The notes under the pieces are model-generated. The model searched no databases. It was not told where the DNA came from and was given only the letters and a program-made list of their open reading frames with translations. From positions 1 through 64,000 of the forward strand of contig JAGWMJ010000001.1 in the NCBI GenBank assembly GCA_028871815.1: a stretch of 64,000 nt of DNA, given 5' to 3'. The stretch's first letter is position 1; each line of letters begins with the position of its first letter. This document shows positions 1 to 64,000 of this stretch, piece by piece. A program made the position numbers and the translations under genes. The stretch comes from Armatimonadota bacterium. GTDB lineage: Bacteria; Armatimonadota; Chthonomonadetes; Chthonomonadales; Chthonomonadaceae.

Positions 1-396
1 CGCATCTGCGATACGATCTTCGCCGGTGACAACGCGGGCGTACTGCTTCGCGGTGTGAACCGCACCGACGTGGAGCGCGGCCAGGTGGTCTCCAAACCCG
101 GCAGCATCAAGCCGCACACCAAGTTCGAGGGCGAGGTCTACATCCTGACCAAGGAAGAGGGTGGGCGGCATACGCCGTTCTTCACCGGTTACCGGCCACA
201 GTTCTACTTCCGCACCACGGATGTAACCGGCGCCATGAACCTGCCGGAAGGCGTGGAGATGGTGATGCCGGGCGATAACATCCGCATCACGGGCGAACTT
301 GGCCAGCCCATCGCGATGGAGGAGGGCCTACGTTTTGCCGTTCGTGAAGGCGGCCATACCGTTGGCGCCGGGGTTGTGACCAAGATACTGGAGTAG
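1..396 (+). CDS. tuf: Elongation factor Tu, C-terminal part (5' end outside window)
   Basis: EF-Tu is the cytoplasmic GTPase that carries aminoacyl-tRNA to the ribosome. The frame is open from base 1, and the 131 visible codons cover the end of domain II and all of domain III. Visible hallmarks are the [19 protein letters not shown] stretch, [22 protein letters not shown] and the C-terminal [14 protein letters not shown]-binding motifs lie upstream of the window. The gene stands 27 bases before rpmG, tRNA-Trp, secE, nusG and rplK, a common bacterial arrangement. Identity is certain. What cannot be seen is whether this is the only tuf copy or whether fusA/rpsLG precede it. Confidence 0.97.
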
Positions 397-423
397 GCTG
401 CACGGGCTGAACTGGAGGCCGAG

Positions 424-594
424 ATGGCGCAAAAAGAGGTCCGGGTACTGGTGACGATGACCTGCCCGGAGTGCAAGTCGCGGAACTACACGACGAGCAA
501 AAATCGTCAGAAGACTCAAAAGAAGCTGGAGCTGATGAAGTTCTGCCCGAATCCGAAATGCCGGAAACACACGCGGCACACAGAGGGCAAGTAG
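424..594 (+). CDS. rpmG: 50S ribosomal protein L33
   Basis: A 56-residue protein of the large ribosomal subunit. The sequence has the zinc-ribbon L33 pattern: CPEC near residues 14-17, the YTTSKNRQKT basic stretch, and a second cysteine pair in CPNPKC followed by RKHTRHTE. The second pair is spaced C-x4-C, two residues wider than the usual CxxC, so the zinc site may be slightly altered. The ATG has a GGAGGC Shine-Dalgarno 9 bases upstream. The gene lies between tuf and tRNA-Trp in the translation operon. Confidence 0.95.
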   Translation: MAQKEVRVLVTMTCPECKSRNYTTSKNRQKTQKKLELMKFCPNPKCRKHTRHTEGK

Positions 595-600
595 GTTTGC

Positions 601-629
601 CGCTCGCGCCGCGGATTGCGGCGCGAGCG
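601..629 (+). other. Perfect 12-bp hairpin between rpmG and tRNA-Trp
   Basis: The arms CGCTCGCGCCGC (601-612) and GCGGCGCGAGCG (618-629) pair perfectly around a 5-base GGATT loop. The hairpin ends three bases before the mature 5' end of the tRNA and has no downstream T-run. It is therefore more likely an RNA-processing or attenuation structure than an ordinary terminator. This role is inferred from position only. Confidence 0.7.
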
Positions 630-632
630 TAC

Positions 633-705
<73 letters not shown>

Positions 706-788
706 CCGGTCAGCGCCGGTGGCGAACACAGGCGCTGCACGTTACTGACAAGGGCCGGCGAGGTACCGGCAAACAACGAAGGGCGAAC

Positions 789-1016
789 ATGGCAGCAGAA
801 AAAACGACGGGCGCGCCCGGTGAGCCGGTCCGCAAACAGCCGAACTTCTTCGCGGAGGTAATTACCGAGTTGAAGAAGACCACCTGGCCCACCCGCCAGG
901 CAGCCAACCGGCTTACAATGGAAGTGCTGATGGTGCTCCTGGTCGTCGGCATCTACATGGGCACGCTGGATTGGCTTTGCACGCAGATCGTCAACAGGTT
1001 CCAGTTGCTGCGCTAA
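789..1016 (+). CDS. secE: Preprotein translocase subunit SecE
   Basis: A 75-residue single-span SecE, the small essential subunit of the SecYEG channel. Residues 20-37 hold the amphipathic surface helix FFAEVITELKKTTWPTR, containing the conserved K(K/R)xxWP signature. It is followed by one hydrophobic segment at about residues 43-64 (MEVLMVLLVVGIYMGTL). The length fits the short single-TM SecE of most bacteria. It is immediately upstream of nusG as usual. The ATG follows a GAAGGGCGAAC Shine-Dalgarno region. Confidence 0.95.
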   Translation: MAAEKTTGAPGEPVRKQPNFFAEVITELKKTTWPTRQAANRLTMEVLMVLLVVGIYMGTLDWLCTQIVNRFQLLR

Positions 1017-1065
1017 CAGGCCCACCGCCGCTACCGCATCCGCCCTATTACGGAAACACCCTTTA

Positions 1066-1593
1066 ATGCAACGACATTGGTACGCCGTCCACACCTACTC
1101 CGGCCACGAAAACAAGGTGATGAACAACATCACGAGCCGGGCCAAATCGATGGGCCTGGCGGACAAGATATTTCGCGTGCTGGTGCCCACGGAAGCCGAG
1201 TTGAGAACCCGCGCGGGCAAGAAGACGGAACACAAGCGCAAAGTCTTCCCAGGGTACGTACTCATCGATATGGTTCTGGACCCCACCACGTGGCACCTGG
1301 TGAAGTCGACGACGGGCGTTACCGGTTTCGTCACGTCGGGTGACAAGGCGATTCCGCTTCAGGAGAGCGAAGTTCAGCAGATTCTGGAGGCGGTTGAGGG
1401 CAACAAGCCGACACCGGTGGTGCGCTTCGAGAAGAACGAGGTTGTGCGCGTGATTTCGGGTCCGTTCACGGAATTCACCGGCAAGATCGAAGAAGTGAAT
1501 GCCGACAAGGAGAAGCTGAAGGTACTGATCTCCATCTTCGGACGCGATACGCCGGTCGAGCTTGATTTTCAACAGGTAGAAAAGATCGTTTAG
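1066..1593 (+). CDS. nusG: Transcription termination/antitermination protein NusG
   Basis: A 175-residue NusG, which binds the RNA polymerase clamp and couples transcription to termination or translation. The N-terminal NGN domain opens with [20 protein letters not shown] and includes the [11 protein letters not shown] core and the GVTGFV segment. The C-terminal KOW domain (about residues 120-175) contains [18 protein letters not shown] and ends QQVEKIV. Length and domain order are standard. It lies between secE and rplK, with 13 bases to rplK. The Shine-Dalgarno before the ATG is weak. Confidence 0.97.
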
Positions 1594-1606
1594 CGGGAAG
1601 AGGAAC

Positions 1607-2032
1607 ATGGCGAAGAAGATTACGGCGGTTGTAAAACTACAGATATCAGCCGGCAAGGCTACCCCGGCGCCGCCCGTCGGCTCCAGCCTGGGCCCGTATG
1701 GCATCAACATGATGGAGTTCATCAAGGCGTACAACGACAAAACGGCCAGCCAGGTCGGAACGATCGTGCCTGCGGAGATCACCATCTATGAAGATCGCTC
1801 CTTCACGTTTATCACCAAAACGCCACCGGCGGCGGAACTGATAAAGAAGGAGTTGAGCCTGGAGAAGGGTTCGGGCGTACCGAATCGAGACAAGATTGGC
1901 GTGCTGACCTCAGAACAGATTCGGCGCATCGCCGAGATCAAGATGCCCGACCTGAACGCCAACGATCTGGAGGCCGCCATGAAGGTGGTGGCCGGCACGG
2001 CGCGCTCCATGGGCGTGGACGTGGCACAATAG
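1607..2032 (+). CDS. rplK: 50S ribosomal protein L11
   Basis: L11 (141 residues) forms the GTPase-associated centre of the large subunit with 23S rRNA. It starts [20 protein letters not shown], contains the [22 protein letters not shown] signature, and ends with the rRNA-binding domain including [15 protein letters not shown]. Length is normal. A GAGGA Shine-Dalgarno lies 6 bases before the ATG. Unusually, rplA does not follow directly: a 129-codon gene is inserted between them. Confidence 0.97.
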
Positions 2033-2073
2033 TCCCGGCGCCAGCCGCTGCGGACGGAATCGGAGGGCAGTTT

Positions 2074-2463
2074 ATGCTTCCATCACCCACTATTGCAAAG
2101 GCAGTAACGTTTCTGACGCTCGGAAGCATGTGGGCAATCGCCTGCCTGCATGCCGGCAGGACCGACACCGACGTTCCGTTTCACGTTGCCGTAGATCGCC
2201 GTGAAACCCGCCAACGCCTCTTCTTTGTCCGATCGGTATGGGTTGCCCTGGCGGCCGCATTCCTTAGCCTGGTGCTTCAGGATCTGCTGCCGCTTGTGTC
2301 GTTTGCATCTGTGGCACAGCGTGAACTGCTTCTTGGCGTTCTGCGCTCTGCAGGCGTTTGGGGAATCGTAGTAACAGCGTTCGTATGGGCGCAAACTGCC
2401 CATCTGGTTACCGGCCGCTTGCCGGGCTCGCCAGAGATGCGGTCCAGCAGCGACCGCAAGTAG
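2074..2463 (+). CDS. Unrecognised small membrane protein between rplK and rplA
   Basis: A 129-residue ORF with a good GGAGGG Shine-Dalgarno 7 bases before its ATG, located in the normally tight rplK-rplA junction. I see three likely membrane segments: about residues 8-27, 52-80 (VWVALAAAFLSLVLQDLLPLV) and 90-112 (AGVWGIVVTAFVWAQTAHLV). A charged loop RRETRQR separates the first two. I do not recognise a family. Same-strand orientation, short spacers (41 and 76 bases) and its own ribosome-binding site support a real gene co-transcribed with the ribosomal genes. Function unknown; the cysteine-poor hydrophobic make-up suggests an inner-membrane protein. Confidence 0.6.
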   Translation: MLPSPTIAKAVTFLTLGSMWAIACLHAGRTDTDVPFHVAVDRRETRQRLFFVRSVWVALAAAFLSLVLQDLLPLVSFASVAQRELLLGVLRSAGVWGIVVTAFVWAQTAHLVTGRLPGSPEMRSSSDRK

Positions 2464-2472
2464 ATCCACCGC

Positions 2473-2488
2473 CGGCGCAATTGCGCCG
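2473..2488. promoter_or_regulatory. Perfect 16-bp palindrome upstream of rplA
   Basis: The sequence CGGCGCAATTGCGCCG is a perfect palindrome 51 bases before the rplA start codon, in the spacer after the small membrane gene. It could be a protein-binding site or form an RNA stem in the rplA leader, for example linked to L1 autoregulation. I could not match it to the known L1 mRNA-binding motif, so the role is open. Confidence 0.4.
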
Positions 2489-2539
2489 ACACCACCCGTG
2501 GGAGGGCGCATGCCCGCTTGCACCACCGGAGAATAATGC

Positions 2540-3334
2540 ATGCCACCGGAAGATCTGAAGACCAATGAAGAGCCTGAGAGGGCCAGTCGATCCTTTGCGA
2601 CTCGCCGCCGGGAAAAGCGCGGCAGACGCAAACATAGCAACCGATATCTGGAGCTAGTCCGCCGCGTTGGCCGCGGAGCGCCGCGCCCGGTGGATGAGGC
2701 GATTGCTCTTGTAAAATCGATGGCGACAGCCGGCTTCGACGAAACCATCGAAGTCGCGGTGCAGTTGGGCGTAGACCCACGCCATGGCGAGCAGGCGGTG
2801 CGCGGCACCACCATGCTTCCACATGGCACCGGGAAGGGAAAGGTTGTTTGGGTATTCGCGCGGGGCGATGCCGCGGCCGCCGCTACCGCAGCCGGCGCCG
2901 ATGTGGTTGGCGCCGAGGACCTTGTTGAACGAATTCAGAAGGCCGGCGGCGCCGAGTGCGACCTGCTGGTCGCCGCGCCGGATATGATGGTTCTGTTGCG
3001 CCCGCTTGGGCAACTGCTCAAGGCAAAGATGCCGAACCCCAAATCGGGAACGGTGACGGCAGCGCCCGGCGACATTGTAACGGAAGTGAAAAAGGGTACG
3101 CGTACCGAGTACCGCGTGGAGAAGGCGGGCATTATCCACTCGTCCATCGGTAAGGCCAGCTTCCCGGATGACCACCTGCGCGACAACCTTGTGGCGCTAT
3201 TGCTGGCGCTGATCAAATCAAAGCCGCCAACCTCCAAAGGCAAGTACCTGCGCGCCATCTCAGTCAGCTCCAGCATGAGCCCTGGCGTACCGGTTGATAC
3301 GGTGGCCGCACAAAAGCTTACCGGCAGGGGCTGA
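2540..3334 (+). CDS. rplA: 50S ribosomal protein L1, with N-terminal extension
   Basis: L1 forms the mobile stalk at the ribosomal E site and usually also represses its own operon. Recognisable parts are FDETIEVAVQLGVDPRHGEQ, VRGTTMLPHGTGK, the PNPKSGTV loop and the C-terminal YLRAISVSSSMSPGVPVD. At 264 residues it is longer than the usual 225-235. The excess is a charged N-terminal extension (about residues 1-30) containing RRREKRGRRK before the normal start-like NRYLELV. The start at 2540 is supported by a GGAG Shine-Dalgarno 8 bases upstream, so the extension looks genuine. The operon ends here; rplJ and rplL are not next. Confidence 0.95.
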   Translation: MPPEDLKTNEEPERASRSFATRRREKRGRRKHSNRYLELVRRVGRGAPRPVDEAIALVKSMATAGFDETIEVAVQLGVDPRHGEQAVRGTTMLPHGTGKGKVVWVFARGDAAAAATAAGADVVGAEDLVERIQKAGGAECDLLVAAPDMMVLLRPLGQLLKAKMPNPKSGTVTAAPGDIVTEVKKGTRTEYRVEKAGIIHSSIGKASFPDDHLRDNLVALLLALIKSKPPTSKGKYLRAISVSSSMSPGVPVDTVAAQKLTGRG

Positions 3335-3560
3335 CCGCAGTCGCAAGCAAGCATGTGGTTGGCGGGTACACCGGCATGGATAGTTCGACCAGGCGCCTGT
3401 AGTTGGGAATGAGCGCCTCGCTCGTCCCTTGTGGTGCATGCCTCTGCGCCGAACGTCAGGATACGACGGCGCGGCGTGATCCAAACCTGGGTTATGCGCA
3501 CTCACCGCAGTCGTTATCTCCGCCATGGCGCGTAGATGTGGCGGCGGAAACCGACCCCAG
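3335..3560. other. Convergent intergenic spacer between rplA and atpC
   Basis: 226 bases between the end of rplA and the end of atpC. I see no convincing gene, tRNA or strong U-tract terminator here. Short ORFs in this space have no ribosome-binding site or recognisable product. In many genomes rplJ-rplL would occupy this position. Confidence 0.6.
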
Positions 3561-3974
3561 CTACGTGTGCAGGCGCATTTGAGCGACGCGAATCCGGTTG
3601 AGCGACCGCTCCAACTCGGCCCGAGCCGCTTCCGCTCCGCCCGAACCGCCCCCAACTTCCAGCGCACTGCGCGCCCGATCCGCCGAGGCTTGGGCTCGCT
3701 CCACGTCGATCTCTTCGGCCAGTTCCGCTGTATCGGCCAGTATGATCACCTTATTGCCGCTGACCTGGAGGAATCCGCCACTGGTGGCGATGTGGGAACC
3801 AAACCCCGTGGGAAGCGTGAGTGAGATCAACCCCACGCGCAGCTCGGTGAGGAAGGAGGCATGGCCTGCCAGCACGCCAAAGGACCCTTCGACGCCGGGC
3901 GCTACGATACTTTGCACGTGATCGGAGAAGACCATGCGCTCCGGCGTGACGAGATCGAGCTGAAAGGTGGGCAT
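3561..3974 (-). CDS. atpC: ATP synthase F1 epsilon subunit
   Basis: A 137-residue epsilon subunit, part of the central stalk of F1. The N-terminal beta-sandwich begins MPTFQLDLVTPERMVFSD and includes GSFGVLAGHASFLTEL and SGGFLQVSGNKVIILAD. The C-terminal helical hairpin (about residues 85-137) carries the AxxRARSAL and RIRVAQMRL helices, interrupted by a glycine-rich GGGSGG insertion. It lies 15 bases downstream of atpD on the same strand. The rest of the ATP synthase genes are not in the window. Confidence 0.95.
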   Translation of the reverse strand: MPTFQLDLVTPERMVFSDHVQSIVAPGVEGSFGVLAGHASFLTELRVGLISLTLPTGFGSHIATSGGFLQVSGNKVIILADTAELAEEIDVERAQASADRARSALEVGGGSGGAEAARAELERSLNRIRVAQMRLHT

Positions 3975-3989
3975 TTTAGGATCCGTTAA

Positions 3990-5402
<1,413 letters not shown>

Positions 5403-5658
5403 CTACTGGCTCCTTTGCGTAGAACCGGCCGCGTAACGACCCGGCGGCGTGGCGAAGCGTGGCGTTGAGACGGGCCGGCATGGGTACGTTGTACCGGCAC
5501 GCGGTTTGCGTTATTATGAACGCTGAGCGGGAACTTCCTGCCGGGTCGGCGTGATCGCTGCCGAAACGCGGTTCGCGTTTGCATGAAATTTCACAAACTA
5601 TTCTAGCAGGTTCGGGCAGGCAATACAACCGGTTGCAGCACGGTTAGAGGAGCTTTCC

Positions 5659-6528
5659 ATGAGGCTTGTTCGCTTTAATGAGGGACGCCTTGGCGTCGCG
5701 ACCCCGAACGGTTCGGTGATCGACCTTGCCGCGGCGGCCGGCCCGGCCGGCATCGAGAGGTTTCCGGCTTCGATGTCGGCTTTTTTGGCGCGCGGAGCTG
5801 AGGGCTTCGCAGACGCAGTTCGAACCGCGGACGCGGCATCGCCCACCAGCGTGCTGCCACCCGGATCCGTTCAGCTGCTATCCCCGGTGGGTGATCCGCC
5901 GAAGATCATCTGCATTGGTCAGAACTACCGCGATCACTGTGCCGAGCAGAATCAGCCTATACCCGAGCGAGCGATTATCTTCTCCAAATTTGCCACTGCC
6001 CTCAACCGGCCCGGCGGCGCAATCGTTCTGCCGAAGATATCGGAACAGGTGGATTACGAGGCGGAACTGGCGTTTGTTATCGGCGTTGGCGGGCGCGACA
6101 TTCCTGAGTCTGAGGCGCGGCGCCATATTGCCGGCTACATGTGCGCCAACGATGTATCGGCGCGTGACATCCAGTTTGGCGACAAGCAGTGGGTTCGCGG
6201 CAAAACGTTCGATTCTTTCTTTCCATGCGGACCATGGCTGGTGACGGCGGACGAGATAGATGATCCGCACAACCTGGCAATCTCGCTGACGCTTAACGGT
6301 AAGGTGATGCAGCAGTCGAATACGGGAAACCTGGTCTTTGGCGTCGACTCGCTGGTCAGTTATCTTTCGCAGGTGGTTACGCTGCAGCCTGGCGATATCG
6401 TAAGCACCGGTACACCGGGCGGCGTTGGCGTATTCCGCGATCCACCGGTGTTTCTGCTTCCGGGTGACGAGGTGGCGGTCACCATCTCCGGGCTTGGAAC
6501 GCTCACGAACACGGTAACGGCTGCCTAG
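5659..6528 (+). CDS. Fumarylacetoacetate hydrolase family protein
   Basis: A 289-residue FAH-superfamily protein. These cytosolic metal-dependent enzymes hydrolyse, decarboxylate or isomerise beta-diketo acids in aromatic or sugar-acid catabolism. Family motifs are visible: IICIGQNYRDHCAE, the metal-site DYEAELAFVIG, CANDVSARDIQ, the GKTFDSFFPCGPWLV segment and DIVSTGTPGGVG. The N-terminal about 70 residues form the typical small cap region. The ATG is preceded by AGAGGAG. Substrate cannot be told from sequence; YcgM/FAHD1-like oxaloacetate decarboxylase or 2-keto-3-deoxy acid hydrolase activities are both possible. Its stop codon overlaps that of the convergent Gfo/Idh gene. Confidence 0.88.
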   Translation: MRLVRFNEGRLGVATPNGSVIDLAAAAGPAGIERFPASMSAFLARGAEGFADAVRTADAASPTSVLPPGSVQLLSPVGDPPKIICIGQNYRDHCAEQNQPIPERAIIFSKFATALNRPGGAIVLPKISEQVDYEAELAFVIGVGGRDIPESEARRHIAGYMCANDVSARDIQFGDKQWVRGKTFDSFFPCGPWLVTADEIDDPHNLAISLTLNGKVMQQSNTGNLVFGVDSLVSYLSQVVTLQPGDIVSTGTPGGVGVFRDPPVFLLPGDEVAVTISGLGTLTNTVTAA

Positions 6529-7547
6529 CCGTTCAGCACTTCCGCCACGGAGACTTCCGCCATAACCTCCGCGGAGCGGTACGCTGCCAGGACTACGGCC
6601 AGATTGAGCAATCCATCGCGCGGCGTGCCGCGGAGTTGTTGAATGCCGTTGACTGCGTCCACAAAGTTCCGGATTTCGCCGTCAAAGGTATCCTGCCAGT
6701 CGTAAGCCGGCATCATCACGTTCGGTTCACTGCCCGGATACCAGGCCACTACGGCGCCAAGTGGGCTTCCGACGCTTACGCAACCCGTTGTGCCAAAGAG
6801 GGTGAGTACCGGCGCGCCGCCGCGCCCGGTGGCGGCATGCGTGGCGAAGAGCTGGCCCAGCACGCCACTGGCAAAGCGCATCGAGAGGCTCGCGGTATCT
6901 TCCGACGCGGCGCCTAATTCCGGCCGGTGCCGTGCACAGGCTGCGAAAACCGTCTCAATATCGCCGGCCACCTGCCGCATGGCATCTACGACGTGGATTG
7001 CCCCGTCTATCAGGTGGCCGCCACCCGCCAGACTGAGATCGCCACGCCAGCCGCTGTTCATTTCCGCGCGTTGGTAGTGGCTGTAAGCGGCCTGTACCCC
7101 AACCAGATCGCCGATTTCGCCGGACGCCGCTGCATCCGCCGCCATCGCTATCGTCGCGGCAAATCGCATGTTCTCGCCGTGCATCAGTACCACCCCGCTC
7201 CGCACCGATGCATCGATCATCGCCCGGCAATCCTGAACGCTGATTGCCAGGGGCTTCTCGCACAGAACGTGCTTGCCGGCGTTCATCGCGCGGATGGCGT
7301 ACTCAGCATGAAGGTGGTGTGGCAGGCACAGGTCCACGGCCTGAATGGCGGGGTCGTCGAGGAGCATTTGGAACTCCACACACGAGCGGGCGTTCCACTT
7401 CTCTGCAGTCTGAGCGGCAAGCGCTCCATTCACGTCGCAGCAAACGGTCACCCGCGCAGAATCGGTCACGTGCTGCCAGGCGCGCATATGCGCTCCGCTG
7501 ATGACGCCACATCCCACGAGCGCTGCATTGATGATTGAGTTCGCCAT
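6525..7547 (-). CDS. Gfo/Idh/MocA-family NAD(P)-dependent oxidoreductase
   Basis: A 340-residue sugar or inositol dehydrogenase-like protein. The N-terminal Rossmann fold carries AALVGCGVISGAHMRAW, and the family EKP motif is in GKHVLCEKPLAIS. The C-terminal beta-sheet domain contains GGGHLIDGAIHVVDAM with the usual catalytic-region histidine. The frame is open much further upstream, but the start at 7547 (MANSIINAALVG) gives the normal family N-terminus; the upstream residues look non-coding. Substrate unknown. Its 3' end overlaps the FAH gene tail to tail (shared CTAG). Confidence 0.88.
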   Translation of the reverse strand: MANSIINAALVGCGVISGAHMRAWQHVTDSARVTVCCDVNGALAAQTAEKWNARSCVEFQMLLDDPAIQAVDLCLPHHLHAEYAIRAMNAGKHVLCEKPLAISVQDCRAMIDASVRSGVVLMHGENMRFAATIAMAADAAASGEIGDLVGVQAAYSHYQRAEMNSGWRGDLSLAGGGHLIDGAIHVVDAMRQVAGDIETVFAACARHRPELGAASEDTASLSMRFASGVLGQLFATHAATGRGGAPVLTLFGTTGCVSVGSPLGAVVAWYPGSEPNVMMPAYDWQDTFDGEIRNFVDAVNGIQQLRGTPRDGLLNLAVVLAAYRSAEVMAEVSVAEVLNG

Positions 7548-7688
7548 AGGTCTTCGGCTACCGTAGCTTGCGCTGGGGTTTAGGTCCAGCCGGTGCGATT
7601 TCGTCTGCCGGCTGCGGAACTCCTGCGGGGAGCAGGCAAAACAGATGCCGCCGGTGAAGTTACAAAAGCGGAGGAGAGAACCACCACC

Positions 7689-8090
7689 ATGGGAATTCGG
7701 GTCTTCGAGCTCAACCACGTGGCGATTAACGTTAGCGACCTGGACCGTTCCATTCGGTTTTACGGTGAAACCCTGGGACTGCCGCAGATTGCGCGGCCGG
7801 CATTCGCGTTTCCTGGCGCCTGGTTCGCACTCGGCTCTCAGGAACTCCACCTCATCGCAGACTGGCCTCCGCCTACCGGCCCACGTTTGCACCACCACTT
7901 CGCGCTGCGTGTACCCAATGCCTTCGAGGCGCGCAGGCACCTTGAGGAGCATGGCGTTGCGGGCCTTCGTGGCCCGGCGCCGCGTCCAGATGGCCCCATG
8001 CAGTTGTTCTTCACCGACCCGGACGGCTACAGCATTGAGATGTACTCGCTGCCGGACAACGACCCGGGCAGCACGGGAGGTTCCAAATGA
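7689..8090 (+). CDS. VOC-family (glyoxalase/dioxygenase-like) metalloprotein
   Basis: A 133-residue vicinal-oxygen-chelate protein. It shows two beta-alpha-beta-beta-beta half-modules: LNHVAINVSDLDRSIRFYGETLGL, then HHHFALRVPNAFEARRHLEEHGV, ending FFTDPDGYSIEMY. Candidate metal ligands are the His in NHVAIN, the His in HHFAL and the Glu in IEMY. An ATG further upstream is rejected because the start at 7689 has a strong GGAGGAGA Shine-Dalgarno and begins the fold properly. It overlaps the next gene by 4 bases (ATGA), so the two are translationally coupled. The reaction (glyoxalase, fosfomycin-type or dioxygenase) is not determinable. Confidence 0.85.
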   Translation: MGIRVFELNHVAINVSDLDRSIRFYGETLGLPQIARPAFAFPGAWFALGSQELHLIADWPPPTGPRLHHHFALRVPNAFEARRHLEEHGVAGLRGPAPRPDGPMQLFFTDPDGYSIEMYSLPDNDPGSTGGSK

Positions 8091-8446
8091 CCGGTACTAC
8101 CATGACCCCGGTGCACGATGTAATGTGCACCACCACTCTTGAGGTCGACGGCTTCGAGATTACGCGCCACCTGGGGATTGTGCGCGGGATTACAGTCCGT
8201 ACTCGGGGCGCGCTGTTTCAGATCGCTGTGGGGTTGCGTCAGATGGTCGGTGGGCGTATCGGCGCCTATGTGGAGTTGTGTGAATACGCCCGCGAGGAGG
8301 CGCTGCAGTACATGCTGACGCATGCCCGCGAGCATGGCGCCAACGCAGTGGTTGGCATGCGCTACGACGCCACGGAATTGGGCCCGGGCATCACCGAGGT
8401 TCTCGCTTACGGCACGGCGGTGGTCGTCCAGCCGAAGACGGGCTGA
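8087..8446 (+). CDS. YbjQ/UPF0145 family protein
   Basis: A 119-residue member of the YbjQ (UPF0145, heavy-metal-binding-like) family. These are small pentameric-type proteins of unclear function. The diagnostic run is present: ITRHLGIVRGITVRTRG, then a helical region with REEALQYMLTHAREHGANAVVGMRYD, and a final beta strand EVLAYGTAVVV. It overlaps the VOC gene by 4 bases and is followed 9 bases later by a GNAT gene. The first about 13 residues before VMCTTTLEV may be an extension; an in-frame ATG at 8102 is an alternative start. Confidence 0.88.
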   Translation: MTGTTMTPVHDVMCTTTLEVDGFEITRHLGIVRGITVRTRGALFQIAVGLRQMVGGRIGAYVELCEYAREEALQYMLTHAREHGANAVVGMRYDATELGPGITEVLAYGTAVVVQPKTG

Positions 8447-8455
8447 AGGCGCAGG

Positions 8456-9277
8456 ATGGAACATGACGGCGAATCCAGCGGCGACGCCATGTTGTTGGCC
8501 GCCATACTGAACCATCGAAGCATGGAGGAGGCCAACCGCTGTGTTGCCCGGCTGGCAGCCACCGAGTTTCGGGGCGACGCGGATGGTTTATCATGGTTCG
8601 CGAGCCGGATAGCGAGCCCGGTAGCCAACATGGTAGTACGCACCCGCCTCGGCGGGCCACCGCGTGAAGGAGCGATCGAAAACCTTCTCGATACCTACCG
8701 CAAGCTGGGCAGCCCCATCGCCTGGCTGGTTGGGCCCGCCTCAACGCCCGGCAACCTGGACAAAGAACTCGAGGCCCATGGTCTTATAAACCAGACGCAG
8801 TTGCCGCTGATGAATATCGACCTGGAGAAGTACAGCTCGACGGCGACGCCAGCGGGAGTCACGATTTCCGAGGTAGAGACGGATAGCGAGCTCGCGACTT
8901 TCACGGATATAGCCGCTGAAGCGTTTGAATGTCCACGTGGCGCCATCGCTCTCTGGTCCGATGCCGGTATGCGCATGCCACGCGACGGTGAGGTACGCGC
9001 CCGGATGTTCCTGGCCTCGCTGGATGGCGTGCCGGTCGCCACGGCCCAGCTTGCGGTGGCGCTGGGCGTGGCCGGAGTCTACGCGGTGTCGACCCTCCCG
9101 AAAGCACGCGGCCGGGGTCTCGGCACTGCAGTGACGTGGGCAGCGCTTACCGCGGGCCGCGAGATGGGATGCCGGGTGGGCACGCTGCAGGCGTCGCCAA
9201 TGGGCAAACCGGTCTATCACCGAATGGGCTTTGTAGAGGTTGGTGCGATCTCGCTGTTCGGATTCGGCGGCGGATGA
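8456..9277 (+). CDS. GNAT-family N-acetyltransferase
   Basis: A 273-residue acetyltransferase-like protein. The C-terminal half (about residues 135-270) holds the GNAT fold. The acetyl-CoA pyrophosphate loop is KARGRGLGTAVTWAAL, preceded by the beta-4 strand VAGVYAVSTL and followed by PVYHRMGFVEVG. The N-terminal half (ILNHRSMEEANRCVARLAATEF) looks like a degenerate second GNAT-type domain. The acceptor substrate is unknown. It is the third gene of a four-gene run and its TGA overlaps the ATG of the methyltransferase gene. Confidence 0.8.
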   Translation: MEHDGESSGDAMLLAAILNHRSMEEANRCVARLAATEFRGDADGLSWFASRIASPVANMVVRTRLGGPPREGAIENLLDTYRKLGSPIAWLVGPASTPGNLDKELEAHGLINQTQLPLMNIDLEKYSSTATPAGVTISEVETDSELATFTDIAAEAFECPRGAIALWSDAGMRMPRDGEVRARMFLASLDGVPVATAQLAVALGVAGVYAVSTLPKARGRGLGTAVTWAALTAGREMGCRVGTLQASPMGKPVYHRMGFVEVGAISLFGFGGG

Positions 9278-10038
9278 CGTCGGAAGCCGGCTCGGCGTTC
9301 TCGCAGATCGCGCCGATCTACGATGAACTGATGCGGGGAGTACCGTACGGCAAGTGGTACAACTACGTGCTGCTGCTGCTCCAGCGCAACGGCCGGAGTC
9401 CGACGAGCGCACTGGACCTTGCCTGCGGCACCGGCACATTCAGCCTGCTGCTGGCGAAGAGCGGTATGGCGGTAACCGGTGTGGACCGCTCCGCAGGCAT
9501 GATCGACGAGGCCCGCCGAAAAGCGTCCGCACAAAACCTGGATGTTCGATACCTGGTACAGGAAGCCAGCGCTCTCGACGTCGGCGGCGAGCCGTTCGAT
9601 CTGTGCGTATGCCTCTTCGACAGTCTCAACTATATCCTGGATGACACCGCCCTGCTGCAGTGCTTCTCGCGCGTGCGCAGCAGCTTGACGCCACGCGCCG
9701 CGTTCATCTTTGACATGAACACGGAGTTCGCCCTGGCCAACGAGTTCTTTGACCAGGAGGTGCTGGATGAGGAGGAGCCTCTACGCCACCGGTGGCTCAG
9801 TCGCTATGATGCAGATACGGGCCTGTGCCGCGTCGAGATGGAGTTCTGGATTCGCCGGCAGGACGGCACGGACGAGATGCTGCACGAAACCCATGTTCAA
9901 CGGGCGCCCTCCGTGGAACAGGTGACACGCCTGTTGATGTTGGCGGGATTCCGTCGCGTGGAGGCGTTCAACAGCTTCACCCTGGCGCCACCGGGCCCGT
10001 GCTCCGACCGGGTGCATTATGTAGCGTTACCTGCATAG
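9274..10038 (+). CDS. Class I SAM-dependent methyltransferase
   Basis: A 254-residue methyltransferase with a Rossmann-like SAM site. Motif I is ALDLACGTGTFSLLLA, motif II is VTGVDRSAGMI, and the post-motif region is FDLCVCLFDSLNYI. Such CFDSLNY-type proteins are common among small-molecule or uncharacterised methyltransferases. The start at 9274 overlaps the GNAT stop codon (ATGA), which is why I prefer it to earlier in-frame starts. The acceptor is unknown. Confidence 0.85.
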   Translation: MTSEAGSAFSQIAPIYDELMRGVPYGKWYNYVLLLLQRNGRSPTSALDLACGTGTFSLLLAKSGMAVTGVDRSAGMIDEARRKASAQNLDVRYLVQEASALDVGGEPFDLCVCLFDSLNYILDDTALLQCFSRVRSSLTPRAAFIFDMNTEFALANEFFDQEVLDEEEPLRHRWLSRYDADTGLCRVEMEFWIRRQDGTDEMLHETHVQRAPSVEQVTRLLMLAGFRRVEAFNSFTLAPPGPCSDRVHYVALPA

Positions 10039-10130
10039 CAAACCGTTTCCGATACCGAAGAGACTCAACAACCAGTCGGAGCGGTCTGGCGTGGATTCTG
10101 GTTAATAGGGTTACTTTAGCTATAAGTTTA

Positions 10131-10161
10131 TTGACATACCATACGATCAAGCAGGTACACT
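10131..10161 (+). promoter_or_regulatory. Putative sigma70-type promoter for lysA-M50-trpS
   Basis: TTGACA at 10131-10136 and TACACT at 10156-10161 are separated by 19 bases and lie in a locally AT-rich stretch (TATAAGTTTATTG) that stands out in this GC-rich region. It is 64 bases before the chosen lysA start. The spacer is two bases longer than ideal. Confidence 0.5.
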
Positions 10162-10224
10162 GGCGCGTGACAGAGCGGCCTGCGGCGACGCATGGCCGCG
10201 ATTTTTTGCTATCAGAGGATTCGC

Positions 10225-11586
10225 GTGCCGATACATCTGCAAGGAACGCAAGCGATCAGCGACCAGGGCCACCTGACGGTTGGAGGCTGCGACACGGTTG
10301 CCCTGGCGGCGGAATTCGGCACTCCGCTCTATGTACTGGACGAGGATGCGCTGCGGGGCAACCTCAATCGGTACCGCACGGCATTTGAACAGGCGTACCC
10401 CCGCTGTCGCTGCTACTTCGCCGGTAAGGCCCTGCTGAATCTCGCCGTGGTGCGCATAGTGGATGAGGCTGGCTGGAACCTGGATGTAGCGACGGAGGGC
10501 GAATTGGCGGTCGCCGTGGCGGCCGGACTACCGGCGGCGCGAATCGCGTTTCACGGCAGCAACAAGTCGATGGGTGAAGTGATGGCCGGCCTGGGCGCCG
10601 GCATTGGCCACTTTGTGCTGGACAATCAGCACGAACTGGAACTGCTGCGCACGGCCACGGCACAGACCGGCAAGCGAGTGCGTGTCATGGTGAGGTGCAC
10701 GCCCGGTGTGGATCCGCAAACGCACCGGCTGATTCGAACCGGGCAGGCGGATACCAAATTCGGCTTTAACATCACCGATGGCTCGGCGCTGAAGGCGGTT
10801 GCCGGCGTGCTGGATACCCCTCATCTGCATTTTGTAGGCCTCCACTGTCACATCGGATCGCAGTTGCAGGATGCGGAGACACACGAGCAGGCAGCGGCGA
10901 TTATGGCGTCGCTTACGCGCGAAGTTCACGCTCAACTAGGCGCCCGGGTGGAGGAGCTGAATCTTGGTGGCGGGCTTGGCGTCCGCTACAGCGACGCCGA
11001 CCATCCGCCTACCTACGCGGAGTTTGCCGCACGGGTCTCCGGCGCTTTGAAGGCTGCGCTGGCAATGGATGAGGATCGCCTGCCGGTACTGGGCCTGGAA
11101 CCGGGCAGATCCATCGCCGCCGAGGCCGGCTTGACGCTCTACACGGTCGGAGCGATTAAATCGGTTCCGGTTTCGGAGCCGGCCGGACGTAGAAAGTACG
11201 TTTCGATTGATGGAGGCATGTCAGACAATCCGCGGCCTCAGATGTACGGTGCAGTTTACAGCTGTGTGGTGGCAAATCGAGCGAACGAGCCGCACACGGA
11301 AGTCTGTGCACTCGCGGGCAAACATTGTGAGACCGACGTATTGGTGCAGCGGGCGCATCTGGCGCACGTTGAGGCGGGCGACACGGTAGCGGTACAGACC
11401 ACAGGCGCCTATAACTCTACGATGGCCAGCAACTATAACCGAATGCCAAGACCTGCGATGGTGTTGGTTGGCGCAGGTAAGCCTGACTTGATTGTAGAGC
11501 GGGAGTCGTTATCGGATTTGCTCCGCCGGGAGCGCGTTCCGGAGCGGCTTGCCAGGCGTCCGGCCGCCAACGTGGCAGTGAACTGA
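10225..11586 (+). CDS. lysA: Diaminopimelate decarboxylase
   Basis: A PLP-dependent decarboxylase of the last step of lysine synthesis (meso-diaminopimelate to L-lysine), 453 residues. Alanine-racemase-type barrel motifs are visible: the PLP lysine in CYFAGKALLN, the LHCHIGSQ segment, ELNLGGGLGVRY, GLEPGRSI, and the C-terminal ASNYNRMPRPA. I start at GTG 10225, which has an AGAGG Shine-Dalgarno; an in-frame ATG at 10192 lacks one. It is followed after 15 bases by a site-2 protease gene and then trpS, probably one transcript. Confidence 0.93.
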   Translation: MPIHLQGTQAISDQGHLTVGGCDTVALAAEFGTPLYVLDEDALRGNLNRYRTAFEQAYPRCRCYFAGKALLNLAVVRIVDEAGWNLDVATEGELAVAVAAGLPAARIAFHGSNKSMGEVMAGLGAGIGHFVLDNQHELELLRTATAQTGKRVRVMVRCTPGVDPQTHRLIRTGQADTKFGFNITDGSALKAVAGVLDTPHLHFVGLHCHIGSQLQDAETHEQAAAIMASLTREVHAQLGARVEELNLGGGLGVRYSDADHPPTYAEFAARVSGALKAALAMDEDRLPVLGLEPGRSIAAEAGLTLYTVGAIKSVPVSEPAGRRKYVSIDGGMSDNPRPQMYGAVYSCVVANRANEPHTEVCALAGKHCETDVLVQRAHLAHVEAGDTVAVQTTGAYNSTMASNYNRMPRPAMVLVGAGKPDLIVERESLSDLLRRERVPERLARRPAANVAVN

Positions 11587-11601
11587 TCGAATGGACTCCC
11601 G

Positions 11602-12255
11602 ATGACGTTTACCGGCTTTGCAATTGGTCTGATAGTTATTGTTCTAGGCCTATCCTTGCACGAGTTTGGGCACGCGCTAGCGGCTGATCGTCTCGGCGAT
11701 CCCGGCCCGCGTGCTGCTGGGCGCTTGACCATCCGGCCGGATCGGCACATGGAACTGTTTGGGTTTGTTTTTATTGTCATTACACTGTATGCCGGATTCG
11801 GGCTAGGTTGGGCCAAGCCGGTAATGGTGAATCCGCGATGGTTCCGCAGGCCAAAGCGCGACATGATGCTGGTTGCCTTGGCGGGGCCGGCCATGAACCT
11901 GGCTCAGGCGCTGGCGTTTGCGCTGGCCTTGCGGCTGTTATTTGTGGTCGCGCCGGTATTCTACGGACATGCCGCGCTTGCGGCGTTTATACTGAGGATT
12001 TGTGCAGCTGGAGTGATCCTGAACATCGCGTTGATGCTTTTCAACCTGCTGCCGATCTTTCCACTGGACGGCTCGAAGGTTGTCGCCGGCCTGATGCCGG
12101 ATCGGATGTCGATGGCATGGACGGCCTTCGGCCAACGGTACGGTGCACTCTGTCTGATCGGACTATTCCTGCTCGGTGGGCGGCTTCTCGGCAACACGCT
12201 TGAGCCCGCAACATTTCATTTGGCACGCCTGCTGATGCCGGCAGGGCTCTTCTAG
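11602..12255 (+). CDS. Site-2-protease-like membrane metalloprotease (peptidase M50)
   Basis: A 217-residue integral membrane zinc protease of the rhomboid-sized S2P/M50 group, which cleaves membrane-embedded substrates. Zinc motif HEFGH is in the first helix (GLSLHEFGHALAADRLG), and the second metal-binding signature is LFNLLPIFPLDGSK near the C-terminus. Five or so hydrophobic segments are visible. There is no PDZ domain. It lies between lysA and trpS; small M50 genes next to trpS are frequent in several phyla. The physiological substrate is unknown. Confidence 0.9.
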   Translation: MTFTGFAIGLIVIVLGLSLHEFGHALAADRLGDPGPRAAGRLTIRPDRHMELFGFVFIVITLYAGFGLGWAKPVMVNPRWFRRPKRDMMLVALAGPAMNLAQALAFALALRLLFVVAPVFYGHAALAAFILRICAAGVILNIALMLFNLLPIFPLDGSKVVAGLMPDRMSMAWTAFGQRYGALCLIGLFLLGGRLLGNTLEPATFHLARLLMPAGLF

Positions 12256-12269
12256 TCGGAGGTAGAGCG

Positions 12270-13298
12270 GTGGATCCGGATCATCCTGGCGCCGGTGGGC
12301 GCCGACGCCTTTTAAGCGGAATGCAGCCGACCGGTGACGGCGCGCTGCACCTGGGAAACCTGGAAGGCGCGCTAAGAAACTGGATCGCGCTGCAGAACGA
12401 TTACGAGATGTTCTGCTGTATTGTGGATTGGCACGCCCTCACGACACGGTACGACGACTCACGGGCTATTGGCCCCGCGTGCCGGCAGGTGGCTGCAGAT
12501 TACATCGCTTCGGGCCTGGACCCGGCACGGTGCGCGATCTTCTTGCAGAGCATGGTGAAGGAGCACGCCGAGCTACACCTCCTGCTCTCAATGATCACGC
12601 CGGTCGGATGGCTGGAGCGCGTGCCAACGTACAAGGAAAAACGCGACCTGTTGGCCGAGCGCGGGGTCGGTGACGAATCGGTTTCGTACGGCCTGCTTGG
12701 CTATCCGGTACTTCAGGCGTCGGATATTCTGGTGTACCGGGCACATGTGGTGCCCGTTGGCCGCGATCAGGCAGCGCATCTGGAGGTGACGCGGGAGATA
12801 GCGCGCCGCTTCAACCGGCTTTATGGACCCGTGTTTCCGGAGCCGGAGGCAGTGATTCCTGCAACCGCGGCTGCAGTTCCGGGACTGGACGGTCGCAAGA
12901 TGTCGAAATCGTACGGCAACGCGATCTATATGCGCGACACCGCCGACGAGGTTGCGGCAAAGATACGAGGCGCTTTCACAACGCCGACCAAAATCCGCAA
13001 GTCCGACCCGGGCGTGCCGGAGAGCTGCGTGGTCTGTCAGCTTCGCCGTCTGTACGATCCTTCCGGATACAGAGCGTCCTGGGACGAGGATCGGGCCGGC
13101 GAGCGCGGATGCATGCAGAGCAAGACCGAGCTGATTGAAATCGTGAACTCTGTTCTCGAGCCGATTCGCGTGCGGCGGGCCGAACTGCTGGCCGATCCCG
13201 TTGAACTTGACCGCGTGCTGATGGCCGGAGCCGAGAAAGCGCGACCTGTAGCGGCCGACACGCTGAAGCAAGTGCGCGAGGCTATAGGACTGCCGTAG
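12270..13298 (+). CDS. trpS: Tryptophanyl-tRNA synthetase
   Basis: A 342-residue class Ic synthetase that charges tRNA-Trp. The ATP-site motifs are HLGN (residues 27-30, in GALHLGNLEGALRNW) and KMSKS (in GLDGRKMSKSYGN). Other family marks are LQASDILVYRAHVVPVGRDQ and the C-terminal anticodon-binding helices ending VREAIGLP. It starts at GTG 12270 with a GGAGG Shine-Dalgarno. Length is standard. It follows the M50 protease by 14 bases. Confidence 0.96.
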   Translation: MDPDHPGAGGRRRLLSGMQPTGDGALHLGNLEGALRNWIALQNDYEMFCCIVDWHALTTRYDDSRAIGPACRQVAADYIASGLDPARCAIFLQSMVKEHAELHLLLSMITPVGWLERVPTYKEKRDLLAERGVGDESVSYGLLGYPVLQASDILVYRAHVVPVGRDQAAHLEVTREIARRFNRLYGPVFPEPEAVIPATAAAVPGLDGRKMSKSYGNAIYMRDTADEVAAKIRGAFTTPTKIRKSDPGVPESCVVCQLRRLYDPSGYRASWDEDRAGERGCMQSKTELIEIVNSVLEPIRVRRAELLADPVELDRVLMAGAEKARPVAADTLKQVREAIGLP

Positions 13299-13443
13299 CG
13301 GAACCCGGCGAGAGCCGGTTCACCATCGGCCCCAGGCCGGTTTCAGGCTGCAGTCGGACGGATCCGAAAAATGATTTCCGGCCCGATACTTTTCGGCCCG
13401 CCCGGCCGTCACCTCTATAACCTGTGACATCTTTGGAGGAACT

Positions 13444-14607
13444 ATGGTCGCTGCAACCGAGATTGGGAATACCTTGAACGCCACCCTGCCCTGCAGGGAT
13501 CTCTACGAGGCGGTGCAGACGGTGGCTCACGCCGTGAGCGACCGTACCACCATCGCTATACTCTCTCACATACTGATCGAGTCCGAGGAGGGCGCCCTGC
13601 GACTGATCGGATACGATGGCGAAGCATTGAGCATGAGCTGCCGCGTGGCCGCCAGCGTTTCGCGGCAGGGAATGCTGACGGCGCCGGCAAAAACACTGGT
13701 CGGCGTTCTGAGCAATCTGACCGAAAACCGCGACGTGGATATCTCCAGCGACGTCGGTTCCACCGTGCAGATTCACTGCGAGCGCTCCACAACGAAGGTT
13801 TTGGGCCGTTCTCCCGCCGATTTTGTACGCCCGCCGGACTTGCGAAACGACGCTGTGTGCACCGTGCCGCAAGTTTTGCTGCGCGAGATGATCCGCCAAA
13901 CGGCGTTCGCCGTCTCGGGAGATGAAACGCGCCGGACACTCAACGGCGTGTTGATGTCGTTTGACGGCGAGACGCTGCGGATGGTGGCTACCGATACGCA
14001 TCGGCTGGCGCTGCGAACCACCGAGGTCGGGAGTGGGGCCGTGGTGCGAGACGCCATTGTGCCGGCCCGCACTATCAAGGAGCTTGGCCGCCTCCTTACC
14101 GATGCTGCCGGCGACGTGACGATAACCCTTTCGGGGAACCAGGTGCGGTTTGACCTGCCGGGTGAGACCGAGACACAGATCGGCTCGACGCTCATCGAAG
14201 GCCAGTTCCCAAACTACAACCGGGTTATTCCCGGCCAGTACAACAAACGCGTGACCATGAACACCTCGGCGCTGACCCAAGCGCTGCGCCGCGCGCAGGT
14301 TGTAGCCCGTGAGAATGCCGGACGCGTGATGATGACGGTCGGACAGGATACCGTAGAACTGAGTGCCGAGAGCGCGATTGTAGGGTCATCGCTGGAGGAG
14401 CTTGAGGCTTCGAGCGACGGCGACGAGATGGTGCTGGCGTTCAACGCCGGTTATCTGCTGGAAGCGCTGGCGGTGATGGAGACCGACAAGGTCCACATCG
14501 ATCTTACCGAGCCGCTCAAGCCGGCTGTGGTGCGGCCAGCTACCGAGGAGCCCGAATCGGCGACGGACCGGTTTCTGTACGTCCTGATGCCGATGCAGCT
14601 GGTGTGA
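13444..14607 (+). CDS. dnaN: DNA polymerase III beta subunit (sliding clamp)
   Basis: A 387-residue clamp that tethers the replicative polymerase to DNA. Three successive clamp domains can be seen: N-terminal TIAILSHILIESEEGALRL; middle QTAFAVSGDETRRTLNGVL and MVATDTHRLAL; C-terminal ending LYVLMPMQLV, the typical terminal strand. A TTTGGAGGAACT Shine-Dalgarno precedes the ATG. Unlike the classical dnaA-dnaN-recF cluster, it follows trpS and is followed by a decayed accessory islet. No dnaA or recF is in the window. Confidence 0.96.
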   Translation: MVAATEIGNTLNATLPCRDLYEAVQTVAHAVSDRTTIAILSHILIESEEGALRLIGYDGEALSMSCRVAASVSRQGMLTAPAKTLVGVLSNLTENRDVDISSDVGSTVQIHCERSTTKVLGRSPADFVRPPDLRNDAVCTVPQVLLREMIRQTAFAVSGDETRRTLNGVLMSFDGETLRMVATDTHRLALRTTEVGSGAVVRDAIVPARTIKELGRLLTDAAGDVTITLSGNQVRFDLPGETETQIGSTLIEGQFPNYNRVIPGQYNKRVTMNTSALTQALRRAQVVARENAGRVMMTVGQDTVELSAESAIVGSSLEELEASSDGDEMVLAFNAGYLLEALAVMETDKVHIDLTEPLKPAVVRPATEEPESATDRFLYVLMPMQLV

Positions 14608-15109
14608 AAATGTGCGCGCTGGAGTCTGCATCTGTGTCGCCCTCGGCTTCACGTATGAAGCCGGGGGCGCACAGTACGTCAGCACCTTCTTTGTGCGGCA
14701 CGACCTTATGCACGATCATCCTCAGTCGCACACGCTTTTCTTGACCCTCTACGAACTCGTCGGTAAGGACGGTAAGCAGTTCGTTAAACGCACGGCTTAG
14801 GACGCTCTTCGCATCGCACCGCGAACGCTTCGAGCCGGGCTGCCTTGCTGGACGGGACGGGAGGACGCCACGACGATTCTCCAGGCCCTTACGGCGTGCG
14901 GCGATGTCGGCAGACAAATCGGCGTAAGCGTCCGCCAGTAGACCGCTTGAAATGCCGGCGATCTCCGCTTTGACGAGCCAATTGGTGCATTCCGCATCGG
15001 AGCCGATTACACCAGAAAGAAATATGCAAAGTATTGCAATCTGTTTAAAATCGCTCAGTGGAGGCCGTAGTTGTCTTAAGACCGGCTCATGCGGGTCTGC
15101 TTTGAGGCG
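14608..15109 (-). other. Unassigned accessory DNA next to dnaN, with an open minus-strand frame
   Basis: On the minus strand a frame stays open from 15109 down past 14608 (it stops at 14540 inside dnaN). It encodes stretches such as DAECTNWLVKAEIAGIS, LLADAYADLSADIAARRKG and KRVRLRMIVHKVV. It directly continues the frame of the NYN pseudogene after that gene's stop. No good start codon or ribosome-binding site is visible and I do not recognise the product. A 62-codon plus-strand ORF (14612-14800) competes for the same space. Base composition is more AT-rich near 15000-15060. It may be the remains of a gene belonging to the islet. Confidence 0.3.
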
Positions 15110-15634
15110 TTACCAAGTTGGAGGCTTCGCGATCGATCCCTTTGCATCGCTCAAGTTGGCAGGAAACTGGCTCGTGCTGAGGTGGTGGACGGTGATATTA
15201 TTGAAGCTTGCTGCTACGCTTTGCAGCTTGTGATTGGGATGAGTTGTAGACGGGCGATAAATATGTACCGGCTTTCCTAGGTCTTTACAGACAATGCGCA
15301 CTGCTTCGGCTAGGTCCGAGTCATTTGAGACGAGAGCAGCAGCATCGAATCGACCTAAGTGAGCATCATGCACGAGATGGGTCGCGATGTTGTCATCAGT
15401 ACCCTTCTCTTCCGAACGACGAACAAGCACAAAACTCGGTGCCATTCCGGTGATTGGCATCCCATCCCGCAATCGCGCCTCTATTTCGGCTACCGAAGCT
15501 TCTTCGGGAAGCCTCGTCTGCTGCCCAAGGCATAGTTTCTGAGAGAAGGCATGCAAGTCCAGCCACTTATAGGCCGTCCCTTAGAGCGCACCATTGTAGA
15601 GATTGAATCCATCTATGTAAACCGAGATGTTCAC
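15110..15634 (-). pseudogene. NYN-domain (PIN-like) nuclease, interrupted by one in-frame stop
   Basis: Read from a GTG at 15634, the frame gives VNISVYIDGFNLYNGAL, then TAA at 15583-15581, then GTAYKWLDLHAFSQKLC. It continues uninterrupted to the TAA at 15110 (175 codons in all). This matches the NYN/LabA-type PIN-like RNase fold. The N-terminal catalytic Asp is in YIDGFN, the stop replaces the residue in the usual GALKGTPYKWLD motif, and the C-terminal acidic cluster is in ALVSNDSDL. No frameshift is present. The downstream ATG at 15556 would give a product lacking the catalytic Asp, so the gene is probably dead. It lies beside the ParA pseudogene, facing away from it. Confidence 0.75.
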
Positions 15635-15649
15635 AGAATGTCCTGAAAA

Positions 15650-15677
15650 GCAAAAACCGCCCGGAGGCGGTTTTTGC
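15650..15677. terminator. Bidirectional intrinsic terminator-like hairpin
   Basis: The arms AAAAACCGCC (15652-15661) and GGCGGTTTTT (15666-15675) flank a CGGA tetraloop, with a T-run on one strand and A-run-derived U-tract on the other. It is 15 bases upstream of the NYN pseudogene start. It probably terminated a gene of the ancestral element rather than the present neighbours. Confidence 0.7.
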
Positions 15678-15679
15678 AA

Positions 15680-15697
15680 CTCATGTTAAGACATGAG
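15680..15697. repeat. 7-bp inverted repeat in the partition-like region
   Basis: CTCATGT and ACATGAG are separated by four bases (TAAG), just after the terminator hairpin and 132 bases before the parA-like start. It is a possible operator of the former partition cassette; function inferred only from position. Confidence 0.3.
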
Positions 15698-15791
15698 CGG
15701 GTTATGCCGCTATTATGACATATCCGACTTAAGAGTCAAGGGTAAGAGCAAAAAGGCTCGACAATTCTCTTTGACATCTCACCTGCACTCT

Positions 15792-15824
15792 GGCAAGCCA
15801 GAAAGCCAGCAAGCAAGCCAGCGA
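15792..15824. repeat. Iteron-like AAGCCAG repeats before the parA-like pseudogene
   Basis: The heptamer AAGCCAG occurs at 15795, 15803 and 15815 in the 37 bases before the ParA start codon, forming a GCAAGCCAGC-rich tract. Related GCCAGC motifs recur at about 16496-16512 in the partner gene. Short direct repeats directly upstream of parA are typical of plasmid centromere/operator sites. A TTGACA box is at 15771-15776. Confidence 0.45.
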
Positions 15825-15828
15825 GTGG

Positions 15829-16425
15829 ATGAAGATCATTACGGTAACAGGCTTCAAAGGCGGAGCGGGTAAGAGCACTATTCGCACTCACCTTGACGCA
15901 TGTTTCAGCGCCCTGGGTCAAACCTTGCTGGTGGACGGCGCGCCAAGCCACACCGCCATCGCCCGGGCGCGATGAGGACAACTGCCCTTTGAAGTCGCTA
16001 CGGCACAGCAGAGCCTTAGGTCTGTTTCCGGAAAAGGCTGGGTTGTTTTCGACACGCCCGCCAGACCCAATAGCGAAGACCTTGCCGAATCGATCAAAGG
16101 CTGCGGTCGGCTGGTTCTACCGGCATCGCTGGGTCTCGTTAGCCTCCTCCCAGTGGTCGAGACGTTGAAGGCGCTCGGGAGTGCCAACTATCAGGCACTG
16201 ACTACGATTGTTCCGCCAAAGCCAGGCAGGGACGGGGAGGCGGCCCAAGAGGAACTGTGATCTGCCGGGTAGTCAACGTTTATCACGATTACTCGCCGGT
16301 CGGTGGATTTCACCAGAGCGACTGTAGGCGGCGTTACGGTTCGTGACTTGGCCGACCCACAACCTGCGGCAGCCTGGGTGGACTACCAAGCACTTGGCAG
16401 TGAAACCCGGGTGGCTGTTGCGTGA
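15829..16425 (+). pseudogene. ParA-family partition ATPase, three in-frame stop codons
   Basis: The single frame from ATG 15829 reads MKIITVTGFKGGAGKST (Walker A), then ALGQTLLVDGAPS, TGA at 15973, GQLPFEVATAQQSLR, WVVFDTPARPNSEDLAE (Walker B region) and VETLKALGSANYQAL. It then meets TGA at 16258 and TAG at 16270, and continues with ITRRSVDFTRA, GGVTVRDLADP and WVDYQALG to the TGA at 16423. This is the layout of small (about 200-residue) plasmid or chromosomal ParA proteins. There is no frameshift, only three nonsense changes (TGA, TGA, TAG). The usual Asp of VDGDPN is Ala here. The final stop overlaps the start of a partner gene. Confidence 0.8.
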
Positions 16426-16685
16426 AGAGGTCCGATTCTGCTTCATCCCTCTCGGACGCGATCTGGGCAGCTAGCCGGGAGCGCTTTCAGCAGGTTAGCC
16501 AGCATGCCAGCTTGTCAGAAAGACAGCCAAGAAACACGGGCGCGGCAGAGTTGGTGAACCTGTCGGCCAGGGTAGACAAGCGCCAACGCCCGCACCGGCT
16601 GATCGAAGCAAGGAGAAGCGGGATGAATCTGACTGAAGCGATCGCCGAGGCACTCAATAAGCGATCCGGTAAAGCCCCCTTATGA
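16422..16685 (+). CDS. Small ParA-partner protein (ribbon-helix-helix-like), apparently intact
   Basis: An 87-residue protein starting at a GTG that overlaps the final stop of the ParA pseudogene (GTGA), the coupling expected for a partition operon. The N-terminal half is low-complexity and polar. The C-terminal half carries LVNLSARVDKRQRPHRLIEARRSG followed by LTEAIAEALNKRSG. I recognise this as the type of small DNA-binding or adaptor partner encoded after such ParA genes. The frame is intact, but with ParA inactivated it may be a relic. Function assignment rests on gene order and the C-terminal pattern. Confidence 0.5.
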   Translation: MKRSDSASSLSDAIWAASRERFQQVSQHASLSERQPRNTGAAELVNLSARVDKRQRPHRLIEARRSGMNLTEAIAEALNKRSGKAPL

Positions 16686-16888
16686 GGCATCTGCCTGGGA
16701 CATAATCGCGTGCGTACATTGTTTAAGGGTGTTCCAGAACGGCTAACCACACGGATGACCACGTGCGGATCCGCTTGCGCACATTACAAACGATGCAACT
16801 GGTGTAGTAAGCCCGCACGTGCCGGAGCGCGGATCGAAGGGTCGGCTGCAGCGATGCACCCGAACCCTTTGCTCATCTCACTGCGCGC
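16686..16888. other. Spacer with no recognisable gene
   Basis: 203 bases between the ParA-partner gene and the end of the CRTAC1 gene. I see no credible ORF, tRNA or terminator. It may be the right edge of the inserted islet; no flanking direct repeat or integrase was found. Confidence 0.5.
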
Positions 16889-18706
16889 TTATGCCGCGGG
16901 CTGTTTGCGGCCCTGCCCAAACGCACGGCGGCTGACGACGCCGCGACCCTCCACAACCTCGTAGATGGCTGCGGCCGGAAGGTTGGCAAGCGTGGTCTGA
17001 GCGCCGGAGGGCCACGTGATGGCAACAGTGTCGGCCTGCGTCGCGGTCCCCAACCCGACGGTCACCGGCAGTTCACTCTGCGAGCAGTACGACGAACCGC
17101 TGCGTACGCGGTATCGCTGCACCCCGGATCCGACATGCACCGCAATGGCGGCACCGATCGCGCTGCGATTGCTCCGCGTGCCGGTAAGCTCCAGCCTGAG
17201 GGAGTTGTGCCCGGGTTTACCGCTGTTTCTGAGCAGACGTGCCGCGCCGTTGTTGGTGCTCACCGCGATATCCGGCACACCGCGCAGCATATAATCGGCG
17301 TAAGCGGCGCCGCGGGCGACCATGGGCCGGGCAATATCGGCGCCCGCAGACCGCGACACGTTTTCGAACTGGCCGTTGCACAGGTTGCGGAACAGCAGCG
17401 GCGACTCTGCGTAGGTCACCTCCCGCTGAATCTGCTGGATGGTGTCGTCGATATGGCCGTTAGCCACAAAGATGTCGTTCCAGCCATCACCATCCAGATC
17501 GGCGAAGAAACACCCGAACGAGAGCGAGAGTAGACTTGGAGTGCCGATCCCAGCCTGCGCAGCCACATCGCGGAAGATCCGTCCGTCGTTGTGATAGAGC
17601 GACAGCATCTGATTGGAAAAGTTGCCGATGATAAGGCTTGGCCGTCCACACCGGTCGTAGTCGGCAGCGTCAATCCCCATCGCTCCGCGGGCCGTTCCGT
17701 TATCGGGGAATGCAATGCCCTCACGCACTCCGACCTCGGCAAATGTGCCGTTTCCGCCATTCCGAAACAGATAGTTCGGTTCCGTGTCATTGGCGATAGC
17801 GATGTCGGGCCAGCCGTCGTTGTTGTAATCCAGAACGGCCACGCCTAACGACTTACCCTGAAGCGAACGTCCGTTGGAATCGTGCAGCAAGCCGGCGCGG
17901 CCGGCAATGTTGGTAAAGCGGCCTTTGCCATTGTTATGGTAGAGCGCGAGAGGTGCGCCGGCGTATTGCTGCGGTGTGCAGTAGACGCGCTCACCGTTTC
18001 GCGGGCACGGAATGTCGGTGGAAGGCGTCCACTGGACGTAATGACAAACCAGTAGGTCCAGGTGACCATCGCGGTCGTAATCCACCCAGGCGGCGCTGGT
18101 GCTCCAGCCGCCATCGGCTACTCCGGCCTCGGCTGCGACTTCTGTAAAGCCGCCACGGCCGTTGTTGTGAAACAGGTAGTTGCGTCCTAAGCCCGTAACG
18201 TACAGGTCGGGAAAGCCGTCGTTGTCGTAATCTCCAACGGCAACGCCCATACCGTACATGCGCACGTTGAGGCCGGCGCGGGCCGTAACATCGGTAAATG
18301 TTCCGTCGCCGTTGTTGCGGTAGAGCGCGCAAACGCCGTCCGGAGCGGTTCCGTATCCCGCCGGCGCGTGGACGCCCGCGGAGGCAAGTTCGGCGGGAGT
18401 CCAGTTTCGGCTATTTACAAGAAACAGATCCTGGAAGCCATCTCCATCGTAGTCGATCCATGCGACGCCGCTGCCCATCGTCTCGGGAAGCCACTTCAAT
18501 CCAAACGCGCCGTTCACATGGTTGAAGTGAACTCCGGCCTGTTCCGTTACATCCGCAAATGTGATGCCGAACGGCGTCGCGACTGCCTCAGGCGCAATTG
18601 AACGCGGGCCCCGCTTTCCGCAGCCCTGAGCGGCTGCAAGCGCTGCGGCGCCAACTCCGGTGATGAACTGCCGGCGGTCCGGCCGCACGGCGCGAGATGA
18701 ACTCAT
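16889..18706 (-). CDS. Tat-exported CRTAC1-type protein (FG-GAP/VCBS repeats plus ASPIC/UnbV domain)
   Basis: A 605-residue exported protein. The N-terminus has a twin-arginine signal, DRRQFITGVGAAALAAAQG. At least six FG-GAP-like calcium-site repeats follow: DYDGDGFQDLFLVN, DYDNDGFPDLYVTG, DYDRDGHLDLLVCH, DYNNDGWPDIAIAN, DYDRCGRPSLIIGN (Asp replaced by Cys) and DLDGDGWNDIFVAN. The ASPIC/UnbV domain is near the C-terminus (RSAIGAAIAVHVG, SELPVTVGLG). The start at 18706 has an AGGAG Shine-Dalgarno; a longer frame to 18787 would mask the Tat motif. It lies 32 bases after the multiheme cytochrome gene and is probably co-transcribed with it. Exact role unknown. Confidence 0.88.
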   Translation of the reverse strand: MSSSRAVRPDRRQFITGVGAAALAAAQGCGKRGPRSIAPEAVATPFGITFADVTEQAGVHFNHVNGAFGLKWLPETMGSGVAWIDYDGDGFQDLFLVNSRNWTPAELASAGVHAPAGYGTAPDGVCALYRNNGDGTFTDVTARAGLNVRMYGMGVAVGDYDNDGFPDLYVTGLGRNYLFHNNGRGGFTEVAAEAGVADGGWSTSAAWVDYDRDGHLDLLVCHYVQWTPSTDIPCPRNGERVYCTPQQYAGAPLALYHNNGKGRFTNIAGRAGLLHDSNGRSLQGKSLGVAVLDYNNDGWPDIAIANDTEPNYLFRNGGNGTFAEVGVREGIAFPDNGTARGAMGIDAADYDRCGRPSLIIGNFSNQMLSLYHNDGRIFRDVAAQAGIGTPSLLSLSFGCFFADLDGDGWNDIFVANGHIDDTIQQIQREVTYAESPLLFRNLCNGQFENVSRSAGADIARPMVARGAAYADYMLRGVPDIAVSTNNGAARLLRNSGKPGHNSLRLELTGTRSNRSAIGAAIAVHVGSGVQRYRVRSGSSYCSQSELPVTVGLGTATQADTVAITWPSGAQTTLANLPAAAIYEVVEGRGVVSRRAFGQGRKQPAA

Positions 18707-18738
18707 GGGCGCTCCTGCATGTTCTACGCTTACGCCAC

Positions 18739-21700
18739 CTATCGCCGGGCTACACGCTGCGGCGCCGGGCCAGCGGATGCCGTCCATTGGCCGGTGGGGT
18801 ATCCCTGCTTCAACCAGCGCACGTACCAGGCCGGTGGCGGACGCGAAATACCGGTGGCGTGCTCGTGAATCGGTTGTGCGAGATTGTTTACGTTTGGATG
18901 CTTGCGCAGGTAGTTGCCCGCGAGCGCTGTGCTCAGTTCATCGGCCTTGAACCTGTTATACAACTCCTCGTGAACCGCGGCCAGTTTCATGTTCCCCTCA
19001 CCACGGAAGCACTTCATCAGGTTGTAGTGCGCGGTAGCGTTCTCGGGATCGATAGATGTGGTTACCAGGAACTGTCGGACAGCCTCAGGAAAGTTACCGA
19101 GCCGAAAGAGAATCTCACCGTACAGGTTTCGTACGTTACGATCCTGCGGGAAGACTTGCGTTACCTGCCGCAATGTACCGCAGGCGCGCCGGAGCTGGCC
19201 CAACTCAAACTGTGCGCGTGCATAGAAGAATCGGGTTCGCGCTATCAGCCATGGATTCATCGGTGTTGCGTGCGCGGCATACCGTGTGAACGCGTTGTTG
19301 AAGTCTGAAATGGCCGCGCCGGCGTCACTCTCGGCAAGGTCGGCCCGCCCGAGGTTCACCCAGCCTTCCGGCCACTGCGGGCTTAGCGCGATGACACGGT
19401 GGAAGGCACGCTTGGCGCCACTGAGATCGCCTTGCAACAGCAGCCCGATACCGTAATCGTTCCAGCGGATGCGATCGACTGGCGGATTCGGCGGTGTAAC
19501 GTGTACCGGCGCGTGCGCACCGGCCGCCACTACGGGAATGGTTACGGAGTTTTGCGCCAGCACGATAATCGGCAAAACCGGCGGCGCCTTTATCTTGCCG
19601 GAAACACGCGAGAGGTCGGCATCGTACAGCAGCTTGCGATCATCCCAGCCCCACGCGACCGGGCCGCTGGTCTTGCCCACACCAACCGCAGTAGGTACCA
19701 ATCCGTTCGGCGCAGATTTGGGTTCGTCGGGCGTGCGGCTTGCATACGCAAACCAGGTATTGCGCCAGCTGAACTTCCGATAGTTGAGCTTGGCGGTAAG
19801 GGTGATCGAGTTGCCGCAGTTTTTCGGAATTGGAATCCGGAAGTGAACCACGTCGGCGGCGCCGGGCGGAATTGCCTTCGCATACACAACCGCGCGCTCC
19901 GCCCATGCGTTCCGCTTATCGATGATGTGGCCGTGCTTATCGATCAGCAGCGCGCGGTACTGCTCCGCGCCGGGCTCAACCGGGCCGTTCTTCCACTGAA
20001 GTGAGCCGGAGTGGTAGATAACATGCCCGTTGCTCTCTTTGGCGATCAGTTCCACCCAAACATCAAATGCGTCAAATGTACCCCCGGGGAAGGCATGCCC
20101 CATCTTGAGTGTACGTACGACGACATCCACGAGCGGATCCTCGCCCCGATGCAATACGGCGCCCCGGTTGATGGGCGCCGTGATCTGGTCCTGGTCGGTG
20201 GCGCCAGGCGCCTGGAGAGGCATACCTGAAGTGGTGCTCAGTCCGTTATAGCCTTGTGGCGCCGGCCGTGGGGCGCTCACTTTCGGTTTCGGCTGCTGCG
20301 ACCGCCGAATTGCGAAGATGTCTACCGAGAGCGCCTTGTCGGTCAAAAACTTCGTCACGGTATCCAGCTGCTTTTTGTCGTGGTTTACAAATGGCAAGGC
20401 GGTATTGGCGGCAGGGAACCGGTGGGAATGGACAAACCCCTCGATATTGCCGGCGTCGCCCGAGGCGACCAGCGGCATGTGGCAGTCGGCGCACGTTTTG
20501 AACGCGGGACCGCCCGATTTTGGGTCAACAGGATAGTAGAACGAGGCGGCGCCGAAGCCCGAGACCCCGCTCGACTGCCACGCGTCGTACTCATCGAATC
20601 CGCGGAACCATCGGTAGTCGTTGACCGGCACATCGAGGTGTACCTTATGGCAAGCGGAGCAGAACTTGGCCGTATCATCCACGTGGAACGGCCGCAGAAA
20701 CGTTTTCGCGTGCGGCTCGGGCGCGATCCGTGTGAGAAACTCGTACAGGCCGTGCAGAAGCGGGTTCTGCGTCATGATCACCTTGTGCATTGGCGGGTAA
20801 TCGGCGAGATAGTCGTTGTTACCCATCGTGCTCTTGACATGAACGATGGAATGGCACACCGCGCATCCGATACCGGCATGCGACCACGGGTACTGCTCAG
20901 GCGGCCAATCCTGATTGGCAATCGGCAACCCGAAGCGTGATTTACCCGGGTTGTGCGGGTCCTGCGTAAGGAGCACGGCCATGTCGTGGCAGCCGCCGCA
21001 CCACTGCGAAGGCTTGGTACCAATCACATCCTGCATGTACTCGATAGATTTGCGGTACCACTGGTTGTTGAACGAGGCGAAGTGGTGCGCGGAACTGGAC
21101 CACTGCCGATAGATATCGGGGTGACAGCCCCGCGCTCCGCACGTTTTGGAATCGATAAAGTAGGCTTTGGGAAAGAACTGTCCGTCAACGGTTTGCGCGG
21201 AGGCCGGGAAGAACTTACCGGTGGCGCCATCGCCCTCCAGCTCCATGCTGGCCGGGGCGAGGGCGGGGTTGTGAATAGAACGGTCAGTATTCGGTGCGAA
21301 GGCGGTGTAGAGGTAGAGCGCGAGTAGCGGCGCTCCCAGCACGATGCCAAGCTTTAGGCTGAGCCTCCGGGCGGAGGTTCGCTGTGGCGATGGCTGTACA
21401 GGCCGGAGCCACAGCCATGCCAGCGCTGCCAGAACGGCCACGGCCGAGGTGACATCGTGCAGCGGCTCGATGGTGTGCCGGGTCCCGATCGGCAGCCACT
21501 GCAGGCCGATTGGGAGGAACGTCAACCCTGTGGCAAGCGACCCGGCAAGAGCCACCAGTGCAACGCGCCCGAAGACGGCCGACACAGAACCACGGGAGAC
21601 TGCCCAAAGCCGCCGGATACGCCGGCAGAACCAGCCGAGCGCTGCCAGACCGATGGTGAGGTGAAGGAGCAGAGCTCCTTCGTAGAAAACGGCTGCCACC

Positions 21701-21825
21701 TGCAGGCGGGGTGGTCCGGAAGCATGATTGGCGATGTAGAGCCAGGCCGAGTCGAAAAGTAAGGTTGTTACAACTACGGCAACAACCGTACGGGACCTGC
21801 TCAGGCCTGGCGCTTCTACAGACAT
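18739..21825 (-). CDS. Membrane-anchored five-haem cytochrome c with TPR domain
   Basis: A 1028-residue protein. About four to five membrane segments fill residues 12-175. A periplasmic haem domain follows with CGARGCH (229-235, a C-x4-CH site), CGGCH (276), CAVCH (321), CSACH (389) and CADCH (445). The first site is followed by HPDIYRQWSSSAHHFA, typical of c554/NrfB-like multiheme proteins. Residues about 560-740 form a beta-rich region with GHAFPGGTFDAFDVWVEL. Residues about 795-990 contain TPRs (WPEGWVNLGRADLAES, NVRNLYGEILFRLGNFPEAV). The partner CRTAC1 gene is downstream. I infer a role in extracytoplasmic electron transfer; substrate unknown. Confidence 0.88.
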   Translation of the reverse strand: MSVEAPGLSRSRTVVAVVVTTLLFDSAWLYIANHASGPPRLQVAAVFYEGALLLHLTIGLAALGWFCRRIRRLWAVSRGSVSAVFGRVALVALAGSLATGLTFLPIGLQWLPIGTRHTIEPLHDVTSAVAVLAALAWLWLRPVQPSPQRTSARRLSLKLGIVLGAPLLALYLYTAFAPNTDRSIHNPALAPASMELEGDGATGKFFPASAQTVDGQFFPKAYFIDSKTCGARGCHPDIYRQWSSSAHHFASFNNQWYRKSIEYMQDVIGTKPSQWCGGCHDMAVLLTQDPHNPGKSRFGLPIANQDWPPEQYPWSHAGIGCAVCHSIVHVKSTMGNNDYLADYPPMHKVIMTQNPLLHGLYEFLTRIAPEPHAKTFLRPFHVDDTAKFCSACHKVHLDVPVNDYRWFRGFDEYDAWQSSGVSGFGAASFYYPVDPKSGGPAFKTCADCHMPLVASGDAGNIEGFVHSHRFPAANTALPFVNHDKKQLDTVTKFLTDKALSVDIFAIRRSQQPKPKVSAPRPAPQGYNGLSTTSGMPLQAPGATDQDQITAPINRGAVLHRGEDPLVDVVVRTLKMGHAFPGGTFDAFDVWVELIAKESNGHVIYHSGSLQWKNGPVEPGAEQYRALLIDKHGHIIDKRNAWAERAVVYAKAIPPGAADVVHFRIPIPKNCGNSITLTAKLNYRKFSWRNTWFAYASRTPDEPKSAPNGLVPTAVGVGKTSGPVAWGWDDRKLLYDADLSRVSGKIKAPPVLPIIVLAQNSVTIPVVAAGAHAPVHVTPPNPPVDRIRWNDYGIGLLLQGDLSGAKRAFHRVIALSPQWPEGWVNLGRADLAESDAGAAISDFNNAFTRYAAHATPMNPWLIARTRFFYARAQFELGQLRRACGTLRQVTQVFPQDRNVRNLYGEILFRLGNFPEAVRQFLVTTSIDPENATAHYNLMKCFRGEGNMKLAAVHEELYNRFKADELSTALAGNYLRKHPNVNNLAQPIHEHATGISRPPPAWYVRWLKQGYPTGQWTASAGPAPQRVARR

Positions 21826-21913
21826 CAGCTAATGTACGGCGCCGGCCGCGGCTGCGATACGGCCGGAACTACTTCCTGTGGGTACGGCAGACGTTAGCCG
21901 TTCTCCGCTGTAT

Positions 21914-24487
21914 TTACCCGAGATCGGCGAGCGCCTTTTGCGCCGCATCCTTGACCGCCTGATCCCTGGTTTCGGACGCCAGGTTTTGAATCGCGGCCGC
22001 GGCAGACTTATCACCGCGGGTATGCAGTGCGTTGATGGCGTCGACCGCCAGTACCGGCGGATTAGAGGGTTTAAGCAGCGAGACCAGGACCGCGGTAACC
22101 GAGGCATCGCCAGCCGGAAGTGCTGCAAGGTGTTTGATTGCGTCGGCCCGCACACTCACCGCCCTCTCGCTGCCCTGCGACGCGAGCGTGAGGACCGGCA
22201 GAACCGCGTCGGTGTTATCCGCCGTGAGCGCGCTCACCACGGTGGCGGCCAACTGGTCGCCGGGCGAGCGGACCGCCACCTGATGCGTGAACGCGTCCAG
22301 GTTCGCCTTGTCGTTCCAGCCGGCGAGCGTACGGAGGCCGGCTTCCACGACGCTGTACTGCTCGGTATCGCTGAGCGCGGCGGTACGCTCCGTGGCCACA
22401 TCGGCATCGGTAGCCGGGAGGCGGCCGAGCGCGGCCAGAGCAGCGGCCCTCCGATCTGGTTCGGTCATCACTGCGGCCTGGCTGCGAAACAGCGGGCGCA
22501 TCCACTCCTGCGCGCCGGCGCCCAGTATCGTGAGGAACGCAGATGCGGCGAGTGGACTCTTCTCATTGGCCAGCGCGCCGGCGATGAGGCGTGCATTGGC
22601 GTCTGTCAGCGCCTGCGTTGGCTGAGGCCGTGGCTGGCCCCGCCGGAACCTCTGGAAAGGCGGCACCACTCTGGCTGCGAGCAGATTGGCGGCGGCGACC
22701 CGGTCGACCACACATGGCGCATGTTCGAGAATCACAGGCAGCTCATCAGGCGTCCAGCCACTGGATTTCATCTGCTTGAGCAATGAGTGGTCCGGATCGA
22801 GGAGTACGGCGCCGGGACGCGATGCCGCCGGGAACGTAAAGGTCTGGTCCCTGGCATCGAGCGTGAAGGCATGTCGCGTAACAGCGCCCGTCTCTCCGTC
22901 TATGGCGGCAAGGGTAAGCGGCATGTTGTAGATCGGTGTGCCGTTGGAGGTGTCCTGCTGCTGCAGCACCTCAACGGAAACCGAGCCGGCACCCTGATCG
23001 TAATTCCACGTAAACGACAGGACGGGGTGGCCCGGCTTGAATATCCATTGGTCGAAGAACGGCCCAACGTTGATTCCACTGCTGTCGGTCAGAGCCTTTT
23101 CGAGGTCCTTGGTATCGACCGGCGTGAACTGGTTTGTTCTCAGGTAGTGGCCCATCCCGCGCCAGAACGGCCCGTCACCCATCCAGAGGCGCAGCATGTT
23201 CAGAATGAGGCCGCCCTTGGGGTAGGTGTGGCTGTCGAACATCTGGTTCTTGTCGGAGTACATCAGGTCGCGCACCGGGCGAATATACCGGGATGCCTCG
23301 AATAGATACTGCCGCTCAGCGCGGTCGCGATCGAAATCGCCAGCGTCCTTTCCATTCAGATGGGTGGTGTACATCATCTGCATGAATGTAGCGAAGCTCT
23401 CGTTCAGCCAGATATCGCCCCAATCCTTGCAAGTGACGTTGTCGCCAAACCATTGGTGCGCCAGCTCGTGGGAATCAAGGCTGGCCATCGGGTACAGACC
23501 GGCGCGCAGATCGGTAAGGCTGTTCGCCCCAAGCGTGGTGGCGCTGACGTTTTCCATGCCACCGCCAAAGTCGATCATGGCGTCCTGGGCGTATTTTGGC
23601 CACGCGTATTTGTATCCCAGCTTATCCGAGTAGAAGCTGAGCATATCGGGCGTGTTTCCGAAGCTGCCCGGGATCATCCAGCCGCGCCCCTTGGGCACAA
23701 CGTAGTAGAGTGGAACACCGCGCCACTCGGCCTTCTGGATATCGAGTTCACCACCAGCCAGCGAAAGGAGATAGGTGGAGTGCGGCAGTTTCATCTGCCA
23801 GTGCACCGTTCGCGTGTGGTTCGCCGGGTCAACCGTGTCGCTGATGAGAGCGCCGTTGCCGATGCATTCCCAGGCCTCCGGGACCGTTACAATCTCATCG
23901 CTGGCGCACTTATCGTTGGGATAATCGTACAGCGGTACCCAGTGGTGGTTACCGTCGGTTTCTCCCTGCGACCAGAATCCCGGCACCCGATCCGGCTGGT
24001 TGGGGTCAGCGTCGATCCAATGCCATCCTCCGGCGCCGTTTGCCCCGCCAAAGCGGCCACCACCCGGCATTGCATAGTGAATTGCTACCGAGACGTACTG
24101 CCCACGGGCGAGCGCGGAACCGTTGTCGATGAAAAGCTGCTCTCCCGTGTGCGTAAATGGCTTGGAGACGCCGCCTATGGTGCAAGAACTAATGGTGAGA
24201 TTCGCGCCGGCATCCACCTCAATCTTGCGGAGCCCATCGCGAAGCGGCGCCAACTCATGGGTCACGACCCCTGCCGCGCTGTGTGTGGCAGGATCGATAC
24301 TCAGCACCAGGTTGAGGTGGCGCACGTGGTAATCACGCGTTCGCGCGTAGTGCATGTGGGCAAGCGGTGGCTCCCACGCGGCTTGCCCCTGCGGCCCGCG
24401 AAACTGGGCGCCGGCGACGGCGCCCGGGAAGATCAGCAATGCCAGTGCGGCCGCTTTCGTCAAGTATGGTCTGTTGGTGAACTGCAT
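21914..24487 (-). CDS. M1-family zinc aminopeptidase with C-terminal HEAT-like region
   Basis: An 857-residue exported peptidase: residues 1-27 are a signal peptide (AALALLIFPGAVAGAQ). The N-terminal beta domain is followed by the thermolysin-like catalytic domain with the exopeptidase motif GGGMEN (308-313), the zinc site HELAHQW (340-346) and the third ligand in WLNESFA (Glu 363), i.e. HEXXH-x18-E. Residues about 600-857 are alpha-helical repeats of HEAT type (AAALAALGRLPATDADV, IKHLAALPAGDASVTAVL). It probably trims peptides in the periplasm or outside the cell. It is the first gene of a minus-strand group with the cytochrome and CRTAC1 genes. Confidence 0.92.
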   Translation of the reverse strand: MQFTNRPYLTKAAALALLIFPGAVAGAQFRGPQGQAAWEPPLAHMHYARTRDYHVRHLNLVLSIDPATHSAAGVVTHELAPLRDGLRKIEVDAGANLTISSCTIGGVSKPFTHTGEQLFIDNGSALARGQYVSVAIHYAMPGGGRFGGANGAGGWHWIDADPNQPDRVPGFWSQGETDGNHHWVPLYDYPNDKCASDEIVTVPEAWECIGNGALISDTVDPANHTRTVHWQMKLPHSTYLLSLAGGELDIQKAEWRGVPLYYVVPKGRGWMIPGSFGNTPDMLSFYSDKLGYKYAWPKYAQDAMIDFGGGMENVSATTLGANSLTDLRAGLYPMASLDSHELAHQWFGDNVTCKDWGDIWLNESFATFMQMMYTTHLNGKDAGDFDRDRAERQYLFEASRYIRPVRDLMYSDKNQMFDSHTYPKGGLILNMLRLWMGDGPFWRGMGHYLRTNQFTPVDTKDLEKALTDSSGINVGPFFDQWIFKPGHPVLSFTWNYDQGAGSVSVEVLQQQDTSNGTPIYNMPLTLAAIDGETGAVTRHAFTLDARDQTFTFPAASRPGAVLLDPDHSLLKQMKSSGWTPDELPVILEHAPCVVDRVAAANLLAARVVPPFQRFRRGQPRPQPTQALTDANARLIAGALANEKSPLAASAFLTILGAGAQEWMRPLFRSQAAVMTEPDRRAAALAALGRLPATDADVATERTAALSDTEQYSVVEAGLRTLAGWNDKANLDAFTHQVAVRSPGDQLAATVVSALTADNTDAVLPVLTLASQGSERAVSVRADAIKHLAALPAGDASVTAVLVSLLKPSNPPVLAVDAINALHTRGDKSAAAAIQNLASETRDQAVKDAAQKALADLG

Positions 24488-24778
24488 TTCGAGTACCTGC
24501 TATGGGCAATTCCGACCCGGCGTGTAACGTGGCGACGAAGGAATAATCTGCGCGATACAATCCAAAACTCGCACTCGTATTCGCTTCATGTGGCACAGAT
24601 TCCTGCGAGAACCGCGACTCAAGTGACCGGCTGCCGCCTCTGCCGGTGAACAGCAGCGATCCGCCTGCCGTTGTGGCGCGACCTGAACATGGCGGTTGAG
24701 TGCGACGGGCGCGCCAAGCCGTTATAATGCAACGGCATCACGCACCGGAGCGGCACACCGCATACATGGAACCACTCT
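24488..24778. other. Divergent intergenic region between M1 peptidase and Gfo/Idh genes
   Basis: 291 bases with no convincing gene. It must hold promoters for both directions. The only strong signal I see is a TATAAT box for the plus strand at 24723-24728. Confidence 0.6.
24723..24728 (+). promoter_or_regulatory. Consensus -10 box (TATAAT) before the Gfo/Idh gene
   Basis: A perfect TATAAT lies 50 bases before the ATG at 24779. A TTGAGT element is present upstream, but 21 bases away, so the -35 region is uncertain. Confidence 0.45.
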
Positions 24779-25828
24779 ATGGATAGTCTGCTGCGAATCG
24801 GCCTGGTCGGTTGCGGAGGAATGGGCGCGGAACACATTCGCATTATCCGTACGCTGCCGGATGTGGAACTCGTGGGCATCTGTGATGAGCGCCCGGAGCG
24901 TGTGCAGCGCATGAATGGGCAGTACGGTACGCCGTTCTGGCTGGATTACACGCGCTTTCTGGAGCAGGCTCGCCCGGATATCGTACATATATGCTCTCCG
25001 TCCGGGCTTCACGCCCTGCATGGTATCTGCGCCGCCCGTCGTGGCGTTCATGTGTTGTGCGAGAAGCCGCTGGATATCTCACTTGCTAATGCAGATCGCT
25101 TCGTTACAGAGTGTGAACGCGCCGGGGTACTGCTGGGCTGCATCTTCCAGCGCAGAATGAGCGCCGGTGGCCGCGCCGTGCGCGCAGCAATTACTGCGGG
25201 TAAACTTGGCCGTATCATCTCATGCAGCGGATCGGTCAAGTGGTGGCGATCTCAGGCATATTACGACAAGGACGCCTGGCGCGGTACGCTGGCGCTTGAT
25301 GGGGGCGCCCTGGCCAACCAGGGCATTCACACTCTGGACCAGATGCTCTGGCTTGCAGGACCGGTTGAAGAGGTGGAGTTTGCCCGATTGTCGACCGAGG
25401 CGCACAAGATGGAGTGTGAGGACGTGGCGCTTGTTGTTATGCGCTATGCCTCCGGCGCGCGCGGCATGCTGGAAGTGACAACCTGCTGCCGGCCGGACCT
25501 TTCCACACGGATCGAGCTTTACGGGGAGTATGGCTCCGCGGCCCTGCGTGACGCCCAGGTAACTGCGTTTGGTGTGGCCGGCGAAGACCTGTTGGCCAGC
25601 CTCACCGACCCTGGTGAGCGAACGGGCGGTGGCTCCGAACCGTTCGACATCAGTCTGGCAGGACACCGCTCCCAGATTGTGGACTTCTACGACGCAGTAC
25701 GCAACAGACGCCCGCCGGCAGTGGATGGTCATGAAGGACGCAAAGCAGTTGAACTGCTGACGAGAATCTATCAAAAGGGCCTACCCGGCGCCGTCCTGGG
25801 TACGCCTCTCGAACTGCCGTCTGCCTAG
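24779..25828 (+). CDS. Gfo/Idh/MocA-family oxidoreductase
   Basis: A 349-residue NAD(P)-dependent sugar or inositol dehydrogenase-like enzyme. Rossmann motif LRIGLVGCGGMGAEHIR is at the N-terminus and the family EKP motif is in GVHVLCEKPLDIS. The C-terminal domain shows DGGALANQGIHTLDQMLWLAG, with the histidine that typically acts in catalysis. It leads a plus-strand set with a GH51 arabinofuranosidase and NAD kinase, which suggests plant-polysaccharide or sugar metabolism. Substrate not determinable. Confidence 0.9.
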   Translation: MDSLLRIGLVGCGGMGAEHIRIIRTLPDVELVGICDERPERVQRMNGQYGTPFWLDYTRFLEQARPDIVHICSPSGLHALHGICAARRGVHVLCEKPLDISLANADRFVTECERAGVLLGCIFQRRMSAGGRAVRAAITAGKLGRIISCSGSVKWWRSQAYYDKDAWRGTLALDGGALANQGIHTLDQMLWLAGPVEEVEFARLSTEAHKMECEDVALVVMRYASGARGMLEVTTCCRPDLSTRIELYGEYGSAALRDAQVTAFGVAGEDLLASLTDPGERTGGGSEPFDISLAGHRSQIVDFYDAVRNRRPPAVDGHEGRKAVELLTRIYQKGLPGAVLGTPLELPSA

Positions 25829-25856
25829 CGGTGCGGTGAAGGATATCCAGGGCCAT

Positions 25857-27974
25857 ATGAAGCGGATCAGATCGTGGACGGCAGTTGCAGCAGGGCTTCT
25901 GTTGTGCGTGGGCTCTGTTTGCATCTCAGCCACGGCCGGCGCGCAAGCCGCAGGCGCGATGTATCGACTGCACGTCAATCGCGATGGCGCCACCGGCGTA
26001 ACACACCTTACCGTTGACGCTTCGCACACGGGTCCCGCTGTGAGCCGGCTGGTGTTCGGCAACTTTCTGGAGCACCTTGACCACGCGATTTACGGCGGCC
26101 TTTGGGCACAGATCCTGCTAAACCCGAGCCTCGAGCAGGCCGCGTCGTCGGAGACTGTGCCGCCGGACTGGGCCTTTACGGGCGGTGCGGTGTGGCAAAC
26201 CGGCGGCTACCAGTCGCCACTGTGCGTGCGTCTCAATGCGCCTGTTGCCGGCCAGCCAAACAGCGCGTTGTCGCAGGCAATCTACCTTCCCGAGGAGCGA
26301 ACCGGTACCTACCGCGGTTACCTCTATTCGCGTGTGGTGGATCAGCCGGCCACTCTGCGAATAACCCTCGAGGGCGCAGCGCAGAACTGGCCGCCACCCG
26401 CTACCGGTCCGCTAGCCGGCGGTATCGAGCAATCCACTCTTCAGGCCGTGACGCGCGGGTGGCGCAAACAGGCATTTGTTATTCATCTGGCCCCCACCGT
26501 TCCAGCGGGCACACAGGTGCGTCTGGTGATTGAAAACATGGCGGGCGGCGCGGCGGACGTGGACCGTCTGGAGTTGTGGCCGGGCGACAGTGAGCTGCAG
26601 TTCGACCCGAACGTTTTGAAGTTGGCGCAGGATCTTCACCCGGCGACGATCCGCTGGCCGGGCGGTAACTTTGCCAGTCAGTACCACTGGATGGATGGCC
26701 TAGGCCTGGAAGACCGCAGGGTTACGCGTCCGAACCTGGCATGGGGCGGCGTCGAACCGAACAGCTTCGGTATCAATGAGTTCATCCACCTGTGCGACCT
26801 GACCTTCGCCCAACCGCAGATCACCGTCAATGCCGGCAACGGTACACCGGAAGAGGCTGCCGACCTGGTGCAGTATTGCAACGCGGAACCCCACCTGAAG
26901 TACAGCCTCATGCGGGCCACCAATCGATCTCCAGACCCCTACGGCGTCAAGTTGTGGGAAGTTGGCAATGAAATGTACGGCAGCTGGCAGATTGGCCACA
27001 CCGATGCCTCAGGATACGCTCAGCGCTATGTGAAATACCGCGATGCGATGCTCGCGCAGGATAGCAGCATCCAGCTGATTGCATGCGGTGAGGGCGATCT
27101 GTACTCGCCGATGGGCCTGCGTGATGATGGACGCTGGAACCTGACACTGCTTCACATTGCCGGCCTGGATGGCGGCCGTGAACCGGAGTTTCTGGCGCTC
27201 CACCCGCTTCTGCCGATGCCGGGCAGCCTGCGCGGTTTGCCATATGACAGCCAGTACGCGAGTATCGCCGCTTTTCCCCAATACATCGATCGCACGTACA
27301 TTCCGGAGATGGAGCGCCAGATCCGCGCAGTTGAGGGCGCCGGCGGCAAGACGCATCTGGCGTTCACCGAGTGGGGCATGATCACCGGCGGCCCGACGTG
27401 GCGGCAGAGTCCGAACTGCGTCACCCTTGCCGGCGCCATCTACAACGCCCTGTTTCTGAATGCCATGCTGCGCCACAGTGGCGCGGTTCGACTCTCAAAT
27501 GTCACCGGATTGATGCACGGCGGCGGCATCAAGAAGCACCAGGGCATCGTCACAGTGGATCCGCAGTACTACACCCAGTTGTTGTACGACACGGCGGGTA
27601 TCGAACAGCCGGTGGCTATATCCGAAACCGGTCCCGGAGAGTCGGTTCCGGCACGCGGCGACCTACCAGCGGTGAACGACGTGCCCGACGTGGACGCATT
27701 TGCGGCTACAACACACATTGGAGGGCGGCTGGTGGTGTTTTTGGTGAACCGCCGGGCATCGGCGCCTCGAAGCGTTGCGCTGACACTGGCCGGCGCCGCG
27801 GTCGGCGGTGTCAAGGCGACCATTCTGACCGGCAGCACGCTGCAGACTGCCAACACCGTCGCGCACCGGGATGCCGTACATCCGGCGCCGTTTCCACTGC
27901 CGGCATGGCACGGCAACGAGATTGATCTCACGCTCCCCGCGCACGCGTTGGTTGTGCTGCACATCGGCGCCTGA
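25857..27974 (+). CDS. Exported alpha-L-arabinofuranosidase, GH51 family
   Basis: A 705-residue retaining glycosidase that releases arabinose from arabinan or arabinoxylan. Residues 1-30 form a signal peptide (GLLLCVGSVCISATAGAQA). The family segment RLVFGNFLEHLDHAIYGGLW is followed by RWPGGNFASQYHW. The acid/base Glu is in LWEVGNEMYGSW (Glu 372) and the nucleophile Glu in FTEWGMI (Glu 505). The C-terminal beta domain ends HALVVLHIGA. An upstream GTG (25836) is possible, but ATG 25857 gives a proper signal peptide. It lies 28 bases after the Gfo/Idh gene and only 5 bases before nadK. Confidence 0.9.
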   Translation: MKRIRSWTAVAAGLLLCVGSVCISATAGAQAAGAMYRLHVNRDGATGVTHLTVDASHTGPAVSRLVFGNFLEHLDHAIYGGLWAQILLNPSLEQAASSETVPPDWAFTGGAVWQTGGYQSPLCVRLNAPVAGQPNSALSQAIYLPEERTGTYRGYLYSRVVDQPATLRITLEGAAQNWPPPATGPLAGGIEQSTLQAVTRGWRKQAFVIHLAPTVPAGTQVRLVIENMAGGAADVDRLELWPGDSELQFDPNVLKLAQDLHPATIRWPGGNFASQYHWMDGLGLEDRRVTRPNLAWGGVEPNSFGINEFIHLCDLTFAQPQITVNAGNGTPEEAADLVQYCNAEPHLKYSLMRATNRSPDPYGVKLWEVGNEMYGSWQIGHTDASGYAQRYVKYRDAMLAQDSSIQLIACGEGDLYSPMGLRDDGRWNLTLLHIAGLDGGREPEFLALHPLLPMPGSLRGLPYDSQYASIAAFPQYIDRTYIPEMERQIRAVEGAGGKTHLAFTEWGMITGGPTWRQSPNCVTLAGAIYNALFLNAMLRHSGAVRLSNVTGLMHGGGIKKHQGIVTVDPQYYTQLLYDTAGIEQPVAISETGPGESVPARGDLPAVNDVPDVDAFAATTHIGGRLVVFLVNRRASAPRSVALTLAGAAVGGVKATILTGSTLQTANTVAHRDAVHPAPFPLPAWHGNEIDLTLPAHALVVLHIGA

Positions 27975-27979
27975 ACACT

Positions 27980-28843
27980 ATGGGACGCCATGTTGGAATT
28001 GTAACGCACCCATCACGCCAGGAGGCTTTGGATCTGGCTGCCAGTGTTGTTTCGTGGCTCCACGAGCGCGAAGTGCAGGTGATTCTGTCGGAGCCCGCTG
28101 CCACGGCGCTTAATCGGCCGGATCTGCTGGCGGATGAAAGCCATTGGCGAAGCGCAGGATTCGTGGTGAGTTTGGGGGGCGATGGAACGATATTGACGGC
28201 GGCGCGCCTGGTTATGCCCGATTCCGTGCCGATACTCGGCGTGCACATGGGCCGATTCGGCTTCATCGCCGAAGTCTCGCCGGCCAATGTATTTGTATGC
28301 ATGGAGGCGGCCCTGGAGGGCAGCCTGAAGACCCAGGACCGCATGATGATCCAGGCGGAAATCCTGCGAGCCGGAAGCATCCTGCACACAACCGCCGGCC
28401 TCAACGAGGTGGTGATCCGTTCGGCGCTGTCGCACATCATCCATATCGACACGTGGCTGGCAGGGCGGCCGTTCGCCACGTTTCCTGCTGATGGCCTGGT
28501 TCTGGCTACACCTACCGGCTCCACGGCGTACGCCCTCTCGGTGGGCGGGCCTTTGGTTGCGCCGCTGGTAGATGCATTCACCGTGGCGCCGATTTGCCCT
28601 CACACACTGAACGCGCGGCCATTACTGGTACCGGCGAGCGAGGTCGTGGAGATCGAAGTGGAGGACGACGGCGCCGAGGTGCTGGTTACGGTGGACGGCG
28701 CCGATCTCGCCACACTCGAGCCTGGCGATCGCGTACGAGCGCGGCGTGCAAGCTGTATCACGCGCCTTTACGTTACAGCAGATGCCGGCTTCTATGAAAA
28801 GGTTCGAGCACGTTACCTGTACGGTCAACGGGTCAACGGCTAG
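27980..28843 (+). CDS. nadK: NAD kinase
   Basis: A 287-residue ATP-NAD kinase, the sole route to NADP in most bacteria. The catalytic GGDGTIL motif is in FVVSLGGDGTILTAARL. The second conserved region is GLNEVVIR, and the NAD-binding glycine-rich loop is TPTGSTAYALSVGGPLV. The C-terminal beta-sandwich has ARPLLVPASEVVEIEVE. Length and motif order are normal. The gene is separated by just 5 bases from the secreted arabinofuranosidase, so it is probably transcribed with that catabolic gene. Confidence 0.95.
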   Translation: MGRHVGIVTHPSRQEALDLAASVVSWLHEREVQVILSEPAATALNRPDLLADESHWRSAGFVVSLGGDGTILTAARLVMPDSVPILGVHMGRFGFIAEVSPANVFVCMEAALEGSLKTQDRMMIQAEILRAGSILHTTAGLNEVVIRSALSHIIHIDTWLAGRPFATFPADGLVLATPTGSTAYALSVGGPLVAPLVDAFTVAPICPHTLNARPLLVPASEVVEIEVEDDGAEVLVTVDGADLATLEPGDRVRARRASCITRLYVTADAGFYEKVRARYLYGQRVNG

Positions 28844-28850
28844 GCCAAGG

Positions 28851-30515
28851 TCACCCGCCGGCGACGGCGCGCTGGGCGCTAAGTGTGGATAGCTCGAGGA
28901 ACGGCAAGACGCGGTACGCCAGGCCTCGATATACCTTCTGCAGGTACTCCCGCGGGTTTCGCGGCAGGTTCCAGTCGAATCGCTTCTTGTCGTGGCTCGC
29001 CGCGTAGCCCATGAATGTAGAACTGTAGCTGCCCTCGTCCTGTGTATGCCAGTAGGTTGCAAGCGCCATCAGCAGGTCTGGGGAGGTCTTGTCGTCGTGG
29101 TAGAGGGCCGTAAGTACCACTTGAGCGCTCTTGCTGTCTTTGAGAATGAGATCGACCATGGCCTCCAGGATTGAAGGCGCCAGCTTCTCCTTGGTGGCGC
29201 CAACCAGGTACTTTGCGAGCGCGAGTGCGGCATCGCTGTAGACGCTGGTATCCACCTGTGCCAGGCGCACGGCGTGGTCCTGAAGCGGACCCGGTTGGAC
29301 CGGATCCAGCTCAATGGCTTGATGAAGAGCTGTCTCCGAGAGACGCTCATCTGGTGTCGCCAGCGAAAGCGCGTACTGCGTGTCTGCAGAGTTTGGCAGG
29401 AGTTTGGCCGCCTGCTGGGCCTCGGCCGCCGCAGCGTCCGGCTGAGCCAATGCCACGTCGGCAATGGCGGCTACGATGCTGCAGGCAGGGCAGTGGCCAT
29501 CGAGGTCGGCCGCCGTTATTTGTGCCCGTGCCGAGGCAAAGTGCGTTTCTCGAAGCAGCGCCAGCGCACGCAGCGCATGGCTGTTTGAATCTGCTCTGCC
29601 GGCGCGCTCGGCTACGCGCAGGAGCGTGATTGCATCAAAGTAGCGGCCATCGAGAATATACGCCAGCGCGAGGTGGTTCATGTCGGCTGCGGCGGCCGCG
29701 TCTCCAGCGCCGGCGGCCGTATACGTGGTTATCGCGCCGTCATAATCTCCGGCGCGCATCTGCTCCATGCCGATCACGGCGGTCAGAGACGGAGAACCCT
29801 GTCGCAGCCGCGCAACCATTTGGTCTGCAGCGCTCTGGCGTAGCTTCACGGCCGCCTGAAGCTCTGAAGCAAAGCTCGCCGTATTCTCCGGCGCCAACGC
29901 AAGAGTTATACGCCATGAGGCCAGCTGGTCTTCGGCAGCCAGGTCGGTCGCCAGCGCCGGCGCTTTGCTCAGCAAGGCAATGGCGCCGGCAAGGTCTCCA
30001 TCTGCTGCGGTTACCCGCGCCTGCACCAGTGTCGCCAGCGTTTCGTTCGGGTCCGCTTTAAGCGCGCGCCGCGCAAACTTGACGGCGCCTGCCCGATCGC
30101 CACCCTTAAATGCCGCATCGGCCTGTTTAGCAAGCGTGTGCGAGCCGACGCCCAATCCGTTATCTACCGTAAGCTGAACGGACGCGCTTTTCGTGGCTCC
30201 ATCGGCGTCGGTTGCCGTAACGGTAAGCGTGTGCGCGCCCTCGGTTGTGGCAATTGTATCCCAATTGAAGAGGTAGGGCACGCTGGCTACCGTGGCTGCC
30301 AGCGTGCCATCCACGGCAAACGTAACGCTGTTGATACCGGCCTTACTGTAAGCGTGCGCCAGAACCGGAGCAACGTCGCTCACCTTGTCGCCATCCTTCA
30401 GGTCCAGCCGGAGCGACACCTGTGCGCGCGCGCCGCTGCCGATCGTAATTGCCAGCAGGCAAACCACCGGGCATAGCGGCCCATGCCAGATCCTGTTCAG
30501 TGGGGGAGTTCTCAT
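28851..30515 (-). CDS. Exported protein with Ig-like domain and tetratricopeptide repeats
   Basis: A 554-residue protein with a signal peptide (residues 1-31, ending GSGARAQ). A bacterial Ig-like domain follows at about residues 33-115 (VTFAVDGTLAATVASVPYLF, HTLTVTATDADG). Many helical TPR-type repeats cover about 125-480 (AAFKGGDRAGAVKFARRALK, MRAGDYDGAITTYTAAGAG). The start at 30515 is chosen because GAAGG precedes it; a TTG five codons earlier is the alternative. Its 3' end faces nadK (7 bases). Function unknown; probably a periplasmic or envelope scaffold. Confidence 0.75.
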   Translation of the reverse strand: MRTPPLNRIWHGPLCPVVCLLAITIGSGARAQVSLRLDLKDGDKVSDVAPVLAHAYSKAGINSVTFAVDGTLAATVASVPYLFNWDTIATTEGAHTLTVTATDADGATKSASVQLTVDNGLGVGSHTLAKQADAAFKGGDRAGAVKFARRALKADPNETLATLVQARVTAADGDLAGAIALLSKAPALATDLAAEDQLASWRITLALAPENTASFASELQAAVKLRQSAADQMVARLRQGSPSLTAVIGMEQMRAGDYDGAITTYTAAGAGDAAAAADMNHLALAYILDGRYFDAITLLRVAERAGRADSNSHALRALALLRETHFASARAQITAADLDGHCPACSIVAAIADVALAQPDAAAAEAQQAAKLLPNSADTQYALSLATPDERLSETALHQAIELDPVQPGPLQDHAVRLAQVDTSVYSDAALALAKYLVGATKEKLAPSILEAMVDLILKDSKSAQVVLTALYHDDKTSPDLLMALATYWHTQDEGSYSSTFMGYAASHDKKRFDWNLPRNPREYLQKVYRGLAYRVLPFLELSTLSAQRAVAGG

Positions 30516-30572
30516 GAAATCAACCTTCAATCGGGGAGTAGAAGCGGTGGTGTTGGCAGCCTACCTTGGGCG

Positions 30573-31802
30573 TTACTTCGGCGGTGCTACCAAAAAGCGA
30601 AGTCTGGCGGCTGCGCTACCGTAGAAGTAAGATACCATGGCCCGCGTCTTCTGCAGGCCGTCGACGCCGTTTTCGAGGCCGGCCAGCGAAAACCGCGCGC
30701 TGGCCGTTTGGCCCGGCGAAAGTGTGTTGAAGTACCCCGGGGCGGCCGGCAGGCAGGTCACTCCGGGTGGCAGCGCGTCGAGCGCTATACCCAGCTTGAC
30801 GCTATGAAGGGTTGTGCTTCCGCCATTTGCAAGGCTTACCGTCACCATGATAGCGCTGCCGTCACCGGTGGTGGACGCCTCCGGCTGTGCCTGGGCGCCG
30901 AGGCAGAGGATTGCGGCGCTGGCGCCAGATACCGAATGATCGAGATTCTCCATTTCTATCAGCAATTGGTGGGATAGACTGCTGGGCTCACCGTGATGAG
31001 CCACCTCGTTGTGCTGCATCGAAAGGACTTGAGCCAGAATCAGCAACAGGCGGTGCGCGCAGGCCACGCGGGTCTCTGGTGAGCGTGCGGTCGACAGGCC
31101 GTCCATAAACGGCCGTGCTTCCTGCAGGATCAATTCGGTTCGATGGGCGATCGCAGGTTTGGAAGCCGCCAGTCGGTGGAGGGTTTGGAAAAGACCGATC
31201 CAGGCGGCCCGGGAGGCGCGCCGCTGATCGTGCAGGCGAACGATGCAGAGGCCGCCAGGATCCAGCGTGATGACCTTGAGCAGTACTGAGGTGCGATTAA
31301 GTTCGTTGCCCTGGAACCGTCGGAACCGAACTCCATTTTGTCCCGCAACGATGGCGTCACAACTCCAGGCGCCTTCTCCCAGGCGCACTCGCAGGCGGAT
31401 CACCTCCGGAGCAGCCGCCCGGTTGTCCAGCGCCACGCCCACGCTGCCGCCGGTCGATCCGGCATACGCGGCAAGGCTGTCGGTCGGCGCGCTGATTGGC
31501 GCCCGTATGCTGACCGCCGCACGCCGTGCGCTAAGCGACGCCCATGCAATCCAGGATGCCTGTGCGGTGGCATCCTGCGGCGCCGCGTGGAGCAGCATGT
31601 GAAGTGCATCCGGGTCTGCGGCTGAGAGCGAGCGCGAATCGACGTTCACGACGATCGGAATCGGCAAGAGTGTCGCGGCCGGCGAGCCGCCGGCTTGCAC
31701 CGCGGTAGTTGGCGGACCTGTGGGTTTCCAGGCCGCCAGGACGGCGACACTAGCGGCGCATCCAAGAATAGACGCCATGCGGCGACTGGCCCAAACCGTC
31801 AA
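30573..31802 (-). CDS. Exported protein of unknown function with C-terminal beta-sandwich
   Basis: A 409-codon frame beginning at a TTG that overlaps the stop of the DUF951 gene (TTGA), suggesting coupling; ATG 31778 is the alternative. A signal-like segment (ILGCAASVAVLAAW) is at residues 12-25. The middle is helical with RLHDQRRASRAAWIGLFQTL and HRLLLILAQVLSM. The C-terminal about 90 residues resemble an Ig-like or CARDB-like domain (VTVSLANGGSTTLHSVKLGI, LSPGQTASARFSL). I do not recognise a family. It may share an operon with the TPR gene 57 bases downstream. Confidence 0.6.
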   Translation of the reverse strand: MTVWASRRMASILGCAASVAVLAAWKPTGPPTTAVQAGGSPAATLLPIPIVVNVDSRSLSAADPDALHMLLHAAPQDATAQASWIAWASLSARRAAVSIRAPISAPTDSLAAYAGSTGGSVGVALDNRAAAPEVIRLRVRLGEGAWSCDAIVAGQNGVRFRRFQGNELNRTSVLLKVITLDPGGLCIVRLHDQRRASRAAWIGLFQTLHRLAASKPAIAHRTELILQEARPFMDGLSTARSPETRVACAHRLLLILAQVLSMQHNEVAHHGEPSSLSHQLLIEMENLDHSVSGASAAILCLGAQAQPEASTTGDGSAIMVTVSLANGGSTTLHSVKLGIALDALPPGVTCLPAAPGYFNTLSPGQTASARFSLAGLENGVDGLQKTRAMVSYFYGSAAARLRFLVAPPK

Positions 31803-32008
31803 GAGGCGTCACCGGAGGCTGGTGGCTCAACTGCTGTGAGGCGCCGCTCAAACTCGGCGCGGTCCAGCAGGACGCGGCGCCCGCAGCCGGCGCAGGTGAG
31901 GCGCATATCGGCGCCTGGCTGCGTAACCAGCCACCACCGGCTTCCACACGGATGGGCTTTGCGCAGTTGTATTCGCGCTCCGGTGGGGATGCCAACGGAG
32001 GAGATCAT
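31799..32008 (-). CDS. DUF951 family protein
   Basis: A 69-residue protein of the small DUF951 (YyzM-like) family, single-domain beta proteins of unknown function that are often linked to translation or DNA metabolism genes. The diagnostic pattern is present: LRKAHPCGSRWWLV, then VGAD-like PGADMRLTCAGCGRRVLL and FERRL. Cysteines in HPCG and CAGC could bind zinc. It is 50 bases after the PhyH gene and overlaps the next start by 4 bases. Confidence 0.85.
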   Translation of the reverse strand: MISSVGIPTGARIQLRKAHPCGSRWWLVTQPGADMRLTCAGCGRRVLLDRAEFERRLTAVEPPASGDAS

Positions 32009-32058
32009 CCTTCACCTACAATCTGTTGCTTCTGTGCCATGCCGTTCACCATGATACC

Positions 32059-32835
32059 TCACGGTGTTTTGCTGCCCTCGCCCCGGGCCTCACCGGCCGC
32101 TGCCGCAAGAATGGCGTCATCGGGGCAGGTTGGGCACGGTTCACGATAACGATCCGGACTTCCAAGCACGGGATTGTGGAGAGCGTTGTAGCAGATGATG
32201 AATGCGCGCCGGTGTCGATCCGACGTGTTCGGGGCCGACGCGTGGAGAAGGTTGCAATGAAAGAATAGTGCGTCGCCGGGCTGCATTTCACAATGGACGC
32301 GCTCAAACAGCGGTTCGAGTTGCTCGATCCGCGATTCGCTCGCACCGACCTGGGAGCCGACGGCTCCGTGGTCCAGCCGACCCAGACGATGCGATCCACG
32401 AAGCACCTGTAGGCAGCCGTTTTCTCTCGTGCACGGATCCAGCGCGCAAAACACGCTCATCAACCTGGGGAAAACAAATCCGTCACCGTACCAGTACCCG
32501 TAATCCTGGTGCCACTCCCAGGCGCCGCCACTTCCGGCCTCCTTCAGCATCACCTTGCCGTGGAAGAAGGCAATATCCTCGCCCATCAACGCGCGCACTC
32601 CATTCACAACACGAGGAAGCGTACTGGCCGCAGCCCAGATGTCGTTTCCAAGGGCGCCCCAGATCGCCAACCGCGACGAGCGGCCCTCCTTGTCTCTGGC
32701 TGCATTCTGCGTGTTGGCAACGCGCTCACCGCTTTCAACTGCGTCGAGCATGGCAGAAACTTCCGGTGCTGTGAACAGCGCCTTCTGGAGCACGAACCCG
32801 TCGCGTTCAAAGGCCAGGCGGTCTCCCTCGTCCAT
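32059..32835 (-). CDS. Phytanoyl-CoA dioxygenase (PhyH) family protein
   Basis: A 258-residue Fe(II)/2-oxoglutarate-dependent oxygenase. The facial-triad His and Asp are in WEWHQDYGYW (His 109, Asp 111). The distal His is in FFHCNLLHASAPN (His 198), and the 2-oxoglutarate arginine is probably in SDRHRRAFIICYN. Length fits the family. In this phylogenetic context PhyH proteins often sit with sugar-modifying Gfo/Idh genes, as here (two upstream, 24 bases away). The real substrate is unknown; hydroxylation of a natural product or sugar derivative is only a guess. Confidence 0.88.
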   Translation of the reverse strand: MDEGDRLAFERDGFVLQKALFTAPEVSAMLDAVESGERVANTQNAARDKEGRSSRLAIWGALGNDIWAAASTLPRVVNGVRALMGEDIAFFHGKVMLKEAGSGGAWEWHQDYGYWYGDGFVFPRLMSVFCALDPCTRENGCLQVLRGSHRLGRLDHGAVGSQVGASESRIEQLEPLFERVHCEMQPGDALFFHCNLLHASAPNTSDRHRRAFIICYNALHNPVLGSPDRYREPCPTCPDDAILAAAAGEARGEGSKTP

Positions 32836-32859
32836 CCAGCGACCTCCTCCGACAGACTA

Positions 32860-34005
32860 CTATGCGCCGGGCGCCGAGCCGGTCGGCAGCCGGCTGACCT
32901 CCCCGGCAAGTTTGGGTAAGCCATCATCCGCTGAGGCGATGGCGGCGAAGCACAACTCCAGGCTTCGCAGATTCGCTGCGGCGCTGTTCGCCGGCTCACG
33001 GCCTTCCTCGATTGCGCAAAGGAGTTCGCCCATTGTGCCGCGGAATCCATCTGGGAACCAATCGCCGTGGAGCTGCGGAGATGCCACACCGGCAGAGGTG
33101 GTCAGCACCACTTTTTGCCTGGATAGGTTAGGACCGGTGCTGCAGAGCGAGCCAAGTGTGCCGGCAACGTATGTGGAATCAGCCGGGCCGAACTGCACGT
33201 TTCCGTCAAATACCAGCGTTCCGTGACCTCCATCGTATTGGAATGCCGCGCTGGCCAACAGTGGCGGCTTAACCGGCTGCCTTGCCGCACATGTACGCTC
33301 ACCGTAAACGCGCGTCCACGCCCGGCCATCCAGAAGCTGCATCGCCATATCGAACCAATGAATGGCGAAATCGTACAACACCAGGTCCCGGATTCTCTCG
33401 AACGGCGTGCCGGCCGTCCATGAGTGGTCCCAGTGGACGGCCATGTGGACGCCGGTCACGTCGCCGACCAGGCCTGCTTCCACAGCTTTGCGCATGTAGC
33501 TGAAGTGCGGGGCATACCGCCCATTCTGGTTGACGGCCAGGCGCCGGTCTACGCTTCGAGCCAGTTCTACCAATTCGCGCCCAGTAGCAAGATCGAGCAC
33601 AAATGGCTTTTGACTGAGCACGTGCTTGTGCGCGCGAAGCGCATCGGATATGATCGGCGCCCGATCTTGCGGGTGCGTCGCGATATCCACCACATCGATC
33701 TCATCGTGCTTCAGAAGCTCGCGGTAATCGGTAGTCGTAAAGGCGTCGGGATAGAACTGGCGTCGCCTGGTTTCGGCCCGCTCGGCAATGAGGTCACAAA
33801 GTCCCACTACATTCCAGCCTACCTTGCGGTAGGCCTTGAGATGCGTCTCTGTGATCCCGCCACAAGCGATCAAACCAATCCGCGGCTGGTACTCGGTTGG
33901 CGTGGGCGGCTCCCATGGCAAGAGCGGCGCAGTTGTAGCGGCGGTCGGCGACGCGGCGAGGCTGTAGTTGAGGTCGTCCGGCGGCGGCGACTTCGCTTTT
34001 TTCAT
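32860..34005 (-). CDS. Gfo/Idh/MocA-family oxidoreductase
   Basis: A 381-residue dehydrogenase-like protein. After a proline-rich N-terminal extension of about 40 residues (LPWEPPTPTEYQP) comes the Rossmann motif RIGLIACGGITETHLKAY. The EKP position reads QKPF in HVLSQKPFVLD. The C-terminal domain includes YDFAIHWFDMAMQLL. The unusual glutamine in place of glutamate and the proline-rich leader set it apart from the other family members here. It overlaps the upstream Gfo/Idh gene by 4 bases and is followed by PhyH. Confidence 0.88.
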   Translation of the reverse strand: MKKAKSPPPDDLNYSLAASPTAATTAPLLPWEPPTPTEYQPRIGLIACGGITETHLKAYRKVGWNVVGLCDLIAERAETRRRQFYPDAFTTTDYRELLKHDEIDVVDIATHPQDRAPIISDALRAHKHVLSQKPFVLDLATGRELVELARSVDRRLAVNQNGRYAPHFSYMRKAVEAGLVGDVTGVHMAVHWDHSWTAGTPFERIRDLVLYDFAIHWFDMAMQLLDGRAWTRVYGERTCAARQPVKPPLLASAAFQYDGGHGTLVFDGNVQFGPADSTYVAGTLGSLCSTGPNLSRQKVVLTTSAGVASPQLHGDWFPDGFRGTMGELLCAIEEGREPANSAAANLRSLELCFAAIASADDGLPKLAGEVSRLPTGSAPGA

Positions 34006-35081
34006 GGTGCAAGGCTCTCCGGTCGTCGGCTCACTGAGCTCCGCTGCGCGGCGTCGGTAATCTGCTGGCCAGCCCGGCTGATCTCAACCGAGAGAGGACC
34101 TGTGACTGGCGCGCCGCTCTCCAGGTGTGCGACGAGATACTCGATCGAGTTGCGAAATGGCGGCAGCAGGGTGTCCACCGGAATCTCCGTCGCGCGGGGT
34201 TGCTCCTTCGTCTGGAGGTGGATCACCGGCTCATAATCCCAGCTGGAGATTGTTCCGGCCGAGCCAACGAGTGTGAAACCGCATTTCGGCTGCGGCTGAA
34301 GCACCCAGGGATCGGTGAAGGTTCCCCACCGCGTCTGAAACACCGACAGGCCCGAACGATACCGCGCGACGGTTACGCTCTGTTCGTCAACCGACCGTCC
34401 GCCGGGCGTAAGGGCCACAGAGGTCACTTCACTTGGTAGCTCGCCATTGAAGAACCAGGTTGCGAGCGTTGCGCCGTACCCGAGATAGTCACGCATCGAC
34501 CCGCCGTCGCCCGGGGTGTACCACCAGCTATCGCTCATCCGCGCGGCAGCGTCTGCCTCTGCAACTTCAACCTTGTCGGCCAGATGCCGGAGGGGGCCGC
34601 GATTTCCATCGTAGTAGTGAACCTGCTCAAGCGCTCCTATGGCGCCACTATCCACCAGGCGCTTCGCTGTTACGTGGGGTGGGTACCAGGCCAGTGGCCA
34701 GTTTACCACCAGGGCGCCGCCTCCAGCCTGCATCGCTCTGATCATTCGGTCGGCCTCTTCGAGCGAAGTTGCAAACGGCTTCTCCACGTGAATGGATATT
34801 CCGCATGACGCCATCTGCTCAACGTATTCGGCGTGACGCGACGGCCGGGAACAGAGCAGCGCAACATCTGCCGCAGCGCTCGCCAGGCAGATCTCCAGGT
34901 TGGTGAAGAGCCGATCCGGAGGGACTCCGAAGCGCTCGGCAGCTTCGGCCATGCGCTGCGGGTCGGCATCGTACATGCCGGCAATCTCGGCGCCCGGGTG
35001 CTCGCTCACCAGTCGCAGCAGGTCGCCAATGTGGAGGTGATCGAAGTCTACGGCAATAAATCGCCATTTCCGGTTGGCCAT
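34002..35081 (-). CDS. Gfo/Idh/MocA-family oxidoreductase (divergent)
   Basis: A 359-residue protein of the same fold with an atypical N-terminus: KWRFIAVDFDHLHIGDLLRL replaces the glycine-rich GxGxxG loop, so classical NAD(P) binding may be altered. The EKP motif is conserved in SIHVEKPFATS. The C-terminal region has DGGSMRDYLGYGATLATWFF. It is the first gene of a five- to six-gene minus-strand group. Two adjacent, translationally coupled family members may act as partners or on successive substrates. Confidence 0.85.
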   Translation of the reverse strand: MANRKWRFIAVDFDHLHIGDLLRLVSEHPGAEIAGMYDADPQRMAEAAERFGVPPDRLFTNLEICLASAAADVALLCSRPSRHAEYVEQMASCGISIHVEKPFATSLEEADRMIRAMQAGGGALVVNWPLAWYPPHVTAKRLVDSGAIGALEQVHYYDGNRGPLRHLADKVEVAEADAAARMSDSWWYTPGDGGSMRDYLGYGATLATWFFNGELPSEVTSVALTPGGRSVDEQSVTVARYRSGLSVFQTRWGTFTDPWVLQPQPKCGFTLVGSAGTISSWDYEPVIHLQTKEQPRATEIPVDTLLPPFRNSIEYLVAHLESGAPVTGPLSVEISRAGQQITDAAQRSSVSRRPESLAP

Positions 35082-35257
35082 GCCGTGCAGTATACAGGAG
35101 GCTCCAGCAGTGGCGCAACGTGCCGGAAACGCATTTGACGCGTGCGCACAGGGCTGTTTCTCCGGCGATTCATGTTATCCTGATTGCGCCCCTGTTGCCG
35201 CCGGCAAGTTAAGCTCACCACGGCGCATTCACATGTACCGCTCCAAGAGACTTTCGA

Positions 35258-36187
35258 ATGAAAGAGTACTTCCGCACGACGCTTTTTGCCCTGATTTGCC
35301 TCCTGCAGGCGCCGGCCGCAGTCACCGCCATGCAGACCGGTACACCGGCACAGTGGCCGCCCTGGGAGGTGTACGCCAGGGGCGCCTACTTGCCGTTTGA
35401 CCGAATGGTGGATGCACTGGCCAGGGCGGACGTTGTGGTGATCGGTGAGGAGCATACGAACGAGCCCGGGCACGCCATGGAGCTGAAAATCCTGCAGGCG
35501 CTGTACGCTCGCCGGCCGGATATGGCGCTCTCGATGGAGATGTTCGAACGCGACGTTCAGCTGGTACTGGACGAGTACCTGGCTGGAGATATCAGCAAGC
35601 AGAGCTTCCTGGCGGAGGCGCGGCCATGGCCGAACTACGCAACCGACTATGCCCCGCTTGTGGAGTTTTGCAAGCGGCGCCAACTGCCGGTTGTCGCTGC
35701 CAATGTGCCGCACCGGTACGTCAGCCTGGTTGCGGCCAAGGGCCAGCAAGCCCTTCTGAAACTGCCGAGAATGTCGCGACGCTTTCTACCAAAGCTGCCC
35801 TACTCGCAAACAATTCCACCCGGCTATGATCAAGCCCTGACGGCGATCTTTGCAAATCACGGTGCGCCCGGCGGCGCGACAGCCGGCGAGGGACCGCCGC
35901 ATATGAAACAGGCGCAGGAGCTTTGGGACGCCACGATGGCGGACTCGGTGGCGCAGGCAACGCGCCGCCTGCATGGGCGCTTGATCATGCAGCTGAACGG
36001 CGCAATGCACAGCGACTCGGGTTGGGGCCTGGTTGACAGGCTGCGGCGGCAGATGCCGCGCCTCCACGTCGTTACCATCTCGATACGCCCGGTGAGCTCG
36101 TGGTCCAAAGCCAACACGGCATCCGACGCCACTGTCGCCGACTTCGTGGTCTACACGATCACCACCGGACCATTCACCCACACATGA
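35258..36187 (+). CDS. ChaN-family (haem-binding uptake, Tiki-like) exported protein
   Basis: A 309-residue secreted protein with a signal peptide (residues 1-25, TTLFALICLLQAPAAVTA). ChaN-family hallmarks are VVVIGEEHTNEPGH near the N-terminus, ALSMEMFERDVQLVLDEYL, the PVVAANVPHRYVSLV segment, and GAMHSDSGWG near the end. The His and Glu of GEEH are the residues used for haem or metal binding in this superfamily. There is no lipobox cysteine, so it is probably periplasmic rather than a lipoprotein. It is a single-gene unit divergent from the Gfo/Idh operon. Confidence 0.88.
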   Translation: MKEYFRTTLFALICLLQAPAAVTAMQTGTPAQWPPWEVYARGAYLPFDRMVDALARADVVVIGEEHTNEPGHAMELKILQALYARRPDMALSMEMFERDVQLVLDEYLAGDISKQSFLAEARPWPNYATDYAPLVEFCKRRQLPVVAANVPHRYVSLVAAKGQQALLKLPRMSRRFLPKLPYSQTIPPGYDQALTAIFANHGAPGGATAGEGPPHMKQAQELWDATMADSVAQATRRLHGRLIMQLNGAMHSDSGWGLVDRLRRQMPRLHVVTISIRPVSSWSKANTASDATVADFVVYTITTGPFTHT

Positions 36188-36354
36188 GCCGCTGAACGGC
36201 GCCGGGACCAACGCCGCCGGATGGCGGCAGACCGGGACCACCTCCTGTGGTATCCTAGGTGGATTATGCGTGCTATGCCGTCGCGCCGACCCGCGTGACT
36301 GTGCCACGCCTGCGGCAGCATCTCATCGACCCGGATGATGCCGAATGATTGCGC

Positions 36355-39300
36355 ATGTTACCAAGTAGTTGGAGCATTCAACTCCTAGGGCCGCTCCAGG
36401 CCAGGTACGGCTCAACGTTATTGTCGCGTTTTCGCACCGAGAAGACTGCGGCGCTGCTGGGCTACCTGGCGCTTCACATCGGCAAGCAGCACTCCCGCGA
36501 ACTGCTGGCGGAGATGTTCTGGCCCGAGCGCAGCCCAGAGAGTGGGCGCCTGAGCCTGCGTGTAGCGCTGGCTTCACTGCGGCGCCAGCTTGAACCACCC
36601 GGCGTTGCGGCCGGCTCGGTGCTTGCAAGCAGTTACGATTGGATCTCTCTGAACGCCGCCTCCACAGGGACCGACCTGCAGGAGTTTCGTTCCGCCGTTC
36701 GTACTGCTCGTTCAGCGCGCGCGCCGGACCTGTATCCGGCGCTGCAGGCCGCCGCATCTCTCTATTCGGGCCCGTTCCTGTTGGGTTTCTATTACGACTG
36801 GGTGCTCACGGAGCGCGCTCAACTTCAAGACGCTTACTGCGGCGTGCTTCAGGAGTTACTGGATCTTGCGGAAGAGAGTGGCAAGTTGACCTCGGCTTTG
36901 GAGTATGCGCATGCCGCTGCCGCAGTAGACCCGCTGGAGGAGGGTCCGCAGCTGCGCTTGATCCGGATCTACGCCGCTTCCGGACATCAAGCGCGCGCTG
37001 CCGAGCACTGTGATACGTTTGCCCGGCGAATTAGCGCTGAACTGGGCTTACCGGAATCGGCGGAACTGAAGCGACTGCGGTCGTCGCTGCCCGACCTACC
37101 CATGGACGCACCGGCAGCGGCTGCACACGCGCCCGTCGAGCCGGTGCGCACAAACGCCGCGCCGTCGCCGGTCGATCCGAACCTGGGCGAACTGCATCTG
37201 CCTTTCCTGTTGACGCGCTTCTTCGACCGCGCCGACGAGCTCGAGGAGCTGCAGCGGATGCTTTCGCCAACGGCGCCCCAACGACTGATCACGTTGACCG
37301 GAACAGGCGGCGCGGGCAAAACACGATTGGCGATTGAGGCGGCATCACGATGGCATGCGGCCGGAGGCGGACCCGCCTGGTTTGTGTCTCTGGCCGAGGC
37401 CAGCAACGGCACGGCGGCGGCGACCGCCATCGCCACAGCACTCGATCGCATGCAGGATGGCATCGACCCGATTGCTTCCGTCGCTGAGAAGATTTCCGGC
37501 CGAGCCACGCTGTTGATCCTCGACAACATGGAGCAGCTGGCGGACGGCGCCGAGTTCGTCCACCGGTTGATAGCCAGTTCGATCGGGCTGAAGGTACTCG
37601 CGACGTCACGCCACCTGCTTGGCATAGATGGTGAGGTTGGTTTTACGGTTGCACCGCTTCCGGCGCCCCACCTTCCAACCACTGCCGAGCGACTTGTGGA
37701 GTTTTCCAGCGTGCAGCTGTTTGTGGACCGGGCGCAGGCGATTCGTGCCGATTTCCAGGTGACTCCGCGCAACGCTCGGGCCGTGGGGTCGCTTTGCAAT
37801 CGACTGGAAGGTATTCCGCTCGCTATCGAGCTCGCCGCCGGTTGGATACAGGTTCTTACACCGGCACAGATGCTGCTGAAGCTGGAGCGACGGTTTGAGT
37901 TGCTGGTAAGCCGACGTCGCGACCTGGACTCTCGGCACCGGAGCCTCTGGGAGACTGTCGACTGGAGCTACAGCCTGCTGCCGGCGTCTTTACAGAGCGT
38001 GCTTCGCGCCCTCAGTGTCTTCCAGAGCGGTTTCACCACCGATGCCCTGGCAGCAGTCTGCGGTCTTCCGGCAGCGGATGCCTGGAGGGTGCTGGAGGAG
38101 CTTCGATCCCGATCATTGATTACGACGGTGGAGGCCGACGGTGAAATGCGGGCAACGATGCTCGAGACACTGCGTGAATTCGCCGCAGCGTTGTGCTCCG
38201 TGGAGGAACGGCTGGCGCTGACGCGACGGTACGCCGCGTATTACGCAGAATTGGCCGGTCGCGCCTCTACAGCGGCGACAGGCAGGGAGCAGTTGCAATG
38301 GATGCGGTGGCTGGAGCCCGAGGTGCGAAACCTGCAGGTGGCCATCAGGACCTGCCTCGACGCGGAACCGCAAACGCACCTGGCCGACCTGGCGCTGGAG
38401 CTTACGGGCTGGTTGTGGCGCCCATGGTTCAAGCGAGTACGGACGGATGACATGCGTGGATGGATCACGCGCGCTCTGGAGCTCGGTAGCCGGGCGCCAT
38501 CCGAACATCGAACGCGTGCTCTGATCGGCGCCGCCGCGTACGCGTGGGTAAGCGGCGAGCACTCAGCCGCGCGCGAAGATGCCGCCGGCGCATTGCAGAT
38601 GAGCCGCCAGTTGCGGCTGCGAACCGAGGAGTCCGAGGCCCTGACGATGCTGGGCATCGTAGCCGTGAGTGCCGGCGACGACTCATTTGGAATGCAGTGT
38701 CACGAGGAGGCTCTGGCTCTCCGCCAACGGTACGGTACGCCGATGCAGGCGGCGAACTCGCTCCATAACCTTGCAATAGTATCTATCACGCAGTACGATC
38801 TGGTGCGGACCCGGGAACTGCTGACGGAAGCCGAAGCACTGCAGGTTACGAGCGAGGACGACATCGGGCGTTGCAAGAGTCTGCTAAACCTTGCAACGGT
38901 AGATCTACTGCAAGGCGACTACCAAGCCGCCCATCGGCGATTCGTGTCGTGCCTCGCGTTGGCGCGCTCCGCCGGCTTGACCATTGAGGTAGCCAACGCT
39001 CTGAAAGGGTGTGCGCAGGCCGATATTGAATTGAACAGACTGGAAGAGGCGGAGTCGGCCCTATCCGAGGCCATGTTGATTTACCGGGACCTCGGCGACC
39101 AACACGGCTTTGGCCTGTCGCTCGGCAGCCTCGGCGCTATCGCCTGGCTGCGGGGCGAACGAAACGACGCTGCCGATTACGCGCGTCAAAGCCTGGAGTT
39201 GCTGCGCGACGTGGAGGGCGAGACCGAAGTCACGGAGACGTTAGCGCTGCTCGCTCTTACAGCCATATCGAATACGGAGCGAGCGGCAGTTGTTTCCGAA

Positions 39301-39618
39301 ACGAAGCGGGCCGTGGCGCGATTTCAAACACCGGAGAATGGTCTGGCGATCGTTCAGGCGGTTGATATCCTCTGCTTTGTGACACTGAACGCCCAAAACC
39401 GGCGAACCGCAGCCGAGCAGGTGGCGATCGTTGAGGCGTGGCGCAATCGTACCGGATGCCGCCGCCTGCGTCTGTTTGCTGCAATCGGCGCGGGCATTCA
39501 ACGCAAGCTCAAGGAACTTCGGCCGGCTAAGCCCGGACTGGACACGGCGCCGACGGCGACGGCGACGGACGGAACGCTTGCCTCGTGTGCTGCATTTGCG
39601 GCTGCACTTCAGCTATGA
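36355..39618 (+). CDS. Large BTAD/NB-ARC/TPR transcriptional regulator (SARP-LAL type)
   Basis: A cytoplasmic regulator of 1087 residues. The N-terminal winged helix (about 1-95: IQLLGPLQARYG, KTAALLGYLALH) is followed by a bacterial transcriptional activation domain (about 95-240: RLIRIYAASGHQARAAEHCD). The NTPase module has P-loop LTGTGGAGKTRLA (about 313-325), Walker B LLILDNMEQL and the sensor-like LKVLATSRHLLG. The C-terminal about 400 residues are TPR-like repeats (QAANSLHNLAIVSITQYDLV, YRDLGDQHGFGLSLGSLGAI). This matches ATP-driven signal-integration regulators. Its targets are not known; the two beta-propeller genes directly downstream are candidates. Confidence 0.9.
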   Translation: MLPSSWSIQLLGPLQARYGSTLLSRFRTEKTAALLGYLALHIGKQHSRELLAEMFWPERSPESGRLSLRVALASLRRQLEPPGVAAGSVLASSYDWISLNAASTGTDLQEFRSAVRTARSARAPDLYPALQAAASLYSGPFLLGFYYDWVLTERAQLQDAYCGVLQELLDLAEESGKLTSALEYAHAAAAVDPLEEGPQLRLIRIYAASGHQARAAEHCDTFARRISAELGLPESAELKRLRSSLPDLPMDAPAAAAHAPVEPVRTNAAPSPVDPNLGELHLPFLLTRFFDRADELEELQRMLSPTAPQRLITLTGTGGAGKTRLAIEAASRWHAAGGGPAWFVSLAEASNGTAAATAIATALDRMQDGIDPIASVAEKISGRATLLILDNMEQLADGAEFVHRLIASSIGLKVLATSRHLLGIDGEVGFTVAPLPAPHLPTTAERLVEFSSVQLFVDRAQAIRADFQVTPRNARAVGSLCNRLEGIPLAIELAAGWIQVLTPAQMLLKLERRFELLVSRRRDLDSRHRSLWETVDWSYSLLPASLQSVLRALSVFQSGFTTDALAAVCGLPAADAWRVLEELRSRSLITTVEADGEMRATMLETLREFAAALCSVEERLALTRRYAAYYAELAGRASTAATGREQLQWMRWLEPEVRNLQVAIRTCLDAEPQTHLADLALELTGWLWRPWFKRVRTDDMRGWITRALELGSRAPSEHRTRALIGAAAYAWVSGEHSAAREDAAGALQMSRQLRLRTEESEALTMLGIVAVSAGDDSFGMQCHEEALALRQRYGTPMQAANSLHNLAIVSITQYDLVRTRELLTEAEALQVTSEDDIGRCKSLLNLATVDLLQGDYQAAHRRFVSCLALARSAGLTIEVANALKGCAQADIELNRLEEAESALSEAMLIYRDLGDQHGFGLSLGSLGAIAWLRGERNDAADYARQSLELLRDVEGETEVTETLALLALTAISNTERAAVVSETKRAVARFQTPENGLAIVQAVDILCFVTLNAQNRRTAAEQVAIVEAWRNRTGCRRLRLFAAIGAGIQRKLKELRPAKPGLDTAPTATATDGTLASCAAFAAALQL

Positions 39619-39902
39619 CGCTGGATTGACACTATTGCGCTATCTCCGGGTGAGTTTTGTAGCGCCCGACCCGTCCGGATGCCCGGCTCGGGCATACCGT
39701 TGCGCTCACCTGAAATCGAACGTTCGCGCCATTTAACGAATTTGTAACGGCGCATCCGGCATCTTCCCCGTTACGGAGTTGAGCCGCGTTGCAGCGCCGT
39801 CGACGACTCCGGCGATGCTATGTACGAAGCAACCAGCGGGAAACATGCGGCGCCAACGCCGGCAATCCACCGCCTGGTTCCGCGCAGTCTCAAGGAGATC
39901 AA
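39619..39902. other. Intergenic region before the beta-propeller genes
   Basis: 284 bases without a credible gene. A TTGACA box is present just after the regulator gene (ATTGACACTATTGCG), but I could not find a clear matching -10. The strong AAGGAG Shine-Dalgarno of the next gene is at its end. Confidence 0.5.
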
Positions 39903-41126
39903 ATGAAGTTCAACGATTGGATCTGCATTCGCCGCCGCATGCTGCTGCCCCTGGCGGCGGTGGCCGCAGCCGGCGTATTCGGCACCGGTGGCGCCTGCTT
40001 TGGCAGTGGCGGCCAGAAAGGCGTTCAAGTACCGGACAGTTACTTCGTTCTGGCAGCCAACAAGTCCGACGACACGATAACCGTTTTCCAGGTGGATCAA
40101 AGCACCGGCGCTCTCACCAGGCTCTCAACTGTGGCCACCGGCCATCAGCCGGTTGATGTGGCCGTGCCCGACACCAATAACGTCATGCGGGTGGTGTATG
40201 TACTGAATGCCGGGGATCGCACGATTTCCGAGTTTCAGATGTTCCGCAACGGTCTGTTACAGCCGCTGTCACCGGCCACCATACCCACAGGAACCGACCC
40301 CGTGTCATTCGTGCGGCGGAACTTCACGGACGTCGTCTCTGTGGTCGACAGAAGCTCGAACACAATAGCAAGATATCTGATCCAGGGCAACGGCCAACTG
40401 GCAGGTGACGGACTGATTGCAACCGGCCCAGCGCCGGTGGCGGCGACGATCCTTTCGGAGGAGCTCTGCGAGGTGAACAGCACCAACGATACGCTGGGCG
40501 AGTTCGTCTACACCGGCGATCCACCTGCGCCGCCAAAAGATCCGACCGCGACCTATCCCGTTGGAAAGGGCGCGGCTGCCATCGCGTGGGAGCAGGGTCC
40601 AAACCTTGCCGGCGGCTTGTGGGTAGCGAACAGTACGGCAGAGACCATCACGAGCTTTCCAACAACGTGGAATACCGCAAGCATCCAGCCATCGAGGATT
40701 ACAGGGGCCGGCTCCAGCAGTTCCGTGCCGGGCCACCCGGTGGCGTTGGCAGCCGACCTCGACGTGGGCTCGCACCACGGTGACCGTGCCGTTTATGCGC
40801 TCACTCAGGAGGGTCAGCTTCTGCAGTACCACTTGAGCGGCGATGATACCGGTCCGGCTGCCGCAGCAACAGCCGTGGCCACCGGCCCATCACCGAGCGC
40901 CTTATTACCGACCGCGACGGAACTTGCCAAGCCGTTTCTGTATGTGGCGAACAGCGGTGACGGAACCGTTTGGCAGTACACGCTGCACAACGACTTCTCT
41001 GCCCCCACGGCAACGGGCACACCGACCTTCTCGGGAAAAGGCGTGAATGCGCTCGCGTTCGCCATCACCGGCGCAGAGACGTCGCTGCCTCCCGGCAGCG
41101 GCGGTATCTCGATACCGGTGAAGTAG
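39903..41126 (+). CDS. Exported beta-propeller protein (lactonase/YncE-like)
   Basis: A 407-residue protein with an N-terminal export signal (RRRMLLPLAAVAAAGVFGTGG). Repeated propeller blades follow: YFVLAANKSDDTITVFQVD, VVYVLNAGDRTISEFQM, GLWVANSTAETITSF and FLYVANSGDGTVWQYTL. These resemble the seven-bladed lactonase/YVTN group. The ATG at 39903 is chosen for its AAGGAGATC Shine-Dalgarno; the longer frame lacks one. The blade motif (V)xNxxDxTI is conserved. Catalytic activity cannot be claimed; it may be a binding or scaffold protein. Another propeller gene follows 54 bases later. Confidence 0.82.
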   Translation: MKFNDWICIRRRMLLPLAAVAAAGVFGTGGACFGSGGQKGVQVPDSYFVLAANKSDDTITVFQVDQSTGALTRLSTVATGHQPVDVAVPDTNNVMRVVYVLNAGDRTISEFQMFRNGLLQPLSPATIPTGTDPVSFVRRNFTDVVSVVDRSSNTIARYLIQGNGQLAGDGLIATGPAPVAATILSEELCEVNSTNDTLGEFVYTGDPPAPPKDPTATYPVGKGAAAIAWEQGPNLAGGLWVANSTAETITSFPTTWNTASIQPSRITGAGSSSSVPGHPVALAADLDVGSHHGDRAVYALTQEGQLLQYHLSGDDTGPAAAATAVATGPSPSALLPTATELAKPFLYVANSGDGTVWQYTLHNDFSAPTATGTPTFSGKGVNALAFAITGAETSLPPGSGGISIPVK

Positions 41127-41180
41127 GCAAACTGACAGGCTTTCACTCGCTTCTGACCTGATACGAGACAGGATGAGACA

Positions 41181-42731
41181 ATGAAACACAAAACAGCGTG
41201 GATTGCCGCCATGGCCGCCGTCGCTCTGACCGCCGTGGCCGGCTGCAGCAACGGCGGCGCAACAGCACCCACAGGCTCTCGGTCGGCCGGCGCGCTTTCG
41301 ATGACCATACACTGGCCGAACAGAACGCGACTGATACCGGTTGACTCGCAGAGCATCACGGTAGTGGTCGCGGCAGGCGCTCAGATACTTCAGAGCCAAA
41401 CAGTGCCGCGACCGGCAACCGGAACCAACACCACCACCGTGACCTTTCCGAGCATTTCACCCGGCAGCGTGACCGTTACGGCCTCCAGCTATCCGAACGC
41501 AGACGGATCGGGCGTGGCACAGGCAACAGGCGCCCTCTCAGCGACTATTGTCGCCAATAAAACCACGACAACGCCTGCGCTCACCATGAGCAGTACGATT
41601 CAGCACATCAACGTAACCGCCTCCATCAATCCGTTGGCAGTGGGTAAAACGAGCACGCTGGTTGCGACGGCCACCGACGGCGAGAACCCACCGGAAGTCG
41701 TTCTGGTAAGCCCGGCCACGGTTAAGTGGACAGCAGACAGCGCCAGCGCGATCACGTTAGCACCGTCCGGCCTCACGGCAATTGCAACCGCTAACACTGC
41801 CGGGAGCCACGCCGTAACGGCATCTGAGAGTGAGTCGGGTAAGTCTGGGTCGGTTGTACTCACCATCACCGCTACGCCACCCGCTACGGCCTCTATACTG
41901 ATATGCGATGTTATGAACAGCCAGGTGATTGGTCTGGACGCGATTCCGCCAGCCCATCCGCAGGTCTACAGTCCAACCACAACGCAGGGCTTCTCCCCGC
42001 AGAGTGCGATTTTCGACTTGCAGGGCCGTATCATCATCGCCGACTATCCGTATCGCGTCCTGCGCGTGGATGACCTGACGGGAGCCAACCTGGTGGAGTT
42101 TCATCCTCCGTCAGCGGCCTCCACGCTCGCGATAGACGGCGCCGGCCGGATCTACTACCGCGATGACAACTTCTACATCAACCGAATCGATGACTTTACC
42201 GGAGCCAACCCCGTGAAGTTCACGGACGCCGATTTCAACGCTCCAAGCTGCATTGTGCCGGATGTGGGGAGCGCCACCTCAAGTGGCCCGATCTATGTTC
42301 TGGACACCGTGAAGAATGAAGTGTTCCGGTTCCGTGATATGACCGGCGCCGGCGTTGTAACCCTGGGATCAACCGGCTCCGGCGCATCGCAATTCGATCT
42401 GCAGGGGTTCGGCGCCAATGGCGGCGAACATGGAATGGCGATGGACTCGCAGCACCGCCTGTACGTTGCGGATTTCAACAACAGCCGCATCGTACGGTTC
42501 GATGACATCACCGGCAAGAACTGGACGGTGTTCGCCGTGCCGGCCGGAAACGGCTCAACAAAGCCGGTATCGGTCGCTCTCGACCACGCCTCACCGCAGC
42601 ACATCCTGTTCACCACCGCGAATACGGTCTATCGGATGGACGACATGACGGGGACGAACCTGGTGAAGTATGGAACGGCGGGAACCGGCGCCGGCCACTT
42701 CAACTCCACGGTGGGCCTCGCCGTGAAGTAG
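41181..42731 (+). CDS. Lipoprotein with NHL-like propeller built on a DDxTGxN repeat
   Basis: A 516-residue protein with a lipoprotein signal (AVALTAVAGCSNGG, lipobox Cys 22). Two Ig/Big-like beta domains fill about residues 35-230. The C-terminal propeller has five copies of one motif: RVDDLTGANLVEF, RIDDFTGANPVKF, RFRDMTGAGVVTL, RFDDITGKNWTVF and RMDDMTGTNLVKY, alternating with strands such as GRIIIADYPYRV and HRLYVADFNNSRI. Such blades suggest ligand or protein binding at the cell surface. It is probably co-transcribed with the preceding propeller gene and is followed by a strong terminator. Confidence 0.82.
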   Translation: MKHKTAWIAAMAAVALTAVAGCSNGGATAPTGSRSAGALSMTIHWPNRTRLIPVDSQSITVVVAAGAQILQSQTVPRPATGTNTTTVTFPSISPGSVTVTASSYPNADGSGVAQATGALSATIVANKTTTTPALTMSSTIQHINVTASINPLAVGKTSTLVATATDGENPPEVVLVSPATVKWTADSASAITLAPSGLTAIATANTAGSHAVTASESESGKSGSVVLTITATPPATASILICDVMNSQVIGLDAIPPAHPQVYSPTTTQGFSPQSAIFDLQGRIIIADYPYRVLRVDDLTGANLVEFHPPSAASTLAIDGAGRIYYRDDNFYINRIDDFTGANPVKFTDADFNAPSCIVPDVGSATSSGPIYVLDTVKNEVFRFRDMTGAGVVTLGSTGSGASQFDLQGFGANGGEHGMAMDSQHRLYVADFNNSRIVRFDDITGKNWTVFAVPAGNGSTKPVSVALDHASPQHILFTTANTVYRMDDMTGTNLVKYGTAGTGAGHFNSTVGLAVK

Positions 42732-42759
42732 GAAACAGGACGTTCCGCCGGCGATACGG

Positions 42760-42793
42760 AAAGGGCCCGCCCTCATCGAGGAGCGGGCCCTTT
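42760..42793. terminator. Bidirectional intrinsic terminator
   Basis: The arms AAAGGGCCCGC (42760-42770) and GCGGGCCCTTT (42783-42793) form a perfect 11-bp stem with a 12-base loop. It lies between the convergent propeller-lipoprotein and Hsp20 genes and can serve both. Confidence 0.8.
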
Positions 42794-42818
42794 CTGCACC
42801 GGTAGACCGGCGCGAGCG

Positions 42819-43310
42819 TCAGGCCGACTCGATAGCGACCTTGACCGACTTGGAGCGGGCAGACTCCGGCTTCGGAAGGTGGAGTACCAGGACCCCGTTC
42901 TTCCACGTGGCGGAGACGCGATCCGGATCGATGTCCGCCGGCAGGTTGAACTGCCAGTGAAAAGCTCCCGGCGCGGCTGACCAGATGCTCTGCCGTATCA
43001 GCTTTCCGCCCTCCACGGTCACCAGCGGTTTGCGCTCGCCTTTCAGCGTGATGGAGTCGCGCAGCGCTTCAATGCTCAGCGTCTCGGCATCGAGCCCGGG
43101 AGCGGGAATTGCAAACACGAATTCCGCCTCGGTCTCGTAGACGTCGGGCGAGAGCTCGGCGTCCAGGCGACCGGTCAGGGTCGCGTGCGCCGGCGATCCC
43201 GCGCCCACGAGCCGGCCGAAAGCCTCGTCGATCTGACTCTGCACTCGATCCAGGTCGCTCCATGGCGACCATCGCGCAACCGTCCCGACATTTCGACTCT
43301 GTATCGACAT
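42819..43310 (-). CDS. Hsp20-family small heat-shock protein
   Basis: A 163-residue alpha-crystallin-type chaperone that holds unfolded proteins. The N-terminal region carries RWSPWSDLDRVQSQIDEAFG. The crystallin domain (about residues 50-140) has DVYETEAEFVFAIPAPGL, ITLKGERKPLV, WQFNLPADIDPDRVSATWKNGVLVLHLPK, which contains the A-x-x-x-n-G-V-L signature. The C-terminal tail KSVKVAIESA has a V-x-I variant of the IxI motif. The start at 43310 has a GGGAGGAAG Shine-Dalgarno. A paired palindromic site just upstream suggests specific control. Confidence 0.92.
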   Translation of the reverse strand: MSIQSRNVGTVARWSPWSDLDRVQSQIDEAFGRLVGAGSPAHATLTGRLDAELSPDVYETEAEFVFAIPAPGLDAETLSIEALRDSITLKGERKPLVTVEGGKLIRQSIWSAAPGAFHWQFNLPADIDPDRVSATWKNGVLVLHLPKPESARSKSVKVAIESA

Positions 43311-43333
43311 GATCTTCCTCCCAAAAGCGTATG

Positions 43334-43370
43334 ATGGTACTACCATTCATTTGCATGATGGTAGTACACT
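43334..43370 (-). promoter_or_regulatory. Paired operator-like palindromes upstream of hsp20
   Basis: ATGGTACTACCAT (43334-43346) is a perfect 13-base palindrome. A second, imperfect copy ATGGTAGTACACT lies at 43358-43370. Each is preceded by ATG (ATGATGGTA), and the centres are 24 bases apart, on the same side of the helix after just over two turns. The site starts 24 bases upstream of the Hsp20 start codon. It is neither a CIRCE nor an HspR box. I infer a dimeric repressor or activator site. Confidence 0.5.
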
Positions 43371-43437
43371 CACTTATACGGAGCATATCTACATCAGAGT
43401 TCCCGTTAACGGCTGCGTTGGCGTCGCGTACCGCAGT

Positions 43438-44811
43438 TTACGCCGGCGTCGACTCTTCGGGAAGCACGCCGTCAGCCGCTGACCAGGCGTCCAGTGCGGC
43501 CAAAGCGCGCTCACCCTTTTGCCGGGCCCGTTCGCGTTTGTCTCGGATCGGGGTCCCGTCCAACTCCGAAACAATTCCCCAGTTGCTGTTCATTGGTGCA
43601 AAGTGCCGCGGGTCGCTGGCCGAGAGGTAGTGACAAAGCGAACCAAGGACGGTTTCGCGCGGCGGAATGCATGCCGGAAAGCCCCGTACCCGTCGTGCTG
43701 CATTGATGCCGGCCAGAAGGCCAATTGCCGCCGACTCCAGGTACCCTTCGACGCCGGTAATCTGCCCGGCCAGGAACAGGCCGGCCTGACCAATCACCTC
43801 GCCGCCGGTTCCGAGGACGCGCGGCGCATTCACATACGTGTTGCGGTGCATAACGCCGTACCGGATAAACTCGGCGCTCTCCAGACCCGGGATCATCCGA
43901 AATACGCGCTTCTGCTCGCCCCACCTGAGCCGCGTCTGAAAGCCAACCATTCCCCACAGCGTGCCTTCGCGGTTCTCCTGCCGCAGCTGGCATACTGCCC
44001 ACGGACGCCGGCCTGTGGTCGGATCGCTCAGGCCGATCGGCTTCATTGGGCCGAAGCAGAGCGTGCGCGGGCCGCGGCGCGCCAGTTCCTCAACCGGAAC
44101 GCACATCTCAAAGAACGGTGTACTCCCAGCCTCGGCCTCAAAATCGTGGAGAGGAGCCGTTTCCGCATCCTTCAGCGCAGTCCAAAACTCCACAAACTCC
44201 TCCCTGTTGAGTGGACAATTGAGATAGTCGCCCTCGTCGGCGACCGGCTGTCCGTTCCGCGGACTTCTGGATGCGCGGAAGATGCGGCTCATATCGAGCG
44301 ACTCGGCAAGCAGTGTCGGAGCAACGGCATCATAAAACGCCAGGGCATCCTCACCCGTAACGGCGCGAAGCGCCTGCGCCAGCGGCGGGGAGGTGAGCGG
44401 GCCGGTGGCAACCACCAAAGGGCGTTCCGGTGGCAGTTCTGTGATCTCCCGGCGCACGACCGATATGTGAGGATGCGACTCGATGTTTGCCGTTACTGCC
44501 CGGCTGAACGGCTCGCGATCCACGGCCAGAGCTTCGCCGGCCGCGACGCGGTGACAATCCGCCAGCGGCAGAATGAGGGAACCCAGACGACGCATCTCCT
44601 CTTTCAGCACGCCACTGGCATTGGTCATCAGCTCGGACTTGAACGAGTTGGAACAGACGAGTTCCGCCAATTCACTCGTCCTGTGAGCGGCCGTGAACCG
44701 CTCCGGTCGCATCTCGTAGAGCGTCACACGGCAACCGCGTTGTGCTGCGGCCCATGCGCCTTCCACCCCGGCGAATCCGCCGCCGATAATCGAAACTTGA
44801 GGTCGCTGCAT
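43438..44811 (-). CDS. trmFO: tRNA (uracil-5-)-methyltransferase TrmFO, folate/FAD-dependent
   Basis: A 457-residue flavoprotein that makes m5U54 in the tRNA T-loop using methylene-tetrahydrofolate. The N-terminal FAD site is VSIIGGGFAGVEGAW, followed by VTLYEMRPERFT and the SNSFKSELMTNASGVLKEEM signature. Later marks are DYLNCPLNREEF, FFEMCVPVEELARRG, the LFLAGQITGVEGY FAD loop and HYLSASDPRHFAPMNSNWG. The start at 44811 is chosen because it begins at the Rossmann strand; a longer frame to 44895 overlaps the divergent bcp start. Length is standard. Confidence 0.96.
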   Translation of the reverse strand: MQRPQVSIIGGGFAGVEGAWAAAQRGCRVTLYEMRPERFTAAHRTSELAELVCSNSFKSELMTNASGVLKEEMRRLGSLILPLADCHRVAAGEALAVDREPFSRAVTANIESHPHISVVRREITELPPERPLVVATGPLTSPPLAQALRAVTGEDALAFYDAVAPTLLAESLDMSRIFRASRSPRNGQPVADEGDYLNCPLNREEFVEFWTALKDAETAPLHDFEAEAGSTPFFEMCVPVEELARRGPRTLCFGPMKPIGLSDPTTGRRPWAVCQLRQENREGTLWGMVGFQTRLRWGEQKRVFRMIPGLESAEFIRYGVMHRNTYVNAPRVLGTGGEVIGQAGLFLAGQITGVEGYLESAAIGLLAGINAARRVRGFPACIPPRETVLGSLCHYLSASDPRHFAPMNSNWGIVSELDGTPIRDKRERARQKGERALAALDAWSAADGVLPEESTPA

Positions 44812-44893
44812 ATCCCGTGATGCTCCCCGCTGCCCTGCGGCGGTATGATACCTTTGCGCTGCCGGCCCCGGAGGCCGGGGCAACAAGGAGGGC

Positions 44894-45361
44894 ATGATGC
44901 TCCAACCCGGTGATCCGGCGCCCGAATTCAGTCTGAGCGATCAGGACGGCAGGCCGTTTTCGTTGGCGGATGCGCGCGGCAAGGTCCTGGTACTCTACTT
45001 CTATCCCAAAGCCGATACGCCGGGCTGTACGACCGAGGCCTGCAGTTTTGGCGAATCGATGCCACGGTTTGACGCATCGAACGCCCTCATCGTCGGAGTA
45101 AGCCCCGACACGGTGAAAGCGCAGAAGAAGTTTGCGGAGAAGTTCTCGCTTCGGTTTCGACTTCTGGCCGATGCCGACCATACGGTCTCCGAGCTGTACG
45201 GCGTGTGGGCGGAAAAGCGGATGTACGGCCGAACGTATATGGGTGTTGAACGCACGACTTTTGTCATCGCTGCCGACGGCACGATCGCCAGGATATTTCC
45301 GAAGGTGAGCGTGACGGGCCACGCCGAGGCGGTGCTGGCCGCTGTGAACGAGGTGGCGTGA
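44894..45361 (+). CDS. bcp: Thioredoxin-dependent peroxiredoxin (Bcp/PrxQ)
   Basis: A 155-residue atypical 2-Cys peroxiredoxin that reduces hydroperoxides. The peroxidatic and resolving cysteines are in the ADTPGCTTEACSFGE segment (C-x4-C, the Bcp arrangement), and the Arg of the catalytic site is likely in the MGVERTTFVI segment. The AAGGAGGG Shine-Dalgarno precedes tandem ATGs at 44894/44897. It is divergent from trmFO (82 bases) and overlaps the downstream sugar kinase start by 4 bases. Confidence 0.95.
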   Translation: MMLQPGDPAPEFSLSDQDGRPFSLADARGKVLVLYFYPKADTPGCTTEACSFGESMPRFDASNALIVGVSPDTVKAQKKFAEKFSLRFRLLADADHTVSELYGVWAEKRMYGRTYMGVERTTFVIAADGTIARIFPKVSVTGHAEAVLAAVNEVA

Positions 45362-46356
45362 CAATGCCCAGGGCCGCGGCCGGCGCCAGGCCCCGCGTTG
45401 AGGTGATCACGTTCGGCGAGACGATGCTGCGCCTGGCGCCGCTCGGAAGTGAGCGACTGGAGCAGGCTGCCACCCTGGAGGTGCGCGTGGGCGGTTCGGA
45501 GTCGAACATGGCGGTGGCGCTTGCCGGGCTGGGACACAGCGTGGCGTGGTGGTCGCGCCTACCGGCCAGTCCGATTGGCGTTCGCATCGAGTCGGAAGTG
45601 CGCCGCTGGGGAGTCAACACTTCGCACGTGATATGGGATGCCGGGAGCGATGCGCGCGCCGGACTCTATTTTGTCAGCTTTGGCGCACCGCCGTGGCATG
45701 TGGAAGTAACCTACGACAGGGCGCACTCAGCCGCCAGCGCCATCTCTGCAGCCGACATCACGCGGGAACGCGCCACCGGTGCGAAGCTGCTTCATGTGAG
45801 TGGTATCACCCCGGCCCTCAGCCCATCGTGCAAGGATGCCGTACAAGCGGCGGTTTCAACGGCGCGGGCGGCAGGGATGGCGGTTTCGATCGATGTCAAC
45901 TACCGGGCACGACTCTGGAGCGCAGCCGATTGTCGTAAGGCGCTGACGCCGCTGTTAACGAAAGCAAACCTGCTGATCTGCACGCGCAGCGACGCGCAGG
46001 AGGTTTTCGGCTTGAGCGGGCGCGCCGAGGCAGTTGCCGTCGCCATGCGAGAACGGTTCTGTACCGAAGCGGCTGTGATTACCTGCGGTTCGGATGGCGC
46101 GGTGGCCGCGACGGGCGACGAAACGTTCAGCGTCTGCGGCTACCAGCTGCGCGAGATTGTAGACCCGGTCGGCGCCGGCGACGCCTTCTGTGCCGGGCTG
46201 CTGCACGGCTGGCTGGAGGGCAGCGTGCAGGTTGGCCTTGCTTACGGCGTCGCCATGGCCGCGATGAAGCACGGAGCGCCGGGCGACATGCTGATCGCAC
46301 CACTGACGGCGATTGAGCGCGTCATGGCCGGCGGCGATGGGCGGATTGCAAGGTAA
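45358..46356 (+). CDS. PfkB-family sugar kinase (2-keto-3-deoxygluconate kinase-like)
   Basis: A 332-residue ribokinase-fold kinase. The N-terminal signature is VITFGETMLRLAPLG and RVGGSESNMAVALAGLG. The C-terminal PfkB signature 2 is DPVGAGDAFCAGLLHG, with the catalytic Asp in GAGDAF. The VEVTYDRAHSAAS region resembles KdgK-type enzymes, so phosphorylation of 2-keto-3-deoxygluconate is the best guess; other sugars are possible. It starts at a GTG overlapping the bcp stop (GTGA), or at the nearby ATG 45364. Confidence 0.87.
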   Translation: MTMPRAAAGARPRVEVITFGETMLRLAPLGSERLEQAATLEVRVGGSESNMAVALAGLGHSVAWWSRLPASPIGVRIESEVRRWGVNTSHVIWDAGSDARAGLYFVSFGAPPWHVEVTYDRAHSAASAISAADITRERATGAKLLHVSGITPALSPSCKDAVQAAVSTARAAGMAVSIDVNYRARLWSAADCRKALTPLLTKANLLICTRSDAQEVFGLSGRAEAVAVAMRERFCTEAAVITCGSDGAVAATGDETFSVCGYQLREIVDPVGAGDAFCAGLLHGWLEGSVQVGLAYGVAMAAMKHGAPGDMLIAPLTAIERVMAGGDGRIAR

Positions 46357-46491
46357 CGGCGATCCGCACAGGAGGTCGGCGCGGCTTTTTTGACACGACC
46401 GTGGGACAGAGCGGTGCCCAGACGAACCACACCCGTCGCACCCCGTTCCTACCGGGCTGCATTCCAGACCGGAAGTGGCCACCGAGCGGAG

Positions 46492-47913
46492 CTAACCCCC
46501 GCGCCGGTACAGAATCACCTGGGCGCTCAGCACCTCGTTCGCCGGCTGTGAGGTTAAGGTCTTCTTTCGGTAAGGCTGCAGGTGGTAAGCAAGCAATAGG
46601 GCGTTGCCGGGCTCCAGCACCGGCGTCAGGTCGATGGACCACGGAGGATCCACCGTGCCGGGCCCCCAACCGGCACGGTCAAACTTCCACGTTCCCATTT
46701 GCGGTCGGTCCGGGTTCAGGTAGTTGTCGGTGGTCCACAGCGTATTCCGCCATCTCCGTCCGTTGCAGATAACCTCGCGCCAGAGAGGCGCAAACTCACC
46801 GAGGTTATCCTCGTTCTGTCCGTGGCCCGTCTGCGAAAGTCGCAACTTTGCGGCAGCGGTGAAGGCATCGGTTGGTACACGAACGGGCGGCAAGTAGGCG
46901 TCCATCGGCTTTTCCCAATCGCCCGCGGGAAAGCTGCCGCTCCAAAGGCTCACCACGCGATAGGGAACGAGCTTGCGTCTGCCGGTGAAGAAGTCAAATC
47001 GCACACTCACATCCCATCCCTGACTGTAGGTACCGCTATCCACGGTCACGGTGCGTTTGCCGGTGAGTATCGGCAGGTAGTCCGTCATGTCCATTTTCCA
47101 CTGCCATGGCGTGCCGTACGGCGTGATGTAGCGATAGATCTCGATGGGCTTTCCGTCGTCGCCGCTCACCATAATCTGCCCAATCCGATCCCAGGCGTCA
47201 AACCCTTTGGGGCCGGGATCCAGCCTCAGCGTGCAGATCACCCGACCGATGCCAACGGCCGGCGGAAAGGTGACGGTATTCGACGCAGAAGTGACCTGCG
47301 GATTGAGGAACGCGCGGTCGATCGCCTGCACGCGTATCGGCGGCCGCATCCGGAAAGAGCCGCCGGACAACCGGGTTCGGACGTGCGATGGAGTAAGGTT
47401 GTGAAAGGCCGCTTGCCAGGCATACGGGGTAAGTTCCGGCACGAAGTATCGGTTGTACACCGCGTCGGCGCCGCCGATTACAACGCTCACATAGGCGCCA
47501 CCTGCGCGAAACTCAATCCGCAGGTGGGCGCTCTGGGGCCGTGGAGTGACCAGTGCGGCGCTGCAAACGCGGTTGGCAATCTCACGGCCATTCCAGTGCA
47601 GCGATATCTCGCGCTGCGGCCGGTTATAGATGTTGCCGAGCGGGCCAAACCATCGCGCCCGCCGGTCGCCCTTGGGTGGGGGGGGATCGTACGTGCTCAC
47701 GCCAACGGCAAAGAGTCCGGGCGCGTCCGGCTTCGTCCAGTCCGCGGCGACCTGAGGCTTTCCACCCGGTACAAGCTCCAGGGCGTATCCGTGCGAGCTA
47801 CCGTCGAGACGGAAACTCCACCAGGCGTCACATTGCCTGCGGAAGCTGCCGGCGCGCGCCGATCCGGCCGATACCAGCAACAGCGCAAGAGGCAGAAGAT
47901 GCCGCAACCTCAT
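46492..47913 (-). CDS. Exported PNGase F-like protein (peptide-N-glycosidase F fold)
   Basis: A 473-residue secreted protein with a signal peptide (LLPLALLLVSAGSARA). The C-terminal third resembles the second jelly-roll domain of PNGase F: LSQTGHGQNEDNLGEFAP, then NPDRPQMGTWKFDRAGWGPG and DLTPVLEPG. The preceding half contains RKLVPYRVVSLWSGSFPAGDW and a first jelly-roll-like region. Cysteines that form disulphides in classical PNGase F (CAEF, WCPG) are replaced here (LGEF, WGPG). It may release N-linked glycans from glycoproteins, but activity is inferred. Start at 47913 has an AAGGGGG Shine-Dalgarno. Confidence 0.7.
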   Translation of the reverse strand: MRLRHLLPLALLLVSAGSARAGSFRRQCDAWWSFRLDGSSHGYALELVPGGKPQVAADWTKPDAPGLFAVGVSTYDPPPPKGDRRARWFGPLGNIYNRPQREISLHWNGREIANRVCSAALVTPRPQSAHLRIEFRAGGAYVSVVIGGADAVYNRYFVPELTPYAWQAAFHNLTPSHVRTRLSGGSFRMRPPIRVQAIDRAFLNPQVTSASNTVTFPPAVGIGRVICTLRLDPGPKGFDAWDRIGQIMVSGDDGKPIEIYRYITPYGTPWQWKMDMTDYLPILTGKRTVTVDSGTYSQGWDVSVRFDFFTGRRKLVPYRVVSLWSGSFPAGDWEKPMDAYLPPVRVPTDAFTAAAKLRLSQTGHGQNEDNLGEFAPLWREVICNGRRWRNTLWTTDNYLNPDRPQMGTWKFDRAGWGPGTVDPPWSIDLTPVLEPGNALLLAYHLQPYRKKTLTSQPANEVLSAQVILYRRGG

Positions 47914-48182
47914 GAATACGCCCCCTTTGATCAAGACGGATTGCTGCGAACGGCCGCGCGACCCAGGATTGGTTCGTGGGTCGACTCGTCCGCCACGGCG
48001 CTGGTTCGACGCCGCTGACGCGAACCTGACGGCTGTTGTCCGTCGCATCTTGCCGCAAGGCAGCGCTCGCCGCGGCCCACGGTCAACTGCCGGAGTACGA
48101 AACCGTGGCCCGGGATTTCATCCCTCATCCACGTCCGGGACACAAACAAGGCTCCGCCCTGGCACCTGCCGAATTGCAGTCG
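47914..48182. other. Intergenic region between sodA and the PNGase F-like gene
   Basis: 269 bases with no gene that I can support. ORFs through it are shadows of flanking genes and lack ribosome-binding sites. It presumably holds the promoter of the PNGase F-like gene. Confidence 0.5.
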
Positions 48183-48800
<618 letters not shown>

Positions 48801-48839
48801 GGCGGTTCTCCTCTACAAATCGAAATGGTGTCGTCCATC

Positions 48840-49850
48840 ATGATGTACGAATGCCAGCCAGATTCTACCGCACCCGCCGGCTGGAGCCTTGACCAGGCGG
48901 CACAATCCCTTATCGGGCGCCAGGAGACCGGCGTGTGGAGATGGGGTTTCACCGGGCGATGCCTGCTGCGGCCCGGCTATCCTCTGCACGCCACCGATAT
49001 TCTCCGACTGCTGGCGCCTGGCCTCGCCGCCCTTGGAGCCGAGGTTCGGTTTGAGGAGATGCCGTGCCGCACTGCAAGGCTCGAAACCGCTCTTCACCGG
49101 TTGAGGCAGCGCGGACGCAGCATCACGCTGCTGCGCTTCGAGTCGGAGCGCACCGGCAGCGGCGATCCGCTGGACGAAGATCCGGAGATACGGAACGGTC
49201 GGAACCTCGTTCGGTGCGGGCTCCTGACCGGCGAAGCTCTTGTACTCTCTCACGGCTCCGAGGCAGCCTGGCAGTGCGTTACCGCGCCGTGCGATGCGCC
49301 AGTCAACCTCGCCGGCGCCAACCTGCGCCGGAGTTTCACACATTTTGCCTGGTTTGTGCGTAGCCGCCATCGCGGGGTTCGGCGTAATGCGGTGCGGCTG
49401 GCGCTGCTTCGGTGGCTGGCGTTCCTGTGCGCCCGCCCAGACCGGAGCCGGATAGGATCCGGCGCCGCAGCGTTTCTGCTCGCTGCCGCCGGACACCGCC
49501 GAGACCGGCCGGCGCAGCTCCTGCGGAGCGCGGCTCAGCGCCTGGGCAGCGCGCAATCGCAGGCCGAAATCGCCGCCGGGCTGGCCTTCTTGCGTGAAGG
49601 GGTGATACGAGATTTGAGGCTGCCGGCACTGGCCCAAAGCGCGCTGCTGCAGCCGCACGATACCGAGCTTACCCCGCTGCAGCGGCGCGAGATGATCTAC
49701 CTGGCGCGCGCCGGCACGCCCGATATCCGCGTCATCTGCGCCCAGCGATTGGCTCCGGAGTGGCGCCACAGCGACGTCCTGGCCACGCTGAGCAGCCTGC
49801 AGGAGACCGGCGACCTGTGGCTAAAACAGGCTGCAGTGCTGGAGCGATGA
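48840..49850 (+). CDS. Unrecognised protein, possibly HEAT-like
   Basis: A 336-residue product starting at tandem ATGs (48840/48843), MMYECQPDSTAPAGWSLDQA. The same frame is open far upstream, but that part is antisense to sodA and is rejected. No clear Shine-Dalgarno. I recognise no domain. Visible are an N-terminal mixed region (VWRWGFTGRCLLRPGYPLH), a basic middle (HRGVRRNAVRLALLRWLAFL) and a helical C-terminus resembling HEAT repeats (DIRVICAQRLAPEWRHSDVL). It contains no membrane segment or signal peptide. Confidence 0.6.
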   Translation: MMYECQPDSTAPAGWSLDQAAQSLIGRQETGVWRWGFTGRCLLRPGYPLHATDILRLLAPGLAALGAEVRFEEMPCRTARLETALHRLRQRGRSITLLRFESERTGSGDPLDEDPEIRNGRNLVRCGLLTGEALVLSHGSEAAWQCVTAPCDAPVNLAGANLRRSFTHFAWFVRSRHRGVRRNAVRLALLRWLAFLCARPDRSRIGSGAAAFLLAAAGHRRDRPAQLLRSAAQRLGSAQSQAEIAAGLAFLREGVIRDLRLPALAQSALLQPHDTELTPLQRREMIYLARAGTPDIRVICAQRLAPEWRHSDVLATLSSLQETGDLWLKQAAVLER

Positions 49851-49936
49851 GAGGTGGACGCAAACCTGCCATCATCTATCCGTTCCATTTCGGGTACTGA
49901 CACGCCCCCATTCATCCCCCAAAAGGAAATAGAGCT

Positions 49937-50524
49937 ATGAAGAGTACGTACTTTGCGGCTGCTCTCTTTGCAGCCATCCTGCTTGGCTCGGGATGCGGCG
50001 GGAACGGCGGAGGTTCGGGCGCGGTCCCGACGGCGCAGAATACGATGGTGGAATCGACGCCCAGGTCGGTATCCGGTGTGACGTTCCTTCAGGAGGCCGA
50101 TCATGCCACGTACCGGACCGGCCAGGTGATGCATCTGCGGTTCTTCTACTACCTTGCCCAGTCGCAAGCCGTCACCGCCAGTGCGGCGCTTCAATTCGAG
50201 TACGGGTACGATTACCAACCGGTACGGTGGCTGTTGACAAACGCGAAGGGCGGGCAGACGTTGGTGCCACCGACGCCGCCGCAACTCGGCGAGGGAGGCG
50301 GCGGGCCACCCGGTTATTCTCCGGCGGACGCTAATTCGTTCGTGATAATTGCGGGTGCGATCTATGGGTTCGAAAACGACGCCACGGCGCCGGCGCCCGG
50401 CACCTACACGCTCAGCGCGTGGTCGACCGCAACCTCGACGGGTGCGCCGGGGCTGGACCCGCCCGCGGCGGCGCTGCAGACCACGCTGTACGCCAATCCG
50501 ATCACCATTCGCGTACTGCCTTAA
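49937..50524 (+). CDS. Small lipoprotein of unknown function, copy 1
   Basis: A 195-residue lipoprotein. The signal AAALFAAILLGSGCGGNGG ends in a lipobox with Cys 20. The mature part has VTFLQEADHATYRTGQVMHLRF, then a run of beta strands, a proline/glycine-rich insert (PPTPPQLGEGGGGPPG) and the C-terminal ATAPAPGTYTLSAWSTAT. The end PITIRVLP suggests a single beta-sandwich domain, like an Ig or intracellular-protease-inhibitor-type fold. An AAAGGA Shine-Dalgarno precedes the ATG. It is the paralogue of the gene 746 bases downstream. No function assigned. Confidence 0.75.
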   Translation: MKSTYFAAALFAAILLGSGCGGNGGGSGAVPTAQNTMVESTPRSVSGVTFLQEADHATYRTGQVMHLRFFYYLAQSQAVTASAALQFEYGYDYQPVRWLLTNAKGGQTLVPPTPPQLGEGGGGPPGYSPADANSFVIIAGAIYGFENDATAPAPGTYTLSAWSTATSTGAPGLDPPAAALQTTLYANPITIRVLP

Positions 50525-50558
50525 GGCAACCTCGGATCGGAATTGATCATTCTGCGGT

Positions 50559-50600
50559 GCGTACCAGACCAATCTGGTTTGTCGGATTGGTCTGGTACGC
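50559..50600 (+). repeat. Long hairpin after lipoprotein copy 1
   Basis: The arms GCGTACCAGACCAATC (50559-50574) and GATTGGTCTGGTACGC (50585-50600) pair perfectly over 16 bp around a 10-base loop. No U-tract follows, so it is a REP-like or factor-dependent terminator element. It is repeated after copy 2. Confidence 0.8.
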
Positions 50601-50682
50601 TTGGGCCAATGGGCTTGACCCCTCCCCCATCCATTTCGGATACTGACAAACCCCCATTCATCCCCCAAAAGGAAATAGAGCT

Positions 50683-51270
50683 ATGAAGAGTACGTACTTT
50701 GCGGCTGCTCTCTTTGCAGCCATCCTGCTCGGCTCGGGATGCGGCGGGAACGGCGGACGCTCGGGCGCGGGCACGACCGCGCAGAATATGATGGTGGAAT
50801 CGACGCCGAGGTCGGTGTTCGGCGTGACGTTCCTTCAGGAGGCCGATCATGCCACGTACCGGACCGGCCAGGTGATGCATCTGCGGTTCGTCTACTACCT
50901 TGCCCAGTCGCAAGCCGTCGGCGGCACTGTTTCCGTTGCGTTCGCGAACGGGAACGATTACCAGCCGGTACGGTGGTTGTTGACAGACACTCGGGGCGGG
51001 CAGACGTTGGTGCCACCGACTCCGCCGGGAATCGGCGAGGTCGCCGGCGGAGGGTCTGGTGGTCCTTCGGGACCGGACATTCATTCGTTCCTGATAATCC
51101 AGGGCGCGCTCCATGGGTTTGAGAACGACGCCACCGCGCCGGCGCCCGGCACCTACACGCTCAGCGCGTGGTCGGTTGCCACAGCGATTGACCCCGGCCT
51201 GCACCCGCCCGCGGCGGCGCTGCAGACCACGCTGTACGCCAATCCGATCACAATACACGTAACGCCGTAA
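50683..51270 (+). CDS. Small lipoprotein of unknown function, copy 2
   Basis: A 195-residue paralogue of the gene at 49937, of identical length. The first about 27 residues differ little (AAALFAAILLGSGCGGNGG is identical), as do the VTFLQEADHATYRTGQVMHL block and the C-terminal PPAAALQTTLYANPITI block. The central strands differ: QAVGGTVSVAFANGNDYQPV versus TASAALQFEYGYDYQPV, and the glycine-rich insert is changed (GEVAGGGSGGPSGPD). The variable middle flanked by conserved edges is consistent with divergence of a binding face or with partial conversion at the ends. Function unknown. Confidence 0.75.
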   Translation: MKSTYFAAALFAAILLGSGCGGNGGRSGAGTTAQNMMVESTPRSVFGVTFLQEADHATYRTGQVMHLRFVYYLAQSQAVGGTVSVAFANGNDYQPVRWLLTDTRGGQTLVPPTPPGIGEVAGGGSGGPSGPDIHSFLIIQGALHGFENDATAPAPGTYTLSAWSVATAIDPGLHPPAAALQTTLYANPITIHVTP

Positions 51271-51304
51271 GGCAACCTCGGATCGGAATTGGTCATTCTG
51301 CGGT

Positions 51305-51346
51305 GCGCACCAGACCAGTCTGGTTTGTCGGATTGGTCTGGTACGC
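51305..51346 (+). repeat. Long hairpin after lipoprotein copy 2
   Basis: The arms GCGCACCAGACCAGTC (51305-51320) and GATTGGTCTGGTACGC (51331-51346) pair with one mismatch and one G-T pair. The loop TGGTTTGTCG is identical to copy 1. Confidence 0.75.
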
Positions 51347-51404
51347 TTGGGCCAATGGGCTGTACCCCTGGTTTGCGTCGCCGGCCATCGGTTCGACCGG
51401 AGTA

Positions 51405-53018
51405 TTACACTCCCGGCGCGAGCCCCAAATCCTGCAGCGCAGCGCGCGCGGCGTTATAGCCCGGCGCGCCGGACACACAGCCGCCCGGGTGGGCACCGGA
51501 GCCGCACAGGTAGAGGCCATCGAACCCGGTACGTGGACCATCGCAACCGTATCCCGGACGGCCGCTCCACAGATGAGGCGGCAGCAGGTCACCGTGGAAT
51601 ATGTGCCCGCCGCCCAGTCCGAACTGCTGTTCCAGCCGCCACGGCGTCAGCACCTGGCGATGGAGGATGCTTCCCGGCACATTCGGTGCATACCGGCCAA
51701 CGATCTCAATCACCCGGTCCGTAAAGGCATCGGGATCCGGATCCGGCTCGCTCGCCGGCTTCGAATACGGGTAGTACTGCACGAACAGCGAGAGGATGTG
51801 GCGGCCGGCCGGGGCCAGTGAAGGATCGACGGAGGTCTGGATATACATCTCAATCATGGGAGTGTGCGATGGACGGCCGGCCGCGGCGTCGGCCCATGCA
51901 GCCTCCAGCGCATCCATCCCTTCGCATAGATGGACCGTGCCGACGTGCTCCGGTCCCGCCGTGTCCCCGTGGCCCGCGTCACCCAGGCAGGTGAAGCGCG
52001 GCAGCTCGGAGACGGCCAGATTGATCTTCGCGGAGGCGCCGGTCTGCCTGCCGTATGCCTCAATGGCGTATGTCTCACGGGTACGGCCTGTGTCAAACCG
52101 CGGGGAAACGAGATTGACAAACGTATTGAATGGGTCCACGCCCGACAGCACAGTCTCGCCGGTAAATGCGCGCCCATCGGCAAGGCGCACCGCCCAGCCG
52201 CTTTTGCCGGTGGCGACCGGCTTCGGCTCACACCGGGCCACATCGCAGCCGGTCAGGATTTCGGCGCCGGCCTCGTGCGCCCGCTGAGCCAACAGACGTG
52301 TGATCGTCCCCATGCCACCGCGCACATAGGCCCACTCTCCCCGTGAGCCGGCGGCCATCCCGAGATAGTGGTGCAGCAGCACGTATGCGGTTCCGGAAGT
52401 AGATGGGCCGCCATCCGTGCCAATCAGGCCGTCGGTCGCCAGCACGGCTTTCAGACGGTCGCTCTCAAACCGCCCATCCATCAGATCGCGCACGCTGCCT
52501 TCCACAAACTCGGCGTACAGCTCGCCACAGCCTGCTGCCTCAAACGCGCGCAACATGCCAGCCGGCGTCGGTGGCGCGCTCAATGAAGTGGCGTCAACCA
52601 CCGCCGCCGCGCGCTGCACATCCCGCTCGAACTGGAAGTAAGCCTCGCAGTCGGCCGGCGTGGAGGCGCAGAACCGTTTCAGTTCGGCTCTCATCCGGTT
52701 TTCATCGGGGTAGACGGTGAGGTGACTGCCGTCCAGGAAGGGAGCGAAACCGGCCGGATCCCGGCGCACCAGTCCCAGTCCGGCCTCCTCCAGGGCGAGG
52801 TCTCGCACGATCTCCGGGCGCAGCAGGCTCACCAGGTATGCCGCCGTGGAGACCTTGTAACCTGGCCACGGCTCTTCCGTAACGCAGGCGCCGCCCACGA
52901 TATCCCTCCGCTCCAGCACCAGTACGCGCAGTCCGGCACGGGCGAGATACGCCGCCGCTACGAGGCCGTTGTGGCCCGCTCCGATGATGATCGAGTCCCA
53001 CACGCTTGGGCCAGACAT
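51405..53018 (-). CDS. FAD-dependent oxidoreductase, PYROXD2/phytoene-desaturase-like
   Basis: A 537-residue flavoprotein. The N-terminal FAD-binding Rossmann motif is IIIGAGHNGLVAAAYLARAG, with VLVLERRDIVGGACVTEE. The substrate region includes YVRGGMGTITRLLAQRAHEAG. The C-terminal GFDGLYLCGSGAHPGGCVSG is the FAD loop of phytoene-desaturase/PYROXD2-type enzymes. The start at 53018 puts the FAD strand near the N-terminus and has GGAGG 12 bases upstream; the longer frame to 53150 is rejected. It follows etfD on the same strand, so electrons may go to ETF. Substrate unknown. Confidence 0.85.
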   Translation of the reverse strand: MSGPSVWDSIIIGAGHNGLVAAAYLARAGLRVLVLERRDIVGGACVTEEPWPGYKVSTAAYLVSLLRPEIVRDLALEEAGLGLVRRDPAGFAPFLDGSHLTVYPDENRMRAELKRFCASTPADCEAYFQFERDVQRAAAVVDATSLSAPPTPAGMLRAFEAAGCGELYAEFVEGSVRDLMDGRFESDRLKAVLATDGLIGTDGGPSTSGTAYVLLHHYLGMAAGSRGEWAYVRGGMGTITRLLAQRAHEAGAEILTGCDVARCEPKPVATGKSGWAVRLADGRAFTGETVLSGVDPFNTFVNLVSPRFDTGRTRETYAIEAYGRQTGASAKINLAVSELPRFTCLGDAGHGDTAGPEHVGTVHLCEGMDALEAAWADAAAGRPSHTPMIEMYIQTSVDPSLAPAGRHILSLFVQYYPYSKPASEPDPDPDAFTDRVIEIVGRYAPNVPGSILHRQVLTPWRLEQQFGLGGGHIFHGDLLPPHLWSGRPGYGCDGPRTGFDGLYLCGSGAHPGGCVSGAPGYNAARAALQDLGLAPGV

Positions 53019-53209
53019 CTGATCTGTACACCTCCTGCGAGCGCTGGTTTTTGCCCCGACGGTACCGAACGCCATAGGAGCCTGAGCTGCGCGGCGCTTT
53101 CCGGACGACCGGAAACGACTGTGGCAGTCACGCAGCATTCGTCGCTGCACGTGGAGGGCGTTTCCCGGCGCCCAGATCCGAATTGGCGCGCTCGGTGGAA
53201 CGGCTCGCG
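53019..53209. other. Intergenic spacer upstream of the PYROXD2-like gene
   Basis: 191 bases with no gene that I can support; it separates etfD from the FAD oxidoreductase gene. Confidence 0.5.
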
Positions 53210-55234
53210 CTACGTTCGCTCCGGCTCGGCCGCGCGCTCGGCGGAGGCCTCCAGCAGCAGTTCGGCAATGTCCGCCACTCTGGGCGCTTTGTCACCCCCG
53301 ACCGCAGCCACGCTGTCGCCGACCATCACCCTGCAAAAGGGGCATGCCACGGCTACCGTGGCCGCGCCGGTTGCTGTCAGTTCTACGGCTCGCACCATGC
53401 CCGGCCGCTCGCTGGGCGCGTCTTCCATCCACATCCGGCCTCCACCGGCGCCGCAGCAGAACGTCTTGCTGCCGTGGCGCGGCGGCTCGTGGAGTTCGGT
53501 TCCCGCCTGCCGCAGCAGCGCCCTAGGCGCCTCCGTTTCGCGGTTCACGCGGCCCAGAAAGCATGGATCGTGGTAGGTTACCGAACCACCATTTGACGCC
53601 CAGGTCTTCAGCCGTCCGTCGGCTACCAACTGCTGTAGAAACTGTGTGTGATGCATCACCCGATACGTACCACCGAACTGAGGATACTCGTTTTTGATGG
53701 TGTGGAAGCAGTGCGGACACTGCGTCACGATGATCTTCGCCTTGATCGCCTCCAGCGTGGAGACATTCGCCTCGGCCAGCTGCTGAAACAGGAACTCATC
53801 GCCGGTTCGCCGCGCCGGGTCGCCCGTGCACCGCTCGCGCGCCCCGAGCACCGTAAACTTCACGCCGGCACGGTTCAGCAGTTGCGCAATGGCCCGCGTT
53901 GTTGCCTGCGCCTTCGGCTCAAAAGCGCCGGCGCAGCCCACCCAGAGCAGGACCTCGCGGCCGTCCTCCTCAGCCGCCGGCGCCACGTCGAGATCTTTTG
54001 CCCAATCCAGCCTCTGAGCTGCCGGCAGCCCCCACGGATTCTCGCGGCTGGTTAGCTGGCGCAGCATCACGGCTGCCGGACCCTTCAGCCGCCCCTCTGC
54101 CACACGGTACCGCCGAATGCCATCGATGATATCCACATGCCGGATCAGCGCGGGGCATTCGCGGACGCAGGCATGGCAGTTGGTGCACGCCCAGAGCGCT
54201 TCGTCGGTGATGACATCGGTCGAGGGCCCGGCGTCGCCACTGGCTGGCGGCATTCCGGATTGACTTAACGCCCGTAAGTCGAGCACGATCTGCTTCGGGT
54301 TGAGCGATTTACCAGCGGCATTCGCCGGGCAGGCGTCGGTACACCGGCCGCACTCCATGCAGGCGTCCAAGCTGAGCAGCTGCCACTGATCGAGATCGGA
54401 CAGTGCGCCAAGGCCGATGCGGCCGCTGGCTTCGACATCTGCCATCGATTCCGGCCTCAATGCGCCCATTGACCGCTCCGGCTGCAGCAGAATCGATGCC
54501 GGTATCGTGAACAGATGGAGCCAGCGGCCCCAGGGAAGCAGTGCGATCAGCGTGAGAACCAGCGGAATGTGTACCCACCAGATCGCCGTGTAACCGGCCG
54601 GTCCGATCCCATGGCACAGCAAGGCAAAGAGGCGTCCGATCGGCGACCAGGCCTCCCATATCTGTCGACGAGGATCCGCAGCGATGCCCGCTCCTTCCAG
54701 AAGCCATCCGGTTACGGCAACCAGGCAGATAAGGCCGAGGAGTGCGTTGTCGCTAGCGGTATGCCCCAGCGCTTTCGGCCTTGCGAACAGCCTTCGGCCC
54801 AGCGCCATGAGAGCGCCAAGAAACAGCCCGAGGCCGGCAAGATCGAGGACGGCTTTGCATCCGAGATAGAACCAGCCTCGGTAGAGCCAGTGAGGACCGA
54901 AAATGAGCGCCCCGTAGTGCTCCACGGCAACAATGCAGGTACCCGTGAACAACAGGCAGAAGCCCGCAAAGAGAAGCACGTGCATCCTGCCGGCATAGGT
55001 GCGCCGCCGTACGCGCCGCTGCGCCACCACCTGCGCAAACAGTTCGCGCAGCCGGATGCTGGTCACGCGCGGGCGATCCATCGGTCTGCCGGCCCGCCAG
55101 CACGCCAGCCGGCGCACCACGCCCCACACGCAGATGGCCGTGGAGATTGCCGCCAGCAGATAGAAGAGAATCTGCTGGCCAACACCAATGTGGAAGAAAA
55201 TGGTGCGGGTAGCCTGGGAAGCTGATGGTGACAT
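53210..55234 (-). CDS. etfD: Membrane FeS oxidoreductase EtfD (ETF:quinone reductase type)
   Basis: A 674-residue membrane protein. The N-terminal about 250 residues have five or six membrane helices (QILFYLLAAISTAICVWGVV, LLFAGFCLLFTGTCIVAVEH, VHIPLVLTLIALLPWG), a NarI-like haem-b region. Two 4Fe-4S motifs follow: CMECGRCTDACPA (about residue 300) and CTNCHACVRECPA (about 350). Two CCG domains (heterodisulphide-reductase type) have CPHCFHTIKNEYPQ, HDPCFLGRVN and CCGAGGGRMWMED. This matches EtfD, which passes electrons from EtfAB to (mena)quinone. It directly follows etfB-etfA. Confidence 0.92.
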   Translation of the reverse strand: MSPSASQATRTIFFHIGVGQQILFYLLAAISTAICVWGVVRRLACWRAGRPMDRPRVTSIRLRELFAQVVAQRRVRRRTYAGRMHVLLFAGFCLLFTGTCIVAVEHYGALIFGPHWLYRGWFYLGCKAVLDLAGLGLFLGALMALGRRLFARPKALGHTASDNALLGLICLVAVTGWLLEGAGIAADPRRQIWEAWSPIGRLFALLCHGIGPAGYTAIWWVHIPLVLTLIALLPWGRWLHLFTIPASILLQPERSMGALRPESMADVEASGRIGLGALSDLDQWQLLSLDACMECGRCTDACPANAAGKSLNPKQIVLDLRALSQSGMPPASGDAGPSTDVITDEALWACTNCHACVRECPALIRHVDIIDGIRRYRVAEGRLKGPAAVMLRQLTSRENPWGLPAAQRLDWAKDLDVAPAAEEDGREVLLWVGCAGAFEPKAQATTRAIAQLLNRAGVKFTVLGARERCTGDPARRTGDEFLFQQLAEANVSTLEAIKAKIIVTQCPHCFHTIKNEYPQFGGTYRVMHHTQFLQQLVADGRLKTWASNGGSVTYHDPCFLGRVNRETEAPRALLRQAGTELHEPPRHGSKTFCCGAGGGRMWMEDAPSERPGMVRAVELTATGAATVAVACPFCRVMVGDSVAAVGGDKAPRVADIAELLLEASAERAAEPERT

Positions 55235-55252
55235 CAGGGTTGCGCGCCGGCG

Positions 55253-56221
55253 CTAAAGCCTGGCGGTGAGCTCCGGTACCGCCTGAAACAGGTCCATCAC
55301 CAGGCCGTAGTCGGCCGCCTGAAAAATCGGCGCGTCCGGGTCGGTGTTTATGGCGACGATAACGCGAGATTCCTTCATGCCGGCAAGGTGCTGAACGCTG
55401 CCGGAGATCCCAGCTGCGATGTAGAGTTCCGGGGCAACCACCTTGCCCGTTTGCCCCACCTGGTAATCGTTTGGCGCTATGCCGCTATCGACGGCGGCGC
55501 GGGTTGCACCCAGCGCGCCACCCAACCGGTCGGCCAGCGCGCCGAGCACCCGCTCAAAGGTCTCGGCATCCTTCAACGGCCGGCCACCGGAGACCACAAC
55601 GCGGGCGGTGGTCAGCTCCGGCCGCTTCAGCTCGGGAGCATCCAGGCCTACCCAGCGCGTACCGGATGGCAGCGCAGAGGGGTCGATCGGCACGCTCTCC
55701 ACCGGCGATACCGAGTCGCTGCGCTCCGGCGCACCGTACGCCGTGGACCGTACGCTGAAGACGCAATCCGGCTCCAGAAGCTCCACGGTTGCAAGCACGC
55801 TACCGGCGTACATCGGCCGCTGAGCCCGAAGCGTGCCGCCGGCCGCCTCCACAGCAATCACGTCGGAGAGCATCGGCAGGTCACAGAGGCCCGCGATCCG
55901 TGCGAGAACGTCTCTACCGGAGGTGCTCGACGCCGCGGCAATGCTGCAATTGCCGGCTCGGCGCCAATGCGTCCGCACCACCTCGCCAAGGCGATCCGCT
56001 ACAGGCTGTGCCAGGGCCGCGTCGGCTGCCACAGCCACGGTGCGAGCGCCAAATTCCTGCCAATTCTCCGCCGCCGCGACTACGGCGGCGCCTCCGCATA
56101 TCAGCAGGTCGAACGTGCCGGAGCTCGCGCGCGCCCACTGCTGGGCGAACGCGACCGCGGCGCCGGTGTTAGGCGCCACGCTGCGCCCATCGGTTTCGGC
56201 TAGCACAAGCAGGTGCGGCAT
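55253..56221 (-). CDS. etfA: Electron transfer flavoprotein alpha subunit
   Basis: A 322-residue EtfA. The N-terminal domain (MPHLLVLAETDGRSV) precedes the conserved FAD domain: SGGRPLKDAETFERVLGALAD, LGATRAAVDSG, QVGQTGKVVAPELYIAAGISGSVQH and AINTDPDAPIFQAADYG. The C-terminal region is normal. The gene is 18 bases upstream of etfD and 26 bases after etfB. With EtfB it receives electrons from flavin dehydrogenases. Confidence 0.96.
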   Translation of the reverse strand: MPHLLVLAETDGRSVAPNTGAAVAFAQQWARASSGTFDLLICGGAAVVAAAENWQEFGARTVAVAADAALAQPVADRLGEVVRTHWRRAGNCSIAAASSTSGRDVLARIAGLCDLPMLSDVIAVEAAGGTLRAQRPMYAGSVLATVELLEPDCVFSVRSTAYGAPERSDSVSPVESVPIDPSALPSGTRWVGLDAPELKRPELTTARVVVSGGRPLKDAETFERVLGALADRLGGALGATRAAVDSGIAPNDYQVGQTGKVVAPELYIAAGISGSVQHLAGMKESRVIVAINTDPDAPIFQAADYGLVMDLFQAVPELTARL

Positions 56222-56247
56222 CGTTTTCGCTTTCTACCTGGAGGCGG

Positions 56248-57000
56248 CTATATCACGCGCGCCTCGTCGCGCAGCGCGGCAACCAGTTCGTCCACACCGG
56301 CAACCTTACGCCCGGCTTTGCGAGCCGGCGGCGGCGCCTGCTTGACAATCCTGAAACCGGCCGGCGATGAGGCCTCCGACGGATCGGCATCCAGCGTCTG
56401 CAGTGGCCGGCTTCGCGCCTTCACAATCGCGGGCAGCGCCACGTATCGCGGCTCGTTCAATCGCAAGTCGGTTGTGATAACCGCCGGCAGCTTCACCTCC
56501 AGCGTCTCGCGTCCTTCATCGACCTCGCGGACCACCACGGCGTAGGCGCCGTCGCTCGATATCGTGATTGCCGATGCGCAGGTTGCTTGCGGCAGGCCAA
56601 GCAGCGCGGCCACGCGCTGGCCCACCTGGTTCGCATCGTCATCAATAGCCTGCTTGCCCGCAAGGATGAGGTCCGGCGCTTCCTGGCGACAGATTTCCGC
56701 AAGACGCCGGCTGACGCTGCGCGAGTCATCCGGCCCTTGCCATGTCGCGAGAATCGCTCTATCTGCGCCCATCGCCAGCGCAGCGCGGAGCTGGTCTGCC
56801 CACTCAGCCGAGCCCAACGCGACCGCAACGATCTCACAATCGAGGCCCGACTCACGCAGCCGAACCGCCTCCTCCAGGGCGATTTCGTCGAAGGGATTTA
56901 TCACCCACCTGATCTCCGATTCATCAATGATACCGGCGTCGGTCAGGCGGATTCTTCCGTAGGGATCCGGTACGCGCTTTACCAGAACAAGAATCTTCAT
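56248..57000 (-). CDS. etfB: Electron transfer flavoprotein beta subunit
   Basis: A 250-residue EtfB. It starts MKILVLVKRVPDPYGRIRL, with the NPFDEIALEEAVRL signature, a DLILAGKQAIDDDANQVG AMP/FAD-site segment, and LPAVITTDLRLNEPRYVALPAIVKARSR. The start at 57000 has GGAG 10 bases upstream; the frame extends 12 codons further without a family match. First of the etfB-etfA-etfD block, it is preceded by a membrane HEAT-protein gene on the same strand. Confidence 0.96.
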   Translation of the reverse strand: MKILVLVKRVPDPYGRIRLTDAGIIDESEIRWVINPFDEIALEEAVRLRESGLDCEIVAVALGSAEWADQLRAALAMGADRAILATWQGPDDSRSVSRRLAEICRQEAPDLILAGKQAIDDDANQVGQRVAALLGLPQATCASAITISSDGAYAVVVREVDEGRETLEVKLPAVITTDLRLNEPRYVALPAIVKARSRPLQTLDADPSEASSPAGFRIVKQAPPPARKAGRKVAGVDELVAALRDEARVI

Positions 57001-57116
57001 CGGAAACTCCAAAATACTCAATGGGTGCAAAGGCAACCGCCGGCCGCAGGCGGCGCCACCATCGAGAATACCCGGCGGCGGGTACCTTTCCTATCGCCGC
57101 GCCTGCCGAGGACGCG

Positions 57117-58298
57117 CTACTCGGGTCCCGTCGACGCCTGCAGCAGCGAACCCTGGTCGTCCGTGAGCCGATCCGATGCCCGGAGCAGCATTCCCGACCC
57201 GGCGATATCGGCCGGACGCAGGAGCATGCCGGGCGCGGTCTGGCGCTCCATTCTCGCTCCAATCGTCTCAATAGTCTCATAGCATTGCCGCAGCAGTTCC
57301 GGCGAGTTTACGACATCCTTATGGCGCACATAGACTCTCAATGCATCCAGGGCGGAAGAATCGCCGACGGCCTGGATCGCCCTCAACAGCGCAGTGCGCT
57401 CCGCTCCCTGCGTGTAGTACAGCACCTTGCACATCATGCCCACTTCACTGCCCGTGAGGCGGCCATAGTACTCATCACCCAGCAGTGGCACAACGCGGGC
57501 GAGGCCCGGAATGGCGGCGCCACGATAGCTTCTTATTGCGGCCATGGCGGCAAGCTGGGGCGCTGTCGCCGGCAGTCGCAGATGCGACAGAGCGGTAATC
57601 TGGTTCCGTGTCCTGATCCGCAGCCTGAAGTCAACCGTGTGCGAGATGCCGTACCAGAGCGGCCATAGCGGGTAGATGAGCGGTACCAGGACTGCGGCAG
57701 CGAGGAAATCAAACAGCCACACGGTCAGCGTCAGCCCAAGCCATACGAGCCATGGCGGCCACGCGCTCAAGGATTTCGGCACGGCTCCAAACATGTGAAC
57801 CAGGGTAACGACATTGCGGTCGCCAACGAGCACACCCGGCGCCAACAGGGTTTTTGTCGTCAACTGAACAACGATTGCCACCAACGCCGCGAAGTTGGTC
57901 GCCCGTGACCACGCCCGGCCAACGGTCCGCGGGACCACCCAGCGGCGCTGCTTTTTGATCGAACCAGATAGCTGCTGGCCGAGCTCTGCGGCGTCGGCGG
58001 CATCGATAGTGCCGGTGGCACAGATCCATACGGCTGTCTTCTGCTGCCAGCGATTGGCGCACTTGCTGAGGAGCGTCCGGCCAACCGTGACCGTCTCCCC
58101 GGGCGCGAGCTGCCTTCCCGTCACTACCGCTTCGGCGATGCGCCTCAGCCGGCTGCGTCTGCGCAGCCATCTCACAAACCTGGGTAACTCAATCGGCACC
58201 GGCTCCGAGCCGTGCCTTGCCACAGGCAACGGAGGCGGCGCTTGCGTCTGAATGGTTGGGGGCGGGTCGACGCGGAGCTTGCGAAGACGCATGTTCAT
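57117..58298 (-). CDS. LLR-tail membrane HEAT protein C
   Basis: A 393-residue protein, third of three neighbouring paralogues. An N-terminal soluble region with HEAT-like helices precedes two membrane segments (TNFAALVAIVVQLTTKTLL; LVWLGLTLTVWLFDFLAAAV). Then comes the family motif IYPLWPLWYGISHTVDFRLR, a HEAT-like region (TALLRAIQAVGDSSALDAL) and an unusual tail with MLLRPAD, MLLRASD and SLLQAST repeats. It overlaps gene B by 4 bases (ATGA) and lies 116 bases before etfB. Function unknown; a membrane-anchored assembly scaffold is a guess. Confidence 0.75.
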   Translation of the reverse strand: MNMRLRKLRVDPPPTIQTQAPPPLPVARHGSEPVPIELPRFVRWLRRRSRLRRIAEAVVTGRQLAPGETVTVGRTLLSKCANRWQQKTAVWICATGTIDAADAAELGQQLSGSIKKQRRWVVPRTVGRAWSRATNFAALVAIVVQLTTKTLLAPGVLVGDRNVVTLVHMFGAVPKSLSAWPPWLVWLGLTLTVWLFDFLAAAVLVPLIYPLWPLWYGISHTVDFRLRIRTRNQITALSHLRLPATAPQLAAMAAIRSYRGAAIPGLARVVPLLGDEYYGRLTGSEVGMMCKVLYYTQGAERTALLRAIQAVGDSSALDALRVYVRHKDVVNSPELLRQCYETIETIGARMERQTAPGMLLRPADIAGSGMLLRASDRLTDDQGSLLQASTGPE

Positions 58299-59218
58299 CG
58301 GCTTACCTTCGCGTCGATGCCAGGCTCAACTCTCGCCGCTCCCAACACGCGCGCCAGCGTCTCTCTATCCGGCGCCGCACTGTCGGACGACCGCAGCAAA
58401 CTCTGCTGCTGCGCTCCCTCCAGCAGGCGCACTTCGATCGCAGCCGCGGCAGCCTTCAACTGCGTCAGCACGGCCGGGTCCAGACAGGCGCGCGCCGAAT
58501 CGGCAAGCTGGCGCAGCACCATAAGCGCATCGGCGCTGCCGACTTCGGCGAGCGCATTGAGCAGCATGGCGGCAAGCTCGGGGTCAGCCCGGCGAACAGC
58601 TCGGGCCATCGCCTCCTGCTCCTGCCATGCATAGCAACCAACTTCCGCGGCTCCAATGAGCGGCAGCGTCCGGCGAAGCGCCTCGCCAGCCGAATCGCGT
58701 AGACCCACCACGCGAAACGCCCTGGCAAGGGCGCCGGCGCTCCGCGGGTCGTGCAGCACACCGAGAGCCTGCACGAGGCTTCGGGCACGAACACGCCGGC
58801 GGCCATCCAGGCGATATGATGCCCAGAGCGCCGCCGGCCAGATCGGAAAGGCCACGAGCAGCACACCGCCGGAGATGCCGGGAATCTCCCACAGAGTCCG
58901 GCGGAGCTGCGCCGATGTGAAGCTGCCGGAGTGGCCAGTTGCGATCAAACTCCCTACCAGTACACAAGCAAGCACAGCGAGACCGAATCGCGCAAAGGCG
59001 CGCAACGCTGCGCGCGAATGCGGTGCGGTCAACTCTATCGACAGAGCGCGAATCAGGCGCACTCGCACCGCATCACGCGCCTCGACATCCAGGTCCGCGT
59101 CACGCAGCCACAGCACGGCGCGACGCCGCACGCGATTGCTGCTGAATCCCCGCAAGAGCGGCTGCAGCGCAGAGTTGCAATCCACGTTCACGTCGCCGTA
59201 TTGCCTCTCGACGCGCAA
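58295..59218 (-). CDS. LLR-tail membrane HEAT protein B
   Basis: A 307-codon paralogue starting at TTG 59218 without a clear ribosome-binding site (GTG 59191 is an alternative). Two membrane segments at about residues 78-97 (GLAVLACVLVGSLIA) and 115-135 (GGVLLVAFPIWPAALWASYR) are followed by the shared motif FPIWPAALWASYRLDGRRRVRAR and HEAT-like helices (DPRSAGALARAFRVVGLRD, PELAAMLLNALAEVGSADAL). The tail is shorter: SLLRSSDS, then TLARVLG. It lies between the other two paralogues and overlaps C by 4 bases. Confidence 0.7.
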   Translation of the reverse strand: MRVERQYGDVNVDCNSALQPLLRGFSSNRVRRRAVLWLRDADLDVEARDAVRVRLIRALSIELTAPHSRAALRAFARFGLAVLACVLVGSLIATGHSGSFTSAQLRRTLWEIPGISGGVLLVAFPIWPAALWASYRLDGRRRVRARSLVQALGVLHDPRSAGALARAFRVVGLRDSAGEALRRTLPLIGAAEVGCYAWQEQEAMARAVRRADPELAAMLLNALAEVGSADALMVLRQLADSARACLDPAVLTQLKAAAAAIEVRLLEGAQQQSLLRSSDSAAPDRETLARVLGAARVEPGIDAKVSR

Positions 59219-59390
59219 TCTCGCCGGGACGTGGCGCGAACTGCCTGAGATTCAGTGTGCATATTGCCGTGATGCAGCATCATTTGTAAGCCGTTCGTCT
59301 GATCAGCGGGACGAACGGGGCCGGCAGCCGGTTTCGCAGAGCGGTGGCTTGCGCGCCGTTCGAGGCAATTCAGTTTGATCGAAATGCCGC

Positions 59391-60497
59391 TCACGTGCCG
59401 TTCTCCGATGGACGCAGCATCTGCTCCGCGACGGCAGAAGTATCCTCCAATGCGGCGCGCAGAAGCGATTCGGCTGGCGGGCCCGGTGTAGCGGCACGCA
59501 GCAGCGTGCGTCTGGCTTCCAACGGCGCCGCGCGGCGTTCGATCTCCTGAATGGCTCTGCGGCAAACGCGGGTGATGTCATCACGCACTGGAGTGCCATC
59601 CGGCCAACGTGAACTGAGTTTGCGCAAGGTGGGCACTACCTGGCTGCTACCAACCCGGCCCACTGCCTGCACCAGTTCGGCAGCATATCGGCGAGGCAAG
59701 ATGTGCACCACGCGAAGCAGCGCGAAAAGGTCCTCGGCGGTCACCGATGTGGCGACATCCTCGGTCAACAGAGCCAAAGATGCAGCGACGCCGCCTACGG
59801 CTACGGGGCGCAGCATCGCTGACGGAATCAGCCGGGCGCATACGCAGCTGGCTGCGGGCGCGCCAAGGTTCGTCAGAGCCCTCACGCGGTACCCAACCCT
59901 CCGCCTCCGGGGCGCGTCCATCCTGGCCGAAATTCCCAGGAACAGCGGCCACAACGGAAAAGCCACTATGGTAGTCGCGAGGGCAACAACCGCAGCAACC
60001 CCAAGTATGCGAAGTACTGCCAAAAGGATGCCATCATTGAGGCTGACAGGCCCGGCGACAAGTTGCCAGCTCGCGACTACAGGGAAGGCGACGGCCAACG
60101 TTCGAACCCAGGCCCGCACGCCGGCGCGGACGCGCCACTCAACCATCTCCGCCTTGAGCGAACTGGAGATCGCGGATGCCAGTCGCTCCCGCTCGGACGG
60201 CGCGGTATCCAACATGCGACACAGCAGCGCCGCAGCCTCCACATCGGCGCCGCGCCGCGCGTTCACCAGCGCACGGATGAGCGGAGAGATGTCCGGTAGC
60301 CGGCACACCCCGTTTTCAGCGGCGTCGACTGCCAGTGGGCGCAGCGACCTCCGATCGCCAATACGGGGGACCAAAGCGGCGAGACGCGCACACGCCCCGG
60401 CAGCGGTTTCGCCTTGAGTGAACTCTGCAGCCGCGATCGCCGCGGCGCCAAAGTCGCGCTGCTGGGCCCTTTCACCCGCCATCTTGAAGCTGAACAT
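59391..60497 (-). CDS. LLR-tail membrane HEAT protein A
   Basis: The first gene of the three-gene family, about 368 residues from ATG 60497 (start uncertain; the frame is open to 60650 and 60482 is another ATG). HEAT-like helices (LIRALVNARRGADVEAAALL) precede two membrane segments (WVRTLAVAFPVVASWQLVAG; LRILGVAAVVALATTIVAFP). The motif FPLWPLFLGISARMDAPRRR and further helices (LFALLRVVHILPRRYAAELV, STQVVPTLRKL-type) follow, then a tail with three repeats: TLLRAAT, SLLRAAL, QMLRPSE. It is divergent from glcD. Function unknown. Confidence 0.7.
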   Translation of the reverse strand: MFSFKMAGERAQQRDFGAAAIAAAEFTQGETAAGACARLAALVPRIGDRRSLRPLAVDAAENGVCRLPDISPLIRALVNARRGADVEAAALLCRMLDTAPSERERLASAISSSLKAEMVEWRVRAGVRAWVRTLAVAFPVVASWQLVAGPVSLNDGILLAVLRILGVAAVVALATTIVAFPLWPLFLGISARMDAPRRRRVGYRVRALTNLGAPAASCVCARLIPSAMLRPVAVGGVAASLALLTEDVATSVTAEDLFALLRVVHILPRRYAAELVQAVGRVGSSQVVPTLRKLSSRWPDGTPVRDDITRVCRRAIQEIERRAAPLEARRTLLRAATPGPPAESLLRAALEDTSAVAEQMLRPSENGT

Positions 60498-60596
60498 GCG
60501 CTTGACCGAAACGGTTGGTACCCAATTCGAGCGCTGCACCGACTGCGTCTTGCCGGCGTTACGCAGCGTAGCTGCCAAACCACAGCCACTGTATCG

Positions 60597-60604
60597 ATTA
60601 TACT
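60597..60604. promoter_or_regulatory. Overlapping divergent -10 boxes between gene A and glcD
   Basis: On the plus strand TATACT occupies 60599-60604; on the minus strand the same region reads TATAAT (60602-60597). The boxes are suited to divergent promoters for glcD and for the LLR-tail gene A. No good -35 partner was found on either strand, so this is tentative. Confidence 0.3.
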
Positions 60605-60744
60605 GCGCCGGCGGCCTGGGGCAGCGATTCACAAGGGCTGGCATCCGCACACGAGCGCCGCCAGCCGGCGCCTGCCTGCGCCGTGCGGTACACTCTCACG
60701 GCCTCACCCCACGCGATCCATTATCAGCGTCCGCACCAAGCAGC

Positions 60745-62223
60745 ATGGCTAACGTAACCGACAGTACGCAACCATCCTCCGTCGTCGCTTTGCGACAGGA
60801 GCTCCGGTGCCTACTCGGAGATCGGGCGGTGCTCATCGACGAGGCATCGATGCGCGCGTACGATTGTGATGCGTACGGGCCGGAAAAGATGTCTCCCGAC
60901 GCCGTGGCGCTCCCTCACAGTACCGACCAGGTAGCCGCCATTGTCCGCCTCTGCAACCAGTTCAACGTTCCATTTACACCGCGCGGCGCCGGTACGGGCC
61001 TCTCCGGCGGCGCCACCGCCATCGAGGGCGGCGTTGTGATTTCCACCGTCCGGCTGAACGCGATTCTTGAAGTCGATATCGAAAACCGCCGCCTGAGGGC
61101 ACAAGCGGGCTGCGTCAACACCTGGCTCACAAAGGCGGTGAAGTCGCAAGGATTCCACTATGCGCCGGACCCATCCAGCCAGGGCGCCTGCACGGTAGGC
61201 GGAAATGTGGCCGAGAACTCCGGCGGCCCACATACCCTGAAATATGGTGTGACCACCAATCACGTCACCGGTGTGGTGATGGTGCTGCCCGATGGTGAGG
61301 TGGTTGAGTTGGGCGGCAAGGCGGAAGATTCGCCGGGCTTCGACCTGGTTGGCCTCGTTGTCGGAGCGGAGGGCACTACCGGCATCGTGACCGAGGTGAC
61401 GGTGCGGCTCACACCCTTGCCGCAGGCGGTGCGTACGCTGCTTGCGATTTACGAGGACCCGGCCGGCGCGACGCAAACGGTCTCCGAACTCATCGCAGCG
61501 GGAGTTCTGCCTGCAGCTCTCGAGATGATTGATACCTTTATTATCCGGGCCTGCGAGGAGGCGTTCCACCTCGGGTTTCCTCTGGATGCTCAGGCTGTTC
61601 TGATCATCGAAGTAGACGGGTTGGAGGCGGGGCTGGATGCCGAAGCGGAGCGCGCGGCCGATGTCGCCCGCCGTAACGGCGCCCGCGAGGTTCGCCACGC
61701 GGCCTCGGAACTGGACCGTGCACGTCTGTGGAAGGCCAGGAAGCAGTCATTCGGCGCGCTGGGGCGCCTGGGCTTAAGTATGGTGACGCACGATGGTGTG
61801 ATTCCACGTACACGCTTGCCGGAGGTGCTGCTGCAAGTGCGCGCCATCGCGGAACGCCACGGACTGCAGGTCGGAAACGTTTTCCACGCCGGCGACGGCA
61901 ACCTGCATCCAAACCTGATGTATGACGAGCGGGACCCGGCGCAAGTGGCGGCCGTGGTGAAAGCCGGGCACGAAATCCTTCGCCTTTGTGTTGATGCGGG
62001 TGGCTCGCTCACAGGCGAGCACGGCATTGGCGTAGAGAAGATGGACGCGATGCCGTGGATGTTTACCGACGACGACCTGAGCCTGATGCACGCCATAAAG
62101 GCCGCGTTCGGCACCAGTGATTTGTGCAATCCCGGCAAGGTGCTGCCCGAAGCAAAGCGCTGCTGGGAGACGGCGCACGGACCCCGGCTGGTACGGGGCG
62201 CGGCGCGCGGCGCGGCCGTTTAG
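60745..62223 (+). CDS. glcD: FAD-linked oxidase GlcD-type (glycolate/D-lactate dehydrogenase subunit)
   Basis: A 492-residue flavoprotein of the PCMH type that oxidises 2-hydroxy acids. The FAD-binding loop is PRGAGTGLSGGATAIEGG, with GGNVAENSGGPHTLKYGVTT and VVGAEGTTGIVTEVTVRLTP. The C-terminal catalytic domain has QVGNVFHAGDGNLHPN and GGSLTGEHGIGVEKM, with the conserved His residues. The start at 60745 begins a normal family N-terminus; the frame is open upstream but lacks a match. It faces the etf cluster divergently, and could feed electrons through EtfAB-EtfD. Confidence 0.92.
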   Translation: MANVTDSTQPSSVVALRQELRCLLGDRAVLIDEASMRAYDCDAYGPEKMSPDAVALPHSTDQVAAIVRLCNQFNVPFTPRGAGTGLSGGATAIEGGVVISTVRLNAILEVDIENRRLRAQAGCVNTWLTKAVKSQGFHYAPDPSSQGACTVGGNVAENSGGPHTLKYGVTTNHVTGVVMVLPDGEVVELGGKAEDSPGFDLVGLVVGAEGTTGIVTEVTVRLTPLPQAVRTLLAIYEDPAGATQTVSELIAAGVLPAALEMIDTFIIRACEEAFHLGFPLDAQAVLIIEVDGLEAGLDAEAERAADVARRNGAREVRHAASELDRARLWKARKQSFGALGRLGLSMVTHDGVIPRTRLPEVLLQVRAIAERHGLQVGNVFHAGDGNLHPNLMYDERDPAQVAAVVKAGHEILRLCVDAGGSLTGEHGIGVEKMDAMPWMFTDDDLSLMHAIKAAFGTSDLCNPGKVLPEAKRCWETAHGPRLVRGAARGAAV

Positions 62224-62603
62224 AGGGGCGCACCTGCGCTCACGCCCGGCTTTTAAGGTGCTGCCCGTTTGCTACCGCCGCTTTGAGCGGCACAACCCGC
62301 CCGCCTCACGACTTCTCCATGCTGCTGCGGCCGAAAACGGCAGCACGGGAGAAGGCGGCACAACCTATCCATCAGGCGATCGTATCCAGATACAACATGC
62401 TCTTGCGGTTCCATCATGACGAGATGTGGCAACTCCGTTCGCAGAGGTCGACACAAGCGCCCGGCCGAAATCGGGGCACCGCAGCAGCAACGAATCCTTT
62501 CTTGACTTCGTAAACACGCACAGTGGTAAGATAAGCCGCCCCGCCACGGATCAAGCTTGGGCGGGCGCAACATCCGTTCCGCCCATTGAGGTAAACCTGC
62601 AGC
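62224..62603. other. Intergenic region between glcD and topA
   Basis: 380 bases without a gene I can support. Plus-strand ORFs here have no ribosome-binding site or homology. The right part holds a putative topA promoter (62502-62532). Confidence 0.6.
62502..62532 (+). promoter_or_regulatory. Putative topA promoter
   Basis: TTGACT (62502-62507) and TAAGAT (62527-62532) are separated by 19 bases, the same spacing as the putative lysA promoter. The -10 box lies 72 bases before the topA ATG in a locally AT-rich tract. Confidence 0.45.
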
Positions 62604-64000
62604 ATGCCGAAATCGTTGATTATTGTGGAGTCGCCTGCCAAGACCCGAACGCTCCACAGCTTTCTGGGTGACAGTTATGAGATTATGGCGAGTAACGGCC
62701 ACGTCCGCGACCTGCCGAAGCGCCGCCTGGGCGTCGACGTTGAGCACGACTTTGTACCGGCTTATGAGGCGATCCCAGACCGGCGTGATCTGCTCCAGCG
62801 GCTCGCGAGCGCCGCCCGCAGAGCAGCCAATGTCTACCTGGCGTCCGATCCGGATCGCGAGGGCGAGGCGATAGCGTGGCACCTGGCGGAGGCGCTCCAT
62901 CTCACCGATGCCCGCCGTATCCAGTTCAACGAAATCACGCGAGCAGCCGTCCTGGGGGCGCTGGAGCATCCGCGTGACCTGGACCTGAAACGGGTGGACG
63001 CCCAACAGGCACGTCGCGTACTCGACCGGCTCATCGGTTACAAACTCTCGCCGATCCTCTCCAGCAAGATTCAGCGCGGCCTCTCTGCCGGCCGAGTACA
63101 GTCGGTGGCGGTACGCTTGATATGCGACCGCGAGCGTGAGATTCAGGCGTTCGAGCCACAAGAGTACTGGACGCTCACCGCCAATCTCACGCCTCAACCG
63201 CCGGTCGATCCGTTTCCGTTTCCGGCAAAGCTGCACAGCCGCGCCGGCGAGCGCGTCGAACCGAAAAGCCGGGGTGACATCGACGTAGTACTCGGCGCAA
63301 TCGATGGAGCAGTGTGGCGCGTTGACGACGTGAAGGTGCGCGAGCAGAAGCGCAACGCGCCCGCGCCGTTTATCACCAGCACCTTACAGCAGGAGGCTGC
63401 GCGGAAGCTGGGATTCAGTAACAAGCGCACGATGGCGGTTGCGCAGAGCCTGTACGAAGGACTTGACCTGGGCGCGGACGGCCACGTTGGCTTGATTACC
63501 TACATGCGAACCGATTCGGTGCGCGTGGCCGCGGAGGCGCAGGCCGAGGCGCGTGCGTTCATCACCGAGCGCTACGGCGCCGTGTATGTGCCTGCCGCGG
63601 TTCGCCAGTACAAGAGCCGGGCTTCCGCTCAGGACGCGCACGAGGCTATCCGCCCAACCTCGGCATTCCGCACACCGGCGGATATGGACCGGCGGCTGGA
63701 TAACGACCAGCAGCGGCTTTACCGGCTCATCTGGCTGCGGTTTGTAGCCAGCCAGATGAACCCTGCGCGCCTGGATGTTACGACGGCGGACGTGGCGGCG
63801 ACCACCGCGGCGAGCGCTGGGCATCCGTACGTTTTTCGCGCTACCGGCTCGATCGTTCGATTCGATGGCTTTATGCGGGTCTACACGGAAGGACGAGATA
63901 CGGATGAAGAGCGCGACGAAGACAAGGCCCCGCTGCCACCACTAACAGTCGGGCAGCTGCTGGACCTTTTGAGTCTGGAGCCGAAGCAGCACTTTACCGA
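62604..64000 (+). CDS. topA: DNA topoisomerase I (5' part; runs off the window end)
   Basis: Type IA topoisomerase that relaxes negative supercoils. 465 codons are visible with no stop, so the gene continues beyond 64000. The TOPRIM domain has IIVESPAKTRTLHSFL and the metal site ASDPDREGEAIAWHL (DxDxxGE). Then come the gate region LSAGRVQSVAVRLICDRE, SRASAQDAHEAIRPT and the active-site Tyr in LITYMRTDSVR. The domain order matches standard TopA. The start ATG 62604 gives the usual MPKSLIIVESPAK; no strong Shine-Dalgarno. Confidence 0.96.
   Translation, partial: MPKSLIIVESPAKTRTLHSFLGDSYEIMASNGHVRDLPKRRLGVDVEHDFVPAYEAIPDRRDLLQRLASAARRAANVYLASDPDREGEAIAWHLAEALHLTDARRIQFNEITRAAVLGALEHPRDLDLKRVDAQQARRVLDRLIGYKLSPILSSKIQRGLSAGRVQSVAVRLICDREREIQAFEPQEYWTLTANLTPQPPVDPFPFPAKLHSRAGERVEPKSRGDIDVVLGAIDGAVWRVDDVKVREQKRNAPAPFITSTLQQEAARKLGFSNKRTMAVAQSLYEGLDLGADGHVGLITYMRTDSVRVAAEAQAEARAFITERYGAVYVPAAVRQYKSRASAQDAHEAIRPTSAFRTPADMDRRLDNDQQRLYRLIWLRFVASQMNPARLDVTTADVAATTAASAGHPYVFRATGSIVRFDGFMRVYTEGRDTDEERDEDKAPLPPLTVGQLLDLLSLEPKQHFT

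Follow-up and report, generated by a model that had tools for sequence, protein, structure and literature searches.

HEAT-repeat proteins, as represented by the HEAT_2 (PF13646) and HEAT_PBS (PF03130) profiles and by CpcE/CpcF and alphaRep, have a body of helical repeats, and short disordered peptides that are read by a hub are familiar from the tails of SSB and FtsZ and from encapsulin cargo peptides. Portable docking tags are well established in eukaryotes, whereas bacterial examples have been described less often, and the F-box proteins exemplify an adaptor family in which a variable client domain is joined to a constant docking part. Here, we describe three neighbouring genes, A, B and C, of an Armatimonadota bacterium, located in a window of 64,000 nucleotides (the whole stretch of DNA analysed, positions 1 to 64,000 of contig JAGWMJ010000001.1, assembly GCA_028871815.1). 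Their products resemble HEAT-repeat proteins in having a HEAT-like helical body, but we know of no described HEAT-repeat protein with a membrane hairpin inserted in its body or with a triple LLR tail. Whereas the SSB, FtsZ and cargo peptides use other motifs and usually lie at the very end of the chain, the LLR tail carries three sites in a fixed register and may be internal. The family recalls the F-box proteins in its many paralogues per genome, diverged repeat domains and one constant segment, but the two share no sequence and the constant part is here a disordered tag. Docking tags are already known as a kind; what is new is the joining of a HEAT body and membrane hairpin to a portable triple tag. 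The combination of hairpin and portable triple tag was found in none of Pfam, NCBIfam, PADLOC and the PDB beyond matches at the level of HEAT repeats, no PDB chain matched the tail profile, and literature searches combining the motif with HEAT repeats or with Chthonomonas yielded no relevant paper. We favour, with moderate confidence, the reading that A, B and C are membrane adaptors of an unnamed family and that their tail is a portable docking tag, offering three sites in fixed register to a putative common partner.

The three genes are listed with their features in Table 1. The open reading frames and the 4-base overlap of B and C reported in a first-pass annotation of the window are both present, as is the placement upstream of etf genes that it described, with etfB, etfA and a gene for an Fe-S protein following downstream on the same strand. 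Upstream, in divergent orientation, lies a gene for a GlcD-like FAD oxidase. A, B and C score below the cut-off of every Pfam and NCBIfam family, which agrees with the annotation's proposal of a paralogous membrane/HEAT family lacking a named counterpart, and the family profile described below matches all three in their own genome (A 5.0e-72, B 5.0e-64, C 1.0e-87). By body profile and triple tail, they belong to a new TM-HEAT/LLR-tail family in which A and C carry three sites and B one; since B keeps a single site, not every member can depend on the complete triple tag.

Table 1. Features of genes A, B and C in the window, and sigma factor operons at other loci that encode related proteins.
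Feature	Coordinates	Strand	Description	Basis
Gene A	60497-59391	-	368 aa from ATG; helical N-region, membrane hairpin, HEAT-like region, three-site tail	ORF and translation
A membrane hairpin region	59919..60101	-	residues 133-193, including FPLWPLFLGISARMD	hydropathy
A tail site 1	59490..59504	-	LLRAA	
A tail site 2	59451..59465	-	LLRAA, 13 residues on	
A tail site 3	59406..59420	-	MLRPS, 15 residues on	
Gene B	59218-58295	-	307 aa from TTG, start uncertain; body as in A; degenerate tail with one motif	ORF
B membrane hairpin region	58820..58996	-	residues 75-133	hydropathy
B tail	58385..58399	-	one site, LLRSS; rest degenerate	
Gene C	58298-57117	-	393 aa	ORF; AlphaFold mean pLDDT 81.6
C membrane segment 1	57825..57893	-	about residues 136-158	hydropathy; AlphaFold helix 100-152
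C membrane segment 2	57675..57755	-	residues 182-208, then arginine-rich stretch	hydropathy; AlphaFold helix 182-208
C C-terminal HEAT-like helical domain	57237..57668	-	residues 211-354	AlphaFold helices, pLDDT mostly >90; fold search gives HEAT/ARM repeats
C tail site 1	57210..57224	-	LLRPA	
C tail site 2	57174..57188	-	LLRAS, 12 residues on	
C tail site 3	57132..57146	-	LLQAS, 14 residues on	tail pLDDT <50
ECF sigma / membrane protein / double TM-HEAT LLR-tail operon	L115:2971-6821; L119:1702-7028; L121:14039-17680; L141:5897-9388			

Judged by profile matches and predicted fold, the body is a HEAT protein. The HEAT-like helices proposed in the first-pass annotation are borne out by Pfam HEAT_2 (PF13646) matches in 15 of 23 homologues (best 5.4e-10) and by matches of a profile (A3) to alphaRep and CpcE/CpcF structures, but A, B and C themselves stay below the threshold of the Pfam HEAT profiles. 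AlphaFold predicts a confident, all-helical body both for C, with long paired helices, and for a relative from Chthonomonas calidirosea (mean pLDDT 82.1). A fold search returned a list filled with HEAT/ARM chains of ARM, alphaRep and karyopherin type (best Z 9.6, which is weak for helical repeats; rmsd 6.0 over 181 aligned) and no solved relative closer than such generic repeats. Five members match NCBIfam models of the CpcE/CpcF phycobilin lyases (best 1.9e-4) and four of the 23 weakly match PADLOC anti-phage models (best 1.8e-5, WGR_XIII), C matching neither; the former probably reflect the shared HEAT repeat and the latter likely arise through HEAT repeats as well. Another proposed hallmark, a shared family motif ('FPLWP'), is local to A, B and C, and only its proline reaches a majority in the wider family.

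Two hydrophobic segments are evident in the hydropathy profile of each protein, as had been claimed, the second being weak in A and B. An arginine-rich stretch after the second segment in all three suggests, by the positive-inside rule, that the C-terminal HEAT domain and the tail face the cytoplasm. Anchoring, which the first-pass annotation also considered for the tail, is better attributed to the membrane hairpin.

Every tail motif quoted for A, B and C by the first-pass annotation occurs in the translations, and the tail is predicted to be disordered in both AlphaFold models, of C and of the C. calidirosea relative (pLDDT <50). Across 450 sampled ORFs of the source genome, LLR[PA] appears 15 times in about 137,000 interior residues, a rate of about 1e-4 per residue, so that by our own arithmetic two or more copies in one 45-residue tail would be an event of about 1e-5 per protein. 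This motif frequency, together with the spacing and the conservation in the family, rules out a chance origin of the tail motifs.

That conservation, which the earlier annotation had proposed examining in orthologues, holds across the family. With C as the sole query and no use made of the tail model, 61 related genomes were searched; 22 of them, all from the same family or order, contained relatives, and the source genome yielded B, A and a fourth copy at another place. The ORFs read from these matches end in three LLR motifs with few exceptions. In an alignment of 23 members with 16-23% identity to C, the only invariant columns are one glycine, one arginine and the leucine and arginine of tail sites 1 and 2, while site 3 is conserved to more than 90%, so that most of the invariant columns are tail positions. 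The profile built from this alignment scores strongly across the order and more weakly across the phylum.

Taken together, the loci read comprise 156 distinct bodies that extend to the end of the body model, and strict [LVM][LVM]R motifs occur three times in 119 of these, twice in 9, once in 7 and not at all in 21, the tail-bearing fraction being inflated because part of the loci were fetched with the tail model itself. No homologue has more than three. Sites 1 and 2 are 13 or 14 residues apart in 105 of 118 proteins, and sites 2 and 3 are 15 residues apart in 96 of 118. Most of the 21 bodies without motifs belong to homologues in other families of the phylum; in a few, further HEAT helices follow an internal tail. 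The LLR triplets are written in 101 different codon combinations, and only 15 of 310 within-protein pairs share their codons; because the codons differ between copies, the constraint acts at the protein level, and a repeat maintained at the DNA or RNA level is ruled out.

Tandem copies are frequent: beside the three in the window, three more lie near C1:593-596 kb of the source genome, and another genome carries eight family genes in a row (L034:4584-13951, G028:C52) and at least two dozen copies altogether. This frequency, and the similarity of some neighbouring copies, would be expected if the repeats had no binding role and persisted merely through gene conversion or recent duplication, but that explanation is contradicted by the varied codons and the tagging of unrelated proteins, and with the LLR invariant at about 20% body identity we consider it very improbable. 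The source genome also encodes a degenerate protein of 271 aa (L355:8297-9112; G000:C1, about 296-297 kb) with membrane segments and the tail-like motifs MLRPG and LLRAS, which the tail profile missed.

Most occurrences of the family are in a single order of bacteria from soil and hot springs, and Chthonomonadales-type Armatimonadota have about 10 to 40 members with tails in each genome. At E <= 0.001, the tail profile matches 26 of 31 genomes of the same order (source genome counted) and, in the rest of the phylum, 3 of 220; relaxing the threshold to E up to 1 raises the count in the order to 28 of 31. Tail and spacing are shared by two more distant families (f40 and f43), in which the motif is sometimes LMRAP, and relatives in two others (f14 and f15) have only the body. 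About 85,000 species genomes were scanned with a DNA pattern that catches only about a quarter of the tails, giving at least 119 loci; among the matches listed, the in-frame tails with E below 1e-5 all come from Chthonomonadales-type records and the remainder is chance or low complexity, which does not prove that tails are absent elsewhere. The tail is nearly restricted to one bacterial lineage.

Three genomes of the order that lack the family (G017, G020 and G025) have no convincing tail either, and this co-absence would be explained if the receptor were the family itself, the HEAT groove binding the LLR tails of other members or its own, in a homotypic membrane network or as autoinhibition. 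HEAT and ARM folds commonly receive extended peptides, the fold matches here are of ARM, alphaRep and karyopherin type, and there are many paralogues per genome. In the single-chain models, however, the tail stays below 50 pLDDT and shows no sign of docking on its own body, and other families of the phylum include related HEAT bodies that lack tails, so that the body does not require tails. We regard this main rival as unlikely, although it is the strongest of those considered.

The docking-tag reading gains from the finding that the tail is portable to unrelated bodies. The first-pass annotation had asked whether LLR tails occur on other proteins of the same genome, and they do. Ten of 108 tail ORFs read lack the family body; these include one Spo0M-domain protein, three HEAT-FGE proteins, a soluble HEAT protein of about 660 aa and very short proteins with a single membrane segment, and the source genome encodes a similar soluble HEAT protein of 694 aa. 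Tagging is sporadic for Spo0M, with one tagged case in ten Spo0M-bearing genomes. It is regular in a small family with the core WR..VPGGWL..FYPDP.H.W, which is widespread in the phylum, matches no Pfam family and is represented in the source genome at G000:C4:31519-31824 (L109:7517-7936). Close orthologues within the lineage end in one or two LLR[PA] motifs in 10 of 10 cases, compared with 0 of 21 homologues from other orders and 0 of 4 distant paralogues in tagged genomes (Fisher's exact 2e-8, or 5e-6 with paralogues counted in the lineage; the sequences are related and not independent, and the values serve as a guide only).

In the HEAT-FGE proteins, the tail sits in the middle of the chain. 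Proteins of this HEAT - LLR tail - FGE-sulfatase (C-type lectin fold) layout occur in several copies (L136:4587-6023, L137:2453-3796, L138:205-1602), and a diversity-generating retroelement could act on their variable C-terminal ends. Internal tails mean that a free C-terminus is not required, and a C-terminus-dependent signal is unlikely. A proteome-wide C-terminal tag was also rejected, since LLR[PA] is not clearly enriched at C-termini outside the known carriers.

A disordered, short and portable tail near the C-terminus of most carriers could instead mark its carriers for degradation or quality control through a protease adaptor, so that they share a regulated turnover. This is improbable in our estimation: the tail is also kept internally, ahead of an FGE or an extra HEAT domain, and three sites in fixed register exceed the needs of a degron. 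Portable short repeats on different bodies also resemble peptides that load cargo into a protein shell such as an encapsulin, but most carriers are membrane proteins and encapsulin (PF04454) is above its cut-off in 0 of 31 genomes, the source genome included. With the shell gene absent from these genomes, the version with a type 1 encapsulin of this family is largely refuted, and a cargo-loading role in general is very improbable.

Neighbouring genes vary among the loci, and no recurring neighbour was found that could be a universal partner. In a subfamily with two TM-HEAT units and a tail, the gene is part of a conserved operon, where it follows those for an ECF sigma factor and for a single-pass membrane protein whose C-terminal part is pilin-like (genomes G005, G029, G026 and G008; Table 1), and at further loci this membrane protein adjoins the tagged protein. 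The sigma factor operons hint at membrane signalling, at least for the double TM-HEAT branch. The link to etf genes in the window was not seen in the other loci read. A GlcD-like FAD oxidase gene is divergent from a family gene in three genomes (window 60418-62223, L042:3772-5361 and L026:14-628), and this recurrent pairing is suggestive only.

A short, disordered and invariant motif on unrelated bodies is best explained by docking to one partner, in line with the first-pass annotation, which had suggested that the tail repeats bind a partner, and we accordingly outline how such adaptors might work. The two-helix hairpin would anchor the protein in the membrane and place both the N-terminal and the C-terminal HEAT-like domain in the cytoplasm, while the disordered tail would present three short docking motifs, about x-L-L-R-[PA]-[AS], at fixed spacings of 13-14 and 15 residues. 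Clients would be selected by the varied HEAT domains, and the tail, as the constant link, would bring different bodies to one common putative partner. Exactly three sites in a nearly fixed register suggest matching pockets in the receptor over loose avidity, and the partner would most likely be a rigid or multivalent receptor with such pockets.

An invariant, fixed-register triple tag across diverged paralogues and unrelated proteins implies a central hub, of which we found no description. The tail peptide, being short and ready for use as bait, allows a direct search for the hub, and Chthonomonas calidirosea has been cultured. More tentatively, Chthonomonadales and a few relatives may use a lineage-specific three-site LLR[PA] tag as a general docking code, in which one putative receptor with three fixed pockets would gather many membrane HEAT adaptors and several unrelated proteins into a membrane regulatory scaffold partly wired to ECF sigma factors.
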